This document shows positions 1-48,313 of a stretch of DNA of 48,313 nt, one piece after another. The notes under the pieces are model-generated. The model made no database searches and was not told the origin of the DNA. It saw nothing but the letters and a program-made list of their open reading frames with translations. Origin of the DNA: Flavobacteriia bacterium (lineage in GTDB: Bacteria; Bacteroidota; Bacteroidia; Flavobacteriales; Schleiferiaceae); contig JABXHW010000031.1 of NCBI GenBank assembly GCA_013373425.1, positions 1 through 48,313 on the forward strand, given 5' to 3'. Position 1 is the first letter of the stretch. Every line of letters starts with the position of its first letter. The translations under genes were made by a program, and so were the position numbers.

Positions 1-520
1 CTCGATAGCCTCTTCGGTGCAAAGATCTCCCACTGCTATCGAGGAAAATCTCACATCTATTTCGAATCAAGTGAATAGAAATAACCACATCCGGATTCTC
101 CTTGTCGATATTCGGACGACGGCGCATGTTTTTCATGAAGTGATCCACTACTCCATCCTTAGCGCGCAACGCCGCGAAATGAGTATTTGGGAAAATATCC
201 GAGTGAACTACAGAATCGATGAGAATAGACTTATTCACTTCGAAGAGTTCTCCCCAAGGAATTTCATACATCGCACGATATAAATCGTCCTGATGTCTGA
301 CCTCAAAATTCGCGATAGGTCTAAGAATTCTAAGTGCTGTTGAAGCCCAAAGGTTCGCTTTATAGATGAAGCCCAAATCTCCTGTGAATTTTACAGCTCG
401 TTTCAACGGCTTCACATCTCTTGCGCCGAGCTGTTTAAGCTCTTGAGCAAGAACGGTTTCAAGGCCAAAGAAGGTCTTAGCCACAAGACTTTGATCCTTC
501 GTGGAAATGGTTAATTGCAT
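1..520 (-). CDS. THUMP-domain class I SAM-dependent 23S rRNA methyltransferase (RlmL/RlmK type), N-terminal part
   Basis: The reverse strand reads from ATG at 520 off the window edge, giving about 173 residues that begin MQLTISTKDQSLVAKTFFGL and continue with ETVLAQELKQLGARDVKPL. This opening, followed by a THUMP-like region (GDLGFIYKANLWASTALRIL) and a late HRRGYR motif, is typical of COG0116 methyltransferases, which make m2G in 23S rRNA. The THUMP domain binds RNA. The SAM-binding catalytic domain lies outside the window, so neither activity nor intactness can be judged. A perfect -7 box (TATCTTTG on the minus strand, 525-532) ends only 4 nt before the ATG, which suggests a leaderless transcript. 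The family assignment is from motif recognition; the exact target base is not determined. Confidence 0.8.
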   Translation of the reverse strand, partial: MQLTISTKDQSLVAKTFFGLETVLAQELKQLGARDVKPLKRAVKFTGDLGFIYKANLWASTALRILRPIANFEVRHQDDLYRAMYEIPWGELFEVNKSILIDSVVHSDIFPNTHFAALRAKDGVVDHFMKNMRRRPNIDKENPDVVISIHLIRNRCEIFLDSSGRSLHRRGYR

Positions 521-524
521 AGAG

Positions 525-532
525 CAAAGATA
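525..532 (-). promoter_or_regulatory. -7 promoter box of the THUMP methyltransferase gene
   Basis: The minus strand reads TATCTTTG, an exact match to the Bacteroidota -7 consensus TAnnTTTG. Four bases (CTCT) separate it from the ATG at 520. No TTG is seen 19 nt upstream, so the -33 element is weak or absent. Confidence 0.6.
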
Positions 533-931
533 AGGCTAGCCCGTAGAACTGTGCGGGAGTCGAACTTTTCTTTCGCCGGCTGTAGAGTGGTCACTTCTTC
601 GCGTAGATTTCATCTATGAAAAACGGTCTTTTCTAGTTCTGAGAACTTCATAGCGAGAAGCCATCTGCACTGAGAAACTCTCAGATTTCTATCCTATTTC
701 GAAGATAGTAAGTTCCAAATAAATGGGTCAATGAGACCACATCTTACTTCGCAATATTAGTAAGTAAGATTTCGGAATCTTCGTCGATTGAGAAGTGTAG
801 TGTTTTAGTGGCTCGAGGAGATTTTGTGCATGTATGCATAATTGGTTACAAGTCGTTTGTTTGACTCCGACTATCACCATGTAAGCAGTGCAAAGTCTCT
901 TCAATTGACATAAAGAACGATTTAATTACAA
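533..931. other. Gene-free gap with inverted repeats
   Basis: No convincing ORF is seen on either strand. The gap contains a perfect 9-bp inverted repeat, ATCTTACTT (741-749) and AAGTAAGAT (762-770) with a 12-nt loop. It is followed by a small GATT-tcgg-AATC hairpin (769-780). A further 6-bp perfect hairpin CTGAGA/TCTCAG lies at 670-684. None has a clear U-tract, so they may be weak terminators for the lipoprotein pair or part of a small RNA. No tRNA is present. Confidence 0.4.
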
Positions 932-1330
932 CTATCTCGGTTTTTCCAATCGATTCTCGAGTATGATTCTTGCATGACCGGATTCCAAATAAATGCTATC
1001 ACAATTCCTCAAATCCTTATCTGTAGCATAGTAAATTTTCTGATGTTTTTGCGGAGTAAGTGTGATTTGATGATTATGGTTTACACTATAAATGGCGCGG
1101 CTCCAGCCATCATTCGAACAACCTATAGCACTTAAAATAATCATTGAATCGAGATCACAATAAACTCTTACAATTGAATCAAATGGGCTTGATAAGTAAA
1201 AAGTGTATTTGAACATCTCCACCCCCTTTACGGAATCAATTTCAACTTTGGTGAAATATGACTTCAGCCTTGGCTCTGTCTTACTACAAGAAAAGAGACA
1301 AAATATGGTCAGTACTAGTATTGTTCTCAT
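932..1330 (-). CDS. Small unrecognised lipoprotein
   Basis: The product is 132 aa if started at ATG 1330. A longer in-frame extension to 1456 overlaps the upstream gene and would bury the signal peptide, so the short start is preferred. Residues 1-13 (MRTILVLTIFCLFS) form a type II signal peptide with the lipobox ending at Cys14, followed by Ser-Lys. The mature part is polar, contains Cys pairs (CDLDS, GCSN, NCDS) and has no family I recognise. It is probably anchored in an envelope membrane. It lies 55 bp downstream of another lipoprotein gene on the same strand, and the two may be co-transcribed. Function is unknown. Confidence 0.6.
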   Translation of the reverse strand: MRTILVLTIFCLFSCSKTEPRLKSYFTKVEIDSVKGVEMFKYTFYLSSPFDSIVRVYCDLDSMIILSAIGCSNDGWSRAIYSVNHNHQITLTPQKHQKIYYATDKDLRNCDSIYLESGHARIILENRLEKPR

Positions 1331-1385
1331 CTCGCCTGATTTACTTGTGAAGGCTTCACCGACTAGTAATACAGTTAAGCAACAT

Positions 1386-2111
1386 TTATAGCCACGTCGG
1401 ATGTGGAAGGCTGAAGTCTCGACCTCGAAAGATCTGATAACGGAAAACATATTCACGTTTCCGGAACACTGTTATTTCTCTTTCTTGACTATCAATGTTA
1501 GAATAATCAAGAGTTCCTCCATAACCAAAATAATACTGCAAGCTATCCGAGGAATGCAACAACGTTAGAGACTGCGGGTCAAATGAATATGATTTTAAGT
1601 TTTTAAACCAAACTTCATCAAGACCTGAAATATCTTCATTACAAGTGTAGTAGAAATGCTCAATTCTTTTTTCCACAGGGTTTAACCCATTCAAGACCTT
1701 TAATCGTGAGTTTGTTACATCCAGATAAACACCATTGGCAAGTTGCCGAATTGTAATCTCATCATGTTCACCTCCAATTATTCGAATCATGCTAAGTGAT
1801 GGATTATCAATTTTTATATGTGAAGACACACAATCCCCCAGCACTAGTACTTCCAATTTTTCTAACTTATCAAAGTTGAAGTCATCTGAAATTCGACAAC
1901 TTTGACCATATATCCTCGTCACATTTGGAAAGCTATCAAAAATGGCATCGGTAATCGTAACTCCAACTAAAGCGACAGAATCGTTTGAACCGAAGAAGTT
2001 GTCAGCTTCACTAAATTTATTTCTCTTGCCATCATCACAATAAATGGAATCTATGTCTTGGCTCATTGAGCATCCGACAATAAACAAAAAGGCAATTATT
2101 AACCTACCCAT
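1386..2111 (-). CDS. Unrecognised lipoprotein with leucine-rich-repeat-like segment
   Basis: Starting at ATG 2111 gives 241 aa with a lipoprotein signal (MGRLIIAFLFIVG, lipobox Cys14). The ORF extends upstream to 2147, but that would put a charged stretch before the signal peptide. Residues of about 50-170 show irregular Leu/Ile spacing and short strand-like blocks (LEKLEVLVLGDC, SLSMIRIIGG, NGVYLDVTNSRLKVL) reminiscent of degenerate leucine-rich repeats; no canonical LRR consensus repeats cleanly. The region looks more AT-rich by eye than the flanking genes. It is probably a surface or periplasmic lipoprotein of unknown partner, paired with the small lipoprotein downstream. The LRR suggestion is weak. 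Confidence 0.6.
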   Translation of the reverse strand: MGRLIIAFLFIVGCSMSQDIDSIYCDDGKRNKFSEADNFFGSNDSVALVGVTITDAIFDSFPNVTRIYGQSCRISDDFNFDKLEKLEVLVLGDCVSSHIKIDNPSLSMIRIIGGEHDEITIRQLANGVYLDVTNSRLKVLNGLNPVEKRIEHFYYTCNEDISGLDEVWFKNLKSYSFDPQSLTLLHSSDSLQYYFGYGGTLDYSNIDSQEREITVFRKREYVFRYQIFRGRDFSLPHPTWL

Positions 2112-2213
2112 TCTCTTACTGATTATTAAACCGTTGTTCCGACTCATCGGTGGAGAGTGAGACAGTCAAATTATCAAACGTTTAGATTTAAAGCTACAGC
2201 TTTCTTCCCGAAA

Positions 2214-3617
2214 CTATTCTTTCACCCAGCGCACGGTGTGCACTTCTTCACCAGCAACGAACTTCACAATGTACATTCCTGAAGAAAGGTTGGATACATC
2301 TAGCCGCTTGGAGCCATTGAACTCACCTGTTAGAAGGATCTTGCCATCCAACGTCATAACTTGATACTTCGATGATTCGTTAACCGTGGATTCCAGCGTT
2401 AAAAGGTTTGCACCCGGATTCGGATAGACAGTGAATCTAGAAATAGCCTCAAACTCAGGAGTGGACACGTTTTGGCACGTCTGTGAATTCATATTGTCAA
2501 TCACATAATCAGACATTGTGATTAGAGCGAGACTGTTCTCATTCACCTTTGTAAAATCGTTGGATACAACAGCCATCGTAAAGCCATATTCCGGGCAGGC
2601 GGCTACTATCACAGATCCCAATCCATTTCCGCCGTGCCCGTAGAAAACAATAGTGTCGCTAGCACTTCTGGAGGTCCAAATCCAACTGCCTAAACCGTAG
2701 TTAATTTCGAAACTTCCCAACGCGGTCCCAGGAACAATTTGAGGGGTTTGGTCCACTTTCATGCGCGTCTCCGCCATACTCAAAGGAGAAAGCACGCTCC
2801 CGAAATGTAGCGTGTGAAAATATCTAGCCGATTCCCTTAAGATTGTGCACCAAGACCCACCGCCGCCGCGAGTGGACAGGTATGAGGTATGACTCCACGT
2901 GCTTCGATCTTGTCCCCCACTCCAAACACCGTTGAGTTCACTCATCGACACCCCTTCATTGCTCAGCTTAGAACGTGAAAGACCCATTGGCGTGAATATG
3001 CGGGTTGCAACTTCATCCGCATAAGCGTTTCCACTTATTTCTTCAATCATGAAACCCAAAAGAGTGTAGCCTGTGAACGCATTGTATTCAAAGTCGCCAT
3101 TAGGATTGGCCGTGGGAACCTGAAACTGCGGGAGAAAAACATCCCTTTCATTCCAGAGGCTGTCACGATCTCCCCATATGGCCGTCCAAAGTGGCGACCC
3201 ATCGTACCAAGCGTTTCCCAGAATACTAGTGTGACTCAAAATGCTCCGAATCGTCAGGTTGCTGTCGATTCCCGACCAGTTGTTCGTATTGATATACAAA
3301 CCTACAGGATCGTCAATATCTAAGAGTCCGTCTTCTTGCATAAGCATGATAACCGTTGCCGTAAGCGATTTTGTATTGCTCGCGACATGCCAGAGCTTTG
3401 ACGTATCAATGGGCGTTGAGCCCGTTTGTACACCGGAGGTCAGACTGAGTTCGCAACCGCTGTCAAAAATCAAAGTGACCTCCATTCCTGCAATACTTGA
3501 AGAACTCCGAATTCCATCCAATTGCTGTTGAAGACCAAACGCGAATGCCGAATCAACCTGAGCAATAGTGGATAGGTTTATCAGAATCAAACAGAAAGCT
3601 GAGATAATAGGTTTCAT
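2214..3617 (-). CDS. Secreted serine hydrolase (beta-lactamase/class C family) with type IX sorting domain
   Basis: The 467-aa product begins with a signal peptide (MKPIISAFCLILINLSTIAQ). The penicillin-binding/class C fold is shown by the SxxK motif SNTK (Ser80, Lys83), the tyrosine motif region FEYNAFTGYTLLG (Tyr178) and an HGGNG segment near residue 328 in place of KTG. The usual Y-x-N reads Tyr-Asn-Ala here, so the Asn position is altered. The last ~75 residues (FTVYPNPGANLLTLES... to VRWVKE) are a Por secretion C-terminal sorting domain, so the enzyme is exported by the type IX system to the surface or medium. Family members act as esterases or D-amino-acid peptidases; the substrate cannot be told. 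It stands alone, divergent from the DUF1028 gene. Confidence 0.85.
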   Translation of the reverse strand: MKPIISAFCLILINLSTIAQVDSAFAFGLQQQLDGIRSSSSIAGMEVTLIFDSGCELSLTSGVQTGSTPIDTSKLWHVASNTKSLTATVIMLMQEDGLLDIDDPVGLYINTNNWSGIDSNLTIRSILSHTSILGNAWYDGSPLWTAIWGDRDSLWNERDVFLPQFQVPTANPNGDFEYNAFTGYTLLGFMIEEISGNAYADEVATRIFTPMGLSRSKLSNEGVSMSELNGVWSGGQDRSTWSHTSYLSTRGGGGSWCTILRESARYFHTLHFGSVLSPLSMAETRMKVDQTPQIVPGTALGSFEINYGLGSWIWTSRSASDTIVFYGHGGNGLGSVIVAACPEYGFTMAVVSNDFTKVNENSLALITMSDYVIDNMNSQTCQNVSTPEFEAISRFTVYPNPGANLLTLESTVNESSKYQVMTLDGKILLTGEFNGSKRLDVSNLSSGMYIVKFVAGEEVHTVRWVKE

Positions 3618-3675
3618 TACGAGGGTGGTTAGTTAGTAGCAGCAATGTACTCTTTCTAACTGATAATCAGAATAC

Positions 3676-3683
3676 TATATTTA
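3676..3683 (+). promoter_or_regulatory. Near-consensus -7 box of the DUF1028 gene
   Basis: TATATTTA differs from TAnnTTTG only at the last base and ends 5 nt before ATG 3689. This fits the leaderless spacing seen at other genes in the window. Confidence 0.4.
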
Positions 3684-3688
3684 CATCT

Positions 3689-4435
3689 ATGAAGCACGTA
3701 TATCTACTTACCCTACTTTCTTTATTTACTGTACCGCTCACGGCCCAAGACACCTTCTCCATCGTAGCTGTCGATCCCAGAACAGGAGAAATTGGCGCAG
3801 CGGGTGCGTCTTGTGTCGACTTGTTTCAGTTCGACATTGACCGTGCCGATTTCTTGAGTCAGATTGTTCCAGGTATTGGAGCTGTAAATACTCAGGCTTA
3901 CTACAATCCCGAGAATCAAGAACTAGCCAATCGATTCTTGAAAATGGGTCTCGCTCCCGATCAAATTATCACAGAGCTCGAGAGCAATGACGTGGAAGAT
4001 CGCCCTTACTTCCGCCAATATGGAGTTGTTACCCTCACCAACACGACGGCTAAAGCATGGGCGTACACGGGTGATTCAACCAACGCCTACACCGGTCACA
4101 TTATCGGCCCTGGATATGCCATTCAAGGGAATATCCTGAGCGGTTCAGCTGTTCTCGATTCCATGGAAGCGCGCTTTGTAAGAACGGAAGGAGACTTGGC
4201 CACGAGGCTAATGGCCGCCATGCAGGGCGCGAATGTGGTTGGAGCCGACTCTCGATGCGCACCAAATGGCACGTCCTCTCTCTTTGCATTTTTGAAAGTA
4301 GCCCAACCCGAAGATGAAGAAGGAATGCCTTCTACGCTCATCAATGTAATGACGCACGATGGGGATAGAAAAGAACCCATCGACTTGCTACAGCGCCAGT
4401 TCGATCAAATGAGAGCGGTGCAAGTAAGACCTTAA
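3689..4435 (+). CDS. Secreted DUF1028 family protein
   Basis: A 248-aa protein with a signal peptide (MKHVYLLTLLSLFTVPLTAQ). The mature part starts DTFSIVAVDPRTGEIGAAGAS, which is the DUF1028 hallmark (an Ntn-hydrolase-like fold). Other conserved blocks are the G-I-G-A-V-N-T-Q region, GPGYAIQGNIL and the Asp/Arg-rich GADSRCAPNGTSS stretch. DUF1028 proteins have no firmly established reaction; the fold suggests a hydrolase of amide bonds, which is inference. The signal peptide puts it in the periplasm or outside. It is followed by a lipoprotein alpha/beta hydrolase on the same strand after 46 bp, possibly in one transcript. Confidence 0.85.
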   Translation: MKHVYLLTLLSLFTVPLTAQDTFSIVAVDPRTGEIGAAGASCVDLFQFDIDRADFLSQIVPGIGAVNTQAYYNPENQELANRFLKMGLAPDQIITELESNDVEDRPYFRQYGVVTLTNTTAKAWAYTGDSTNAYTGHIIGPGYAIQGNILSGSAVLDSMEARFVRTEGDLATRLMAAMQGANVVGADSRCAPNGTSSLFAFLKVAQPEDEEGMPSTLINVMTHDGDRKEPIDLLQRQFDQMRAVQVRP

Positions 4436-4481
4436 GAAAACGCTAACACTGTGGGAGCTTCGCTTTGAGTAGATTCACATC

Positions 4482-5228
4482 ATGAAAAGACTGCTTCTCC
4501 TACTCTTCCTGCCTTTTTTGAGCTGTAACCCTGCCGCTGATTTCCCTGCCCAACATGTTGAAATCAAGGGTGAAGGAGCGGTCACCATCATCTTTGAAAG
4601 TGGAATGGCGGGCACGCATGATGAATGGGATGGGTATATCGATACCCTCTCGAAGTTCGCTCGTGTGTTTACTTATGATCGAGCTGGAATCGGTTCGTCG
4701 GATTCCACCCATGCGGAACGGACCATCCCGAGGATGCATGAAGAACTTCAGCATCTCCTGAGCGAGAATAGTATCGAGCCACCTTTTATCCTAGTGGGCC
4801 ACAGCATGGGGAGTTACATTTCCAGATATTTCGCCGATCAGAATCCCAAATCCGTGGTAGGAATGCTACTCATCGACCCAAGTCCGAATCGTTTGTATGA
4901 TGAATACTCAGAAGAAGAGATGAGCAATTTCATCCAATTTGGCGAAGAGGCGATGTCGAATTCTCCTCAAGGCGATATCAACGAATGGAGAGCCTATTTG
5001 GACAACCGAAAGTATGTGGATGGATTAGTACCGAATAACGACATCCCAGTGATTATCCTATCCGGAACTCAATGGGATTTCTGGGAGTACCACGAAGATT
5101 TCATGAACGAGCATCCTATGAGTCAGCATGTACAACTCGACGGTTCTCATGCGTTGCACAAGGAGCATCCAGCCACCATAACGAGGTATTTATTTAATCT
5201 AATTGAAAGCTATCAAGAGAATCGCTAA
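4482..5228 (+). CDS. Alpha/beta-hydrolase lipoprotein
   Basis: A 248-aa protein whose first 15 residues (MKRLLLLLFLPFLSC) form a lipoprotein signal with the lipobox Cys at 15. The alpha/beta-hydrolase fold is seen in the strand and oxyanion region IIFESGMAGTHDEW, the Tyr-Asp-Arg-Ala-Gly-Ile-Gly-Ser segment at 65-72, the nucleophile elbow GHSMG (Ser108), the acid strand LLIDPSPN and a C-terminal GSHALHKEHP carrying the catalytic His. This is the proline-iminopeptidase/esterase-like subgroup. Substrate unknown. A surface or periplasmic location is inferred from the lipobox. It sits between the DUF1028 gene and a small secreted protein, all on the plus strand. Confidence 0.85.
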   Translation: MKRLLLLLFLPFLSCNPAADFPAQHVEIKGEGAVTIIFESGMAGTHDEWDGYIDTLSKFARVFTYDRAGIGSSDSTHAERTIPRMHEELQHLLSENSIEPPFILVGHSMGSYISRYFADQNPKSVVGMLLIDPSPNRLYDEYSEEEMSNFIQFGEEAMSNSPQGDINEWRAYLDNRKYVDGLVPNNDIPVIILSGTQWDFWEYHEDFMNEHPMSQHVQLDGSHALHKEHPATITRYLFNLIESYQENR

Positions 5229-5274
5229 ATTGCTTTGGCCTGAAACTTGAGTAGATGAATAGAAAATAGAAATC

Positions 5275-5544
5275 ATGAAGAAGATCATCACATCAGCCAT
5301 TGCCTTATTCGTGGGACTCTCCATGCAGGCACAACAAGAAGAAACATCGAATACGCTACCTGCGCAACGAACAGTGCAGACAACGGAATCGGCGAATGCG
5401 GAACACCTAGGCCGCGGTGGCAATGTCCAATTGAACTTGCCTCCTCAAAGCCAACTACGTCAAATGTCGAAAAGAGAACTTCGACAAATCAGACAGAGGG
5501 AAACAGTTCCTGCACGTCGCACTGAAGAAACCATTCGACGATAA
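5275..5544 (+). CDS. Small secreted basic protein of unknown function
   Basis: The 89-aa product has a signal peptide (MKKIITSAIALFVGLSMQAQ). The mature chain of about 69 residues is low in hydrophobics, Gln/Thr/Glu-rich in the first half and Arg-rich in the second (RQMSKRELRQIRQRE...). No family was recognised. It is the last gene before a strong hairpin at 5568-5603. An intrinsically disordered periplasmic or secreted protein is the most that can be inferred. Confidence 0.6.
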   Translation: MKKIITSAIALFVGLSMQAQQEETSNTLPAQRTVQTTESANAEHLGRGGNVQLNLPPQSQLRQMSKRELRQIRQRETVPARRTEETIRR

Positions 5545-5567
5545 GGATTAGCCTCATATCAAATCAT

Positions 5568-5603
5568 AAAAGCTCGGAGCCCATATGGGTATTCCGAGCT
5601 TTT
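5568..5603. terminator. Hairpin terminator, possibly bidirectional
   Basis: The arms are perfect 11-bp inverted repeats: AAAAGCTCGGA (5568-5578) and TCCGAGCTTTT (5593-5603). The 14-nt loop contains the palindrome CCCATATGGG. It ends the 3.7-5.5 kb plus-strand gene group and shows that the downstream transporter cannot start at the in-frame codon at 5585. Confidence 0.7.
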
Positions 5604-5623
5604 CATTTATGTACCTTCGCGCC

Positions 5624-6391
5624 ATGGAATTTGGAGGATGGGATTGGGTCATTTTCATCGTTGGCGGTATGCTCGCCGGTGTAATTAATACGCTAGCGGG
5701 AAACGGTTCTGCAATTACCCTTTCCTTGCTGCTTACTACGGGAATGGATGCAAGCGTGGCCAATGCTACAAACCGAATCGGAGTACTTCTGCAGACGCTC
5801 ACTTCGGTGGCTAGTTTGAAACGCAGTCAGCGTACCTACCACCTCATCAAGCACAGCACTTGGTATTTTCTTCCCACTGGAATCGGATCGCTTTTAGGCG
5901 CCTTAGTCGCCGTAGAAATACCCGATGAAGTGCTCAAGATTATCATCGGCATTTTCATGGTGGGGATTCTCTTCACTTTGATACTCAAACCAAGCCGATG
6001 GCTGATTGCAACCGACGCTAGCAAAAACCGCAAAACCACGGTGAACTGGATTTTGATGTTCATCATCGGTTTCTACGGCGGATTCATTCAGATGGGCATT
6101 GGAATCATGATGTTGGCCGCCTTGGTGCTCAGCGCTAAGTTTAGCTTGAAAGATGCAAATATCATCAAGCTCGTTCTTGCATTTGTACTCATTCTCATCG
6201 CCTTCTTTGTCTACTTGTTGGCAGGGGATATTGTTTGGCTGCCCGGTATTGCTCTTGCTATTGGAGCCATGATTGGCGCTTGGTTTGGAACCCGATATGT
6301 CTTGTATCATCCGAAAGCGAACGATTACATCCGCTATGTCCTCATCGGAATCATCCTAGTGGCCTTGGTGAAAATCTTCATTTTGGATTAA
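5624..6391 (+). CDS. TSUP family (TauE/SafE) membrane transporter
   Basis: Started at ATG 5624, the product is 255 aa; earlier in-frame codons fall inside the terminator hairpin. The sequence has about eight hydrophobic segments and the N-terminal family signature GGMLAGVINTLAGNGSAITLSLLL (read from residue ~12), with the repeat in the second half (GFYGGFIQMGIGIMMLAALV). TSUP proteins export or import small anions such as sulfite, sulfoacetate or other organosulfur compounds; the ligand here is unknown. A -7-like box TACCTTCG (5612-5619) ends 4 nt before the ATG, matching the leaderless spacing seen elsewhere. No sulfur-metabolism genes adjoin it. Confidence 0.85.
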   Translation: MEFGGWDWVIFIVGGMLAGVINTLAGNGSAITLSLLLTTGMDASVANATNRIGVLLQTLTSVASLKRSQRTYHLIKHSTWYFLPTGIGSLLGALVAVEIPDEVLKIIIGIFMVGILFTLILKPSRWLIATDASKNRKTTVNWILMFIIGFYGGFIQMGIGIMMLAALVLSAKFSLKDANIIKLVLAFVLILIAFFVYLLAGDIVWLPGIALAIGAMIGAWFGTRYVLYHPKANDYIRYVLIGIILVALVKIFILD

Positions 6392-6500
6392 TCCATCTGA
6401 AACCGAGCTTCCTTTCTACAATCTGAATTATCTTCGCTTGTGATTCTGTAAGATTGATTAGCAATGGACGTCATTCAGAATCAACTATCCGCCTTGGTTT

Positions 6501-7199
6501 ATGACGAATTACCTCATTCTGTTTGGTTCTGTTTGGGTTGGTGTGCTACTTGCCTCCTTGTTTAAAAAGAACGTTGCATTGAGCACATCCATGCTCCTTG
6601 CTTTCAGTGGGGCCTTCCTATTCGCTATCTGTGTTCTCCACCTGATTCCAGACTTGTATCACGGGCACAATCACACCCCTGGTCTTCTCATAGTCATCGG
6701 CTTCATCTCGCAATTCCTCCTCGATTTTCTATCTAGAGGCGTTGAGCACGGACACGCTCACAGCGGAGATGTGATGCGAGGAAGCTTACCTATTGGGATA
6801 TTCACCGGACTCTTCATTCACGCCTTCCTCGAAGGGGTTCCTACCCACGGAATGGACGACGTCAGTCTACGAGGTTTTCTAGTGGCCATCGCCTTGCACA
6901 AGTTGCCGATTGCCATGGTTTTATTCCTATTGTTGAAGGAAGCGGAGATTAAGCCTGTGAGAATTTGGCTTTCGATTCTAGCCTTTTCGCTGATGGCACC
7001 TTTGGGAGCCTTAAGTATGGAAGTTATTCCAGGGGTCGATCATTGGATGCCACACATCAGTGCTTTTGTCATTGGTATTCTGCTGCATGTGAGCACCACC
7101 ATCTTGTATGAGTCGAACAAAGACCACCGATTCAACGTTCGAAAGCTCAGCGTGGTAATCCTCGGTGTAGTGTTGGCTTATTTCACCATTCACCACTAG
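6501..7199 (+). CDS. ZIP family metal transporter
   Basis: A 232-aa membrane protein. The His-rich loop HGHNH near residue 54 and HGHAHS near 83 are typical ZIP metal-binding loops. The core motif HAFLEGVPTHG followed by ALHKLPIAMVLF matches the conserved transmembrane IV-V metal-binding residues (His, Glu, Pro, His). It is probably an inner-membrane importer of Zn2+ or another divalent metal; which metal is not decided by sequence. It stands 110 bp after the TSUP gene. A weak -7-like sequence (TATCTTCG) lies within the upstream gap. Confidence 0.85.
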   Translation: MTNYLILFGSVWVGVLLASLFKKNVALSTSMLLAFSGAFLFAICVLHLIPDLYHGHNHTPGLLIVIGFISQFLLDFLSRGVEHGHAHSGDVMRGSLPIGIFTGLFIHAFLEGVPTHGMDDVSLRGFLVAIALHKLPIAMVLFLLLKEAEIKPVRIWLSILAFSLMAPLGALSMEVIPGVDHWMPHISAFVIGILLHVSTTILYESNKDHRFNVRKLSVVILGVVLAYFTIHH

Positions 7200-7279
7200 G
7201 GATTCGAGCTAATCGAAGCACCTTATAAGTAGATAGACAATAGTAATGTTCGCATGGCCAAAAGCCCGTGCTATCCGCT

Positions 7280-7287
7280 TATCTTTG
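7280..7287 (+). promoter_or_regulatory. -7 box of the peroxiredoxin gene
   Basis: TATCTTTG is an exact TAnnTTTG match 37 nt before the peroxiredoxin ATG at 7325. It gives an A-rich leader of roughly 33 nt. No clear TTG -33 element is seen. Confidence 0.55.
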
Positions 7288-7324
7288 TGCAACAAAATTG
7301 AAATTAACACCTAAATAAAATACT

Positions 7325-7954
7325 ATGGCAGTATTAGTTGGAAAGCAGGCTCCAGACTTCAATGCTTCAGCAGTAATTAACGGAGAAGAGATCGTAGAGA
7401 ACTTCTCACTTTCACAATTCCGTGGCAAGTATGTGATCTTGTTCTTCTACCCAAAGGACTTCACTTTTGTATGTCCAACTGAGCTTCACGCATTCCAAGC
7501 GAAGATGGACGAATTCAAAAGCCGTGGTGTAGAGATCATCGCTGTGTCTACAGACACTGAGCAATCTCACTGGGGTTGGTTGCAACTTTCAAAAGATCAC
7601 GGTGGCATCCAAGGTATCACTTACCCAATCGTAGCTGATACCAACAAGACCATCTCTCACAACTACGATGTATTGGCAGGAAGCTGGCACTACAACGAAA
7701 ACGACGAGTTGGAAGCGGACGGCGAAATGGTAGCGTACAGAGGTCTTTTCTTGATCGACAAGGAAGGCGTTGTTCGTCACCAATTGGTAAACGACCTCCC
7801 ATTGGGACGTAACGTTGAAGAAGCACTTCGCATGGTTGACGCACTTCAGTTCTTTGAAGAGAAAGGTGAAGTTTGCCCAGCGAACTGGAACAAAGGTTCA
7901 GAAGGTATGCAGGCTACTCACGACGGAGTTGCTAGCTACCTCAGCAAGAACTAA
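7325..7954 (+). CDS. ahpC: Typical 2-Cys peroxiredoxin (AhpC/Prx1 type)
   Basis: The 209-aa protein has the peroxidatic motif DFTFVCPTE with Cys50, and the resolving Cys184 in EVCPANW, so it is a typical two-Cys enzyme that reduces H2O2, organic peroxides and peroxynitrite in the cytosol. Length and motifs match the Prx1/AhpC subfamily. No AhpF reductase is nearby; the reductant is probably thioredoxin, for which a gene lies at 12.6-13 kb. It has its own promoter and a strong terminator immediately after, so it is monocistronic. Its codons look strongly biased (many AAC, GGT, CGT), as expected for a highly expressed gene. The symbol follows family usage; no experimental link is implied. Confidence 0.9.
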   Translation: MAVLVGKQAPDFNASAVINGEEIVENFSLSQFRGKYVILFFYPKDFTFVCPTELHAFQAKMDEFKSRGVEIIAVSTDTEQSHWGWLQLSKDHGGIQGITYPIVADTNKTISHNYDVLAGSWHYNENDELEADGEMVAYRGLFLIDKEGVVRHQLVNDLPLGRNVEEALRMVDALQFFEEKGEVCPANWNKGSEGMQATHDGVASYLSKN

Positions 7955-7976
7955 GAATCACTTTGATTCACATAGA

Positions 7977-8005
7977 AATCCCTCCATCTCGGAGGGATTT
8001 TTTTT
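7977..8005 (+). terminator. Rho-independent terminator of the peroxiredoxin gene
   Basis: A perfect 9-bp stem AATCCCTCC/GGAGGGATT (7977-7985 and 7991-7999) with a 5-nt loop is followed by a run of eight T. Confidence 0.9.
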
Positions 8006-8074
8006 GCCCTTGCCGTTGGCACAAAGACCGTACTTTCATCTTAACTTTACGTATTAACCTCTCTAATCATTCCT

Positions 8075-8995
8075 ATGGCAGCTTCAGAAAAAAGAAAAGT
8101 AGCCCTTGTTCTCGGAAGTGGCGGAGCACGTGGACTCGCCCACATTGGAGTCATCGAAGCCCTCGAAGAGCGTGGCTACGAGATTACTTCCATTTCAGGC
8201 GCAAGCATCGGTTCGGTGATTGGCGGTGTATACGCCGCAGGCTCTCTACCAGACTACAAGAAGTGGATCTTGTCGTTAGACCGCAGAAAGGTCTTTGGCT
8301 TGATGGATTTCACCATCAGTTCTCATGGTTTTATCAAGGGAGAAAGGGTGATTGAAGAGATGAAACAATTCGTGAGTGTAGAACACATTGAGGATTTGAA
8401 AATTCCATTCTCGGCCGTAGCAGTTGACATAGAAAATCAAGAAGAAGTCATCTTCTCCGAAGGAAACCTATGGAATGCCATTCGTGCGTCTGTTGCGATT
8501 CCTTCTGTCCTCACGCCGGTTATGCAAGACGATAGAATTCTCGTTGATGGAGGGGTTGTCAATCCCCTACCGGTCAATCGTGTGAAGCGAACGGAAGGCG
8601 ACTTGCTCGCCGCAGTTGATTTGAACGCGCTCGTGGATCATCCAACAAACCCATCTTCCAATGAAGTCGCATCGGACGATGCAGAGCACGAACAGAGCAA
8701 GTTCCTCGACTCCATCCGCGAACGTATAGGAGATTGGTGGCCATTTAACGGTGATAAGGAGGAACAGCAAAGTCACGTTAAGAAAAACTACCTCGGCATT
8801 CTGAATGCGTCTTTCGAAATGATGCAAGACAGAGTGGCTCAATTGGCAATGGAACAATACACGCCTCAAATCTTCATTCAAGTTCCACGAAAATCTGCGA
8901 GCACATTCGATTTCTACATGGGAGAGAAGCTCATTCAGATGGGAAAAGACTTGGCGAATGAGGCCATCGACAAATATGAAAACAAAGGCGACTAA
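8075..8995 (+). CDS. Patatin-like phospholipase
   Basis: The 306-aa protein shows every patatin hallmark: the oxyanion-hole motif GSGGARGLAHIG (residues 14-25), the nucleophile motif GASIG with Ser44, and the catalytic dyad Asp158 in VDGG. Bacterial relatives (RssA-like) hydrolyse acyl esters of lipids. No signal peptide or transmembrane helix is seen, so it is cytosolic or membrane-peripheral. It lies between two peroxidase genes, 33 bp before thiol peroxidase, and probably shares a transcript with it. A role in membrane lipid turnover under oxidative stress is inferred from context only. Confidence 0.88.
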   Translation: MAASEKRKVALVLGSGGARGLAHIGVIEALEERGYEITSISGASIGSVIGGVYAAGSLPDYKKWILSLDRRKVFGLMDFTISSHGFIKGERVIEEMKQFVSVEHIEDLKIPFSAVAVDIENQEEVIFSEGNLWNAIRASVAIPSVLTPVMQDDRILVDGGVVNPLPVNRVKRTEGDLLAAVDLNALVDHPTNPSSNEVASDDAEHEQSKFLDSIRERIGDWWPFNGDKEEQQSHVKKNYLGILNASFEMMQDRVAQLAMEQYTPQIFIQVPRKSASTFDFYMGEKLIQMGKDLANEAIDKYENKGD

Positions 8996-9028
8996 GGCCT
9001 GTTAACTCAAAAAGAAACAATCAAACTC

Positions 9029-9529
9029 ATGGCAGCAACAGCACTAAAAGGAAACCCCGTTCAACTCAAAGGAGAATTTCCGGCAATCGGAGCAAGCGCT
9101 CCATCTTTCACCTTGACCAAAATCGACTTAAGCGATGTGAGCTTGAGCGATTTCGCTGGCAAGCGAGTTGTACTCAACATCTTCCCTAGCATTGACACAG
9201 GAATCTGCGCAATGAGCGTTCGTACTTTTAATGCAAAGGCGGCAGAACTCGACAATACTGCAATCCTTTGCGTATCTGTGGATTTACCATTTGCACACAA
9301 ACGCTTCTGTGGCGCTGAAGGGATTGACAATGTGATCAGCGTATCGCAAGTTCGCAACACGGAATTCATGGACAACTACGGCGTTGAAATGGCCGACGGC
9401 CCAATGGCTGGAATGCTAGCGAGATCTGTGGTGGTACTCGACGAAAACCACAAAGTGATTCACACCGAGTTGGTAGACGACATCACACACGAGCCGAACT
9501 ACGAAGCAGCAATTTCAGCTTTAAAATAA
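9029..9529 (+). CDS. tpx: Thiol peroxidase (Tpx)
   Basis: A 166-aa atypical 2-Cys peroxiredoxin. The peroxidatic Cys60 lies in [16 protein letters not shown] and the resolving Cys94 in KRFCGAEG, matching the usual Tpx positions within one residue. The family reduces lipid and alkyl hydroperoxides with thioredoxin as electron donor. The consensus PSIDTPVCATSVR is changed to TGICAMSVR, a mild variation. It follows the patatin gene by 33 bp and is ended by a hairpin at 9641-9663. Confidence 0.93.
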
Positions 9530-9640
9530 CTTTTGCACTTTTTAGCAAACCATTGTAATGTCTGAGGCGTTATTATGGTGTGTTGAAAAATGAGAAACAC
9601 CAAGCATCGTAGCGACGACGATGATTTTCTCAACAGATAG

Positions 9641-9663
9641 TCCCGCTTCTCGGCGGGATTTTC
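9641..9663 (+). terminator. Terminator after thiol peroxidase
   Basis: The stem TCCCGC/GCGGGA (9641-9646, 9653-9658) is followed by TTTTCTGTTT. Upstream, a longer imperfect hairpin can form between about 9581 and 9632 (GTTGA... pairing with ...TCAAC around a CATCGT/ACGATG stem). Confidence 0.7.
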
Positions 9664-9668
9664 TGTTT

Positions 9669-10862
9669 CTAATATTCACGGTCAGGCCAACCCAAGAGTC
9701 TAATCATATCTAGATAAGCTGTTGGAAATCGCTCAGCCCAAGCTGCCTCATTGTGATTGTCATCTGGAATATACTTGTATCCGAGGTAGTGCCTCGACCA
9801 AGCCTGGTCATTGGAAAGTCGCTCATCAATGAGCTGGCAGCCAGGATGTAAAATAGAATCAACTCCCTTCCCTCCCATATCCATATAAAAGGCAAAAGGT
9901 TCAGAATCGTCCAGCAAGGGCAATAAATTGATATCGTAACTCTCCGTTTGTAACTGCAAGGCCGGCGAGAAACACATGGCTCCAGCAAAGAATTCGGAAT
10001 CGTATATCGCATGGAGGAAACTCACGGTTCCGCCAGCAGAGGAGCCTGCAGCCACTCTGAACTCCCGCTCAGGGATAGTGTTGTAGACAGAATCCACGTA
10101 TGGAATAACCGTTTCTGTCACAAAGGCCCGGTAGGCCTCACCTAACTCAGTGTCCATATATTCTTGAGAGCGGTTGGGGGTATTGTCTATACCCACGACG
10201 ATAGCATTCATTGGACCCGCCCCGAATCCATAGAGAAACTCATCAACCTTCCATTCGCCGAAATTGGCAGTTCTGGTATCGAACAGGTTCTGCCCATCGG
10301 CAGCATAAATAACCGGATAGCTTTCAACTCCGAAGAAACTGTGTCTATTCGGATTCCATATGCGCACAGTACGGAATCCACTTGGAGATAAGCTATCGGG
10401 AAGTTGTACGAGATCAAGGCTTCCTCTCACAGTAGAACTTGGTAAACCCCAATAGTCTATCCTTAGCTGAATTGTAGTGTCCTTATCAGCAGGTACCAAG
10501 AAGTTTGCGTTAGAGCTTCTCCCTTCGATACGACCTTCTGTTTCCCATGACCCAAGGGTGACTTTAAACTCAAACTCCTCAACCACATCCGTCAACTCGA
10601 TGAAATAGTAATCTGGATAAGGTCTCGGTCCACGACAGATGACGGATCCTGGAGGGCTATTAACAGGATTACTTCCATATCTCATTTTCACTTCATCAGG
10701 CTTCCATTGACCAAGATCTTCACGACTTCCTGTGATGAAGACATTCGGACTTTTCTCGGGAGATCTAACCTCAATCCGAACATTCACGCCTTCTTGCGCA
10801 GAGAGCGAACCTGTTAAAAGCGAAAAAAGAAAGAGCGAGAGAAAGCGCAACATAGTATGCAT
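9669..10862 (-). CDS. Secreted esterase of the enterochelin-esterase/Esterase D family with N-terminal CBM20-like domain
   Basis: A 397-aa protein; ATG 10853 is an equally good start. A signal peptide covers residues 1-22 (ending SLSAQ). Residues ~25-140 resemble a starch-binding CBM20 module (VFITGSREDLGQW is its signature). Residues ~145-397 form an alpha/beta-hydrolase of the PF00756 type, with SYPVIYAADGQNLFD, nucleophile motif GSSAGG (Ser275) and DDNHNEAAWAERF with the catalytic His. Relatives include feruloyl/acetyl-xylan and enterochelin esterases. Substrate is unknown, and the CBM20-like module suggests glucan contact but could simply be an immunoglobulin-like fold. No polysaccharide utilisation genes adjoin it. 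Confidence 0.82.
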   Translation of the reverse strand: MHTMLRFLSLFLFSLLTGSLSAQEGVNVRIEVRSPEKSPNVFITGSREDLGQWKPDEVKMRYGSNPVNSPPGSVICRGPRPYPDYYFIELTDVVEEFEFKVTLGSWETEGRIEGRSSNANFLVPADKDTTIQLRIDYWGLPSSTVRGSLDLVQLPDSLSPSGFRTVRIWNPNRHSFFGVESYPVIYAADGQNLFDTRTANFGEWKVDEFLYGFGAGPMNAIVVGIDNTPNRSQEYMDTELGEAYRAFVTETVIPYVDSVYNTIPEREFRVAAGSSAGGTVSFLHAIYDSEFFAGAMCFSPALQLQTESYDINLLPLLDDSEPFAFYMDMGGKGVDSILHPGCQLIDERLSNDQAWSRHYLGYKYIPDDNHNEAAWAERFPTAYLDMIRLLGWPDREY

Positions 10863-10903
10863 GATTAGGAAAGGGGTCCGTATCTTGTTACAAATTAAGC
10901 GAA

Positions 10904-11362
10904 ATGGCAGACATCCCCTATAGAAAGAAGTTGGATTTGAGATGGAGTGACATCGACCCCAACATGCACATGCGTCATTCTGTGTATTACGACTTTGGTG
11001 CGGCTTTGAGAACTGAAATCATGAATGCGTTGGGCTTGAGCATGAAGGTGTTTGCTCAAGAGAAAGTTGGACCTGTGCTCTTCAAAGAAGAATGCGTGTT
11101 CCGAAAAGAGATTCACTTTGGCGATGAGATCTATATCGACTTTGAGCTTATTGGCGCGTCTAGGGATTCAGAACGCTTCGCATTTCGTCACCGCTTCACC
11201 AAAGAAGATGGAACGCTCTGCGCGGTTCTCACTCTGAATGGCGCATGGATGGACACCGTAAAGCGCAAACTCACCCCTCCCCCTCAAATCATGGTGGATT
11301 CCTTTAGCAGAATTCATAAAGCGGAGGAGTTTGAGTGGATTGAGACGAGTAAGACGAGATAG
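10904..11362 (+). CDS. Acyl-CoA thioesterase (hotdog fold, 4HBT type)
   Basis: The 152-aa protein has the hotdog thioesterase signature RWSDIDPNMHMRHSVYYDF (residues ~12-30), in which the Asp of DIDPN is the expected catalytic acid of the 4-hydroxybenzoyl-CoA thioesterase class. Such proteins hydrolyse acyl-CoA or acyl-ACP thioesters in the cytosol. The acyl group is not predictable. It is divergent from the esterase gene with only 41 bp between starts. A -7-like TATCTTGT lies about 15 nt before the ATG. The stop codon runs directly into a phased AGAYNNNN repeat array. Confidence 0.85.
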   Translation: MADIPYRKKLDLRWSDIDPNMHMRHSVYYDFGAALRTEIMNALGLSMKVFAQEKVGPVLFKEECVFRKEIHFGDEIYIDFELIGASRDSERFAFRHRFTKEDGTLCAVLTLNGAWMDTVKRKLTPPPQIMVDSFSRIHKAEEFEWIETSKTR

Positions 11363-11448
11363 ATTTTTAGATTAATAGATTGATAGACTTTGGGAGGATT
11401 GGACTGAGATATTGTTAGACTTTGGGAGGACGCAAAGCCCAGATTTCT
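11361..11448. repeat. Phased octamer array AGAYNNNN
   Basis: AGAT/AGAC/GGAC words start at 11361, 11369, 11377, 11385, 11401, 11417 and 11441, all on the same 8-bp register; the units at 11393, 11409, 11425 and 11433 have decayed. The 14-mer AGACTTTGGGAGGA occurs twice. The array starts inside the thioesterase stop codon. Confidence 0.6.
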
Positions 11449-11559
11449 GACATGATTCGCCCTTCTATCCCCAATCTAGTTGTAGCGTTCCCGCTACGAC
11501 TGCCAATTTGTACAAATGGCCACCGCTCAAAGAATACTCCAAACAGTGGACTCCGACTT
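11449..11559. other. Remaining intergenic sequence after the thioesterase
   Basis: Apart from a small perfect hairpin GTAGCG/CGCTAC (about 11482-11497, loop TTCC) nothing is recognised. No ORF with supporting features is present. Confidence 0.4.
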
Positions 11560-11617
11560 AGTATCCAGTATCTGGTATTGAGTATTCTCGCCTACCTGCG
11601 CTCCTGCGCTCCTGCCC
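11560..11617. repeat. Phased heptamer array AGTATYN followed by octamer array TCCTGCSC
   Basis: Four consecutive heptamers AGTATCC, AGTATCT, GGTATTG, AGTATTC occupy 11560-11587. After TCTCGCC come octamers ACCTGCGC (11594), TCCTGCGC (11602) and TCCTGCCC (11610). The same two modules, with the octamer in the opposite orientation, recur in the gap after ffs at 26.0-26.3 kb. Confidence 0.6.
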
Positions 11618-11624
11618 ACGTACC

Positions 11625-11653
11625 AAAAAAAAGGCCAGCTTTCGCCGACCTTT
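11625..11653 (-). terminator. Terminator of the YceI gene
   Basis: On the minus strand a 10-bp stem AAAGGTCGGC/GCTGGCCTTT (two G-U pairs) closes a GAAA tetraloop and runs into eight T. It lies 35 nt downstream of the YceI stop. Confidence 0.85.
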
Positions 11654-11687
11654 TCAACCCTTATGAAACTGTTTGTTAGATGAACTC

Positions 11688-12236
11688 TTAAGCTTCAACG
11701 GTTTCTTCTACAGCAGCAAGCTGCACTTCGCCATCAAGCTTGATTTCGTCGCTCACGAGCAAGTTTCCAGCCTCGTTCACAACGTGGAACTTCAAACCGA
11801 AATCTTTACGGTTCAAGGCTCCTTTGAAAGCAAATCCTGCTTTTGTATTTCCCCATGGGTCTACGGCAACCCCGCCTACTTCCACACGAATAGTTACTGG
11901 TTTGGTGACGTCACGGATGGTCATTTCACCCGTTAAGTCAAACTCGTTACCGTTCACGTTAGACACTTCTGTTCCTCTGAAGGTCAATTTTGGATATTGC
12001 TCTACATTGAAGAAGTCGTCACTTCTCAAGTGATTGTCACGATCTGCGCTTCCTGTGCTCACGCTGTTCACGTCTGCTTCAAAATAGTATTCTGCGTTGG
12101 TGAAGTCCTCACCGTCCATATTTAAATAACCGTCGATTTTACCAAACTCGCCAGTTACTGTAGTAATCATCAAGTGCTTAGCCTTGAAGTGAATGTTCGT
12201 ATGCGATGCGTCGATCGCCCATTTTTGCTTACTCAT
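11688..12236 (-). CDS. YceI family protein, cytosolic form
   Basis: The 182-aa protein starts MSKQKWAIDASHTNIHFKAKH and has the YceI hallmarks: a lipocalin-like barrel with W-x-x-D-x-x-H-T at the start, DDFFNVEQYPKLTF, and a GEMTIRDVTKPVTI block. YceI proteins bind polyisoprenoid lipids or amide/fatty acid ligands. Many are periplasmic, but no signal peptide is present here, so it should stay in the cytosol. It has its own terminator and a promoter flanked by two identical palindromes (12279-12312), which implies control by a dimeric repressor. The regulator is not adjacent. The acidic tail (VEETVEA) is unremarkable. Confidence 0.92.
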   Translation of the reverse strand: MSKQKWAIDASHTNIHFKAKHLMITTVTGEFGKIDGYLNMDGEDFTNAEYYFEADVNSVSTGSADRDNHLRSDDFFNVEQYPKLTFRGTEVSNVNGNEFDLTGEMTIRDVTKPVTIRVEVGGVAVDPWGNTKAGFAFKGALNRKDFGLKFHVVNEAGNLLVSDEIKLDGEVQLAAVEETVEA

Positions 12237-12278
12237 AGCTTTGTTTTTTAGTTAATGATTTTTCGGTTGACTCATCAA

Positions 12279-12316
12279 TGTTATAACAAAGATATGTATA
12301 AATGTTATAACATCAA
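12279..12316 (-). promoter_or_regulatory. Complete promoter of the YceI gene with two palindromic operators
   Basis: On the minus strand TTG (12316-12314) is followed after exactly 19 nt by TATCTTTG (12294-12287), a full Bacteroidota-type promoter. The perfect palindrome TGTTATAACA occurs twice: at 12303-12312 between the two promoter elements, and at 12279-12288 overlapping the end of the -7 box. The centres are 24 bp apart. This arrangement would block polymerase when bound, so a repressor of MarR or TetR type is inferred. Confidence 0.8.
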
Positions 12317-12344
12317 TATGATTATTAAAAAAGGTTTAGAGAGA

Positions 12345-12373
12345 GCGCCCCAGCCTCGCACTTGCTGGGACGC
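12345..12373 (-). terminator. Terminator after the thioredoxin/DUF6952 pair
   Basis: The minus strand forms a stem GCGTCCCAGC/GCTGGGGCGC (one mismatch) with a 9-nt loop, followed by a T-rich stretch (CCTTTTTTAAT) some 10 nt later. It lies between the DUF6952 stop and the YceI promoter. Confidence 0.6.
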
Positions 12374-12396
12374 ATCCATGATAAACCCTACTCTAA

Positions 12397-12636
12397 TTAG
12401 CTAATTGAATTGCGGACACGTTGAGTGAAAGCCCTCAAAGCCTCACCTTCTTTCATGCCTGCTTCTATATTCTGAAGGATTTCAATTGCACCAATTACGT
12501 GTGTGAGTTGCTCTCCTTCATCCTCTCCTCCTATCTCAATAGCAGGAGTATTCTCTTCAAGAATATCGTTCTCAGCTTTTTGGAGCTCTTCCAAGCTGTG
12601 CGTCTTCACAAGCTGACGAATTACAGGCACTTTCAT
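12397..12636 (-). CDS. Small protein, DUF6952-like, coupled to thioredoxin
   Basis: A 79-aa soluble acidic protein starting MKVPVIRQLVKTHSLEELQKAE. The opening and the length resemble the DUF6952 family that follows a thioredoxin-like gene in flavobacteria; this is recalled from memory and uncertain. The rest is predicted helical (THVIGAIEILQNIEAGMKEGEALRAFTQRVRNSI). Its start overlaps the thioredoxin stop by 4 nt (ATGA), so the two are translationally coupled and probably work together. No Cys is present, so it is not itself a redox protein; it might be a client or adaptor of the thioredoxin. Confidence 0.7.
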   Translation of the reverse strand: MKVPVIRQLVKTHSLEELQKAENDILEENTPAIEIGGEDEGEQLTHVIGAIEILQNIEAGMKEGEALRAFTQRVRNSIS

Positions 12637-12953
12637 GATTCCAATGCTTTAGAAATCATAGTTCGGAAGTAATCCTCTTTGCTTGTTGCACTCCCTTCGA
12701 TCAACTTACCGTCTTTGAAAACGGCCAAGAAAGGAAGGTTATCCACTCCAGCAGCTTTGCGAGCTTCTTCGTTTTGCTCTGCGTTCACATCTAGGAAGGT
12801 GATACCGGACATTTCATCCTCATCAGAAATCCTGCGGAACTTTGGCGCAAACAACTTACAAGACCCACACCAATCGGCATAGAACTTCACGGCTACTACT
12901 CCATTAGTGCTGAGCGCTTCTTTAAAACCTAAGTCATCTACTTGCTGTACCAT
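12633..12953 (-). CDS. Thioredoxin family protein
   Basis: The 106-aa product from ATG 12953 contains the active site WCGSC (Cys29, Cys32) and the cis-proline loop DNLPFLAVF (Pro74). The usual WCGPC is WCGSC here, a change expected to shift redox potential and typical of specialised thioredoxins. The longer reading from a GTG at 12977 overlaps the -7 box and is rejected. No signal peptide, so cytosolic. It forms a two-gene operon with the small DUF6952-like protein. It could supply electrons to the two peroxidases in this window, but this is inference. Confidence 0.88.
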   Translation of the reverse strand: MVQQVDDLGFKEALSTNGVVAVKFYADWCGSCKLFAPKFRRISDEDEMSGITFLDVNAEQNEEARKAAGVDNLPFLAVFKDGKLIEGSATSKEDYFRTMISKALES

Positions 12954-12976
12954 TGTGTTTGTTTTAAATACAGGCA

Positions 12977-12984
12977 CAAAAGTA
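12977..12984 (-). promoter_or_regulatory. -7 box of the thioredoxin operon
   Basis: TACTTTTG on the minus strand matches TAnnTTTG and ends 23 nt before ATG 12953. A potential GTG start sits on top of it, which decides the start codon choice. Confidence 0.55.
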
Positions 12985-13027
12985 GATTAGGTTCAATCAA
13001 TAGAATTTAAAGGGATATAGAGCAGAT

Positions 13028-13942
13028 TTATGCGCCCTCGAGTTCTTCTCGATACTTGCGGTGGTACAGGTCTCTTACGATACCGTCACTCACACCAATC
13101 TTCGGTACATACATATTACGTGCATGGCTCCATTGCATGGCCGACTTGTAAATCTTGAGTGCATGTACAATCACATCCGCACGGTCGAAATTCAGCCCAA
13201 TTTCAGTTACGCGTTCATCTCGCGTCAAACTTCCCAACTCCTTTTCTTGATGATTCAAATAACGCATAGACAGCGGCTCTGAAAGCTTCTTTCCGCTGAG
13301 TTTGTGAAGCTTGTTGATGTTACCACCAGAAGCTATGATTGCCAAATCGTCTCCACGAGGAACGTTCTCTTCAATCCATCTTTTCATGAAATCCCATTCC
13401 CCCGGATTATCCATTCCATTGAGCAAGCGAACCGTTCCAATCTTAAAGCTATGGGAATTGACAATTTCGCGGTTCTCTAATACTGTGAGCTCGGTAGAAC
13501 CACCACCTACATCGATGTAGAGATATCGGTCTTCTTTAGTACCTAAGCGATCGAACATCTTCGATTCAAAGATGAGCCGAGCCTCCTCCATCCCATCAAT
13601 GATCTCAATCTCGATTCCCGTATGCTTCTTGATTTGCTCAACCAGCATATCGCCATTTGAGGCCTCTCTCATCGCCGAAGTGGCGCATGCGCGAAAGTCT
13701 TCTACGCCATGCACGTCCATGATTGCTCTATAAGCGACCATCGCATCGATCATGCGCTTTCTATTCTGAGCGCTAATCTTTCCCTTCACAAAAGAGTCCG
13801 CACCCAAGCGAATCGGCAAACGGGTCATGCTCGATTTCTTGTAATACGTGTACCCCTTCTTGGGTTCGTGAATAACGTTGGTAATGAGCAATCGTATCGA
13901 GTTTGAACCGATATCGATAGCTGCTAACTTCTTAAGCTTCAT
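13028..13942 (-). CDS. Ppx/GppA family exopolyphosphatase, short form
   Basis: The 304-aa protein carries the actin-like ATPase motifs AAIDIGSNSIRLLI (residues 7-20) and YIDVGGGSTELTV (142-154), the phosphate-binding loops of the Ppx/GppA family. E. coli Ppx has about 510 residues; the extra C-terminal HD-like domains are absent, as in the short bacterial Ppx proteins. It hydrolyses terminal phosphates of polyphosphate and/or pppGpp in the cytosol. The start is 3 nt after the ppk1 stop, making it the third gene of the sixA-ppk1-ppx operon, which strongly favours polyphosphate as substrate. Confidence 0.88.
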   Translation of the reverse strand: MKLKKLAAIDIGSNSIRLLITNVIHEPKKGYTYYKKSSMTRLPIRLGADSFVKGKISAQNRKRMIDAMVAYRAIMDVHGVEDFRACATSAMREASNGDMLVEQIKKHTGIEIEIIDGMEEARLIFESKMFDRLGTKEDRYLYIDVGGGSTELTVLENREIVNSHSFKIGTVRLLNGMDNPGEWDFMKRWIEENVPRGDDLAIIASGGNINKLHKLSGKKLSEPLSMRYLNHQEKELGSLTRDERVTEIGLNFDRADVIVHALKIYKSAMQWSHARNMYVPKIGVSDGIVRDLYHRKYREELEGA

Positions 13943-13945
13943 GTA

Positions 13946-16018
13946 CTATTGTCTTCCTCCTCGCTTCAACTGATTGATTACGTAATCCGACATTGTCACT
14001 TGCGAGCGAATGCGCGGACCCGGAATCTTTCTGTATGTATTGTCCTGCACGTCGTTGTGAATTCTAGCCTTCACATTGTCTTTCCAAATAATCTCCATGT
14101 GATCACGCACTTGGCGCAATACCGTCTTATCATAAAGCGGCACACTTACCTCTAAGCGGCGATCCAAGTTTCTCGTCATGAAGTCAGCCGAAGCTATGAA
14201 ACACTTCGTTTCACCCGAGTTCTCGAACATATACACCCTCGAGTGTTCTAAGAATCTATCGATTACGCTAATGGCTTCAATATTATCACTTACGCCAGGA
14301 ATACCCGGTATCAAGCAACAAATGCCGCGGATAATGAGACGAATTTTCACCCCAGCCTGACTCGCTTCATAGAGCTTGTCGACCATCGTGTAATCCGACA
14401 AACTATTCATCTTCAAGAACATCCCAGCGGGCTTACCGGCTTGGGCATTCTCAATTTCATTGTCAATCAGGGCTAAGAAACGCTTTCTGGTGTAATGCGG
14501 ACTCACAATTAAGTGGTCGTACTTAAACACCAAATAATTGGCATCGATGAATTCGAAAACCTGACGAACCTCTTTAGTGATGCGCTTATCGCTAGTCATC
14601 AAATGGTAGTCTGTGTAGATCTTTGCCGTTCCCTCGTGGTAGTTACCTGTCCCGATGATGCAATAATCCACTAGCTTCTTACCTTCTCGACGTTGTACCA
14701 AAGTCACTTTACTGTGCACCTTGAGACCGGGCACACCGGAAATCACCCGAACGCCCTCTGTTCTTAGCTTCTCTGTCCAGTGAATATTCGCCTCTTCGTC
14801 GAATCGAGCTTGAAGCTCAATCACCACCGTTACCTTCTTACCGTTCTTTGCTGCATTAATAAGTGCCGAAATGACGCGAGATTGATCCGCCAAACGGTAA
14901 AGTGTGATACTGATATTCTCTACATGCGGATCGATGGCTGCTTCTCGCAAGAATCGAATGACATATGAGAATGTATGATACGGCAAGAAGATAAGCACAT
15001 CCTGCTTCTTCACTACCTGGAGGATGGATCGCTCCAAGTCTAGATCTGGATGATGCACCGGATTTACTGGAGGATATTCCAAGTCCTTTCTCCCCACATT
15101 CGGGAAGCGCATCAAGTCCTTTTTATTGTGATACCTACCTCCAGGAATCAAACTGTCGTAACTATCGAGTTCCATTTCACCTCGGAAATAATTCAAGTAG
15201 TCACCTGGTAGATTTCTATCGTAAACAAAGCGAACTGGGTCACCAATCTTTCTGGCTTTCAGTCCCTTTTCAACTTTTTCAAGAACACTTTTAGAGACGT
15301 CATTGTCTAAATCGAGTTCAGCGTCACGCGTAATTTTTATGGTATGCGCTTCAATGCTATCAAAAGGATAAATGAAGAAGGCGTACTTCAAATTGAATCG
15401 AATCAAATCATCCAGGAACATGATGTAGTTCTTACCATACTTTGGCAAGAGCACGAATCGACCAATCAGTTCGGAAGGGACTTCGATGAGCGAGTAAACC
15501 GGATTCTCAGGGTCGTTATTTCGAATGAGTTTGATGGCGAGATAAATGCTCTTGTCTCTGAGTTCCGGAAACTCCTCTCTGTTGTTCAAAAGGAGGATGA
15601 ACACAGAAGGACTCACCTTTTCAACGTAGTATTTTCTAACGAAAGCCTGTTGTGAATGGGTGAGGTTCTGTTCATTGAGAAGCACAACGCCTTCCTTCTC
15701 CAACTCTAGAATGAGCTCATCATAGATGCGAGTTGCCTCTTCTTGCTGACGAATCACCTCGTCTGTCATCGCCTTGAGCAATTTCTTCGGCGACCAGCCT
15801 CCAAGTTGATCTTTTACTTTCTTCCCTTTCAAGCTGCTCATGCGCTTCACTGAGGCGTAGCGAACGCGGAAGAACTCATCCAAGTTATTGGAGAATATCC
15901 CTAGAAATCGGATTCTTTCGATAAGTGGCACTTCGGAATCTGCAGCTTCTTGCAGAACACGCGCATTGAACCTCAACCAACTAAGGTCGCGGTTGATGTA
16001 CTTTTTGGTGGTACTCAT
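13946..16018 (-). CDS. ppk1: Polyphosphate kinase 1
   Basis: A full-length 690-aa PPK1. The N-terminal domain starts INRDLSWLRFNARVL. The phospholipase-D-like catalytic halves contain ARFDEEANIHW, KVHSK with His435 and FLEHSR with His592, the same numbers as the two catalytic histidines of the E. coli enzyme; His435 is the one phosphorylated. The nucleotide site motifs GTGNYHEGTAKIYTD and SADFMTRNLDRR are intact. It transfers the ATP gamma-phosphate to polyphosphate at the membrane. Its ATG overlaps the sixA stop by 4 nt, and ppx follows after 3 nt, so synthesis and breakdown genes are in one operon. Confidence 0.97.
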   Translation of the reverse strand: MSTTKKYINRDLSWLRFNARVLQEAADSEVPLIERIRFLGIFSNNLDEFFRVRYASVKRMSSLKGKKVKDQLGGWSPKKLLKAMTDEVIRQQEEATRIYDELILELEKEGVVLLNEQNLTHSQQAFVRKYYVEKVSPSVFILLLNNREEFPELRDKSIYLAIKLIRNNDPENPVYSLIEVPSELIGRFVLLPKYGKNYIMFLDDLIRFNLKYAFFIYPFDSIEAHTIKITRDAELDLDNDVSKSVLEKVEKGLKARKIGDPVRFVYDRNLPGDYLNYFRGEMELDSYDSLIPGGRYHNKKDLMRFPNVGRKDLEYPPVNPVHHPDLDLERSILQVVKKQDVLIFLPYHTFSYVIRFLREAAIDPHVENISITLYRLADQSRVISALINAAKNGKKVTVVIELQARFDEEANIHWTEKLRTEGVRVISGVPGLKVHSKVTLVQRREGKKLVDYCIIGTGNYHEGTAKIYTDYHLMTSDKRITKEVRQVFEFIDANYLVFKYDHLIVSPHYTRKRFLALIDNEIENAQAGKPAGMFLKMNSLSDYTMVDKLYEASQAGVKIRLIIRGICCLIPGIPGVSDNIEAISVIDRFLEHSRVYMFENSGETKCFIASADFMTRNLDRRLEVSVPLYDKTVLRQVRDHMEIIWKDNVKARIHNDVQDNTYRKIPGPRIRSQVTMSDYVINQLKRGGRQ

Positions 16019-16518
16019 GAATTGGTTTTCTTCCGCTTTTTGGGGTAATCAAAGTAAAGCAATTCCGCTCTATCGTTGACATTTTTCCAGGAAGTCTCGT
16101 CGAAATGTAAACAGACCACACCCGACGTTGGCACATTGTCGATTCTTTGATCGACGCAGCGATTAACAAAATTGGTGATGGTTGGATTGTGTCCGAAGAA
16201 CATCACGCTATTCAATTCATCATCCAACTCTTTGAGCAACTCGAGCAACACTTCGGAAGAAGCCATGTACAATCTGTCCTCTACCTCGATATCTTTGAAA
16301 GGAAAGTTCAGCGTTCGGGCGAAAATCATGGAGGTGTGGAGAGCTCTGGTAGCTGGACTGCTAAAGAGTTTCTCGGGACGAATTTCCTCTTTCTCCAGCC
16401 ATTGTGAAATCATGTGAGCATCGCGGATACCACGACCTTTCAACGGTCTGTCGTAATCATCAATATCATCGTATTGCCAAGAACTCTTAGCATGTCGAAC
16501 GAGGTAAACCGTTTTCAT
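16015..16518 (-). CDS. sixA: SixA-type phosphohistidine phosphatase (histidine phosphatase superfamily)
   Basis: The 167-aa protein begins MKTVYLVRHAKSSWQ, with the RHG-type motif RHA (Arg8, His9) where His9 is the phospho-acceptor. A second active-site His is in MFFGHNPT, and DYDRPLKGRG is the SixA-specific segment. SixA removes phosphate from protein phosphohistidines. It is the first gene of the operon and overlaps ppk1 by 4 nt. Because PPK1 works through a phosphohistidine, the coupling suggests that PPK1 or polyphosphate metabolism is its target. This link is inference. Confidence 0.85.
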   Translation of the reverse strand: MKTVYLVRHAKSSWQYDDIDDYDRPLKGRGIRDAHMISQWLEKEEIRPEKLFSSPATRALHTSMIFARTLNFPFKDIEVEDRLYMASSEVLLELLKELDDELNSVMFFGHNPTITNFVNRCVDQRIDNVPTSGVVCLHFDETSWKNVNDRAELLYFDYPKKRKKTNS

Positions 16519-16656
16519 AGAGTTAGACAGTTTGTATCAAATTAAGCTATTTAATTCGCATTTTCATGAAAACTAAAGGTTAAGGATATGCTGTCAATCT
16601 GTTTGAATTCGTGCAGAATAGTCGGAAATCGTCCAACGCTCAACGCTCATTCTTCG

Positions 16657-16664
16657 TAATTTTG
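16657..16664 (+). promoter_or_regulatory. -7 box of the GWxTD gene
   Basis: TAATTTTG is an exact TAnnTTTG match ending 4 nt before ATG 16669. With a start site about 5 nt after the box, the mRNA would begin at the ATG. Confidence 0.6.
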
Positions 16665-16668
16665 AGGT

Positions 16669-18159
16669 ATGACTAGAACACTACTCACTACGTTGCTTTG
16701 CACGGTAGGTCTGGCGCTCACTGCCAAAACTCCATACATCGCTGTTTCGGTGATGCACTATTGGAATGCGGAAACTGGACCTTATGTAGAGCTCCACTAC
16801 ATCACACAGACTTCATCGCTTTCATATGCAGAAGTTGAGCTCGGTTACCAGACAAACCTGGAAGTTACAGCCATGATCCTCGATGGTGAAGAGGTATTAA
16901 ACTACGACAAGTTCGTGTTCAACTCAGAGGTTTTCGCAGATACAACCAAGAACTACTTTATGTTTGAGTTTTCAAGGCTTGGAGTCAGAGAGGGTTCATG
17001 GCAGATCAGACTTGAACTCAGAGACCTCAATGAGCCAGGATCACTACGCATTGTTGAAGATTCACTCGACATCGAAGCTCCCTCTAAAACCTCTCTATCC
17101 GGACTGATGATTACCGAGTTAGAAACCTTATCTGACAACTACGTTAGATTTGGCATACCTGCCTTTCCGAGAGCGGTAGATCATATGACCTATTATCCCA
17201 CAGAAGATTCAATACTTTCATTCTACACTGAGGTATATCAGCCTGAAACTCCAGAGCGATTAATTGCTACCTACGGCATCTACAATATCAACACAAGAGA
17301 ATTGGTGGATGGGTATAACGGTAGTTCTACAGTTCGTGCCGAAGGTGTTTACCCAGTTGCGGCTAGGATTCCACTTCATGATCTTCCTACGGGCACATAC
17401 TTTCTCAAGCTAGAGGTGTTTAATCGTGAAGGTGAAATCCTCACGGGAGATTCATTGGCGTTTGGAAGGAGAAATAACAATGTGGAGCTCCCGATGCTCG
17501 ATATTTCCAATCACGTTCCAGCCTTGTCGTTCTTGAACGACTATCAGGGAGAAGAAACTTGGAAATTCCTTGCAGACTGTACCTTCCCCATTGCCACAAA
17601 TCTGGAGCGCATCCAAATGGCTAGCTTGATAGAAGAAGGCGACACTGTTAAGCTACGTCGTTTCGTGACATCCTTCTGGATTGAGCGAGATCCAGCTAAC
17701 ACCAGGGAAAAATTCCAAAACTACATGGACCGTGTGGAGGAGGTGAACCGAATGTACGGTGGCGGCATGCTCAGAGGCTACCAAACCGATATGGGGCGTG
17801 TTCGTCTTCAGTATGGCGATCCGAACAACGTAGAGAATCGTCTTTTTGATAATGAGACTTATCCCTATCAGATTTGGCAATACAATCGCCTGACTTCACC
17901 GAATCGCGCAAGCCAAACCAATAAGGTGTTTATCTTCGTGAATCGCGAAATCGCGGGGAATGAATACAATTTGATTCACTCTGACGCATACGGTGAAGTG
18001 TATGATCCTCAGTGGATTTACAGAGTTTCACGAGGGAATAATCGTGGGAATAATCCAGATTCACGCTCAAGTGACTTCAATTCAGATCCTTTCGGTTCGC
18101 GTTTGAATAACAACACGATTATCAACAGCGGAAGCTCGAACTCCATCAACCGTCGCTAA
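16669..18159 (+). CDS. Secreted GWxTD domain protein
   Basis: A 496-aa protein with a signal peptide (MTRTLLTTLLCTVGLALTA). The C-terminal third holds the GWxTD signature in variant form, RGYQTDMGRVRLQYGDPNNV (residue ~367 on), followed by PYQIWQY and a conserved IFVNRE block. The N-terminal part is beta-rich with two Ig-like stretches. The tail (NNRGNNPDSRSS...) is Asn/Ser/Arg-rich and disordered. GWxTD proteins are common in Bacteroidota and Acidobacteriota, with no established function. It is 3 nt upstream of a glycosyltransferase gene, so the two form an operon. Confidence 0.88.
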   Translation: MTRTLLTTLLCTVGLALTAKTPYIAVSVMHYWNAETGPYVELHYITQTSSLSYAEVELGYQTNLEVTAMILDGEEVLNYDKFVFNSEVFADTTKNYFMFEFSRLGVREGSWQIRLELRDLNEPGSLRIVEDSLDIEAPSKTSLSGLMITELETLSDNYVRFGIPAFPRAVDHMTYYPTEDSILSFYTEVYQPETPERLIATYGIYNINTRELVDGYNGSSTVRAEGVYPVAARIPLHDLPTGTYFLKLEVFNREGEILTGDSLAFGRRNNNVELPMLDISNHVPALSFLNDYQGEETWKFLADCTFPIATNLERIQMASLIEEGDTVKLRRFVTSFWIERDPANTREKFQNYMDRVEEVNRMYGGGMLRGYQTDMGRVRLQYGDPNNVENRLFDNETYPYQIWQYNRLTSPNRASQTNKVFIFVNREIAGNEYNLIHSDAYGEVYDPQWIYRVSRGNNRGNNPDSRSSDFNSDPFGSRLNNNTIINSGSSNSINRR

Positions 18160-18162
18160 TTC

Positions 18163-19194
18163 ATGGATGTATCCTCAATAGCAGTAGCCATTCTCAATTG
18201 GAATGGTCAGCCTCTACTGGAACAGTTTCTTGCTAAAGTTGTAGCCGACAGTGGCAATGCAGAAATCATCTTAATTGATAATGCCAGCACTGATTCATCT
18301 GTGGCTTGGTTGAAGTCAAATCACCCGAGCATCCGATTGATTCAACTCAACGATAATTCTGGCTATGCAGGGGGATATAATGAAGCGCTAAAGCAGATTG
18401 ATGCTGAGTACGTTGTTCTGCTAAACAGCGATGTTGAAACTACTGAAGGTTGGCTAGAACCACTTTTGGAGCGATTCACATCAGATGAGAGAATCGCAGC
18501 CATTCAACCTAAAATTAGAGCCTACCACGACAAAGGTTCCTTTGAGTACGCAGGAGCCAGCGGTGGGTTTGTGGATCATCTTGGCTATCCCTTTTGTAGA
18601 GGTCGAATATTCGATCATCTGGAAAAAGACAACGGTCAGTATGACGACGCCATGCCTGTCTTTTGGTCGACAGGTGCTTGCCTTGCTGTTCGCAATTCGG
18701 CATATAAGCAAGTTGGAGGACTCGATCCTCAGTTCTTCGCTCACATGGAAGAGATCGATTTATGCTGGAGGTTCATGCGACACGGTTATACCAATTGGGT
18801 AGAGCCGAAAAGTGTGGTGTATCATGTTGGTGGCGGGACACTCTCCAGTGTGAGCAGTAAGAAGACCTATCTGAATTTTAGAAACAACCTTATTCTACTG
18901 ACGAAGAACCTTCCTACTTCGAAGCTATTTCCAACCATCCTTGCACGCCTTGTTCTAGACGGCATGGCTGGAATTCAGTTCATTCTAAAAGGGAAGATGT
19001 CGCATACAGTAGCGATTCTGAAAGCCCACTTCCATTTCTATGGGAGATATGGAAAGTTGATGGCTGCGCGACGAGGAGAATGCTTTCCTTGGCCATTGAA
19101 TGGCGTGTATCAGAAAAGTATAGTTCGTCAAGTATTTATGGGAGGAGTGAAGACTTTTGAGCAACTCGACTCAAAATCATTTTCTCGTCGATAG
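18163..19194 (+). CDS. Glycosyltransferase family 2 (rhamnosyltransferase-like)
   Basis: The 343-aa protein starts VSSIAVAILNWNGQPLLEQF, the N-terminal nucleotide-binding strand of a GT-A fold. A metal-binding acidic motif is in LLNSDVETTEGWL (Asp of NSD), followed by ACLAVRNSAYKQVGGLD and FAHMEEIDLCWRF (catalytic base region EEID). This pattern is that of cytosolic GT2 enzymes of the RfbN/WbbL type that add sugars to envelope glycans. The gene starts 3 nt after the GWxTD stop and overlaps aroQ (convergent) by 18 nt. Confidence 0.9.
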   Translation: MDVSSIAVAILNWNGQPLLEQFLAKVVADSGNAEIILIDNASTDSSVAWLKSNHPSIRLIQLNDNSGYAGGYNEALKQIDAEYVVLLNSDVETTEGWLEPLLERFTSDERIAAIQPKIRAYHDKGSFEYAGASGGFVDHLGYPFCRGRIFDHLEKDNGQYDDAMPVFWSTGACLAVRNSAYKQVGGLDPQFFAHMEEIDLCWRFMRHGYTNWVEPKSVVYHVGGGTLSSVSSKKTYLNFRNNLILLTKNLPTSKLFPTILARLVLDGMAGIQFILKGKMSHTVAILKAHFHFYGRYGKLMAARRGECFPWPLNGVYQKSIVRQVFMGGVKTFEQLDSKSFSRR

Positions 19195-19602
19195 GCAGTA
19201 ATCGATAGCCATCGCATAACCTTCCAATCCAAAACCACTCAACGTTGCATCTGCTTTTGTGGCGGTAATAGAGTGATGACGATACTCTTCGCGGTTGAAG
19301 ATGTGACTGATGTGAACCTCGATAATTTTTGCAGGGACCATGGAGATGGCATCTGCAATGGCGATGCTCGTGTGTGAGTACCCAGCGGCATTGAGAATCA
19401 CATAATCGCAATCGAATCCTGCACGCTGAATCTGTGAAACGAGTTCACCTTCGCTATTGCTCTGAAAACAGCTCAAATCCACATCAGAGAAGCGTTGATG
19501 AAGCCTCTCAAAGTAGGTTTCAAAGCTCTCATTCCCATAAATTTCAGGCTCTCTTCTACCGAGTAGATTGAGGTTCGGACCGTTGATGATTTGGATTTTC
19601 AT
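19177..19602 (-). CDS. aroQ: Type II 3-dehydroquinate dehydratase
   Basis: From ATG 19602 the product is 141 aa; a longer ORF to 19623 would overlap the -7 box. The sequence MKIQIINGPNLNLLGRREPE carries the type II DHQase signature, with Tyr22 (IYG) as the catalytic tyrosine and Arg17 in its neighbourhood. The EVHISHIFNREEYRHHS block holds the catalytic His. It removes water from 3-dehydroquinate in the shikimate pathway as a dodecamer in the cytosol. The 3' end overlaps the glycosyltransferase gene on the other strand. The -7 box TATCTTTG at 19621-19628 gives a leader of about 15 nt. Confidence 0.95.
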   Translation of the reverse strand: MKIQIINGPNLNLLGRREPEIYGNESFETYFERLHQRFSDVDLSCFQSNSEGELVSQIQRAGFDCDYVILNAAGYSHTSIAIADAISMVPAKIIEVHISHIFNREEYRHHSITATKADATLSGFGLEGYAMAIDYCLSTRK

Positions 19603-19620
19603 AGCCGTAACGTTGTATTT

Positions 19621-19628
19621 CAAAGATA
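19621..19628 (-). promoter_or_regulatory. -7 box of aroQ
   Basis: The minus strand reads TATCTTTG, exact consensus, 18 nt upstream of ATG 19602. It lies back to back with a TATCTTGT box for xerD (19637-19644) on the plus strand. Confidence 0.6.
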
Positions 19629-19648
19629 CGGCTTCCTATCTTGTCTGC

Positions 19649-20563
19649 ATGACTTGGGAAGGAGTAATAAAGGATTTCATGCGTTACCTCAAACTCGAAA
19701 GAGGCTTGAGTGAGAACACGTTAATGGCCTATCGGCGTGACATTGAAAAGCTGGCAGTATGGGGCGTTGAGAATGACATTCGCCCGAATGATGTTCAGCT
19801 CGAAACGCTTCGAAAGTTCTTGTCTTCTAAATCTAAACTCTCCCCCCGATCACAAGCACGTCTCATCACATCAATAAAAACACTCTTTCGTTTTTTGGTG
19901 TATGATGATGCCATTAAGGAAGACCCTACTTCCCTACTGGAGGCTCCTCGACTCGGTCGGAAATTACCCGATTACTTAAGTGATGACGAGGTTACCGATA
20001 TGATCAATGCCATTGATCGATCCACTTTGGAAGGCGAGCGCAACTCGGCAATCCTCGAAGTTCTTTATGCTTGTGGACTTCGCGTGAGTGAATTAATCAA
20101 CCTAAGACTGAGTGACTATTTCCCGAAAGACGGAATTTTGAGAGTATTTGGAAAAGGGGATAAAGAACGGCTCGTTCCCATTCACCCGTATGCAGTGGAA
20201 GCCCTCAATCACTATATCGATCAAGTTCGAGTGCATGTGGATGTGAAACACGGTGAAGAGGACATTGTCTTTCTATCCAAACGAGGAAAGCGGATGGGGC
20301 GATCAACAGTATTCACAATGATTCAAGGACTCGCAGAAAAGGCAGGTATCAAGAAGAACATTGGTCCACACACCTTCCGGCACAGCTTTGCTACAGCACT
20401 TGTCAATAACGGCGCTGACCTCCGCGTTGTGCAGCAATTGCTCGGACACGAGAGCATCACCACAACGGAGATTTACTTACACTTGGAAGAGAAAAAGTTG
20501 AGGGCAGCCATTAATAGTCATCCTTGGTCGAACAAAAAATCTACTGGCGATTCCAGATTTTGA
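19649..20563 (+). CDS. xerD: Site-specific tyrosine recombinase XerD
   Basis: The 304-aa protein has an N-terminal SAM-like core-binding domain (MTWEGVIKDFMRYLKLERGLSENT) and a catalytic domain with Arg145 (CGLRVSEL), Lys169 (GKGDKER), His241 and Arg244 (HTFRHSFA), His267 (LLGHESITTT) and Tyr276 (EIYLH). All catalytic residues are present. It resolves chromosome dimers at dif with a XerC-like partner in most bacteria. The start at 19649 is preferred over the ORF start at 19568, because the extension runs through the aroQ promoter region. TATCTTGT ends 4 nt upstream. No mobile element borders it, so a housekeeping role is likely. It overlaps the adaptor gene by 23 nt, tail to tail. Confidence 0.93.
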   Translation: MTWEGVIKDFMRYLKLERGLSENTLMAYRRDIEKLAVWGVENDIRPNDVQLETLRKFLSSKSKLSPRSQARLITSIKTLFRFLVYDDAIKEDPTSLLEAPRLGRKLPDYLSDDEVTDMINAIDRSTLEGERNSAILEVLYACGLRVSELINLRLSDYFPKDGILRVFGKGDKERLVPIHPYAVEALNHYIDQVRVHVDVKHGEEDIVFLSKRGKRMGRSTVFTMIQGLAEKAGIKKNIGPHTFRHSFATALVNNGADLRVVQQLLGHESITTTEIYLHLEEKKLRAAINSHPWSNKKSTGDSRF

Positions 20564-21626
20564 TTTCATCGGATTCACTCAGACCAGATAGGATTTCCAC
20601 CTTCAAGCCATCGCTCAATCCTAGCTCCACATCTCTGCGCTCGAATTGCTGTTCACCTGTTTTGACTTCAACGAATGGTTGTTCACCGTCAAATTGGAGA
20701 AGACCTTCATCGATAGAAAGTACCTCGTCTCTTCGAGAAAGGACGATATCGGCATTCGCAGAATATCCAGCACGGATGAACTGAAGCGAATCAAGCTCTA
20801 CTTCTGCACGTATCTCAAATTGAATCGCACCATTTTCTTCTGTGCCTTTCGGGGCAATGTACTCTAGCATTGCGCCAAAACGCTGACCTTGAATCGCTCC
20901 TACAGTGATATCTAGTTCCATTCCTGGGCTGAGTTTACCTACCTCAGATTCATCGATAAAGCCCTCGAAAATCATATCATCCATATCCGCTACGAAAGCT
21001 ACAGTGGTGCCGTCGTTGAAGGTATTCGATTCGATCACTTGATTGCCCTTCTTCACAGGAACATCGAGTACCATACCTGATACTGTGCTCTTGATAAGCG
21101 TCAATGCCGTTGTACCTGAACGCTGTGTTGCACCTTCACGAATGATTTGAAGATTATCCTGTGCACCGAGTAACTCTGCCCTGGCATTGTTGTACTGAAG
21201 TTGGGCATTCTGGAACTCTTGTTGAGAAATCACCCCTTGATTAAAGAGTGTCTCCTGGCGCTCGAATTGAATCTCGGCATTATCGAAGTTCAATTGAGCG
21301 ACGTTCACACGGTTTTCAGCATTGTTCAGAGACACCATATCAGGAATAACCTGCACTTTGGCAATCAAATCCCCTTCAACCACTTTATCTCCAGGCTCCA
21401 CGAAAAGCTCTGCAATAATCCCGGAAACCTGAGGCTTAATTTCGATTTCCTCGCGAGGAATTACACTTCCAGTAGCCACCGTTTTTTGAATGATGGTCTC
21501 AATACTCGGCGTTTGAGTTTGATAGACGATAGGCTCCTCTTGCGATTTTGAGTAGAGGTAATATAAAGTGAATACTACCAGTGCAATCAGCACGAGTAGT
21601 ATGACGTTGCGCAAAGTCTTTTTCAT
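20541..21626 (-). CDS. Efflux periplasmic adaptor subunit (HlyD/MacA type), orphan
   Basis: A 361-aa membrane-fusion protein with an N-terminal membrane anchor (residues 7-26), a lipoyl-like half domain (VTGSV.. EIKPQVSGIIAELFVEPGDKV), a coiled-coil hairpin of about 65 residues (NAENRVNVAQLNFDNAEIQFER... to NNARAELLGAQDNL), the returning lipoyl half and beta-barrel domains. These adaptors join an inner-membrane pump (MacB-type ABC or RND) to TolC. No pump or outer-membrane gene is next to it, which is unusual because such genes normally sit together. The -7 box TACATTTG lies about 33 nt upstream (21659-21666). Confidence 0.87.
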   Translation of the reverse strand: MKKTLRNVILLVLIALVVFTLYYLYSKSQEEPIVYQTQTPSIETIIQKTVATGSVIPREEIEIKPQVSGIIAELFVEPGDKVVEGDLIAKVQVIPDMVSLNNAENRVNVAQLNFDNAEIQFERQETLFNQGVISQQEFQNAQLQYNNARAELLGAQDNLQIIREGATQRSGTTALTLIKSTVSGMVLDVPVKKGNQVIESNTFNDGTTVAFVADMDDMIFEGFIDESEVGKLSPGMELDITVGAIQGQRFGAMLEYIAPKGTEENGAIQFEIRAEVELDSLQFIRAGYSANADIVLSRRDEVLSIDEGLLQFDGEQPFVEVKTGEQQFERRDVELGLSDGLKVEILSGLSESDEIKIWNRQ

Positions 21627-21658
21627 ATGAAAATTGGTCTAGCGATCAAGTAGCTTAC

Positions 21659-21666
21659 CAAATGTA
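21659..21666 (-). promoter_or_regulatory. -7 box of the efflux adaptor gene
   Basis: The minus strand reads TACATTTG, an exact consensus match upstream of ATG 21626. Confidence 0.5.
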
Positions 21667-21688
21667 GTGAAGTCACTTGAGATATTCT

Positions 21689-22666
21689 CTACAGGTCCAT
21701 CCCCTTCCCGTGACGACTCCAGTGAAGGTAGTTCTTCAAAAAGCCCCAGCCGTAGCCCATGTGCATCACCACAGTGGTTTGTACCGATTTCAATCCTACC
21801 ACCAATGAGCGGTTCTGTATAGTTGAATCGATTAATACAGCAAAGAGATAAAGGAACATCAATCCAGAGCCCCATCGAACAAATGGGAGAATCAAGGCAA
21901 GCAGGCTGAGCACGAAGTAAGTGGCGAAAGCCAAAGGAAAAAGGTGAGTCAGCTTTAGCTCTTCCGGATGCAGTTTCCAAATATTCACACGCGCTGCTCC
22001 AAATCGAAACACCTGCTTAAAAAACTGCTTGAGGCTCGTTCTACGTTTGTGATAAACATGCGCATCAGGAATCAAAGCCGTCGTGTAGCCCGCTTTAATC
22101 AATCGAATACTGAGTTCTATATCCTCTCCACAACGGAAAGCGGAATACCCATTTACAGCTTCAAACGCTTCTCGCTTCATACCCATGTTGAATCCACGGG
22201 GATGATAAGTGCCTACATGCGACTTTTTCCCACGAATTCCTCCTGTCGTTAACATGGATGTCATGGAATAGCTAATCGCCTTCTGAAGCACTGTGAAGTC
22301 GGAATGAGCCGCATCCGGTCCTCCAAAAATATCTGGGTCGTTCTGCTCGATATACGCCTCAATATGATTGAGATAATCGGGAGGGATAATACAATCTGAG
22401 TCGAGGAAGATGAAGTACTCCCCTTTCGCCAGCTTTGCGCCGTCGTTACGAGCCGCGCTAACCGGGAGGAACTCTTCGTAATGAATGGTCAGAGGATAGA
22501 CCTCATTCCCTTCATACTTCTTCAACTCCGGACGGAGTGTGTCTTTCGGCGTACCGTCGGAAATGATTACTTCGAAGGAAGAATGCTTTTGATCAAGAAG
22601 GCTTTCGAGGAATTCAGTGACCTCATCAGGACGACCGAAAGTCGGTACAATCAGTGAAAACTTCAT
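21689..22666 (-). CDS. Glycosyltransferase family 2 with C-terminal membrane segments
   Basis: The 325-aa protein has a GT-A fold: FSLIVPTFGRPDEVTEF at the start, the acidic metal motif FLDSDCI (DSD), an FGGPDAAH segment and a GEDIELSIRL acceptor motif. C-terminally two hydrophobic stretches (ATYFVLSLLALILPF and GLMFLYLFAVLI) anchor it in the membrane. It probably elongates a lipid-linked glycan or decorates the envelope. It is the second of two overlapping GT2 genes (TAATG overlap with the upstream one) in a three-gene operon with DUF4199. Confidence 0.87.
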   Translation of the reverse strand: MKFSLIVPTFGRPDEVTEFLESLLDQKHSSFEVIISDGTPKDTLRPELKKYEGNEVYPLTIHYEEFLPVSAARNDGAKLAKGEYFIFLDSDCIIPPDYLNHIEAYIEQNDPDIFGGPDAAHSDFTVLQKAISYSMTSMLTTGGIRGKKSHVGTYHPRGFNMGMKREAFEAVNGYSAFRCGEDIELSIRLIKAGYTTALIPDAHVYHKRRTSLKQFFKQVFRFGAARVNIWKLHPEELKLTHLFPLAFATYFVLSLLALILPFVRWGSGLMFLYLFAVLIDSTIQNRSLVVGLKSVQTTVVMHMGYGWGFLKNYLHWSRHGKGMDL

Positions 22667-23640
22667 TACTCACCTACCGTTTCGTCGATGGTATAATTTG
22701 GCTTCTTCGCGCTGTTTCTCGACATCAATTCTGCTAAAAATCCTGTCGTAAAAAGCTGTGTACCAAGAATCATCGTTACCAACAATAGGTAGAACAACGG
22801 ATTGTCAGCGATCAAGCCCGGAGTGCCTCCCTCCCGAAGAGTCCAGAACTTCCAAATTACAAGAACGATCATCGATAAGAATCCAACAACAAACATCAAG
22901 GTTCCTAGCATTCCAAAGAAGTGCATCGGACGTTTTCCGAATCTTGAAACCACGTAGAGCGTTACAAGGTCAAGGAATCCATTGATGAATCGATCGAGAC
23001 CAAATTTTGTGGTTCCGTACTTTCTCGCACGGTGTTCAACTACCTTTTCAGTAATCTTTGGAAAGCCGGCATTTTTAGCCAAGATTGGAATGTAACGGTG
23101 CATTTCGCCCGTCACTTCCACGTTGTAACAAACCTGAGTATTATATGCTTTCAAACCGCAATTGAAATCGTGCAGTTTGATTTTAGACATCTTACGCGTA
23201 GCCCAATTGAAGAGCTTCGTTGGGATTGTCTTTGAGATTGGGTCGTAGCGCTTCTTCTTCCATCCCGAAACAAGGTCCCATCCCTCCTCTTTAATCAAGC
23301 GGTACAGCTCTGGAATCTCATCTGGACTGTCTTGTAGATCGGCGTCCATTGTGATGAGTACTTCGCCTTTGGCCTTTTTGAAGCCGACATTCAGGGCAGC
23401 AGATTTCCCTTGATTCTTTCGGAATCGGATACCTCTCACATTGGGGTTCTTCCCGGCCAAATCTTGAATAACCTGCCATGAGTTATCGGTGGAGCCATCA
23501 TTCATGAAGATAATCTCGTAAGTGAAATTATTCTCCTTCATGACGCGCACAATCCAGGCATGCAGTTCCGGTAAACTCTCATCCTCGTTGAAGAGTGGGA
23601 TGACTACCGTGATATCTTTTGTGAAGTTGTATTCGATCAT
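22666..23640 (-). CDS. Polyprenyl-phosphate-type glycosyltransferase (GT2, DPM1/GtrB-like)
   Basis: A 324-aa protein opening DITVVIPLFNEDESLPEL, with MNDGSTDNSW and the DAD-type motif TMDADLQDSPDEIP, the classic pattern of dolichol/polyprenyl-phosphate mannosyl- or glucosyl-transferases. Two transmembrane helices follow near residues 238-262 and 280-305 (MFVVGFLSMIVLVIW, FYLLLVTMILGTQLF). It moves a sugar from a nucleotide donor to undecaprenyl phosphate at the inner membrane. It overlaps the DUF4199 gene by 4 nt upstream and the other GT2 by 1 nt (TAATG) downstream. Confidence 0.9.
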   Translation of the reverse strand: MIEYNFTKDITVVIPLFNEDESLPELHAWIVRVMKENNFTYEIIFMNDGSTDNSWQVIQDLAGKNPNVRGIRFRKNQGKSAALNVGFKKAKGEVLITMDADLQDSPDEIPELYRLIKEEGWDLVSGWKKKRYDPISKTIPTKLFNWATRKMSKIKLHDFNCGLKAYNTQVCYNVEVTGEMHRYIPILAKNAGFPKITEKVVEHRARKYGTTKFGLDRFINGFLDLVTLYVVSRFGKRPMHFFGMLGTLMFVVGFLSMIVLVIWKFWTLREGGTPGLIADNPLFYLLLVTMILGTQLFTTGFLAELMSRNSAKKPNYTIDETVGE

Positions 23641-24179
23641 GGAGCCGTGAAATTGGCAGGGTTTCTCTTGGTAAATGCCGCCGCGAATAAAAGTCCGAAC
23701 AACGCATTAGCCATAAAGCGCATCATTACATCTATATAGAAGAAACTTTTAAAGGTCAGTGGAACTGCCTCTGACAGCTGCTCTTGTTGTACCTCAATTT
23801 GTTCCTCCGTAGCGCCAAGCGAAATTGCAGCTTCTTGCTGAATCTCGCGAGTCCACTCGGGGAACTTGTCTTTGAATTCAGGGTTGACATGAAACAACAA
23901 TACATACTTTACCAATGCGACTGATAAAATTCCAACCATGGCTGGCAACATCCAAGCGGAGAAGGTCTCTCTAAACTCGCTGTAGCCTCCATTCGCCTTT
24001 CTATATGCAAGCATTGCCAGGATAAGAATGACCATATTAAATGGACTTCTCAAGAAATAGTCCCAATAACTCAAGTACAGCTTAGGGTCGGCAAAGTGAT
24101 AATAGAGTACGGCAGCGATGCCAATAACTCCCATAATCCCTCCGTAGAGAAGGGCTATTTTCTTCATGTTCTGATTCAT
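23637..24179 (-). CDS. DUF4199 membrane protein
   Basis: A 180-aa protein with four hydrophobic segments, at about residues 6-25, 44-60, 78-95 and 152-168. The sequence type (ALLYGGIMGVIGIA..., SFFYIDVMMRFMANALFG) matches the Bacteroidota DUF4199 family, of unknown function. A start five codons later is also possible (MKKIALLYGG). It is the first gene of a three-gene operon and overlaps the GtrB-like gene by 4 nt, so a role tied to lipid-linked glycan assembly is a reasonable guess. The -7 box TATATTTG lies at 24200-24207. Confidence 0.82.
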   Translation of the reverse strand: MNQNMKKIALLYGGIMGVIGIAAVLYYHFADPKLYLSYWDYFLRSPFNMVILILAMLAYRKANGGYSEFRETFSAWMLPAMVGILSVALVKYVLLFHVNPEFKDKFPEWTREIQQEAAISLGATEEQIEVQQEQLSEAVPLTFKSFFYIDVMMRFMANALFGLLFAAAFTKRNPANFTAP

Positions 24180-24199
24180 GCTCGAGGTCGTAAACGCAG

Positions 24200-24207
24200 C
24201 AAATATA
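24200..24207 (-). promoter_or_regulatory. -7 box of the DUF4199-GT2-GT2 operon
   Basis: The minus strand reads TATATTTG, an exact TAnnTTTG match 20 nt before ATG 24179. Confidence 0.55.
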
Positions 24208-24218
24208 GGTTTCTTGTT

Positions 24219-25808
24219 CTAGTCTCTTAGGATCTGAATCGTTTCGCGATGTGCGCCGTTTATGTAGTATTCCACCTGGTACGAACCACTTGGCAATTCA
24301 CTTACATTTAGCGTCGATGTTTTCCCTTCCGCAACGAGTCTTCCATTCATATCCCAAACAGAAACTTTAGTCGTTCTCTCATCAAAATGAAGTACTTCAC
24401 TTGTTGGATTCGGATAAGGGCGAATAATGTTATTAGCCATCGGGTTGTTCGTACTCAAATCAAAATCTTCCGAAACCAAGTATAGGGTTACATTTCCTGA
24501 AGGTAAATTGGTTTGGAGCTCGAGTGCAGGTTGCGAGAAGGTAGACAAGTCCATGTCGTATGGATACGCCAATTCAATCTCCATTGCTTCACCTGGCTGT
24601 AACGTTTGAGGAGTTGAATTCAAAATGGTGATAGGTTCATTCGTGAAAGCCTGCGGCCCTACGTAAACCGGTTGATTCCCTCTGTTCACTACTGCTGTTC
24701 TGAAAATCACTTGATGAGTTTCATTGGCATCTCTCGGTAGCCACAATGTATCATTCACGATTCCCAAATCGAAAACAGGCTCTGCCGTAGAGTTTGAAAC
24801 AAAGTCGTTAATACGATCGACGAACTGTGGGTAATCCACAAAAGGATTTCGGTTGTTCTGAAGTTGATAAATGCCTTGGTTTCGGCCTGATTCGAAAGCG
24901 TTTGGAGGAAACTGATCGTGCCATTGCTTTAAGAGAGCCTCTTGTGGCGCAAAGAAGTTCGTATAGTCTTGATAGCGGATTACGAAGTAAAGCATTGCTC
25001 TTGCGCATGCCCCTTTATGAGCATCTCTGGGTTCAAAGACGGAGCTACCGTATTTGCTACCTCCACCTGTCCAAGTTGGATTAGAGACCACCCCAAACGG
25101 GTGATTGCTTCTTCTACTATTCGTAGATGCATCTGTTGGAAAGAGGTGGTGGATATCCGCGCGCATCGGCTGACTTTGATTGAAGAAGCCTTGCGGGAAC
25201 GTGTGCTCGCAGTTAAAGTTATTATTGTTTGCTCCCGCTCTAGTACTAAACGTAGCCGTTCGTCCGGTGTAAACACACTCTACCACACCATTCACATTGT
25301 CTAATGTCGCGTACATGTTGTCGCGAGCCACGGTGTATGAAAGCGAGTTGAAGTTTTGAGCAAGTAAGGTGTTCATCGCCGATTTGAGGGCTTCTTCGCT
25401 CAAGCCTTCTGTGGCGTTGTAGTAGGTATTGGAATATCGACCATGTGCGCCCACATCTAGTACCACCGCACCAGCAGGTCCGTTACTCGCCAGTACAATT
25501 TCTCCATCATACTCAATATTGTGAATCGGATTGAAAACGATCCAAGCCTTAGCGGAATCCAGTCCTGGTATGGTTAGCTTGGAAGGATTCATTCGAAAAG
25601 CATTGTCGGCATACAGCTCTCGGTTGAGCATTACATCGATATCACATGCGGTTGGTGTAGCATTGTATAAGGTGATTTCTATGCTATCCGCAGCCGTTTC
25701 ATCAATAAAACCAAAGTTGATTTGAGGTGGATATACCTCGATAGATTGAGCAAAAGCAGCCGAGCTGATAGCTGCTAAAGCTGTGGAGACCAGTGTGCTT
25801 AGTTTCAT
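24219..25808 (-). CDS. Secreted endonuclease I (EndA family) with type IX sorting domain
   Basis: The 529-aa product from ATG 25808 has a signal peptide (MKLSTLVSTALAAISSAAFAQ). Residues ~25-125 form an ASH/Ig-like domain (YPPQINFGFIDETAADSIEI). Residues ~130-330 are an endonuclease I domain with EHTFPQ (201-206) and DIHHLFPTDASTNSRRSN (218-235), carrying the catalytic His and metal ligands of the His-Me finger. The last ~70 residues (RPYPNPTSEVLHF...) are a Por sorting domain. It should cut DNA outside the cell, probably to scavenge phosphate or nucleotides. A -7 box (25814-25821) ends 5 nt before the ATG, so the mRNA is probably leaderless. A 12-residue longer ORF contradicts the signal peptide. 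Confidence 0.92.
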   Translation of the reverse strand: MKLSTLVSTALAAISSAAFAQSIEVYPPQINFGFIDETAADSIEITLYNATPTACDIDVMLNRELYADNAFRMNPSKLTIPGLDSAKAWIVFNPIHNIEYDGEIVLASNGPAGAVVLDVGAHGRYSNTYYNATEGLSEEALKSAMNTLLAQNFNSLSYTVARDNMYATLDNVNGVVECVYTGRTATFSTRAGANNNNFNCEHTFPQGFFNQSQPMRADIHHLFPTDASTNSRRSNHPFGVVSNPTWTGGGSKYGSSVFEPRDAHKGACARAMLYFVIRYQDYTNFFAPQEALLKQWHDQFPPNAFESGRNQGIYQLQNNRNPFVDYPQFVDRINDFVSNSTAEPVFDLGIVNDTLWLPRDANETHQVIFRTAVVNRGNQPVYVGPQAFTNEPITILNSTPQTLQPGEAMEIELAYPYDMDLSTFSQPALELQTNLPSGNVTLYLVSEDFDLSTNNPMANNIIRPYPNPTSEVLHFDERTTKVSVWDMNGRLVAEGKTSTLNVSELPSGSYQVEYYINGAHRETIQILRD

Positions 25809-25813
25809 AGCCT

Positions 25814-25821
25814 CAAAGATA
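25814..25821 (-). promoter_or_regulatory. -7 box of the secreted endonuclease gene
   Basis: The minus strand reads TATCTTTG, exact consensus, ending 5 nt (AGGCT) before ATG 25808. Confidence 0.6.
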
Positions 25822-25878
25822 GCCAATGAAGTAGCGGAATTCACAGCAAATTCGCTTTTTCATTTACGATTCATACCG

Positions 25879-25886
25879 TACCTTTG
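25879..25886 (+). promoter_or_regulatory. -7 box of ffs
   Basis: TACCTTTG, an exact match, ends 4 nt before the inferred 5' end of the SRP RNA. It calibrates box-to-start-site distance for this genome. Confidence 0.7.
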
Positions 25887-25890
25887 CAGC

Positions 25891-25986
25891 GGGCAAGTCT
25901 CATACAACCAGCTCCTGGTGAACTCCCCCAGGTCCGGAAGGAAGCAAGGGTATCTGGTCGAGCGGTGTGATATGAGGAGCTTGCCC
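25891..25986 (+). ncRNA. ffs: Signal recognition particle RNA, small 4.5S type
   Basis: About 96 nt. The apical region GGTGAACTCCCCCAGG plus GGTCCGGAAGGAAGCAAGG is the conserved SRP domain IV with the GGAA-type tetraloop and symmetric/asymmetric loops that bind Ffh. The outer stem pairs GGGCAAG (25891-25897) with CTTGCCC (25980-25986), then TCTCATA with TATGAGG. Seven T follow (25987-25993), giving an intrinsic terminator. The RNA works with Ffh and FtsY to target membrane proteins. The ends are set by pairing and could be off by a few bases. Confidence 0.93.
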
Positions 25987-26018
25987 TTTTTTTGTGCCCT
26001 AAAGTGTGGGTATCGGTA

Positions 26019-26050
26019 GGCAGGAACGCGAGAGCGCAGGTGGGCAGGTG
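26019..26050. repeat. Phased octamer array NGCAGGNN, copy 1
   Basis: Consecutive octamers GGCAGGAA, CGCGAGAG, CGCAGGTG, GGCAGGTG. They share the core of the reverse-complement array at 11594-11617. Confidence 0.55.
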
Positions 26051-26102
26051 CAGACTTAATCACGTTTCCATATCACTCTAGTATTTAGTGTCTTCAGAGG
26101 AA

Positions 26103-26134
26103 GGCAGGAGCCCGAGAGCGCAGGTTCGGAGGAA
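26103..26134. repeat. Phased octamer array NGCAGGNN, copy 2
   Basis: Octamers GGCAGGAG, CCCGAGAG, CGCAGGTT, CGGAGGAA. The first three units match copy 1 with only three differences. Confidence 0.55.
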
Positions 26135-26156
26135 TCAACATAAGCACGTCAGCGCT

Positions 26157-26184
26157 AGTATTGAGTATTCAGTATTGAGCATCT
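26157..26184. repeat. Phased heptamer array AGTATTN
   Basis: Heptamers AGTATTG, AGTATTC, AGTATTG, AGCATCT. The same family as 11560-11587. Confidence 0.6.
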
Positions 26185-26243
26185 GCCCAGGGCTACATCA
26201 CCCCAACAGCCGAACATTCCTCAACTCGAGTTAGTTTGCACCC

Positions 26244-26271
26244 AGTACCTAGTACCTAGTACTCAGTACCT
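26244..26271. repeat. Phased heptamer array AGTACYN
   Basis: Heptamers AGTACCT, AGTACCT, AGTACTC, AGTACCT, ending 10 nt before the transaldolase -7 box. Confidence 0.65.
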
Positions 26272-26281
26272 ATTTTGTTCC

Positions 26282-26289
26282 TACCTTTG
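26282..26289 (+). promoter_or_regulatory. -7 box of the transaldolase/Fsa gene
   Basis: TACCTTTG, exact consensus, 28 nt upstream of ATG 26318. Confidence 0.55.
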
Positions 26290-26317
26290 CCCCTCAATCA
26301 TTCACAATCGATTCAGC

Positions 26318-26974
26318 ATGAAATTTTTCATCGACACAGCTAACCTAGATCAGATTCGCGATGCTCAAGATTTGGGCGTACTTGACGGCGTTACCACCAA
26401 TCCATCATTGATGGCTAAAGAAGGCATCAGTGGTCAAGAAAACGTATTGAACCACTACAAAGCCATTTGCGATATCGTTGATGGAGATGTGAGTGCAGAA
26501 GTAATCTCTACGGATTACGAAGGCATGATTAAGGAGGGCATGGCATTGGCTGAGCTCAATCCTAAAATCGTTGTGAAGATTCCAATGATCAAGGACGGTG
26601 TAAAGGCGTTGAAGTACTTCAGCGATCAAGGTGTTAAAACCAACTGTACTTTGGTATTCTCTGCTGGTCAGGCTTTGTTAGCCGCCAAAGCAGGTGCTAC
26701 TTACGTTTCTCCATTCATTGGTCGCTTGGACGATATCTCTACTGACGGTCTCGACCTTATCGAGAAGATTCGCGTGATCTATGACAACTACGAGTACGAG
26801 ACTGAAATTCTCGCAGCATCAGTTCGTCACCCAATGCACATCATCGAGTGTGCTGAGATCGGTGCGGATGTAATGACAGGTCCATTGAGCGCAATAACTG
26901 CACTCCTCAAGCACCCACTTACCGATATCGGTTTGGAGAAATTCTTGGCGGACCACGCGAAGAGCAACAGCTGA
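26318..26974 (+). CDS. fsa: Small transaldolase / fructose-6-phosphate aldolase family
   Basis: A 218-aa cytosolic TIM-barrel enzyme. [20 protein letters not shown] and [14 protein letters not shown] are the family signature; the Schiff-base Lys is Lys87 in IVVKIPM. This short class includes both E. coli FsaA and the small transaldolases of Gram-positive and Bacteroidota genomes; in a genome like this it most likely acts as transaldolase in the non-oxidative pentose phosphate pathway, so the symbol is tentative (tal is equally used). It is followed by a strong terminator and is monocistronic. Codon use looks biased, as for high expression. Confidence 0.88.
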
Positions 26975-27019
26975 GACTATAGTACGTTGGGGCGTGAGAG
27001 CGTCATCAATATATGAAAG

Positions 27020-27045
27020 AGCTTCCCGAGAGGGAGGCTTTTTTT
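27020..27045 (+). terminator. Terminator after the transaldolase gene
   Basis: The stem AGCTTCCC/GGGAGGCT (27020-27027, 27032-27039, one G-T pair) with a GAGA loop is followed by seven T. Confidence 0.88.
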
Positions 27046-27125
27046 GTGTGGGGACGTGCGTACGGATGGGAGAAGGGACGTAAATCGACGTGGTTCAGGA
27101 ATATGAGAACAAAGGCACGCTCCAA

Positions 27126-27173
27126 ACCTCAACACATCAACACCTCAACACTTCGCTAATTCCACACTTCGCC
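27126..27173. repeat. Phased octamer array ACNTCNAC
   Basis: Six consecutive octamers: ACCTCAAC, ACATCAAC, ACCTCAAC, ACTTCGCT, AATTCCAC, ACTTCGCC. They lie just upstream of the YciO/Sua5 promoter box (TATCTTTA at 27188-27195). Confidence 0.6.
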
Positions 27174-27215
27174 ACGCGCCCATTTCCTATCTTTACTTCA
27201 CAACTCACACTTCAC

Positions 27216-27842
27216 ATGGCCGATCTAATTACCATTCATCCCGACAATCCACAAGAACGTTTGCTTCAGCAAGCAGTAAATACGCTAGAAAAAGGTGGCC
27301 TTGTGATTATTCCAACCGACTCGGTTTATGCGATTTGCGCCGATATTCGTCAGCCGAAAGCACTGGAGCGCTTGGCCAGAATTAAGGGAGCTAGTCTGGA
27401 TAAAGTGGATTTGTCTTTCTTGTTCTACGACTTGAGTCACCTTAGTGATTATACTCGCCAATTCGACACGCCTACGTACAAGCGACTCAAGCGCGCATTG
27501 CCAGGACCGTTCACGTTTATCCTCGAATCGAGCAACACGATCCCAAAGATTTTCAAGAGTAAGAAGAAGACCATCGGGATTCGTGTGCCAGACAACACCA
27601 TTGCACGAGAGTTGGCTAGAATGATGGATTCCCCAATGGCCTCTACATCTGTGCATGACGATGATGAAATTATCGAGTACACCACAGATCCTAGCTTAAT
27701 TCAAGAGAAGTATGATGCTTTGGTCGACCTCGTTATCGACGGCGGATATGGAGACAATCAGGCTTCTACGGTAATTGACCTCTCCGGCGGTGATGTAGAA
27801 GTCATCCGCGAAGGCAAGGGAGATCCATCCATCATCGATTAA
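27216..27842 (+). CDS. YciO/Sua5/YrdC family protein (threonylcarbamoyl-AMP synthase-like)
   Basis: The product from ATG 27216 is 208 aa; the ORF extends upstream to 27090 only through the repeat array. Motifs GLVIIPTDSVYAICADI (residues ~29-45) and KGASLDKVDLSFL are those of the YrdC domain, which binds dsRNA/tRNA and ATP. The length and the shortened KxR..SxN region (here KKKTIGIRVPDN) point to the YciO subgroup, whose role is less clear than that of TsaC. Its stop is 2 nt from the next start, so the following gene is coupled. Confidence 0.85.
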   Translation: MADLITIHPDNPQERLLQQAVNTLEKGGLVIIPTDSVYAICADIRQPKALERLARIKGASLDKVDLSFLFYDLSHLSDYTRQFDTPTYKRLKRALPGPFTFILESSNTIPKIFKSKKKTIGIRVPDNTIARELARMMDSPMASTSVHDDDEIIEYTTDPSLIQEKYDALVDLVIDGGYGDNQASTVIDLSGGDVEVIREGKGDPSIID

Positions 27843-27844
27843 TC

Positions 27845-28786
27845 TTGGGCTCTTCGAATATATTCGACGCTTCTGCTTTTCAAGGAAAGCACAGGAAACG
27901 GAAGTATTTCGAAGGGTGGTACATCCGTGTGAGCGACGATTCAAATTGGAGTTTTGCGCTTATTCCTGGCATGTCCATAGATCGATTTGGAGTTCGAACC
28001 GCCTTCCTTCAGTGGATTGAATCCGATGGCTCCTCTCACTACTTCACCTATCCCAACGAAGAGTTCTACGCCTCTGATTCTGAATTTGATGTGAGAATTG
28101 GTCCAAATCGTTTTTCGAAGAACCACATTACAATTGACTTACAAAATCGAGGAGTGCTGTTCAGTGCGAACCTTCACCTCGAACCCTCTCCACTTTTTAG
28201 TGAAGATTACCATCCGCTCAACGTCATGGGCTTACTGAGCAAAGCACCCTTCCTTCCCTGTTATCATCACATCATACAAATGGGAGCGAAAGCCGAGGGA
28301 TCAGTTCGATGGAAAGGAGAGCAACGAACCCTAAATAAAAGTGTAATCTACATTGAGAAGGATTGGGGAACGAGTTTTCCAAAGCGGTGGAATTGGCTTC
28401 AGAGCTTGAAGTTTGAAAATCACCTTGGGTCATTGTCGGCGGTTACTTCCTCAGTACCCTTCCTTGGAATCCCAGTTCCAGCCGGAATGGCGGCACTCGA
28501 GCTGGATAACCACCGATTCTTTTGGTCTTCTGCATGGGGACATTCATGGAAGTCGAGCTGGAAAGACCAAATATTGGAGCTATCCTTCAAGAACTCCAAA
28601 CACTCCTTACATCTCTCTATTCAAGCCAACGGTTACGCTCCACTGATTGCGCCCGTTCAAGGTGAAATGAAGCGCACCATCAACGAAAGTTTAAATGGCG
28701 TTATTACTTTGAAAGTTCTAGACTCTAAAGGAAATATTATTCTGGCCGATCGGGCACTACAGTCCGGTGTAGAGGTGGTTCGCTAG
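27845..28786 (+). CDS. Tocopherol-cyclase-like protein
   Basis: The 313-aa product begins at TTG 27845, 2 nt after the YciO stop; the next ATG (~43 codons later) would remove the conserved N-terminus FDASAFQGKHRKRKYFEGWYIRV, so the TTG start is favoured. The YFEGWY motif, a Trp/His-rich core (EKDWGTSFPKRWNWLQS) and a C-terminal beta-barrel pattern match PF14249, named after plant VTE1. Bacterial relatives are of unknown reaction; no tocopherol pathway genes are seen here. Cytosolic by lack of a signal peptide. Overlaps menE by 4 nt tail to tail. Confidence 0.8.
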   Translation: MGSSNIFDASAFQGKHRKRKYFEGWYIRVSDDSNWSFALIPGMSIDRFGVRTAFLQWIESDGSSHYFTYPNEEFYASDSEFDVRIGPNRFSKNHITIDLQNRGVLFSANLHLEPSPLFSEDYHPLNVMGLLSKAPFLPCYHHIIQMGAKAEGSVRWKGEQRTLNKSVIYIEKDWGTSFPKRWNWLQSLKFENHLGSLSAVTSSVPFLGIPVPAGMAALELDNHRFFWSSAWGHSWKSSWKDQILELSFKNSKHSLHLSIQANGYAPLIAPVQGEMKRTINESLNGVITLKVLDSKGNIILADRALQSGVEVVR

Positions 28787-29802
28787 AGTTCTTTTCTATT
28801 GATTTTACCGCTTGCTGTCATTGGAAATTCCTGCATCTCTTTCCAAACCTTTGGTATCTCATAAGCAGATAGGCCTGCCTCGAGGAGCTTCTGCTTTTCA
28901 GGAATGGATGTGCCTTGTATCACAACACCCACGAGCTGCGTACCTAATTCCGGATGCCGCTCTCCTTTTACATACACCTCTGCATTTAGGACCGTACTAA
29001 GCTTCGGCTCGATGAGCTCGGGATGCAGTTTCACACCGCCACTGTTAATGACGAAATCGGCCCTTCCCCTCCACTTAAATCGAACTTCACTTTCTAACTC
29101 TACGATGTCAGTCGTGTGTAGCGATTCATATCCCCAATCCTGAGCATGGATGGTTAGTGTGGAATCATCTTTTTGAGAAAAACTCACCGTGGGCAAAGCC
29201 TGGAAAAAGGAATCCGAATGTGGTGTGAGCTGACGTAACGCGATGTGCGACACTGTTTCTGTCATGCCGAAGGTTTCATACACCCTAGTACCGACCATCT
29301 TCAGCTCCTCTTCAAACATTGAATCCACAGGCGCTCCACCGAGAATAGTACAGTCTATAGCATTGAGCTTCTGTGCTTTCCCTCGTACTTGGAGCGGCAC
29401 CAATGCAGTGAAATTGAATTTTTCATTCTCATCATCAATCTCATCCAGTACTTCGGTAGAAGGATGGCGCAGCTCTAGTCGCCAGCCCCCTCGCATAGCT
29501 CTTACCAGCATCATCTTCCCTGCAACATACTGACACGAAAGTGAATTCAAAGCCGAGAGTCCTTCCTTCAATTGCAAAGCAGCAATCGTTGCACCCGCCG
29601 AGTGCCACATCACATCCTTGGCCACTTTGAATCGTTTGGGAGTTCCTGTACTCCCGCTCGTCTGCAACTCTAGAACCGCACTCTTCTTATTCCAATCTGC
29701 AAGAAATTCATGAACCTCTGGAAATAAGCTTTCTAATTGAAAATCAGATAGCTCATTTCCCTTATGAAGCAAAGTGAAAGAAGGGTGGGTAATTCGACTC
29801 AT
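28783..29802 (-). CDS. menE: O-succinylbenzoate-CoA ligase
   Basis: A 339-aa adenylate-forming ligase from ATG 29802. It has the P-loop LELQTSGSTGTPKRF (45-59), the acyl-adenylate motif YETFGMTETVSH and the C-terminal hinge/Lys end (MTASGKINRKEL). The size is well below that of most acyl-CoA ligases (about 450-550 aa), as is usual for short flavobacterial MenE. It activates o-succinylbenzoate in menaquinone synthesis; menC and menA lie 18 kb away in this window. The -7 box TACATTTG (29807-29814) ends 4 nt before the ATG. Upstream extension to 29856 would run through the promoter and is rejected. Confidence 0.87.
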   Translation of the reverse strand: MSRITHPSFTLLHKGNELSDFQLESLFPEVHEFLADWNKKSAVLELQTSGSTGTPKRFKVAKDVMWHSAGATIAALQLKEGLSALNSLSCQYVAGKMMLVRAMRGGWRLELRHPSTEVLDEIDDENEKFNFTALVPLQVRGKAQKLNAIDCTILGGAPVDSMFEEELKMVGTRVYETFGMTETVSHIALRQLTPHSDSFFQALPTVSFSQKDDSTLTIHAQDWGYESLHTTDIVELESEVRFKWRGRADFVINSGGVKLHPELIEPKLSTVLNAEVYVKGERHPELGTQLVGVVIQGTSIPEKQKLLEAGLSAYEIPKVWKEMQEFPMTASGKINRKEL

Positions 29803-29806
29803 AAAA

Positions 29807-29814
29807 CAAATGTA
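29807..29814 (-). promoter_or_regulatory. -7 box of menE
   Basis: The minus strand reads TACATTTG, exact consensus, then TTTT and ATG. Confidence 0.6.
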
Positions 29815-29898
29815 GTTCTTCCTGTAAATCCGCGGAAACACTACTATCTTGGGCATGATTATTGCTTGATTTCGACTCGAATTGAAGACCTAATTTTC

Positions 29899-32304
29899 AT
29901 GAAACTAAGAACGCTTTTTGCTCTTAGCAGCGCCCTATTGGCATCCTATTCCTCAGTATCTCAAGATGTTACCGTAGTAGATGGGAACGACAATGTCCCA
30001 TTGGAGTTTGTATATGTATCGGTAGACAATAGTAATTTCCTCACAACAGATGAGAAGGGTGAGGTGAACGTCACTCGACTCGGTTCGAGCAGCGACACGC
30101 TGATCTTTCAACTTTCGGGGTATAAAACCCTTCGATTCTGGAAAGGCGGGCTAAGTCGATCTACCGAGAATGTCATCGCCCTTCAAAATTCCAACATCAG
30201 CATTAATGAAATTGTGGTGTCGGCCATCAAGTGGGAACACAAGGCTGAAAACCTGCCTCTTCAAGTGGAGGTAATCGACAGACAGTCCATCGCTTTTCAA
30301 AACCCTCAGACTTCTGCTGATTTACTCGGACAAAGCAATCAAGTGTTCATTCAAAAATCCCAACTCGGTGGAGGTAGCCCTATGATTCGAGGATTTGCTA
30401 CGAGTAGAGTACTTCTTGTAGTAGACGGCGTCCGGATGAACAACGCCATCTTCAGAGGGGGGAATATTCAAAACGTTCTCAGCATTGATCCTCTCAGTAT
30501 TCAGCGTTCAGAGATCCTCTTCGGACCGAGTTCTGTGATGTACGGCTCTGACGCTTTAGGTGGGGTGATGAACTTTACCACACTCACACCGCAATTCGCA
30601 CCATCAGCAGGAGAAACTCGTGTGAATGCAAATGCCATGTTGAGAACGGCAACCGCGAATAACGAGCGAACCGCACACATCGATTTCAATATTGCCACCA
30701 ATAAGTTTAGCTCCTACACGAGCATTTCATCAAGCTTCTTCGACGACCTTGAGATTGGAGCTTTTGGAGATGACTTTTACGCTCGTCCGACATTCCAAGT
30801 CCGTGGAGATTCAAGCGACTTCACAGCCAACAACCCGAATCCGAACATCCAGGTAAATACTGGATACGAACAGTTCAATGCGATGCAAAAGTTCAAGTAT
30901 CGCGCAAACGACAATGTAGTTTGGGAGTTTGATTATCACTACTCCAGACTCAGCGATGTGCCTCGTTACGATCGTCTTACACAAACCAGAAACGGCAACT
31001 TGCGATTCGGAGAATGGTATTACGGTCCACAAGAATGGCAAATGGCCCGTTTGGGTTACACCTTCACTGAGCCAGTTAAGGCTTTCGATAAACTAAAATT
31101 TGTGGGAGCATGGCAACGATTCAATGAGAGTCGCCATGATCGCAACTTTAACTCTGACATTCTCGAGAGTCGGTTTGAAGAGGTGGATGCATTCTCCTTC
31201 AACTTCGACTTTCAGAAGTTCTTCTCTCAAAAAACACATTTGTACTACGGACTTGAATCTGTTATCAACAACACCTATAGCCAGGCCTACTCAGAAAATA
31301 TCATGACTGGCTCCATCGGATTAATTCAGCCACGGTACCCAAGCGGCTCCATGTGGCAAAGTCACTCTGCATACACTACGTTGATTGCAGATTTAGGCAA
31401 GCGCTTCACCTTGACAACAGGCATACGCTATAGCCGAGTTTTGGTTGACATGAACTTTGAACAATCATTGATTGCTCTGCCTTTCAATGTTAGCAACACG
31501 AATACAGGCGCACTCACAGGCAGCTTTGGTATTGCAAAGGAGTACGGCCAAAATTCAAGGGTATACATGAATCTAGGCAGCGGATTCCGTGCACCAAACA
31601 TCGACGATATCGGCAAATTCTTTGAACTCGACGACGGCTCTACAGTTGTTCCAAATGCACAGCTCACTCCTGAGTACCTCTACTCTGCCGAGATCGGAAT
31701 TCAGCAACGTGTGCGTGAATCGTATGAAGTTGAACTCGTAGGTTTCTACAGCTTCCTAGACGATGCCATTGATCGCCGTCCTACTACTCTAAACGGACAA
31801 GATAGCATCGTGTACAACGGAGAACTCCTACAAGTACAGAGTGTTCAGAACGTTGGCTCCGCATATATCTATGGTGCTTCAGCGAGCTTTGGCGCAGATA
31901 TCAGTCGCAATTGGGACATGAAAGCCAGTGCAACGTATACGTACGGTGAAGCGGAAGATGGAGAACCATGGCGACATGTTGCCCCCTTCTTCGCAAATGT
32001 ATCTGTCGGCTATAGATATGGAAGATTCAGAGCACAAGCATATGTGAACTACAATGGCGAGGTTACTCCAGCGCGAATGGCTCCTTCAGAGCGTGGTAAA
32101 TCGATTTACCTCACAAATAATGAAGGTGAGAGTTACGTTCCATCGTGGTACACCTTCAACCTAAAGGGCACATTTAGAATCAACGAATACGTGGAAGTAA
32201 ACGCCGGAGTAGAGAACATTTTCGACGTGCGCTACAGACCATATTCGTCAGGTATTACCGCTCCTGGAAGAAACTTTATCGTGGCAGTTCGCGCCGAGCT
32301 CTAA
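29899..32304 (+). CDS. TonB-dependent receptor, possible heme/hemoprotein receptor
   Basis: An 801-aa outer-membrane receptor from ATG 29899, with a signal peptide (MKLRTLFALSSALLASYSSVSQ). Residues ~24-95 form a carboxypeptidase-regulatory-like domain (VPLEFVYVSVDNSNFLTTDEKGEV). The plug domain contains PMIRGFATSRVLLVVDGVRMNNAIFRGG, a pattern known from hemoglobin/heme receptors of the HmuR class, and the remainder is a 22-strand barrel ending in an aromatic-type strand (NFIVAVRAEL). It takes up a bound ligand with TonB energy. The ligand is uncertain: plug similarity to heme receptors is suggestive, but no heme genes adjoin it. No SusD partner is present. The 45-residue N-terminal ORF extension is untranslated. 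Confidence 0.88.
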   Translation: MKLRTLFALSSALLASYSSVSQDVTVVDGNDNVPLEFVYVSVDNSNFLTTDEKGEVNVTRLGSSSDTLIFQLSGYKTLRFWKGGLSRSTENVIALQNSNISINEIVVSAIKWEHKAENLPLQVEVIDRQSIAFQNPQTSADLLGQSNQVFIQKSQLGGGSPMIRGFATSRVLLVVDGVRMNNAIFRGGNIQNVLSIDPLSIQRSEILFGPSSVMYGSDALGGVMNFTTLTPQFAPSAGETRVNANAMLRTATANNERTAHIDFNIATNKFSSYTSISSSFFDDLEIGAFGDDFYARPTFQVRGDSSDFTANNPNPNIQVNTGYEQFNAMQKFKYRANDNVVWEFDYHYSRLSDVPRYDRLTQTRNGNLRFGEWYYGPQEWQMARLGYTFTEPVKAFDKLKFVGAWQRFNESRHDRNFNSDILESRFEEVDAFSFNFDFQKFFSQKTHLYYGLESVINNTYSQAYSENIMTGSIGLIQPRYPSGSMWQSHSAYTTLIADLGKRFTLTTGIRYSRVLVDMNFEQSLIALPFNVSNTNTGALTGSFGIAKEYGQNSRVYMNLGSGFRAPNIDDIGKFFELDDGSTVVPNAQLTPEYLYSAEIGIQQRVRESYEVELVGFYSFLDDAIDRRPTTLNGQDSIVYNGELLQVQSVQNVGSAYIYGASASFGADISRNWDMKASATYTYGEAEDGEPWRHVAPFFANVSVGYRYGRFRAQAYVNYNGEVTPARMAPSERGKSIYLTNNEGESYVPSWYTFNLKGTFRINEYVEVNAGVENIFDVRYRPYSSGITAPGRNFIVAVRAEL

Positions 32305-32666
32305 GCTCCCCTTCTCCAGCTAGGTTGATGTCTACGTGCAAAGTATCTGCGGATGTACTTATGCACTTCCTCCAGACACTCTTCAACAAATAAGCGCTCC
32401 TCAGCATCCATCACCCCTAGTCGGGATAGATCTGAGGAGCGTTCTTGTATTCGAACTAAGCTGTGGTGCAAGACACCCCATGCGCGTTCAACATTTCTCC
32501 GTTCTCTCGTTTGAGTTACTTCATTGAATCGATGGTAAACGGCATGGGACAATCTCAAGATTTCGTCTCCCTCATTGGGATACCCATGTCGGATACACCG
32601 ATCGCGATAGATCTCGCAACAGTCTAGCAAGTCCGCTATCGCAATTTTTGATCTGGATACATTCAT
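32301..32666 (-). CDS. Small helical protein of unknown function
   Basis: From ATG 32666 the product is 121 aa; the ORF runs to a TTG at 32690. It is almost entirely predicted helix, with four segments (SKIAIADLLDCCEIYRDR, GDEILRLSHAVYHRFNEV, NVERAWGVLHHSLVRIQER, EERLFVEECLEEVHKYIRR), so a four-helix bundle is likely. It is basic at the C-terminus (RRYFARRHQPSWRRGA). I do not recognise a family; it resembles the small four-helix proteins often seen in Bacteroidota near rRNA genes but no rRNA is here. It overlaps the TonB receptor gene by 4 nt, tail to tail. Confidence 0.6.
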   Translation of the reverse strand: MNVSRSKIAIADLLDCCEIYRDRCIRHGYPNEGDEILRLSHAVYHRFNEVTQTRERRNVERAWGVLHHSLVRIQERSSDLSRLGVMDAEERLFVEECLEEVHKYIRRYFARRHQPSWRRGA

Positions 32667-32705
32667 AGGAGGAATGTACAGTCGATTCAATGTACGAGTC
32701 GGAGA

Positions 32706-32725
32706 TAAACGTTTAAATACGGCTA
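32706..32725. promoter_or_regulatory. Palindrome TAAACGTTTA next to TACGGCTA
   Basis: The perfect 10-bp palindrome TAAACGTTTA (32706-32715) is followed by AA and TACGGCTA. A similar pair occurs at 44739-44759. It lies between fhs and the small helical protein gene. Function unknown. Confidence 0.25.
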
Positions 32726-32729
32726 GCGT

Positions 32730-34403
32730 TTAGAAGAGTCCTTCAATTTTGCCATTAGCATCCACCGAAATCCTGTTCGCGGCAGGTACAGCTGGCAAGC
32801 CAGGCATACGCATGAGGTTACCAACGACGGCAATCACAAACCCAGCTCCGCGCGCGAACTCGAATTCACGAACCGTGATTTTAAATCCGGTTGGACGATT
32901 GCGCTTCTTGTCATCATCTGAAAACGACTTTTGAGTTTTGGCAATACAAACAGGCAAGTCCCCTAACCCTAGACTCTCAATTACCTTCAGGTCGGAAAGA
33001 GCCTTAGCAGTGAAGTCCACACCATCCGCCCCGTATATCTCGCGCGCGACAGTTTCAATTTTCTCAGTAATTGGCTTGCTCACATCGTAGAGCATCTTCA
33101 AATCGGAAGCTCCAGATTCTGCCTCTTCTATGACCGCTTTAGCTACGGCGCGCACTCCTTCTCCTCCTTCAGCCCATCCATTGGACACTTCACATTTCAC
33201 ACCAAGGCTTTCGCATTTGGCCTTGAGCCAATCCATTTCTTCTGGTGTATCCGATGTGAATCGGTTTATCGCAACGACAGGACGCACACCAAACTTGATC
33301 ATGTTCTCGATATGCTTCTCGAGATTTCCAAAACCAGCTTGAACACGTTCCAAAGATGGGTCGTTAAGCTCATCCAGTCCAGCTCCACCATGGTAGCGAA
33401 GTGCGCGAATAGTTGCCACAACAACCACAGCATCTGGCTTTAGGCCAGCAGCGCGACATTTGAGATGAAAGAACTTCTCTGCACCTAAATCAGCACCGAA
33501 GCCCGCCTCAGTCACTACATAGTCTCCTAAGCTCAGCGCCATTCTTGTCGCAATGATGGAATTTGTCCCTTGAGCGATATTCGCAAAAGGACCACCGTGA
33601 ATCACGACAGGTACGCCGTTCAGGGTTTGAACTAGGTTTGGCTTGATGGCGTCTTTCAACAAAGCGGCCATGGCTCCCTCAGCCTTGAGGTCGCGAGCAT
33701 AGACGGGCTGTTTGTCGAAAGTATAGCCCACGAAAATGTCACCCAATCTCTTTTGAAGATCTTCAAAGTCGCTCGACATACAAAGGATGGCCATAATCTC
33801 ACTTGCAGCGGTAATGTTGAATCCATCTTCACGAAGAATACCATTCGCCTTGCCTCCCATTCCAATGGTAATCTGGCGAAGGGCACGATCATTCATATCC
33901 ATCACGCGTTTCCAGCGAACGGTGCGACCATCAATCCCAAGGTTGACTTCAGCCTTAGCTTGAATATTATTGTCGATAAGTGCAGAAAGCAAGTTGTTCG
34001 CCTTCTCTATCGCGGCAAAGTCTCCGGTGAAGTGAAGGTTTATGTCTTCCATAGGAACCACTTGTGAATGTCCGCCGCCTGCAGCACCACCTTTAATTCC
34101 GAAAACAGGTCCGAGACTTGGCTCACGAAGTGCAGCCACTGTCTTCTTTCCTTCTAAGGATAAACCCTCAGACAGACCAATAGTTACGGTAGTCTTCCCC
34201 TCACCCGCCGGAGTTGGAGAAAGAGCAGTTACCAATACGAGTTTTGACTTCTTCCACTTTGCCTCATCAATCAGCGACAGCGGCAATTTGGCTTTATAAT
34301 GACCATACGGTTCTAGGTCCGATTCTCTCACTCCAATTTGCCCTGCAATCTCGCGGATTGGCTTCATTTCACATGCTTGTGCTATATCTAAGTCGGTCTG
34401 CAT
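32730..34403 (-). CDS. fhs: Formate-tetrahydrofolate ligase
   Basis: A 557-aa enzyme from ATG 34403. It carries the P-loop TPAGEGKTT (64-72), the signature GIKGGAAGGGHSQVVPMEDINLHFTGD, and the conserved TPEEMDWLK and GFGADLGAEKF blocks. It makes 10-formyl-THF from formate, ATP and THF in the cytosol, feeding purine synthesis and initiator formylation. Length matches family members (about 555). The start at 34403 is preferred over a TTG at 34421, which lies on the -7 box TACATTTG (34419-34426). It is transcribed alone. Confidence 0.96.
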   Translation of the reverse strand: MQTDLDIAQACEMKPIREIAGQIGVRESDLEPYGHYKAKLPLSLIDEAKWKKSKLVLVTALSPTPAGEGKTTVTIGLSEGLSLEGKKTVAALREPSLGPVFGIKGGAAGGGHSQVVPMEDINLHFTGDFAAIEKANNLLSALIDNNIQAKAEVNLGIDGRTVRWKRVMDMNDRALRQITIGMGGKANGILREDGFNITAASEIMAILCMSSDFEDLQKRLGDIFVGYTFDKQPVYARDLKAEGAMAALLKDAIKPNLVQTLNGVPVVIHGGPFANIAQGTNSIIATRMALSLGDYVVTEAGFGADLGAEKFFHLKCRAAGLKPDAVVVVATIRALRYHGGAGLDELNDPSLERVQAGFGNLEKHIENMIKFGVRPVVAINRFTSDTPEEMDWLKAKCESLGVKCEVSNGWAEGGEGVRAVAKAVIEEAESGASDLKMLYDVSKPITEKIETVAREIYGADGVDFTAKALSDLKVIESLGLGDLPVCIAKTQKSFSDDDKKRNRPTGFKITVREFEFARGAGFVIAVVGNLMRMPGLPAVPAANRISVDANGKIEGLF

Positions 34404-34418
34404 ACGCTGAAATTTTAT

Positions 34419-34426
34419 CAAATGTA
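34419..34426 (-). promoter_or_regulatory. -7 box of fhs
   Basis: The minus strand reads TACATTTG, exact consensus, 15 nt before ATG 34403. It overlaps the only longer start option. Confidence 0.6.
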
Positions 34427-34516
34427 GATGGCCTAGAATTAATACAACAGGACAAAAGTCATTTATTTCAAATCACTGTATATCAACTAATTAAATTCAA
34501 ATGATTTAAAATATGT

Positions 34517-34561
34517 AAAGTTAACTTGACAAATTGTAGAATACACTTAACTTTGTGTCAA
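34517..34561 (+). promoter_or_regulatory. Complete promoter with inverted repeats upstream of the HTH operon
   Basis: TTG (34526-34528) and TAACTTTG (34548-34555) are separated by exactly 19 nt, a full Bacteroidota promoter. The inverted repeat AAAGTTAA (34517-34524)/TTAACTTT (34547-34554) and the pair TTGACA (34526-34531)/TGTCAA (34556-34561) are built into the two elements. A dimeric regulator bound here would cover both. The HTH protein of the operon is the obvious candidate. Confidence 0.7.
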
Positions 34562-34592
34562 TCAAACACAACATCAACAAAAACTAAAACTC

Positions 34593-35042
34593 ATGTCTTA
34601 TCAAGAAAAAAAGGCACTCTTGAACCTTGGCGTTTACGTCATTGCTCTGTTGCTCTATGCCGACTATGTACATACCCATTATTGGGAGGAAGGAATGACC
34701 ACTGATGAGCTTCTCGTATTCTGGTCGAAGTTCTTACTTATCACAATCCCATTCCAGATTGTAATTCACATCATCTCACACATTATCATCAACATCATGC
34801 GAGGAATGGCCAATGGAGGGAAAATTAAGGATGAGGTAGAAGACGAATTTGACAAGATCATCGAATTGAAGTCGACCCGAAACTCCATGGTGTTCTTTGC
34901 GATATGTTTCATGGGTGCGCTCGGATATCTTGCGTGGGGCAAGGGAGTAAATCACTTTTTCATTGCTATAGTTATTGGAGGGGTGGTATCCGAAGTGATT
35001 GATGCTCTTTCCCGAGTATACTACTACAGAAGAGGTGTATAA
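34593..35042 (+). CDS. Four-helix membrane protein of unknown function
   Basis: A 149-aa protein with four hydrophobic segments, at about residues 8-22, 46-70, 98-115 and 121-137, and a soluble loop between 2 and 3 (MANGGKIKDEVEDEFDKIIELKS). The family is not named with certainty; similar membrane proteins (DUF2178-like) are commonly encoded just before a small HTH protein of the YgzD type. The stop overlaps the HTH start by 1 nt (TAATG), indicating coupling. It may sense or be controlled by the HTH partner, but this is inferred from arrangement. Confidence 0.75.
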   Translation: MSYQEKKALLNLGVYVIALLLYADYVHTHYWEEGMTTDELLVFWSKFLLITIPFQIVIHIISHIIINIMRGMANGGKIKDEVEDEFDKIIELKSTRNSMVFFAICFMGALGYLAWGKGVNHFFIAIVIGGVVSEVIDALSRVYYYRRGV

Positions 35043-35266
35043 TGGCAAAATCGAAAGTCAAGAACGAAATACGAATGCTGCGTTTCATGAACGATGAAAT
35101 GACACAGCAAGCACTCGCCGAGGCTGTCGGTGTATCGCGCCAAACCATTGTGGCGATTGAAAAGGGAAACTACTCCCCTTCTTTAGAGCTGGCTTTCAAA
35201 TTGGCCAGAGTATTTGGCAAGCAACTCGACGAGGTGTTCTCGTATGATGATGATTCCAAGAAATGA
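35042..35266 (+). CDS. Small helix-turn-helix regulator (XRE/YgzD type)
   Basis: A 74-aa protein made of one HTH_3 domain: the basic start (AKSKVKNEIRMLRF), then TQQALAEAVGVSRQTIVAIEKGNYSPSLELAFKLARVFGKQLDEVF. The helix-turn-helix is complete (LAEAVGVSRQTIVAIE as helices 2-3). Such short proteins bind inverted repeats as dimers and often control their own operon. It overlaps the membrane protein by 1 nt and the dehydrogenase by 4 nt, so all are co-expressed. Inverted repeats in the operon promoter are the likely target. Confidence 0.92.
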   Translation: MAKSKVKNEIRMLRFMNDEMTQQALAEAVGVSRQTIVAIEKGNYSPSLELAFKLARVFGKQLDEVFSYDDDSKK

Positions 35267-36237
35267 GAGTAGCGGAATTTAATCAATACGGAGGTGCAGA
35301 AAGACTGCAACTGAGCGAGCATTCCGAACCAGCCACATGCAGCGGTCAAGTAAAACTCAGAGTGATGGCCACAGGGCTCAATGACTTCGATTGGGGCATG
35401 ATGCGTGGAAAGCCCTATGTACTTCGCATCGGCGCTTTCAAAAAACCCAAATATTCTGTATTGGGTTGCGACGTGGCCGGGGAAGTTGCTGAACTGGGAC
35501 CGGGAGTTACCGAGTGGAGTGTTGGAGATAGAGTAGCCGTAGACCTAAGCGATCAAAATTGGGGTGGATTCGGAGAGTATACCATCGCAAAAGCCGATTC
35601 ATTGGCCCGGATACCCGACGACATGAGCTTTGTGGAAGCAGCCACATTACCTCATTCGGGAGTACTTGCTTTACAAGCAGTGCGGCAAATTGGCGGCTTC
35701 AGAAAGGGAAAGCATATTCTCATTAACGGTGCTGGCGGTGGATCTGGTCACATTCTCATCAAAATGGCCGTACAGGCCGGAATGAAAGTGACCGCAGTTG
35801 ATACTACTTCTAAACTCAACTACCTCCGTAAATGCGGCGCAGAAGAAGTCATCGATTATACGAAAGAAAACTACTTCGATCGCAAGGATATGTTCGATCT
35901 AATCATCGACCTGCAAGGACATGGAAAGGCGGCATCTTATTATTCATGTTTGAAAAAAGGAGGAAGAATGTCGTTGGTAGGTGGTGCCTCCTCCACTATC
36001 ATTGGCGTTCTGTTCATAGGTGGTCTAATGAGTTTATTCAGCTCGAAGAAACTATTGGTTCTAGGCCACAAGCCCAACGCATCAGATATAGCGCAACTCA
36101 TGGATCTGTACTCTAACGGCGTGTATAGTCCAGTGGTAGACTCAGTATATCCTCTAGAGGAAATTCAATCAGCCTTCGAGCATTATAGAATGGGGCAACC
36201 CAAAGGTAAAGTGGTCATTGACCTAAGCGATAAATAG
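35263..36237 (+). CDS. NAD(P)-dependent alcohol dehydrogenase / quinone oxidoreductase (MDR family)
   Basis: A 324-aa zinc-free medium-chain dehydrogenase. The GroES-like N-terminal half holds LGCDVAGEVAELGPGVTEWSVGDRV, and the Rossmann half ILINGAGGGSGHILIKMAVQAG carries a GGGSG nucleotide-binding motif. No structural-zinc Cys quartet is seen. C-terminal MGQPKGKVVIDL is typical. It reduces enones or quinones with NADPH in the cytosol; substrate unknown. The ATG overlaps the HTH stop by 4 nt. It sits inside the HTH operon, so its expression is probably under the same repressor. Confidence 0.87.
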   Translation: MRVAEFNQYGGAERLQLSEHSEPATCSGQVKLRVMATGLNDFDWGMMRGKPYVLRIGAFKKPKYSVLGCDVAGEVAELGPGVTEWSVGDRVAVDLSDQNWGGFGEYTIAKADSLARIPDDMSFVEAATLPHSGVLALQAVRQIGGFRKGKHILINGAGGGSGHILIKMAVQAGMKVTAVDTTSKLNYLRKCGAEEVIDYTKENYFDRKDMFDLIIDLQGHGKAASYYSCLKKGGRMSLVGGASSTIIGVLFIGGLMSLFSSKKLLVLGHKPNASDIAQLMDLYSNGVYSPVVDSVYPLEEIQSAFEHYRMGQPKGKVVIDLSDK

Positions 36238-36243
36238 AACACA

Positions 36244-36921
36244 ATGAACAAGATTCAAAAAATCAGTGGCCTCGTAATAGGCCTATCTCTAATTCTCATG
36301 GCTGGAGCTGCTTTCTGGAGCATGGGCAGCTTACTAGGAGAATTTCAAACTGCAGATTCGGTGCAGCAATACGAGCTTCTCAAGGAGAATCAAGGCGACC
36401 TATCTACTCATCTGAATGCGTGGATAGTCATCATCATTCTAGATGCATTGGTTTCCATCGCCCTTATCACGAGATACCATCGCGTTCATCCAACGCGTGC
36501 GGTACTTACCGGAGTAGTTCGACTGATATACACCTTCATTCTGGTCGTGGCCTACTCTTCCCTTTCCTTGGGCTTGACCAGCTTTAACACGGGAGTCACT
36601 ATTGCTGAGTTCGGGCAAGTCACGATTTATCTTGAGGAATTCTTTTCAATCTGGAATCTTGGATTGATCGTATTTGGGGTGCACCTCATCTTGTGGGCAA
36701 GGTTGATTTCACAACCCAAGATTGTGGAGCGCATTCTACAGATTCTTCTCTTCATTGCTGGAGCTGGATACATTATCACCAGCGGGGGGCCTTTAGCTTG
36801 GGAGGGATACACTGAATACGGTGATACGATTCAAGCTGTCCTTATGCTACCTATGGTCGTGGGTGAACTAGGCATGGGCATCTTCCTTCTAGTCCAGAGT
36901 ATTCGTTCAAAGAAGGAATAA
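36244..36921 (+). CDS. DUF4386-type membrane protein
   Basis: A 225-aa protein with about six hydrophobic segments. The internal blocks RAVLTGVVRLIYTFIL and FFSIWNLGLIVFGVHLILW match the DUF4386 family (unknown function, common near redox and regulator genes). It starts 6 nt after the dehydrogenase stop, so it is probably the last gene of the HTH operon. No terminator hairpin of note follows within 50 nt. Confidence 0.75.
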   Translation: MNKIQKISGLVIGLSLILMAGAAFWSMGSLLGEFQTADSVQQYELLKENQGDLSTHLNAWIVIIILDALVSIALITRYHRVHPTRAVLTGVVRLIYTFILVVAYSSLSLGLTSFNTGVTIAEFGQVTIYLEEFFSIWNLGLIVFGVHLILWARLISQPKIVERILQILLFIAGAGYIITSGGPLAWEGYTEYGDTIQAVLMLPMVVGELGMGIFLLVQSIRSKKE

Positions 36922-36948
36922 GTACTTCCAGCCTCGATGAGTTCTTCT

Positions 36949-36956
36949 TATCTTTA
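36949..36956 (+). promoter_or_regulatory. -7-like box of the VanW fusion gene
   Basis: TATCTTTA (one mismatch) sits 20 nt before ATG 36977 and lies within an inverted repeat GTTCTT (36941-36946)/AAGAAC (36956-36961). Confidence 0.4.
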
Positions 36957-36976
36957 AGAACATCTCTCAGATTTCT

Positions 36977-38713
36977 ATGTCGCAAGAAGAACTCATCGAA
37001 AAACACGGGTTAGTAAGAAGTACGATATTTCGGCTAAAGACCTACGCCCACATCTCCCTTCGAACGCTGAAGAACATCCGTCAACCGATTCAACGGCACG
37101 GCTCACAATCAGTGGATATTTCAAAGAAGGTGATTGGCCTTTCGGAGAGTGATTTATGGAATCCTCACGACAATGCAAAGAATTGGATTCTCACCGCCGG
37201 CAAAATCGAGAACCTGCGAATTGCCGTGCGTCGAATAAATGGAATTCAAATTCCAGCTGGAAATACATTCAGCTTTTGGAAGCAACTCGGAAACCCCAAT
37301 ATCGGTAAGGGCTATGTCGTTGGACGAGAAGTTCGCGAAGGCTGCATCCTCCCCACGAAAGCCGGTGGATTATGTCAGCTTTCAAATGCGCTATACGACG
37401 CTGCGGACAAAGCTGGATTAGACATCCTCGAACGTCACCGTCACACGAAGGTGATTAAAGGTTCCTTAGCAGAGCAAGATCGCGATGCAACCGTAAAATG
37501 GAACTATGTTGATTTGCGATTTAGTGCTCCGTTTGACCTTCAGATTCGAGCAGAGCTCACGCAAGACAAGTTGATTGTAGCCATCCATGCCTCTGAAGAA
37601 CGATCTCAGACTGAAAAGGCTTCAGCGATACAGAATGTCGATTTTGTGAACGACTGTTTCTCTTGTGGGAATACGGCATGCCATAAACATCCAAGCAGGC
37701 TAGCAGAAAAACAGAAGCTTTCGAATACCACATACATTGTTGAAGCGCTCTCACCTGAGTGGCGACATTACATTCTTGAGAACATTCAGTCAGGAGACCA
37801 CATCATTTTGCCGATTCGACCGCTACCTGGACTGCGTTCAATAGGAACACAGCTCAATGTACCGAAGGGCGTAAATGTATCTTATGCCAGTCGAGCTGGA
37901 CTAAAGAGGAAACTCGCGCTACGCAAAGCTGCCAAAGCCGGAAAGAACTATTTCGAAGCCACATTGAAAGCAGACGAAGCCTATGTGAAATCGCTCAAGC
38001 TACCCGTTGAATCTGGGCATTTAGTGGTTAGTCAGAATCTACTTCCCTTCCTTCAAGCACACGGTAGCTTAGGCGGGAGAACCTATGATGTATTGATGAC
38101 TCGATTATCTATCGAGTTGCTTCAACGTAAACTCGACGAGTTGAAAGTTAAATACCCTGAGAGTCCGACATTAAAGGATTTCAGAGCTCCAGCTCGAATT
38201 ATAGAACTCGAAAATTTGGCCCTGAGCCGAGCCAATTCAGTAATCACTCCAAACGAAGCCATCGGCGCTTTATACGGCCAACGATGGAAGAAAATTCCTT
38301 GGAGTTTGCCGAAAAGAGCACCAGTTTCTGGTGGAAGAGGTATTCTCTTCCCAGCATCACCTGTGGGAAGAAACGGGGCGTATGAACTCAGAGAGATTTT
38401 GAAAGATTTCGATGTTCCATTATTCATCGCTGGGAATGCCATCGAGGAAGAAGGTTTCTTGAAAGCGTTCGGTGTATCCAAGTTTCATGGGAATTGGGAG
38501 GACGTCAAGCTCGTTATATTTCCCACACAAGTGCCCGTTTATCCTCGACTGATCCTTGAAGCACTGGGTCGTGGGATTCCGGTGATTGTGAGTTCTGACT
38601 TGGGAATGGAAACACATCCTCTTCTGTCGGTATTATCTGTAACGCAGATTGAAGAATGGCGCCACGCATTGCAAGTCAACATATATCAACAAGAACAAAA
38701 TCAGAGCGCATGA
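36977..38713 (+). CDS. VanW-like domain fused to a GT-B-like glycosyltransferase domain
   Basis: A 578-aa soluble protein. Residues ~70-205 are VanW-like: GNTFSFWKQLGNPNIGKGY, then GGLCQLSNALYDAA and the HRHTKVIKGSLAEQDRDATV block. A small Cys/His cluster follows (Cys227, Cys230, Cys235, His236, His238). From ~280 on, the sequence resembles a GT-B glycosyltransferase: PASPVGRNGAYELREIL, VPLFIAGNAIEEEGF, and YPRLILEALGRGIPVIVSS near residue ~545, the usual nucleotide-sugar end motif. VanW is of unknown function and normally stands alone. No signal peptide. The stop overlaps the next start by 4 nt (ATGA). The GT assignment is moderate. Confidence 0.75.
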   Translation: MSQEELIEKHGLVRSTIFRLKTYAHISLRTLKNIRQPIQRHGSQSVDISKKVIGLSESDLWNPHDNAKNWILTAGKIENLRIAVRRINGIQIPAGNTFSFWKQLGNPNIGKGYVVGREVREGCILPTKAGGLCQLSNALYDAADKAGLDILERHRHTKVIKGSLAEQDRDATVKWNYVDLRFSAPFDLQIRAELTQDKLIVAIHASEERSQTEKASAIQNVDFVNDCFSCGNTACHKHPSRLAEKQKLSNTTYIVEALSPEWRHYILENIQSGDHIILPIRPLPGLRSIGTQLNVPKGVNVSYASRAGLKRKLALRKAAKAGKNYFEATLKADEAYVKSLKLPVESGHLVVSQNLLPFLQAHGSLGGRTYDVLMTRLSIELLQRKLDELKVKYPESPTLKDFRAPARIIELENLALSRANSVITPNEAIGALYGQRWKKIPWSLPKRAPVSGGRGILFPASPVGRNGAYELREILKDFDVPLFIAGNAIEEEGFLKAFGVSKFHGNWEDVKLVIFPTQVPVYPRLILEALGRGIPVIVSSDLGMETHPLLSVLSVTQIEEWRHALQVNIYQQEQNQSA

Positions 38714-39399
38714 ATACGCGAGTAAAAACCACCATGATCACCCTGAGCTTCCTATTCGGGACACCCCTTGCGAGCTTCGGGCAGGAAAACATAATTGAGA
38801 CTTCAACGGAATTCTCAATGGAGTATCTGAACGTCATAGTTCGTCAAACCAAGAACTCTGAAGAAGGGACTTGCAAGGCTAAAATTTTCGCCAATATGGG
38901 GGTGTGGATGATGGAGGATATTACCCTAAAACTCGAGGCCGTGGGCGGCTCTTATGGTGTCTCCACACCAAGTGAAGTCTTGGGCCACGTTGTGATTACC
39001 TCACAAGGCTCCTACAATGGCTCCACAATTGTAATCGATGATACTGGACATATTTTCAAGACCATTGGAGGAGAGGTTTATTATGATGAAGAGGCCAACT
39101 TAATCCTCAATATCTACCTATCGGATTTCTCGGGTATTTCCGTTTTTAATCTTGAAGATCACTCTATTTTGATGGAAACCATTGATTTTGGTGCCCGCCC
39201 CATCTCTATTCACAAGGCCTTTGGTGATCGGTATTTTATTAAGGCAGAATATGATGAGAACACAGGTGATTATCCGATTTGGGAAATTGAACTCGAATTC
39301 GGCATGATGACCCTCACCGACTTGTCCTCTCAAGAGATAAATGACTCTAACATGCTGTCACACGTTCCGTTAGAAGATCTAAATTGCGAATGTAAATGA
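38710..39399 (+). CDS. Secreted protein of unknown function
   Basis: From ATG 38710 the product is 229 aa with a signal peptide (MNTRVKTTMITLSFLFGTPLASFG). The earlier ORF start at 38656 lies inside the VanW fusion gene and lacks a signal. The mature sequence is beta-rich and acidic, with a Cys-x-Cys end (DLNCECK). No family is recognised. The 4-nt overlap with the VanW fusion indicates translational coupling. The following membrane protein starts 1 nt after its stop. Confidence 0.7.
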   Translation: MNTRVKTTMITLSFLFGTPLASFGQENIIETSTEFSMEYLNVIVRQTKNSEEGTCKAKIFANMGVWMMEDITLKLEAVGGSYGVSTPSEVLGHVVITSQGSYNGSTIVIDDTGHIFKTIGGEVYYDEEANLILNIYLSDFSGISVFNLEDHSILMETIDFGARPISIHKAFGDRYFIKAEYDENTGDYPIWEIELEFGMMTLTDLSSQEINDSNMLSHVPLEDLNCECK

Positions 39400-39400
39400 G

Positions 39401-39904
39401 ATGACAAAAGTAACTACCTACATCATTAATGGTTTCGTTCTCTTCTCACTCGCTTTAATCCTGACTCACGGCTGGGCTCCCCTTGAAATTAAAAGTCGAA
39501 CGTTGATGGACGTTGCATTTTGGGGATTGCTCATCGCTCCCCCTGTTGCGCTGATTTGGAATCTGTTTTACTTCAGAACACTCCGCAAGAAGGCACTTAG
39601 CTCTATTCTTCCTTTGTCTGTTATTGCTTTTCTAGCCTCTATAGGGTTTATGAACTTTCTATTCGCCATGAATCCTTATCAAACTCAAGACATTCTTTAT
39701 CAGCATGCTGAACATGAAGATGTACGCATTGAATTTCAGATGCAGGATGTGGGGGCTCTTGGATACAACAGGAGAAGAGTAATTGTGGAATACTACACTC
39801 CCCTTTTCATGATCACACATCCTCTTCCTGACGGGTTCGAACCAGAACAGGATTGGATACCAGTAAATGAGTTCGTGAATGAACTCGGAATAAAATTCCC
39901 TTAA
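39401..39904 (+). CDS. Membrane protein of unknown function
   Basis: A 167-aa protein with three hydrophobic segments (about residues 7-24, 37-55 and 67-88), followed by a soluble ~75-residue C-terminal domain (YQTQDILYQHAEHEDVRIEF...). No family is recognised. It starts 1 nt after the stop of the secreted protein (TGA-G-ATG), so it belongs to the same transcript as the VanW fusion. Orientation and partners cannot be told. Confidence 0.7.
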   Translation: MTKVTTYIINGFVLFSLALILTHGWAPLEIKSRTLMDVAFWGLLIAPPVALIWNLFYFRTLRKKALSSILPLSVIAFLASIGFMNFLFAMNPYQTQDILYQHAEHEDVRIEFQMQDVGALGYNRRRVIVEYYTPLFMITHPLPDGFEPEQDWIPVNEFVNELGIKFP

Positions 39905-39939
39905 GGGTAATTACGTTCTATAAGCTTACCACTACCATT

Positions 39940-41505
39940 ATGAAGTATATACACCTCTTCATCCTCACTTTACTCAGTATCAGTCTGTATGCCCAAGCAC
40001 CACTCCCTATGAACAACGGCGACAGCTGGGGCTACCTCAACTACGAAGGACAGTGGATATGCGAGCCAAAATTTGAACAGGTCTCCTTCTTCGAAAATGG
40101 CTACGCCGCAGCGAAACGAGATGGAAAATGGGTAATGATTGACGAGAACTTTCAAGAAGTGAGTCGAGAGTTCCCAAATGCGCGCATCTACGGCAACGGC
40201 ACGGAACCATTCCCCCTACGGTTGGCATTCTTCACAGATGGTAACACAGCGTATGTCCCTACTGGATTGAACGAGTTCAATGAAGTTCCTGTACCAGTGA
40301 AATTGAAAACCTACCGTTATGGATCCATGCGATTCTATTACGGGATTGAGGTAAATCGATTTGAATATGGGGATGCCGTTGAGACTTACGTTATGTACGA
40401 CACCATTCTAGACCCGAGTCAAGAGAACTATGTATTCAACCCAAGTGGTCAGTTGGTAGAAGTGCCCACATCCCTACCCTATTATTTGGCAGAAATTGAT
40501 GCGGACAGTTATCTCCTCACACCAAACGACTTCCTCGATCGAGAGCCATATTTGATTCTTTCTATGAATGGAGAAGTGAAGGCCGATCTCAAAGAGAATC
40601 TAGCCGCGCTCCATGAAGTGATTCAAGCCTGCGACCCTTTGAACAACAGTCATGTAATGATTGAAACAGACCGTCATAGATATGCCTACTCGGGAAATGG
40701 AGAGCTGATATACACAGATAATCCAAATGCTCAAACCGTTAAGAGCACTACATATTACAGAGTGTCAGCTGGAGGACAGGAATGCTATGTCACATTTGAT
40801 CAAGGTCTCATTTGCGCTCCTGACAATGGGTTGATTTATCTCTTAGGCGAAACTTTACTCTCAGTAGGACCAAACTTCGAAAATGCACAACTGATTGCTA
40901 TCGAAGGCGATAACCGCAGCATAGATTTCAGTTCATCACTGTCTGGCTTGATTACAAACCAGGAGGATTATGATAGAGCTCGACAATTGTTTGGCACTTC
41001 CTCAGCGGATGGAGATTACATCCCTCTCCTTTCGAAGACGTCTGATGAAAATGAAGTTGTGTATCTGGACAACTATGGAAACACTACAACCGGAGTGATG
41101 AGGCCGTCTAGAGAACAACGAATTCAAAAGGTGGTTAATACTCCCGCATTCAAGACGGCATTTCCGGGGCTTTCAAACTCTACAATCGATGGATATTACG
41201 ATTTGAAAGAATTCACTTGGATTGAATACATGCCAAATCAATGGTCAATTATCTGGCATGAACTCGTCGTTTTGGATAGAATTGATGAGGATCAAGTAGG
41301 ATACTATGCAACATCCTTCACCTACCATGAAATCTTTCACCCCAGCAGGCCAAACAGTTTAATTTTTGAGCAAACTGCATCAGAAGATAGAGTCCCTCTC
41401 GCTGCATACTCTACTCCTGAGAATGTCCTCGTTGGTCAACTCCATGGAAGTCCGCTTTATTTGATGCCAGATGGTCGGATTCTCACAAATGACGGTGAGT
41501 TGTAA
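39940..41505 (+). CDS. WG-repeat secreted protein 1
   Basis: A 521-aa protein with a signal peptide (MKYIHLFILTLLSISLYA). The N-terminal part has WG repeats: SWGYLNYEGQWICEPKFEQVSFFENGYAAAKRDGKWVMIDEN (residues ~30-70; about 35-residue units with G-x-W-x-I/Y and the acidic-aromatic turn). Later units are degenerate. Beyond residue ~300 no known domain is seen. WG repeats are thought to form beta-propeller-like or solenoid binding surfaces. It is 35 nt from the membrane protein gene, and the next WG gene follows after 73 bp. Confidence 0.8.
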   Translation: MKYIHLFILTLLSISLYAQAPLPMNNGDSWGYLNYEGQWICEPKFEQVSFFENGYAAAKRDGKWVMIDENFQEVSREFPNARIYGNGTEPFPLRLAFFTDGNTAYVPTGLNEFNEVPVPVKLKTYRYGSMRFYYGIEVNRFEYGDAVETYVMYDTILDPSQENYVFNPSGQLVEVPTSLPYYLAEIDADSYLLTPNDFLDREPYLILSMNGEVKADLKENLAALHEVIQACDPLNNSHVMIETDRHRYAYSGNGELIYTDNPNAQTVKSTTYYRVSAGGQECYVTFDQGLICAPDNGLIYLLGETLLSVGPNFENAQLIAIEGDNRSIDFSSSLSGLITNQEDYDRARQLFGTSSADGDYIPLLSKTSDENEVVYLDNYGNTTTGVMRPSREQRIQKVVNTPAFKTAFPGLSNSTIDGYYDLKEFTWIEYMPNQWSIIWHELVVLDRIDEDQVGYYATSFTYHEIFHPSRPNSLIFEQTASEDRVPLAAYSTPENVLVGQLHGSPLYLMPDGRILTNDGEL

Positions 41506-41578
41506 AATATTGCTATTCAACGGATAGTGCACCCTAACGGTACGATGCTTGAGAGCGTTATATCAAAAACTACCTTTC

Positions 41579-43459
41579 ATGATACACGCGTTCTACCTTG
41601 CTGCCATCCTCACTTTGTCATCTCCCCATGTCCCTGACCTAGTCCCGTTTCAAGAAGGTGGTCTTTGGGGATACAAGAATTGGCAGAACGAGTGGGTTAT
41701 CGAGCCTCAGTTCCACGCAGCATTTGAGTTTTCAGATGGTATTGCTACGGTCAGACAGAATGGATACTACCAGTTCATTGATGAAAACGGACAGAGACTG
41801 AACACCGACCCGACGGCTTACGACTTTGCTCACCCTTATCACGATGAGCGCTGTATAGCCCATATCGACGAAGGATATGTACTCTTGAATGAAGACTTAG
41901 GTATTATCACGGACGGGGCTTATGACCTCTTATCCAATCACGGTAAATTCTACTTAGCCAATCGAGAAAACGAGTACTTCATATTGGATTCAAACGGAGA
42001 AGAGATAGACGGTCCGTTTACTGGGCAGTTTGTTCAGCTACCGGCGGATGACAGGTATCTCCTAAACATCCTAGTTGAGGGGGAGTGGCGAACTCAACTG
42101 AAATCCACTGAAGGTGAAGTTCTATTGGAGACTTTGGAATCTCACCATGGTCACAGTACCGATCATCTCTTAACTATGAGCTACGAGAACGGATATCCGA
42201 CACTACATGTCTATACCATGGATGGCGACAAGCTGTTTGATGTTTCGGGAAGTTCTTTCGATGTAAACAACGTGGAGTTCTACGGTTTCCCGATGATCAT
42301 TGAGAAGTACGAGCGACAAGCTGAAAGTCCAAATGAGCTATACAATCTGCCGAAGCACTATGCCACTCTTTCAAGCAGGGCAAAGGTTACGGAACTGAGT
42401 AGTGAATGGGAATTCATCTCCCCTATTCAAAACGAACGATGTGTGGGTCAGCATGTAGACGGTGGATATTTCTTATTAGATGAGGAAGGGCAAGTTGTGA
42501 ACAAGCAGTCCTTCAGGGATTTTAGATTGCTGCAATTCCATCACACTCAACTGCTTTCAAACGGAACAGACATCACTCGAACGAATGATGGATGGGCCTT
42601 AATCGATGAAGATGGCAACACGTTACTTACTTGTCCAAGTGAGGAAGTTGACCAGCTCAGGAATTACATGCCTGAACGAGGGATGGCCATTTTCACGCAT
42701 CCAGAAAACAACCGCCATTTTCTCATTTGGGTATTGGAAACGAATGAAGTGTTCGGTGTTTACGACCATATTTCACTTGCCTATTCAAACGAGTATATCA
42801 TGGTTCAAAATGAGCACTACACGGAGTACATCTCCAGAAATGGCCAGCGAATTTCTCATCCAAAGTGGATTGCTCCAGTTCCCATGAATATTGATGCAAA
42901 GATGGATGCAGTTGTTCATGTAGGTTCACCTCCACTGAAAGGCTTGAACGCGATTGAAGGATGGGCTAATTCGGAAAACATCTTCACTCCTTATGCTGCG
43001 GCTAACCCATCATCAGGTAATCATGTATTGATTTCAGATCCCGAAGTTCATGAAGATTATCCCATTTCAACTTCAAGATTGGTTGAGTTTATCAACTTAT
43101 CATCTGACACTTTAATCGCAAGCGTACAAGACAGTCGGCTACATGCTGTGATAGAAGCAAAAAATGAAGAGGGCGAATGGGTTTCTATTCAAACGTATCG
43201 TAGTTCTTGGTGCGGAAACAGTTATCATCATGTTTACCTCCCTCCTGGAAATGAGTGGACATGGCGGATTCCTGAATTCGAAGGAGGAATGAAAACAGAA
43301 TTGCGCGTTGCCATCTACAATGTCATGACGTGGGAAAACGGGGAACATTCTGAGCCCTTCAACATTTTCAGCGAGCCCTATAAAGGCAGCATCAATCCAG
43401 CACAACTTTGGAGGGAGAACCAGTATTCGCAAAGAGGGTTGATGCATCCTTATTTATAG
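41579..43459 (+). CDS. WG-repeat secreted protein 2
   Basis: From ATG 41579 the product is 626 aa, with a signal peptide (MIHAFYLAAILTLSSPHVP). A TTG at 41549 would add ten residues and is less likely. WG units are clear at the start (GGLWGYKNWQNEWVIEPQF HAAFEFSDGIATV) and around residue ~340 (DGWALIDEDGNTLL). The C-terminal ~150 residues (ISDPEVHEDYPISTSRLVEFINLSSDTL..., with a His-rich WCGNSYHHVYLPPGNEW) form a separate beta-type domain not recognised. It is not an evident copy of protein 1 beyond the repeats. The stop codon is part of the AGAYNNNN array that follows. Confidence 0.8.
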   Translation: MIHAFYLAAILTLSSPHVPDLVPFQEGGLWGYKNWQNEWVIEPQFHAAFEFSDGIATVRQNGYYQFIDENGQRLNTDPTAYDFAHPYHDERCIAHIDEGYVLLNEDLGIITDGAYDLLSNHGKFYLANRENEYFILDSNGEEIDGPFTGQFVQLPADDRYLLNILVEGEWRTQLKSTEGEVLLETLESHHGHSTDHLLTMSYENGYPTLHVYTMDGDKLFDVSGSSFDVNNVEFYGFPMIIEKYERQAESPNELYNLPKHYATLSSRAKVTELSSEWEFISPIQNERCVGQHVDGGYFLLDEEGQVVNKQSFRDFRLLQFHHTQLLSNGTDITRTNDGWALIDEDGNTLLTCPSEEVDQLRNYMPERGMAIFTHPENNRHFLIWVLETNEVFGVYDHISLAYSNEYIMVQNEHYTEYISRNGQRISHPKWIAPVPMNIDAKMDAVVHVGSPPLKGLNAIEGWANSENIFTPYAAANPSSGNHVLISDPEVHEDYPISTSRLVEFINLSSDTLIASVQDSRLHAVIEAKNEEGEWVSIQTYRSSWCGNSYHHVYLPPGNEWTWRIPEFEGGMKTELRVAIYNVMTWENGEHSEPFNIFSEPYKGSINPAQLWRENQYSQRGLMHPYL

Positions 43460-43497
43460 ACTAACAGATTTTAAGACTGTCGGACTAATCGACACAT
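43458..43497. repeat. Phased octamer array AGAYNNNN
   Basis: Octamers AGACTAAC, AGATTTTA, AGACTGTC, GGACTAAT, CGACACAT run from 43458, starting inside the WG gene stop codon. They are the reverse complement of the NNNNRTCT array that follows. Confidence 0.6.
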
Positions 43498-43506
43498 ATA
43501 CAATTA

Positions 43507-43676
43507 AGGAGTCTGACCGTCTGCTTCTAGAACGCTAGTTGTTCATCTATAAATCTGATGGTCCAATTGTCTCTGAGTCTAACTATCTTTCCTTCAGAAA
43601 GTCTAACTATCTGTCAGTCCGCTAGTCTAATTATCTTTTAGTCTGATAGTCTATTTATCTATCAATCTAACCATCT
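43507..43676. repeat. Long phased octamer array NNNNRTCT
   Basis: From 43541 to 43676 there are 17 consecutive octamers, of which 16 end in RTCT or RTCC (for example AACTATCT twice, GCTAGTCT, AATTATCT, GATAGTCT, ATTTATCT). The first four bases vary. A 24-bp higher-order repeat of GTCTAACTATCT is seen at 43577, 43601, 43625 and 43649. Two further units at 43507-43522 are shifted by 2 bp. Confidence 0.7.
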
Positions 43677-43689
43677 ATAAACCTACCTC

Positions 43690-44562
43690 ATGTCCAACAC
43701 CTCCATTATCATTGAAGAACGCGCCCGCGACATCGGGGATTTCCTTGTAGGTCGACTACTCCCCTTCCGCAAAAAGCGAATGGTGGGTCCGTTCATTTTT
43801 ATCGACCACATGGGGCCTTCAACGATTAAGGAGGGCTCGTATCTTGACATTGGTCAGCATCCTCATATTGGCTTATCCACCCTAACCTACTTGTTTGAAG
43901 GAGAAGCCATTCACCGCGATAGCACAGGAGCAGTTCAGCGAATTACTCCTGGATCTGTGAATTGGATGACCTCAGGCTCTGGTGCAGTTCACACTGAACG
44001 TACGCCAGAAGACCATCGTGATGGAGAAGCGCGAAACATGCATGGATTCCAGATTTGGGTAGCACTTCCGAAGGAGAAGGAGAACATGCCCGCTGAATTT
44101 CACCATATCGCGAAGAACGCATTGCCCGAATGGCAGCAGGACAACCTGACAATCAAGCTCATTGCCGGAGAGGCCTTTGGACGAAAAAGCCCGGTCCCCG
44201 TTCACAGTCACCTTTTCATGCTCAAGGTTCAGGCTGAGGAAGACACTCATTTAGATTTCAACGGAAAACTGGAAGGTGAGATTGGAATAGCAGTAGTTGA
44301 AGGGACTGTCACCGCTTGCGATGAAACTGTGGACAAGGGACAGATGCTCGTTTCCAATGCAGAAGGCAAGTGCGCTTTTCAGGTGGCAAAGGGAAGTCTA
44401 CTTTTAATCTTTGGAGGAAAGCCCTTCCCAGAAGAACGGAACATATGGTGGAACTTTGTCGCCTCAGACCCCGAGACAATTGAAGACGCCAAGAAGCGCT
44501 GGGAGAACGGTGATTTCAAAATGGTGCCAGGCGAAACGGATGTAATTCCGTTGCCGAAGTAG
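43690..44562 (+). CDS. Pirin family protein
   Basis: A 290-aa bicupin. The metal-binding motif is IGQHPHIGLSTLTYLFEGEAIHRDS (about residues 54-78), with His, His and the later HTE in SGAVHTERTP. Pirins bind Fe or another metal; some are quercetin 2,3-dioxygenases. The function here is unknown. Full length for the family. It lies between a phased octamer array and an intergenic stretch, without partner genes. Cytosolic. Confidence 0.93.
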   Translation: MSNTSIIIEERARDIGDFLVGRLLPFRKKRMVGPFIFIDHMGPSTIKEGSYLDIGQHPHIGLSTLTYLFEGEAIHRDSTGAVQRITPGSVNWMTSGSGAVHTERTPEDHRDGEARNMHGFQIWVALPKEKENMPAEFHHIAKNALPEWQQDNLTIKLIAGEAFGRKSPVPVHSHLFMLKVQAEEDTHLDFNGKLEGEIGIAVVEGTVTACDETVDKGQMLVSNAEGKCAFQVAKGSLLLIFGGKPFPEERNIWWNFVASDPETIEDAKKRWENGDFKMVPGETDVIPLPK

Positions 44563-44729
44563 TTGCATACTTCTTTTGCATGACGAGCAATCTCGCTCTC
44601 CAAGTACAGCTTTGATCGGGTAGCGGGAGAGCTATTATGTTGGGGCTACCGCCCCGCCCCAGTCTCAAGTTCCTAATTCTTCTGGAGAACATGGTCAGTT
44701 TCAAAAACTTTCTCAATATCCGCTTTTAG

Positions 44730-44758
44730 AGCCGTACGTAAACGTTTACTTTACGGCT
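44730..44758. repeat. Nested inverted repeat around GTAAACGTTTAC
   Basis: The 12-bp perfect palindrome GTAAACGTTTAC (44738-44749) is nested in AGCCGTA (44730-44736)/TACGGCT (44752-44758). It resembles the sequence near 32706-32725. Operator-like, with no known binder. Confidence 0.4.
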
Positions 44759-44830
44759 ATTCGTGGATGGTTTCGGAACTTTGCGATGGAGGGTGGCTGG
44801 AGGCCGGCCCCTAGTAATTTCCCTCTCCTC

Positions 44831-44878
44831 TACTCATTCACTCATACACCCATACACGTAAACACTCATTCACTCACC
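44831..44878. repeat. Phased octamer array YACYCATN
   Basis: Octamers TACTCATT, CACTCATA, CACCCATA, CACGTAAA, CACTCATT, CACTCACC end 4 nt before the DUF1697 ATG at 44883. No RBS-like purine tract is visible in this pyrimidine-rich leader. Confidence 0.65.
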
Positions 44879-44882
44879 CACC

Positions 44883-45404
44883 ATGATCCACCTCCTACGC
44901 GGCATAAACGTCGGCGGCCACAAGAAAATTCCGAAAGAACAACTCCGTGAGTGTTACGAGCGACTCGGACTCGAAAACGTACGTACGTACATTCAAAGCG
45001 GAAACGTGGTTTTCGATAGTGCGGAAGTCGACAATTCAGCACTAGAAGCTTCCATCAAGGAAGTCACGGGATTTGACGTTCCAGGAATGCTTTTCACCGA
45101 TGAGGAGTGGAAGGAGCTGATGACAAAAGCACCGAATGCGTATGAGGAACTCGACAAAGAGATAAAGAAATACATCACCCTACTCCAACACGAACCGACT
45201 GAAGAGTCGGTGAATGCGCTTCGTGACAAACTCACACCAGAAGAAACACTTTCGCATTACAAGCGCGCTTTGTTTCTGCATTATCCAGCCGACTTAAAGA
45301 AGCCGTTTTTTACCAATGTGGCTTTGGAAAAAACGCTGAAGCAGTCTGGTACGACGCGAAATTGGAATACGATGAAGGCTTTACTGAAGATGATAGGTGA
45401 TTAA
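44883..45404 (+). CDS. DUF1697 family protein
   Basis: A 173-aa protein starting MIHLLRGINVGGHKKIPKEQL with ENVRTYIQSGNVVF, the DUF1697 signature. The family is cytosolic, found widely in Bacteroidota and Actinobacteria, with no established function. Full length. The start is fixed by the signature. Its leader is formed by an octamer array. It overlaps the outer-membrane-like gene by 4 nt, tail to tail. Confidence 0.9.
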   Translation: MIHLLRGINVGGHKKIPKEQLRECYERLGLENVRTYIQSGNVVFDSAEVDNSALEASIKEVTGFDVPGMLFTDEEWKELMTKAPNAYEELDKEIKKYITLLQHEPTEESVNALRDKLTPEETLSHYKRALFLHYPADLKKPFFTNVALEKTLKQSGTTRNWNTMKALLKMIGD

Positions 45405-46243
45405 AGAGTGTACAGAATTCCAACCTGTAAGGCAACGCGTGTCCAATTGAGATCCTTGTTCATAAAAGCGATTGGTGGTAAATTGCCGACAACGTTATTC
45501 TCGCCCTCGTAAGTCCATTGAACTTCTGTACCACTTTGTAAGTTATAATCCGCTAGATATAACTCAGAACGCTCCGCGCGTCGAAATACATACCCCGGAT
45601 TGGTTACGTAAGTCAAACCGAAGGTGTACCCCAGGCCAGAATCGAATGTTTGAACCCATCTGGCGCCAAAGATAAAGTTGATGCCATCACTGAATAATCT
45701 CCACTCTTCAGTTGGCTCGTTTCTGTCAAGGGTCACAAGGCTTGCTTCCAATTCACGAACTCCATAGAAATAACGCACGCCTGCATATATTTCAAGATTC
45801 ATCCTCCACCCATCAATGAAGTCGAAACCCAATGTTGGCCCTATCGAATACGCCCTGATTTCATCTTCTACTTTGAGCGCAGGATAGGCCAAGTCGAATT
45901 CGGTCGGACCAGTGGTGTGATTCATGATGGATGTGTAGTTGTATCCAGCGTTAAGCTCAACGAAAAGCGGACTATTCCATGGAATCAAATACCCAATCTC
46001 TGCAGAGACTGAATATTCGGGAGCATAAAACTCCCTAGTATAACTGTCGAAGTAGGAAGGGTCAGTTTCTTGAAGTTGAAATGGAATTAACAGAGCTGAT
46101 TCGTATGTAGAAATTGATTGTTCGGCATCAAAAACGACCGTCGCATTGCCATATATTCTGAGGGAAGATTTTTCTTCGAACTTTTCTTGAGCCTTCACTA
46201 GAAATGAAAGAGCAACAAGGGCAATTAACCAATATAATTTCAT
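45401..46243 (-). CDS. Predicted outer-membrane beta-barrel-like protein 1
   Basis: A 280-aa protein with a signal peptide (MKLYWLIALVALSFLVKAQ). The mature part alternates hydrophobic and polar residues in strand-like blocks with aromatic ends (VSAEIGYLIPW, FVELNAGYNYTSIM, MNLEIYAGVRYFYG, YTFGLTYVT, WTRVALQVGILYTL), typical of small outer-membrane barrels. No named family. It shares the segment YNxTS(x)5-6TGP and the overall design with the next gene, so the two are probably tandem duplicates. Function unknown. Confidence 0.7.
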   Translation of the reverse strand: MKLYWLIALVALSFLVKAQEKFEEKSSLRIYGNATVVFDAEQSISTYESALLIPFQLQETDPSYFDSYTREFYAPEYSVSAEIGYLIPWNSPLFVELNAGYNYTSIMNHTTGPTEFDLAYPALKVEDEIRAYSIGPTLGFDFIDGWRMNLEIYAGVRYFYGVRELEASLVTLDRNEPTEEWRLFSDGINFIFGARWVQTFDSGLGYTFGLTYVTNPGYVFRRAERSELYLADYNLQSGTEVQWTYEGENNVVGNLPPIAFMNKDLNWTRVALQVGILYTL

Positions 46244-46275
46244 AAGAGAGAGAATTTGAATGAAAGATAATCGTC

Positions 46276-47121
46276 TTAAAAGGCATAGGCAACCCCCACC
46301 TCAATTCGGACGAGATTGCCGATCACGTATTTCTCAGGTTGTAAGATATCATCGTGATCCTCATAACTTTCATTGAAAGAGTACAGTTCAACAGCCGGCC
46401 ATTGTGGATTTCTTGCGTAATCTTCTGGGACCTCTAACTGACGCAGTGCCACAGGAGAAAAACTCTGCTGGAAGGCATTCGCAACACCTACAGTGAAGCC
46501 CCAGCTGTTCTCAAACATGGCAGTGTACATCAACTTTACTTCAAATCGATTATTGAAACCCGTGCGCTCAACGACCTCAGTTGGATCTCCTTCGGTGTCT
46601 GAAGTCGACCAACGGTAGGTATCCGTCTTCCAATTAATAGGTCCTCCTGCAATATGTCCGCTGAGGGATAAATCGTGGGACTTCGCTGGAAGAAAGTCGT
46701 AACCAAACCCGATGGAGCCAGCAAATTGAGTGAATCGCTCATCGAGAACGAGACCGAACTCGTTTCCATTCACTGGGCCTGTAGCAAACTTGCCGACTGA
46801 AGTATGGTTGTATTCAATCCCAAACTGAATGAAGAACTGCTCGGATAACCAAGTTTGGTAATCCATCCTTGCAGAGTAGGTCATGACATCAGCACTGGAT
46901 AGCCGACGATAGAAGCCTAGCTCAGTACTATCGAAATTATTAGTGCGAAATGGAATCGTCAGCCAACTTTCCATAGGATTCACATTATCCCAACTCACGG
47001 CGGTGGGAGAAACAGAAAATGAAACCGTTACACGTCCATTCGTATCTGCGAGATTGGGCGATTGACCTAAGGCGGTCAGACTGATGAAAAGTAGACCTAC
47101 AATTGAGAGATTGATTTTCAT
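46276..47121 (-). CDS. Predicted outer-membrane beta-barrel-like protein 2
   Basis: From ATG 47121 the product is 281 aa with a signal peptide (MKINLSIVGLLFISLTALG). The ORF extends to 47157, overlapping menC, but the extension precedes the signal. Strand-like blocks (FFIQFGIEYNHTSV, FAGSIGFGYDFLP, FGFTVGVANAF-like, LVRIEVGVAYAF) suggest an outer-membrane barrel. The segment YNHTSVGKFATGP corresponds to YNYTSIMNHTTGP in protein 1. It lies 32 bp upstream of that gene and 19 bp after menC. Function unknown; no link to menaquinone is evident. Confidence 0.7.
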   Translation of the reverse strand: MKINLSIVGLLFISLTALGQSPNLADTNGRVTVSFSVSPTAVSWDNVNPMESWLTIPFRTNNFDSTELGFYRRLSSADVMTYSARMDYQTWLSEQFFIQFGIEYNHTSVGKFATGPVNGNEFGLVLDERFTQFAGSIGFGYDFLPAKSHDLSLSGHIAGGPINWKTDTYRWSTSDTEGDPTEVVERTGFNNRFEVKLMYTAMFENSWGFTVGVANAFQQSFSPVALRQLEVPEDYARNPQWPAVELYSFNESYEDHDDILQPEKYVIGNLVRIEVGVAYAF

Positions 47122-47140
47122 AGAGAGCACGAGTATGGAG

Positions 47141-48187
47141 TTATGACTGTTTCTCAAAGATGGACAAATCCCAAGGCTTTTGCACCTTCACTAGATGTCC
47201 TTTATAAACATAGAGCGGACCGTCAATATTGTTCGTATACAAGGAACCTGTCCCCAATCCCTGTGGCATTTCATTACCCAAAGTGCTGGTCCATTCGGCA
47301 ATGGCATTTAAACCGATGTTTGATTCAAGTGCCGAAGTCACCCACCAGCCAATTTTCTTCTTCTCCGCGCGATTGATCCAATCCCTGCTTCCACTCCATC
47401 CTCCAATAAATGAAGGCTTTAAGATGATATACTGAGGGTTGATTTCGTCGATCAATTCTTGTCGACCGTCCTTTTCATGCACACCGATTAGCTCCTCGTC
47501 AAGAGCAATGGGCACTGGGGTATTTCGACAAAGCGCTGCCATTTCCTTCCACTGTCCTCTCTCGATAGGCTGCTCAATGCTGTGCACTTTGAGTTTCTTC
47601 AGTTCCTTTAGAACAGCAGGCGCTTGCTCCGGTGAAAATCCACCGTTGGCGTCTACACGAAGTTCTAGCTCTTTATGACTAAAGCGATTGCGAATCGATT
47701 TCAATATCTGGAGCTCTTTCTCCCAATCGATAGCCCCGATCTTCATCTTTAAGCAAGAAAAACCCTCTTCGAGACGCTTCTCCACTTGCTCCTTCATGAA
47801 GTCTTCCTCTCCCATCCAAATGAGTCCGTTGATGCGTTGGCCTTCTTCACCTCTAGCGAAGAAAGTATCAAAGTGACTTATAGGATCAGGAGTGTAGACA
47901 TCTCGGAAAGCTTGCTCTAAACCAAATTGAATAGATGGAAACTCTCCCAGTTTCGGGTACCAGTAGTTCATCCCCTTATTGATGTACTTGCACACCTCGT
48001 CGAGCTTCTCTTCGAAATCAGGTCGATCATCTGGACTTAGTCCACGCAATAGACCCACTTCTCCGATGCCTTGCTTTCCCTCTTCACGGGCTATGATATA
48101 GTAGGTGTCTTTCGTCTTCAATACTCCCCTGCTGGTTCCAGCGGGTTGCTTAAACTGAAGTTGATGCTTAATCCATCTCGCTTTCAT
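47141..48187 (-). CDS. menC: o-Succinylbenzoate synthase
   Basis: A 348-aa enolase-superfamily enzyme. The catalytic set is complete: KMK with Lys147 and Lys149, metal ligands Asp179 (RVDANGG), Glu205 (SIEQPIE) and Asp230 (ALDEEL), and the second base Lys257 (ILKPSFIGG). It dehydrates SHCHC to o-succinylbenzoate in menaquinone synthesis. It starts 1 nt after the menA stop (TAG-C-ATG), so the two are in one operon. The ligase menE for the next step lies at 28.8-29.8 kb. Confidence 0.92.
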   Translation of the reverse strand: MKARWIKHQLQFKQPAGTSRGVLKTKDTYYIIAREEGKQGIGEVGLLRGLSPDDRPDFEEKLDEVCKYINKGMNYWYPKLGEFPSIQFGLEQAFRDVYTPDPISHFDTFFARGEEGQRINGLIWMGEEDFMKEQVEKRLEEGFSCLKMKIGAIDWEKELQILKSIRNRFSHKELELRVDANGGFSPEQAPAVLKELKKLKVHSIEQPIERGQWKEMAALCRNTPVPIALDEELIGVHEKDGRQELIDEINPQYIILKPSFIGGWSGSRDWINRAEKKKIGWWVTSALESNIGLNAIAEWTSTLGNEMPQGLGTGSLYTNNIDGPLYVYKGHLVKVQKPWDLSIFEKQS

Positions 48188-48188
48188 G

Positions 48189-48313
48189 CTAACCTATATA
48201 TGTATGAAGATTCAATGCGACGCCTGTAATCAAAGTGAAAAACAAAGTTCCAATCGCCAATGGTTTCAAGAGAGGATCAAATTCTGATGGCGACATGGCC
48301 TGCATCGCCTTCC
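48189..48313 (-). CDS. menA: 1,4-Dihydroxy-2-naphthoate polyprenyltransferase, C-terminal fragment
   Basis: The reverse strand encodes the last ~41 residues of a protein: ...KAMQAMSPSEFDPLLKPLAI followed by GTLFFTLITGVALNLHTYIG and TAG at 48189-48191. The DPLLKPLA-x-GT-hydrophobic end with one transmembrane helix is the usual end of MenA. The rest lies outside the window. The enzyme attaches the prenyl chain to DHNA in the membrane. The position directly before menC supports the call. Confidence 0.75.
   Translation of the reverse strand, partial: KAMQAMSPSEFDPLLKPLAIGTLFFTLITGVALNLHTYIG

Follow-up and report, generated by a model that had tools for sequence, protein, structure and literature searches.

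The STRR heptamers of heterocystous cyanobacteria are short tandem repeats, of which many occur per genome, and heptamer arrays have so far been reported motif by motif, in unrelated bacteria and without an explanation. Among the described cases are the G-rich heptamers GGGANTN of Xanthomonas and GGGGA(C/T)T of Nostoc, in which positions 1–4 and 6 are held (PMC4692102). According to the accessible part of that report, the Xcc heptamers come in arrays of 2–26 units, are scattered and mostly intergenic and form 70 opposed pairs, inverted pairs are few in Nostoc, length and sequence vary between related species, and no function was found. The TAACTGA heptamers, recorded in Beggiatoaceae, cyanobacteria and five Bacteroidetes, lie mostly between genes and next to start codons; of the 14 sets in F. 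litoralis, 12 stand forward before a start codon and one stands reversed right after a stop codon, relatives may have shorter gaps without repeats, and the contigs of Elizabethkingia often end in the repeats (PMC4679880, accessible part). A longer unit, of 23 nt, is found in the BrickBuilt MITE of Porphyromonas gingivalis, which has 19 occurrences and carries a leader and a tail with small inverted ends (PMC4596501, accessible part).

The window analyzed here is a stretch of 48,313 nucleotides, which constitutes contig 62 of 76 of a 3.09-Mb genome from the family Schleiferiaceae. It holds a real octamer array in the gap between a WG-repeat gene and a pirin gene, and we consider it moderately likely that this array belongs to an extensive family, confined to the lineage, of degenerate intergenic minisatellites that are built of 7–8 bp units and characterized by growth at gene borders by local copying and by a border-linked strand bias. 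Arrays of this kind occur at many places in the genome and in several motif classes, lie at gene borders, range from perfect to strongly degraded, decay unevenly, and mostly have their purine strand directed outward from genes. With the Xanthomonas and Nostoc heptamers, as far as these are set out in the accessible part of their report (PMC4692102), they have in common a phased unit with held and free positions, an intergenic location, opposed pairs, and a purine strand that leaves genes at both ends; the GGGTACT arrays of this genome are moreover of the same G3N4 type, being its only class that fits. Unlike those heptamers, the arrays here are dominated by 8-bp units, their RTCT class is not G-rich and falls outside the 7-bp G3/G4 form, a single direction is preferred by several motif classes of one genome, and repeats between divergent genes, which are rare in Xanthomonas, are present. 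The orientation of the TAACTGA sets that the accessible text gives fits the edge polarity found here, but TAACTGA is one exact 7-bp motif with little degeneracy (PMC4679880). BrickBuilt, from what can be seen of its description, is likewise a minisatellite within a dispersed intergenic element in Bacteroidota and resembles the palindrome-plus-octamer units of Phaeocystidibacter luteus, but differs from the arrays here in its 23-nt unit and its leader and tail with inverted ends (PMC4596501). The repeat type is known from other bacteria, and the part worth following is the strand rule that holds across motif classes.

Octamer arrays in the WG-repeat/pirin gap

The two genes that flank the gap are both on the + strand, and the features of the region are the following.

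41549–43459, + strand: WG-repeat protein gene (WG_beta_rep, PF14903), whose TAG stop codon is part of the array
43458–43497, − strand: opposed GA-form array of five units leaving the WG-repeat gene; direct reading; pairs with the main array in the predicted fold
43498–43540, no strand assigned: region separating the two arms, holding another pair of RTCT octamers, not in phase, near 43510–43525; direct reading
43541–43676, + strand: the main array, made of 17 octamers NNNNRTCY in TC form and running into pirin; direct reading, TRF and lag identity
43677–43689, + strand: short remainder from the array to the pirin start codon; direct reading
43690–44562, + strand: pirin gene (PF02678, PF05726)

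The original prediction of 17 in-register octamers without a slip at 43541–43676, with RTCT or RTCC in 16 of the 17, agrees with the direct reading, the sole unit lacking both being TTCCTTCA. TRF places the highest-scoring repeat of the whole window (score 87) at 43576–43664, with a period of 24 bp and 3.7 copies; lag-24 identity is 0.78 over the same interval, and lag-8 identity is 0.58 at 43601–43680. The left arm falls short of its description in length and regularity, since only three of the five AGAYNNNN octamers proposed at 43458–43497 are strict AGAY units (AGACTAAC, AGATTTTA and AGACTGTC), the other two starting with GGAC and CGAC, and its first AG lies inside the TAG stop codon (43457–43459) of the WG-repeat gene. 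Nor do the arrays fill the whole gap, as had been supposed: positions 43498–43540 are mostly out of register, the two RTCT units there being in another phase. The expectation that the opposed arms can pair was borne out by the predicted fold of the gap RNA (−50.1 kcal/mol, z −2.75, 2 of 200 shuffles as good); folded as DNA, the gap gives a z of −2.06, with 7 of 200 shuffles as good. The exclusion of a CRISPR likewise stands, the array having 8-bp units and no long repeat, as against repeats of ~25–40 bp with unique spacers. A scan for intrinsic terminators (GC-rich stem followed by a T run) returned none in the gap, its one site lying inside pirin, and the motif TAnnTTTG was not found in the gap.

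The relatives compared were P. luteus (G002), which is the nearest named relative found, and G001, a third genome of the genus. The window pirin is 80% identical to that of P. luteus, the best match among the 80 loci listed, from which very near genomes may be absent. Before pirin there are 17 octamers in this genome, four in P. luteus and none in G001, and the four P. luteus units are consecutive TCYA units with the same core and the same place as in the window. Copy number thus differs among relatives as in minisatellites, in a comparison that is strictly between species. A pirin-specific function of the array is unlikely, and the array is probably neither a control element of pirin nor a machine of its own.

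The array family and the decay of its units

When 424,538 bases of the window's genome were scanned against Markov-2 sequence, 28 segments scored at least 12 at lag 8 and nine at lag 7, vs none at either lag in the control; a second Markov-2 simulation gave none at lag 8 and one at lag 7. The lag-8 signal is thus absent from simulated sequence, as the original prediction implied, and coding repeats presumably account for the weaker excess seen at lags 6, 9 and 12. Head-to-tail units of one period above chance are what defines intergenic short-unit minisatellites (SSR, 6–9 nt), and the arrays are indeed mostly intergenic, with 6 of 91 array parts inside trimmed coding sequence. The WG-repeat/pirin gap had been singled out as special, but lag-7/8 arrays are present in 49 of 491 sampled gaps. 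Their octamer classes include GTCTRWYA, GTCCAGTA, CCTGCGYN, TCACYAGN, TCAACACN, ACTCATNC and CGTCCCCA, and their heptamer classes include GTACYCA and AGTATYC. A universal TC dinucleotide was considered and rejected, TC being the top phased dinucleotide in just 11 of 45 arrays. Elsewhere in the window, the following arrays were recorded.

11357–11420, − strand: RTCT-class array with the core in six of eight units, the GA form being on the + strand; overlaps the stop codon of the 4HBT thioesterase gene
11595–11626, + strand: CCTGCGYN octamer array on the TC side of the 4HBT gap, beside a terminator-like hairpin common to three genomes
26015–26050, − strand: array of GCAGGNNN octamers in GA form, on the left of its gap
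26157–26182, no strand assigned: AGTATTN heptamer array
26238–26269, + strand: array of GTACYCA heptamers in Y form, on the right of its gap
27120–27175, + strand: TCAACACN octamer array inside codons 1–30 of the Sua5/YrdC ORF as listed
44825–44881, + strand: array of ACTCATNC octamers, its end 1 bp ahead of the DUF1697 start codon

As the Pfam match of the Sua5/YrdC ORF starts only at residue 65, its true start may be further on than listed.

Two of these gaps were followed into the relatives. The gap after the 4HBT gene (4HBT–YceI) measures 325 bp here vs about 70–75 bp in both relatives, measured there between aligned coding ends, and the extra DNA, which holds GA, heptamer and CCTGC arrays, lies between the stop codon and the terminator-like hairpin, which was seen by eye in all three genomes. 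In the TAL–Sua5 gap, the right side carries TC-form 8-mers here and TC-form 7-mers of another sequence in P. luteus; on the left side, the GA form was scored in P. luteus, and here only a purine-rich stretch is seen by eye. The RTCT pattern with one mismatch was found in 2 of 88 genomes of the family, with 21 and 15 matches, the reversed control giving two matches in this genome and one in one other; at the level of the order, the exact pattern was found in 3 of 395 genomes, with a single match of the reversed control, in this genome. RTCT arrays were not seen in the 19 stretches, each no longer than 20 kb, that were inspected in other genera.

The claim that half of the unit is held constant was assessed against a model of equal decay at all phases. 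For the window array, the variance of identity per phase is 0.066, whereas equal decay gives 0.015 and never reached the observed value in 400 simulations, and the phases are T 0.94, C 1.00 and T 0.83, with the remaining five at 0.44–0.50. The test was extended to arrays of at least seven units that had been chosen by lag alone, with the core not chosen and coding sequence included, and from which duplicates and arrays of mean phase identity above 0.9 had been dropped; p < 0.05 was reached by 10 of 24 octamer arrays in this genome and by 5 of 23 in P. luteus, and half of the unit is accordingly held beyond equal decay in both species (Fisher combined p of 1.8e-6 and 7.3e-6, respectively). An earlier simulation of the same kind gave p < 0.05 in 8 of 16 rows, with the window array twice among them. 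The other half of the unit had been said to vary almost freely, which is not the case, as it reads R-W-N-A across arrays: among 100 core units from 12 arrays, A/G stands at position 5 in 92%, and A/T stands at position 6 in 92% and at position 8 in 86%, with 0.69, 0.62, 0.22 and 0.59 bits at positions 5–8 (the information at positions 1–4 of this set is inflated because the core was required by the search). The held core is contrary to slippage with equal decay, and the unequal decay makes the arrays a variant of short-unit minisatellite and not a plain microsatellite. The constraint on half of the unit is hence borne out statistically; selection on RTCT is a putative cause only, and the RTCT-type orthologous arrays compared amount to the one pirin pair.

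The likeness of units to one another bears on how they are copied. In P. luteus that of the variable halves is 0.63 at distance 1 and 0.38 at distances of at least 6, with 0.46 between arrays, and this fall with unit distance shows local copying in that species. No such fall is seen in the RTCT class of this genome, where local copying is therefore not visible; the likeness of the variable half there is 0.42 both within and between arrays, which is contrary to recent local copying. In the wider TCYR set of this genome, likeness is 0.43 at distance 1 vs 0.35 between arrays.

Strand polarity at gene edges

The strongest regularity of the arrays, and one absent from the original prediction, is a polarity of their strands with respect to the edges of genes. 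The GA (purine) form leaves genes and the TC (pyrimidine) form enters them, whatever the orientation of the gene, in 61 of 74 array parts. Seen from either gene end, it is the outgoing strand that is rich in purines. Among the 491 gaps in 824,538 bases of the window's genome, 49 have lag-7/8 arrays, of which all 11 that hold both forms have GA on the left and TC on the right, and the 35 with a single form divide into TC 17 right/3 left and GA 2 right/13 left (Fisher 3e-5), the form being unclear in three of the 49. With lag 9 included, the two-form gaps are 10/10 and the single-form gaps 18/5 and 2/12.

The 74 parts come from a test with trimmed genes, which guards against ORF-calling bias, and are what is left of 91 after removal of the 6 inside coding sequence and of 11 without a gene on both sides. 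The rule is followed by 37 of 46 parts at trailer edges and by 24 of 28 at leader edges (p = 1.4e-8), and opposed neighbors read GA then TC in 12 of 12 cases. It is broken by 13 of the 74 parts, or by 10 of 55 arrays when these are counted by class, where the numbers following and violating it are 12/2 for TCYR-GTCC, 9/3 for CCTGC, 5/0 for CACYAG, 3/0 each for GTACY and ACRY, 1/0 for CAACAC, 1/1 for GTATY and 11/4 for the others, so that all motif classes lean the same way save GTATY. Since the polarity persists with trimmed genes, ORF-calling bias was rejected as its cause. General gap composition was also rejected: gaps of 100–1200 bp with arrays number 44 with GA on the left vs 9 with the opposite arrangement, and the 140 array-free gaps of that length show no lean (64 vs 65, p = 0.92). 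As one rule covers both leaders and trailers, the direction of transcription alone is insufficient as a cause.

In P. luteus, the rule is followed by 46 of 66 parts (p = 0.0019) and broken by 20, with two of three opposed neighbors in the expected order, and in G001 the polarity is not significant (11 of 16 parts; opposed neighbors, one of two). Arrays at contig starts, having no left gene, were scored apart. Of 12 Y-form arrays there, nine overlap the next open frame or are no more than 25 bp from it, one of the nine being wholly inside; for the remaining three the distance is 62, 110 and 171 bp. It is 282 and 377 bp for the two arrays that are clearly of R form, and a further row scored as R contains as much C as G. 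An edge rule that holds across motif classes was not found stated in the open-access literature searched.

Origin of the arrays and the contig starts

For a minisatellite of the kind favored here, a short seed at a gene border would grow by local copying, through either replication slippage or unequal exchange, and point mutation would then degrade the grown array, in which units or multi-unit blocks, such as that of 24 bp in the window, may be recopied; in P. luteus, arrays would also have spread as part of a dispersed palindromic element. The strand rule might arise, although this is uncertain, if an array grew or survived according to the strand that it presents at the gene edge. RNA that is rich in purines and leaves the gene could, for example, open the duplex and promote slippage, such RNA conceivably coming from read-through at 3′ ends and from antisense transcription at 5′ ends; alternatively, wrongly oriented arrays could be purged.

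A different model, which we regard as unlikely, is that a sequence-specific DNA- or RNA-binding protein recognizes the TCYR core at 8-base steps, so that selection holds the core and the rest drifts. The uneven decay (pooled p of 1.8e-6 and 7.3e-6) is what such a protein would leave behind, as is the TCYR core in both species, including the four TCYA units before the P. luteus pirin, even though the constancy of this core inside the chains is by construction, these having been searched by core. It has to be set against this that the same genome holds many classes with other cores and with 7-bp spacing, that G001 is without a match to the RTCT pattern, and that some orthologous gaps lack an array altogether; a rule that extends across motif classes, both gene edges and any orientation speaks against a motif-specific binding protein and toward a border-linked process. 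Transcription itself enters in the proposal that the arrays are bidirectional insulators, at which Y-rich RNA ends before the gene, either through Rho acting on YC dinucleotides or through hairpins of the GA and TC arms. The TC form mostly faces genes, and TAnnTTTG, where it is present at leader arrays (5 of 17), lies downstream of the array in all five, strictly before the called start codon in three. The dinucleotide evidence is divided, phased YC being 0.93 vs 0.77 in the column-permuted control for P. luteus but barely above control in this genome (0.80 vs 0.74), where CY does better (0.83 vs 0.73), CY and TY exceeding control in P. luteus as well and no excess of phased dinucleotides appearing in G001; YC phasing was not adopted as a signature of Rho, which is loaded by RNA rich in C and poor in G. 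Folding is similarly uneven: the window gap (z −2.75) is joined by L040 (−4.64), an L301 gap (−3.13), L303 (−2.76) and L039 (−2.39), but in the remaining two-form gaps the fold is hardly better than that of shuffles, or not better at all (−1.83, −1.04, −0.35, −0.02 and +1.30), so that fold-back does not serve as a general rule. With a terminator-like hairpin kept, as seen by eye, beside an array, and none found by the scan in the pirin gap, insulation appears a poor explanation, and poorer than either the binding protein or the mobile elements considered next.

That the arrays are parts of mobile nonautonomous elements, REP-like or MITE-like, with a polarity that comes from the inverted build of the element, is improbable, a little more so than the binding protein. 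It draws on an element of P. luteus that opens with a palindrome (TCCCGA...TCGGGA) and has 78 matches, beside which 42 of 58 octamer chains lie on the same strand, in a biased sampling (13 of 18 within 20 stretches chosen as contiguous runs), the chains often lying 25 bases after one palindrome and two before the next. In the window's genome, a composite element of GCAGG octamers with AGTATT and GTACCC heptamers has 30 matches, and the two observations together suggest that arrays can travel with dispersed elements. The palindromic element, however, has no match in this genome or in G001, the arms of one gap are often of different motif classes, and no target-site duplication was established. 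A RAYT/REP link gained no support from the 3.3-kb loci of the four Y1 transposase genes, in which the scans used found no palindrome or array (Y1_Tnp being found in two genomes). By far the least probable model is a telomerase-like writer, for instance a reverse transcriptase of the DRT10 type, extending 3′ ends at breaks with purine-strand repeats before the breaks are joined. The polarity does have the appearance of outward 3′ extension with opposed fused ends, and DRT10 is described, in the accessible part of its report, as producing tandem-repeat DNA with a noncoding RNA (PMC12632851). The many motif classes would, however, require many templates, and a reverse transcriptase as the writer was rejected, since RVT_1 has a match in this genome only and none in the octamer-bearing P. 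luteus or in G001. A need for the exotic writing machine to which the original prediction had alluded is not supported, as near-perfect arrays of the same kind exist and neighboring units are the most alike in P. luteus.

Growth at gene borders by local copying remains the favored reading for the gap array. A wider generalization, which is tentative and on balance doubtful, would be that a general, sequence-flexible process makes or keeps 7–8 bp repeats at the gene edges of some bacteria, with the purine strand outward at both ends, and that the arrays of Xanthomonas, Nostoc and Bacteroidota reflect one mechanism tied to transcription or to outward 3′-end synthesis. The strand rule makes an old curiosity testable, as strand-specific growth or purging of repeats at gene edges.

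The arrays also help to explain why assemblies of such genomes are fragmented. Of the 76 contig starts, 53 were inspected (one masked), and in 15 of these an array lies within 12 bases of the start, 11 being of the GTACCCA type and one being (AGCTCACC)n; such near-perfect arrays probably break the assembly. A 21-base pattern of three GTACCCA units, with up to three mismatches, has 129 matches in this genome, one in G001 and none in P. luteus, its reversed form having none in the three genomes. The near-perfect arrays and these counts together indicate that perfect and degraded arrays coexist and that families turn over between species.

Gene order around pirin
In the window, the WG-repeat gene precedes pirin (41549-44882), whereas in P. 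luteus a gene judged by eye to be similar follows pirin (stretches L199 and L200), where it also appears, again by eye, to be flanked by arrays on either side. Judged from these sequences, the difference in gene order between the two genomes looks as if the arrays mark rearrangement points.

Composite elements and arrays by genome
In P. luteus, octamers occur within a longer unit, comprising a palindrome (TCCCGAATCGGC..CGCCTCTCGGGA) followed by 25 nt and TCYRNNNN octamers:
L199:19150-19710, L198 and L343, palindrome-octamer units of ~93 bp
Among the three genus genomes compared, the palindromic element was matched in that genome only (78 matches). The window's genome carries a different composite dispersed element with 30 matches in total, including L049:7500-7660. 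The components of this element are GCAGG octamers, AGTATT heptamers, a ~45-bp spacer and GTACCC heptamers. Positions 26030-26270 of the window resemble the L049 copy. Octamers are nearly absent from the 200 kb examined of the third genus member, which has its own arrays of 7- and 9-bp units, GGRTGAY and TTTAAGRTG (L207:11950-12598 and L213), and a more distant relative from another family of the same order has intergenic arrays of the heptamer TAAACTC and the 9-mer TAATCYGCG (L322:1322 and 10286).

Other non-coding features and a reverse transcriptase
Further features of the window's genome are as follows:
L305 (G000:C44:19007-19552), reverse transcriptase gene (RVT_1, 66.8 bits)
L047:17407-17664 and 18968-19321, and window 44533-44912, another dispersed non-coding repeat
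Window 25884-25990, + strand, Bacteroidales small SRP RNA (RF04183, 91.7 bits)
The RVT_1 search gave a match in the window's genome and none in either relative. The L047 repeat is 112 bp long, with two copies sharing 84% identity, and a 31-bp piece of it recurs in the gap that follows pirin in the window. The small SRP RNA, downstream of which lies a transaldolase gene, has near-identical sequence in the corresponding gap of both relatives.
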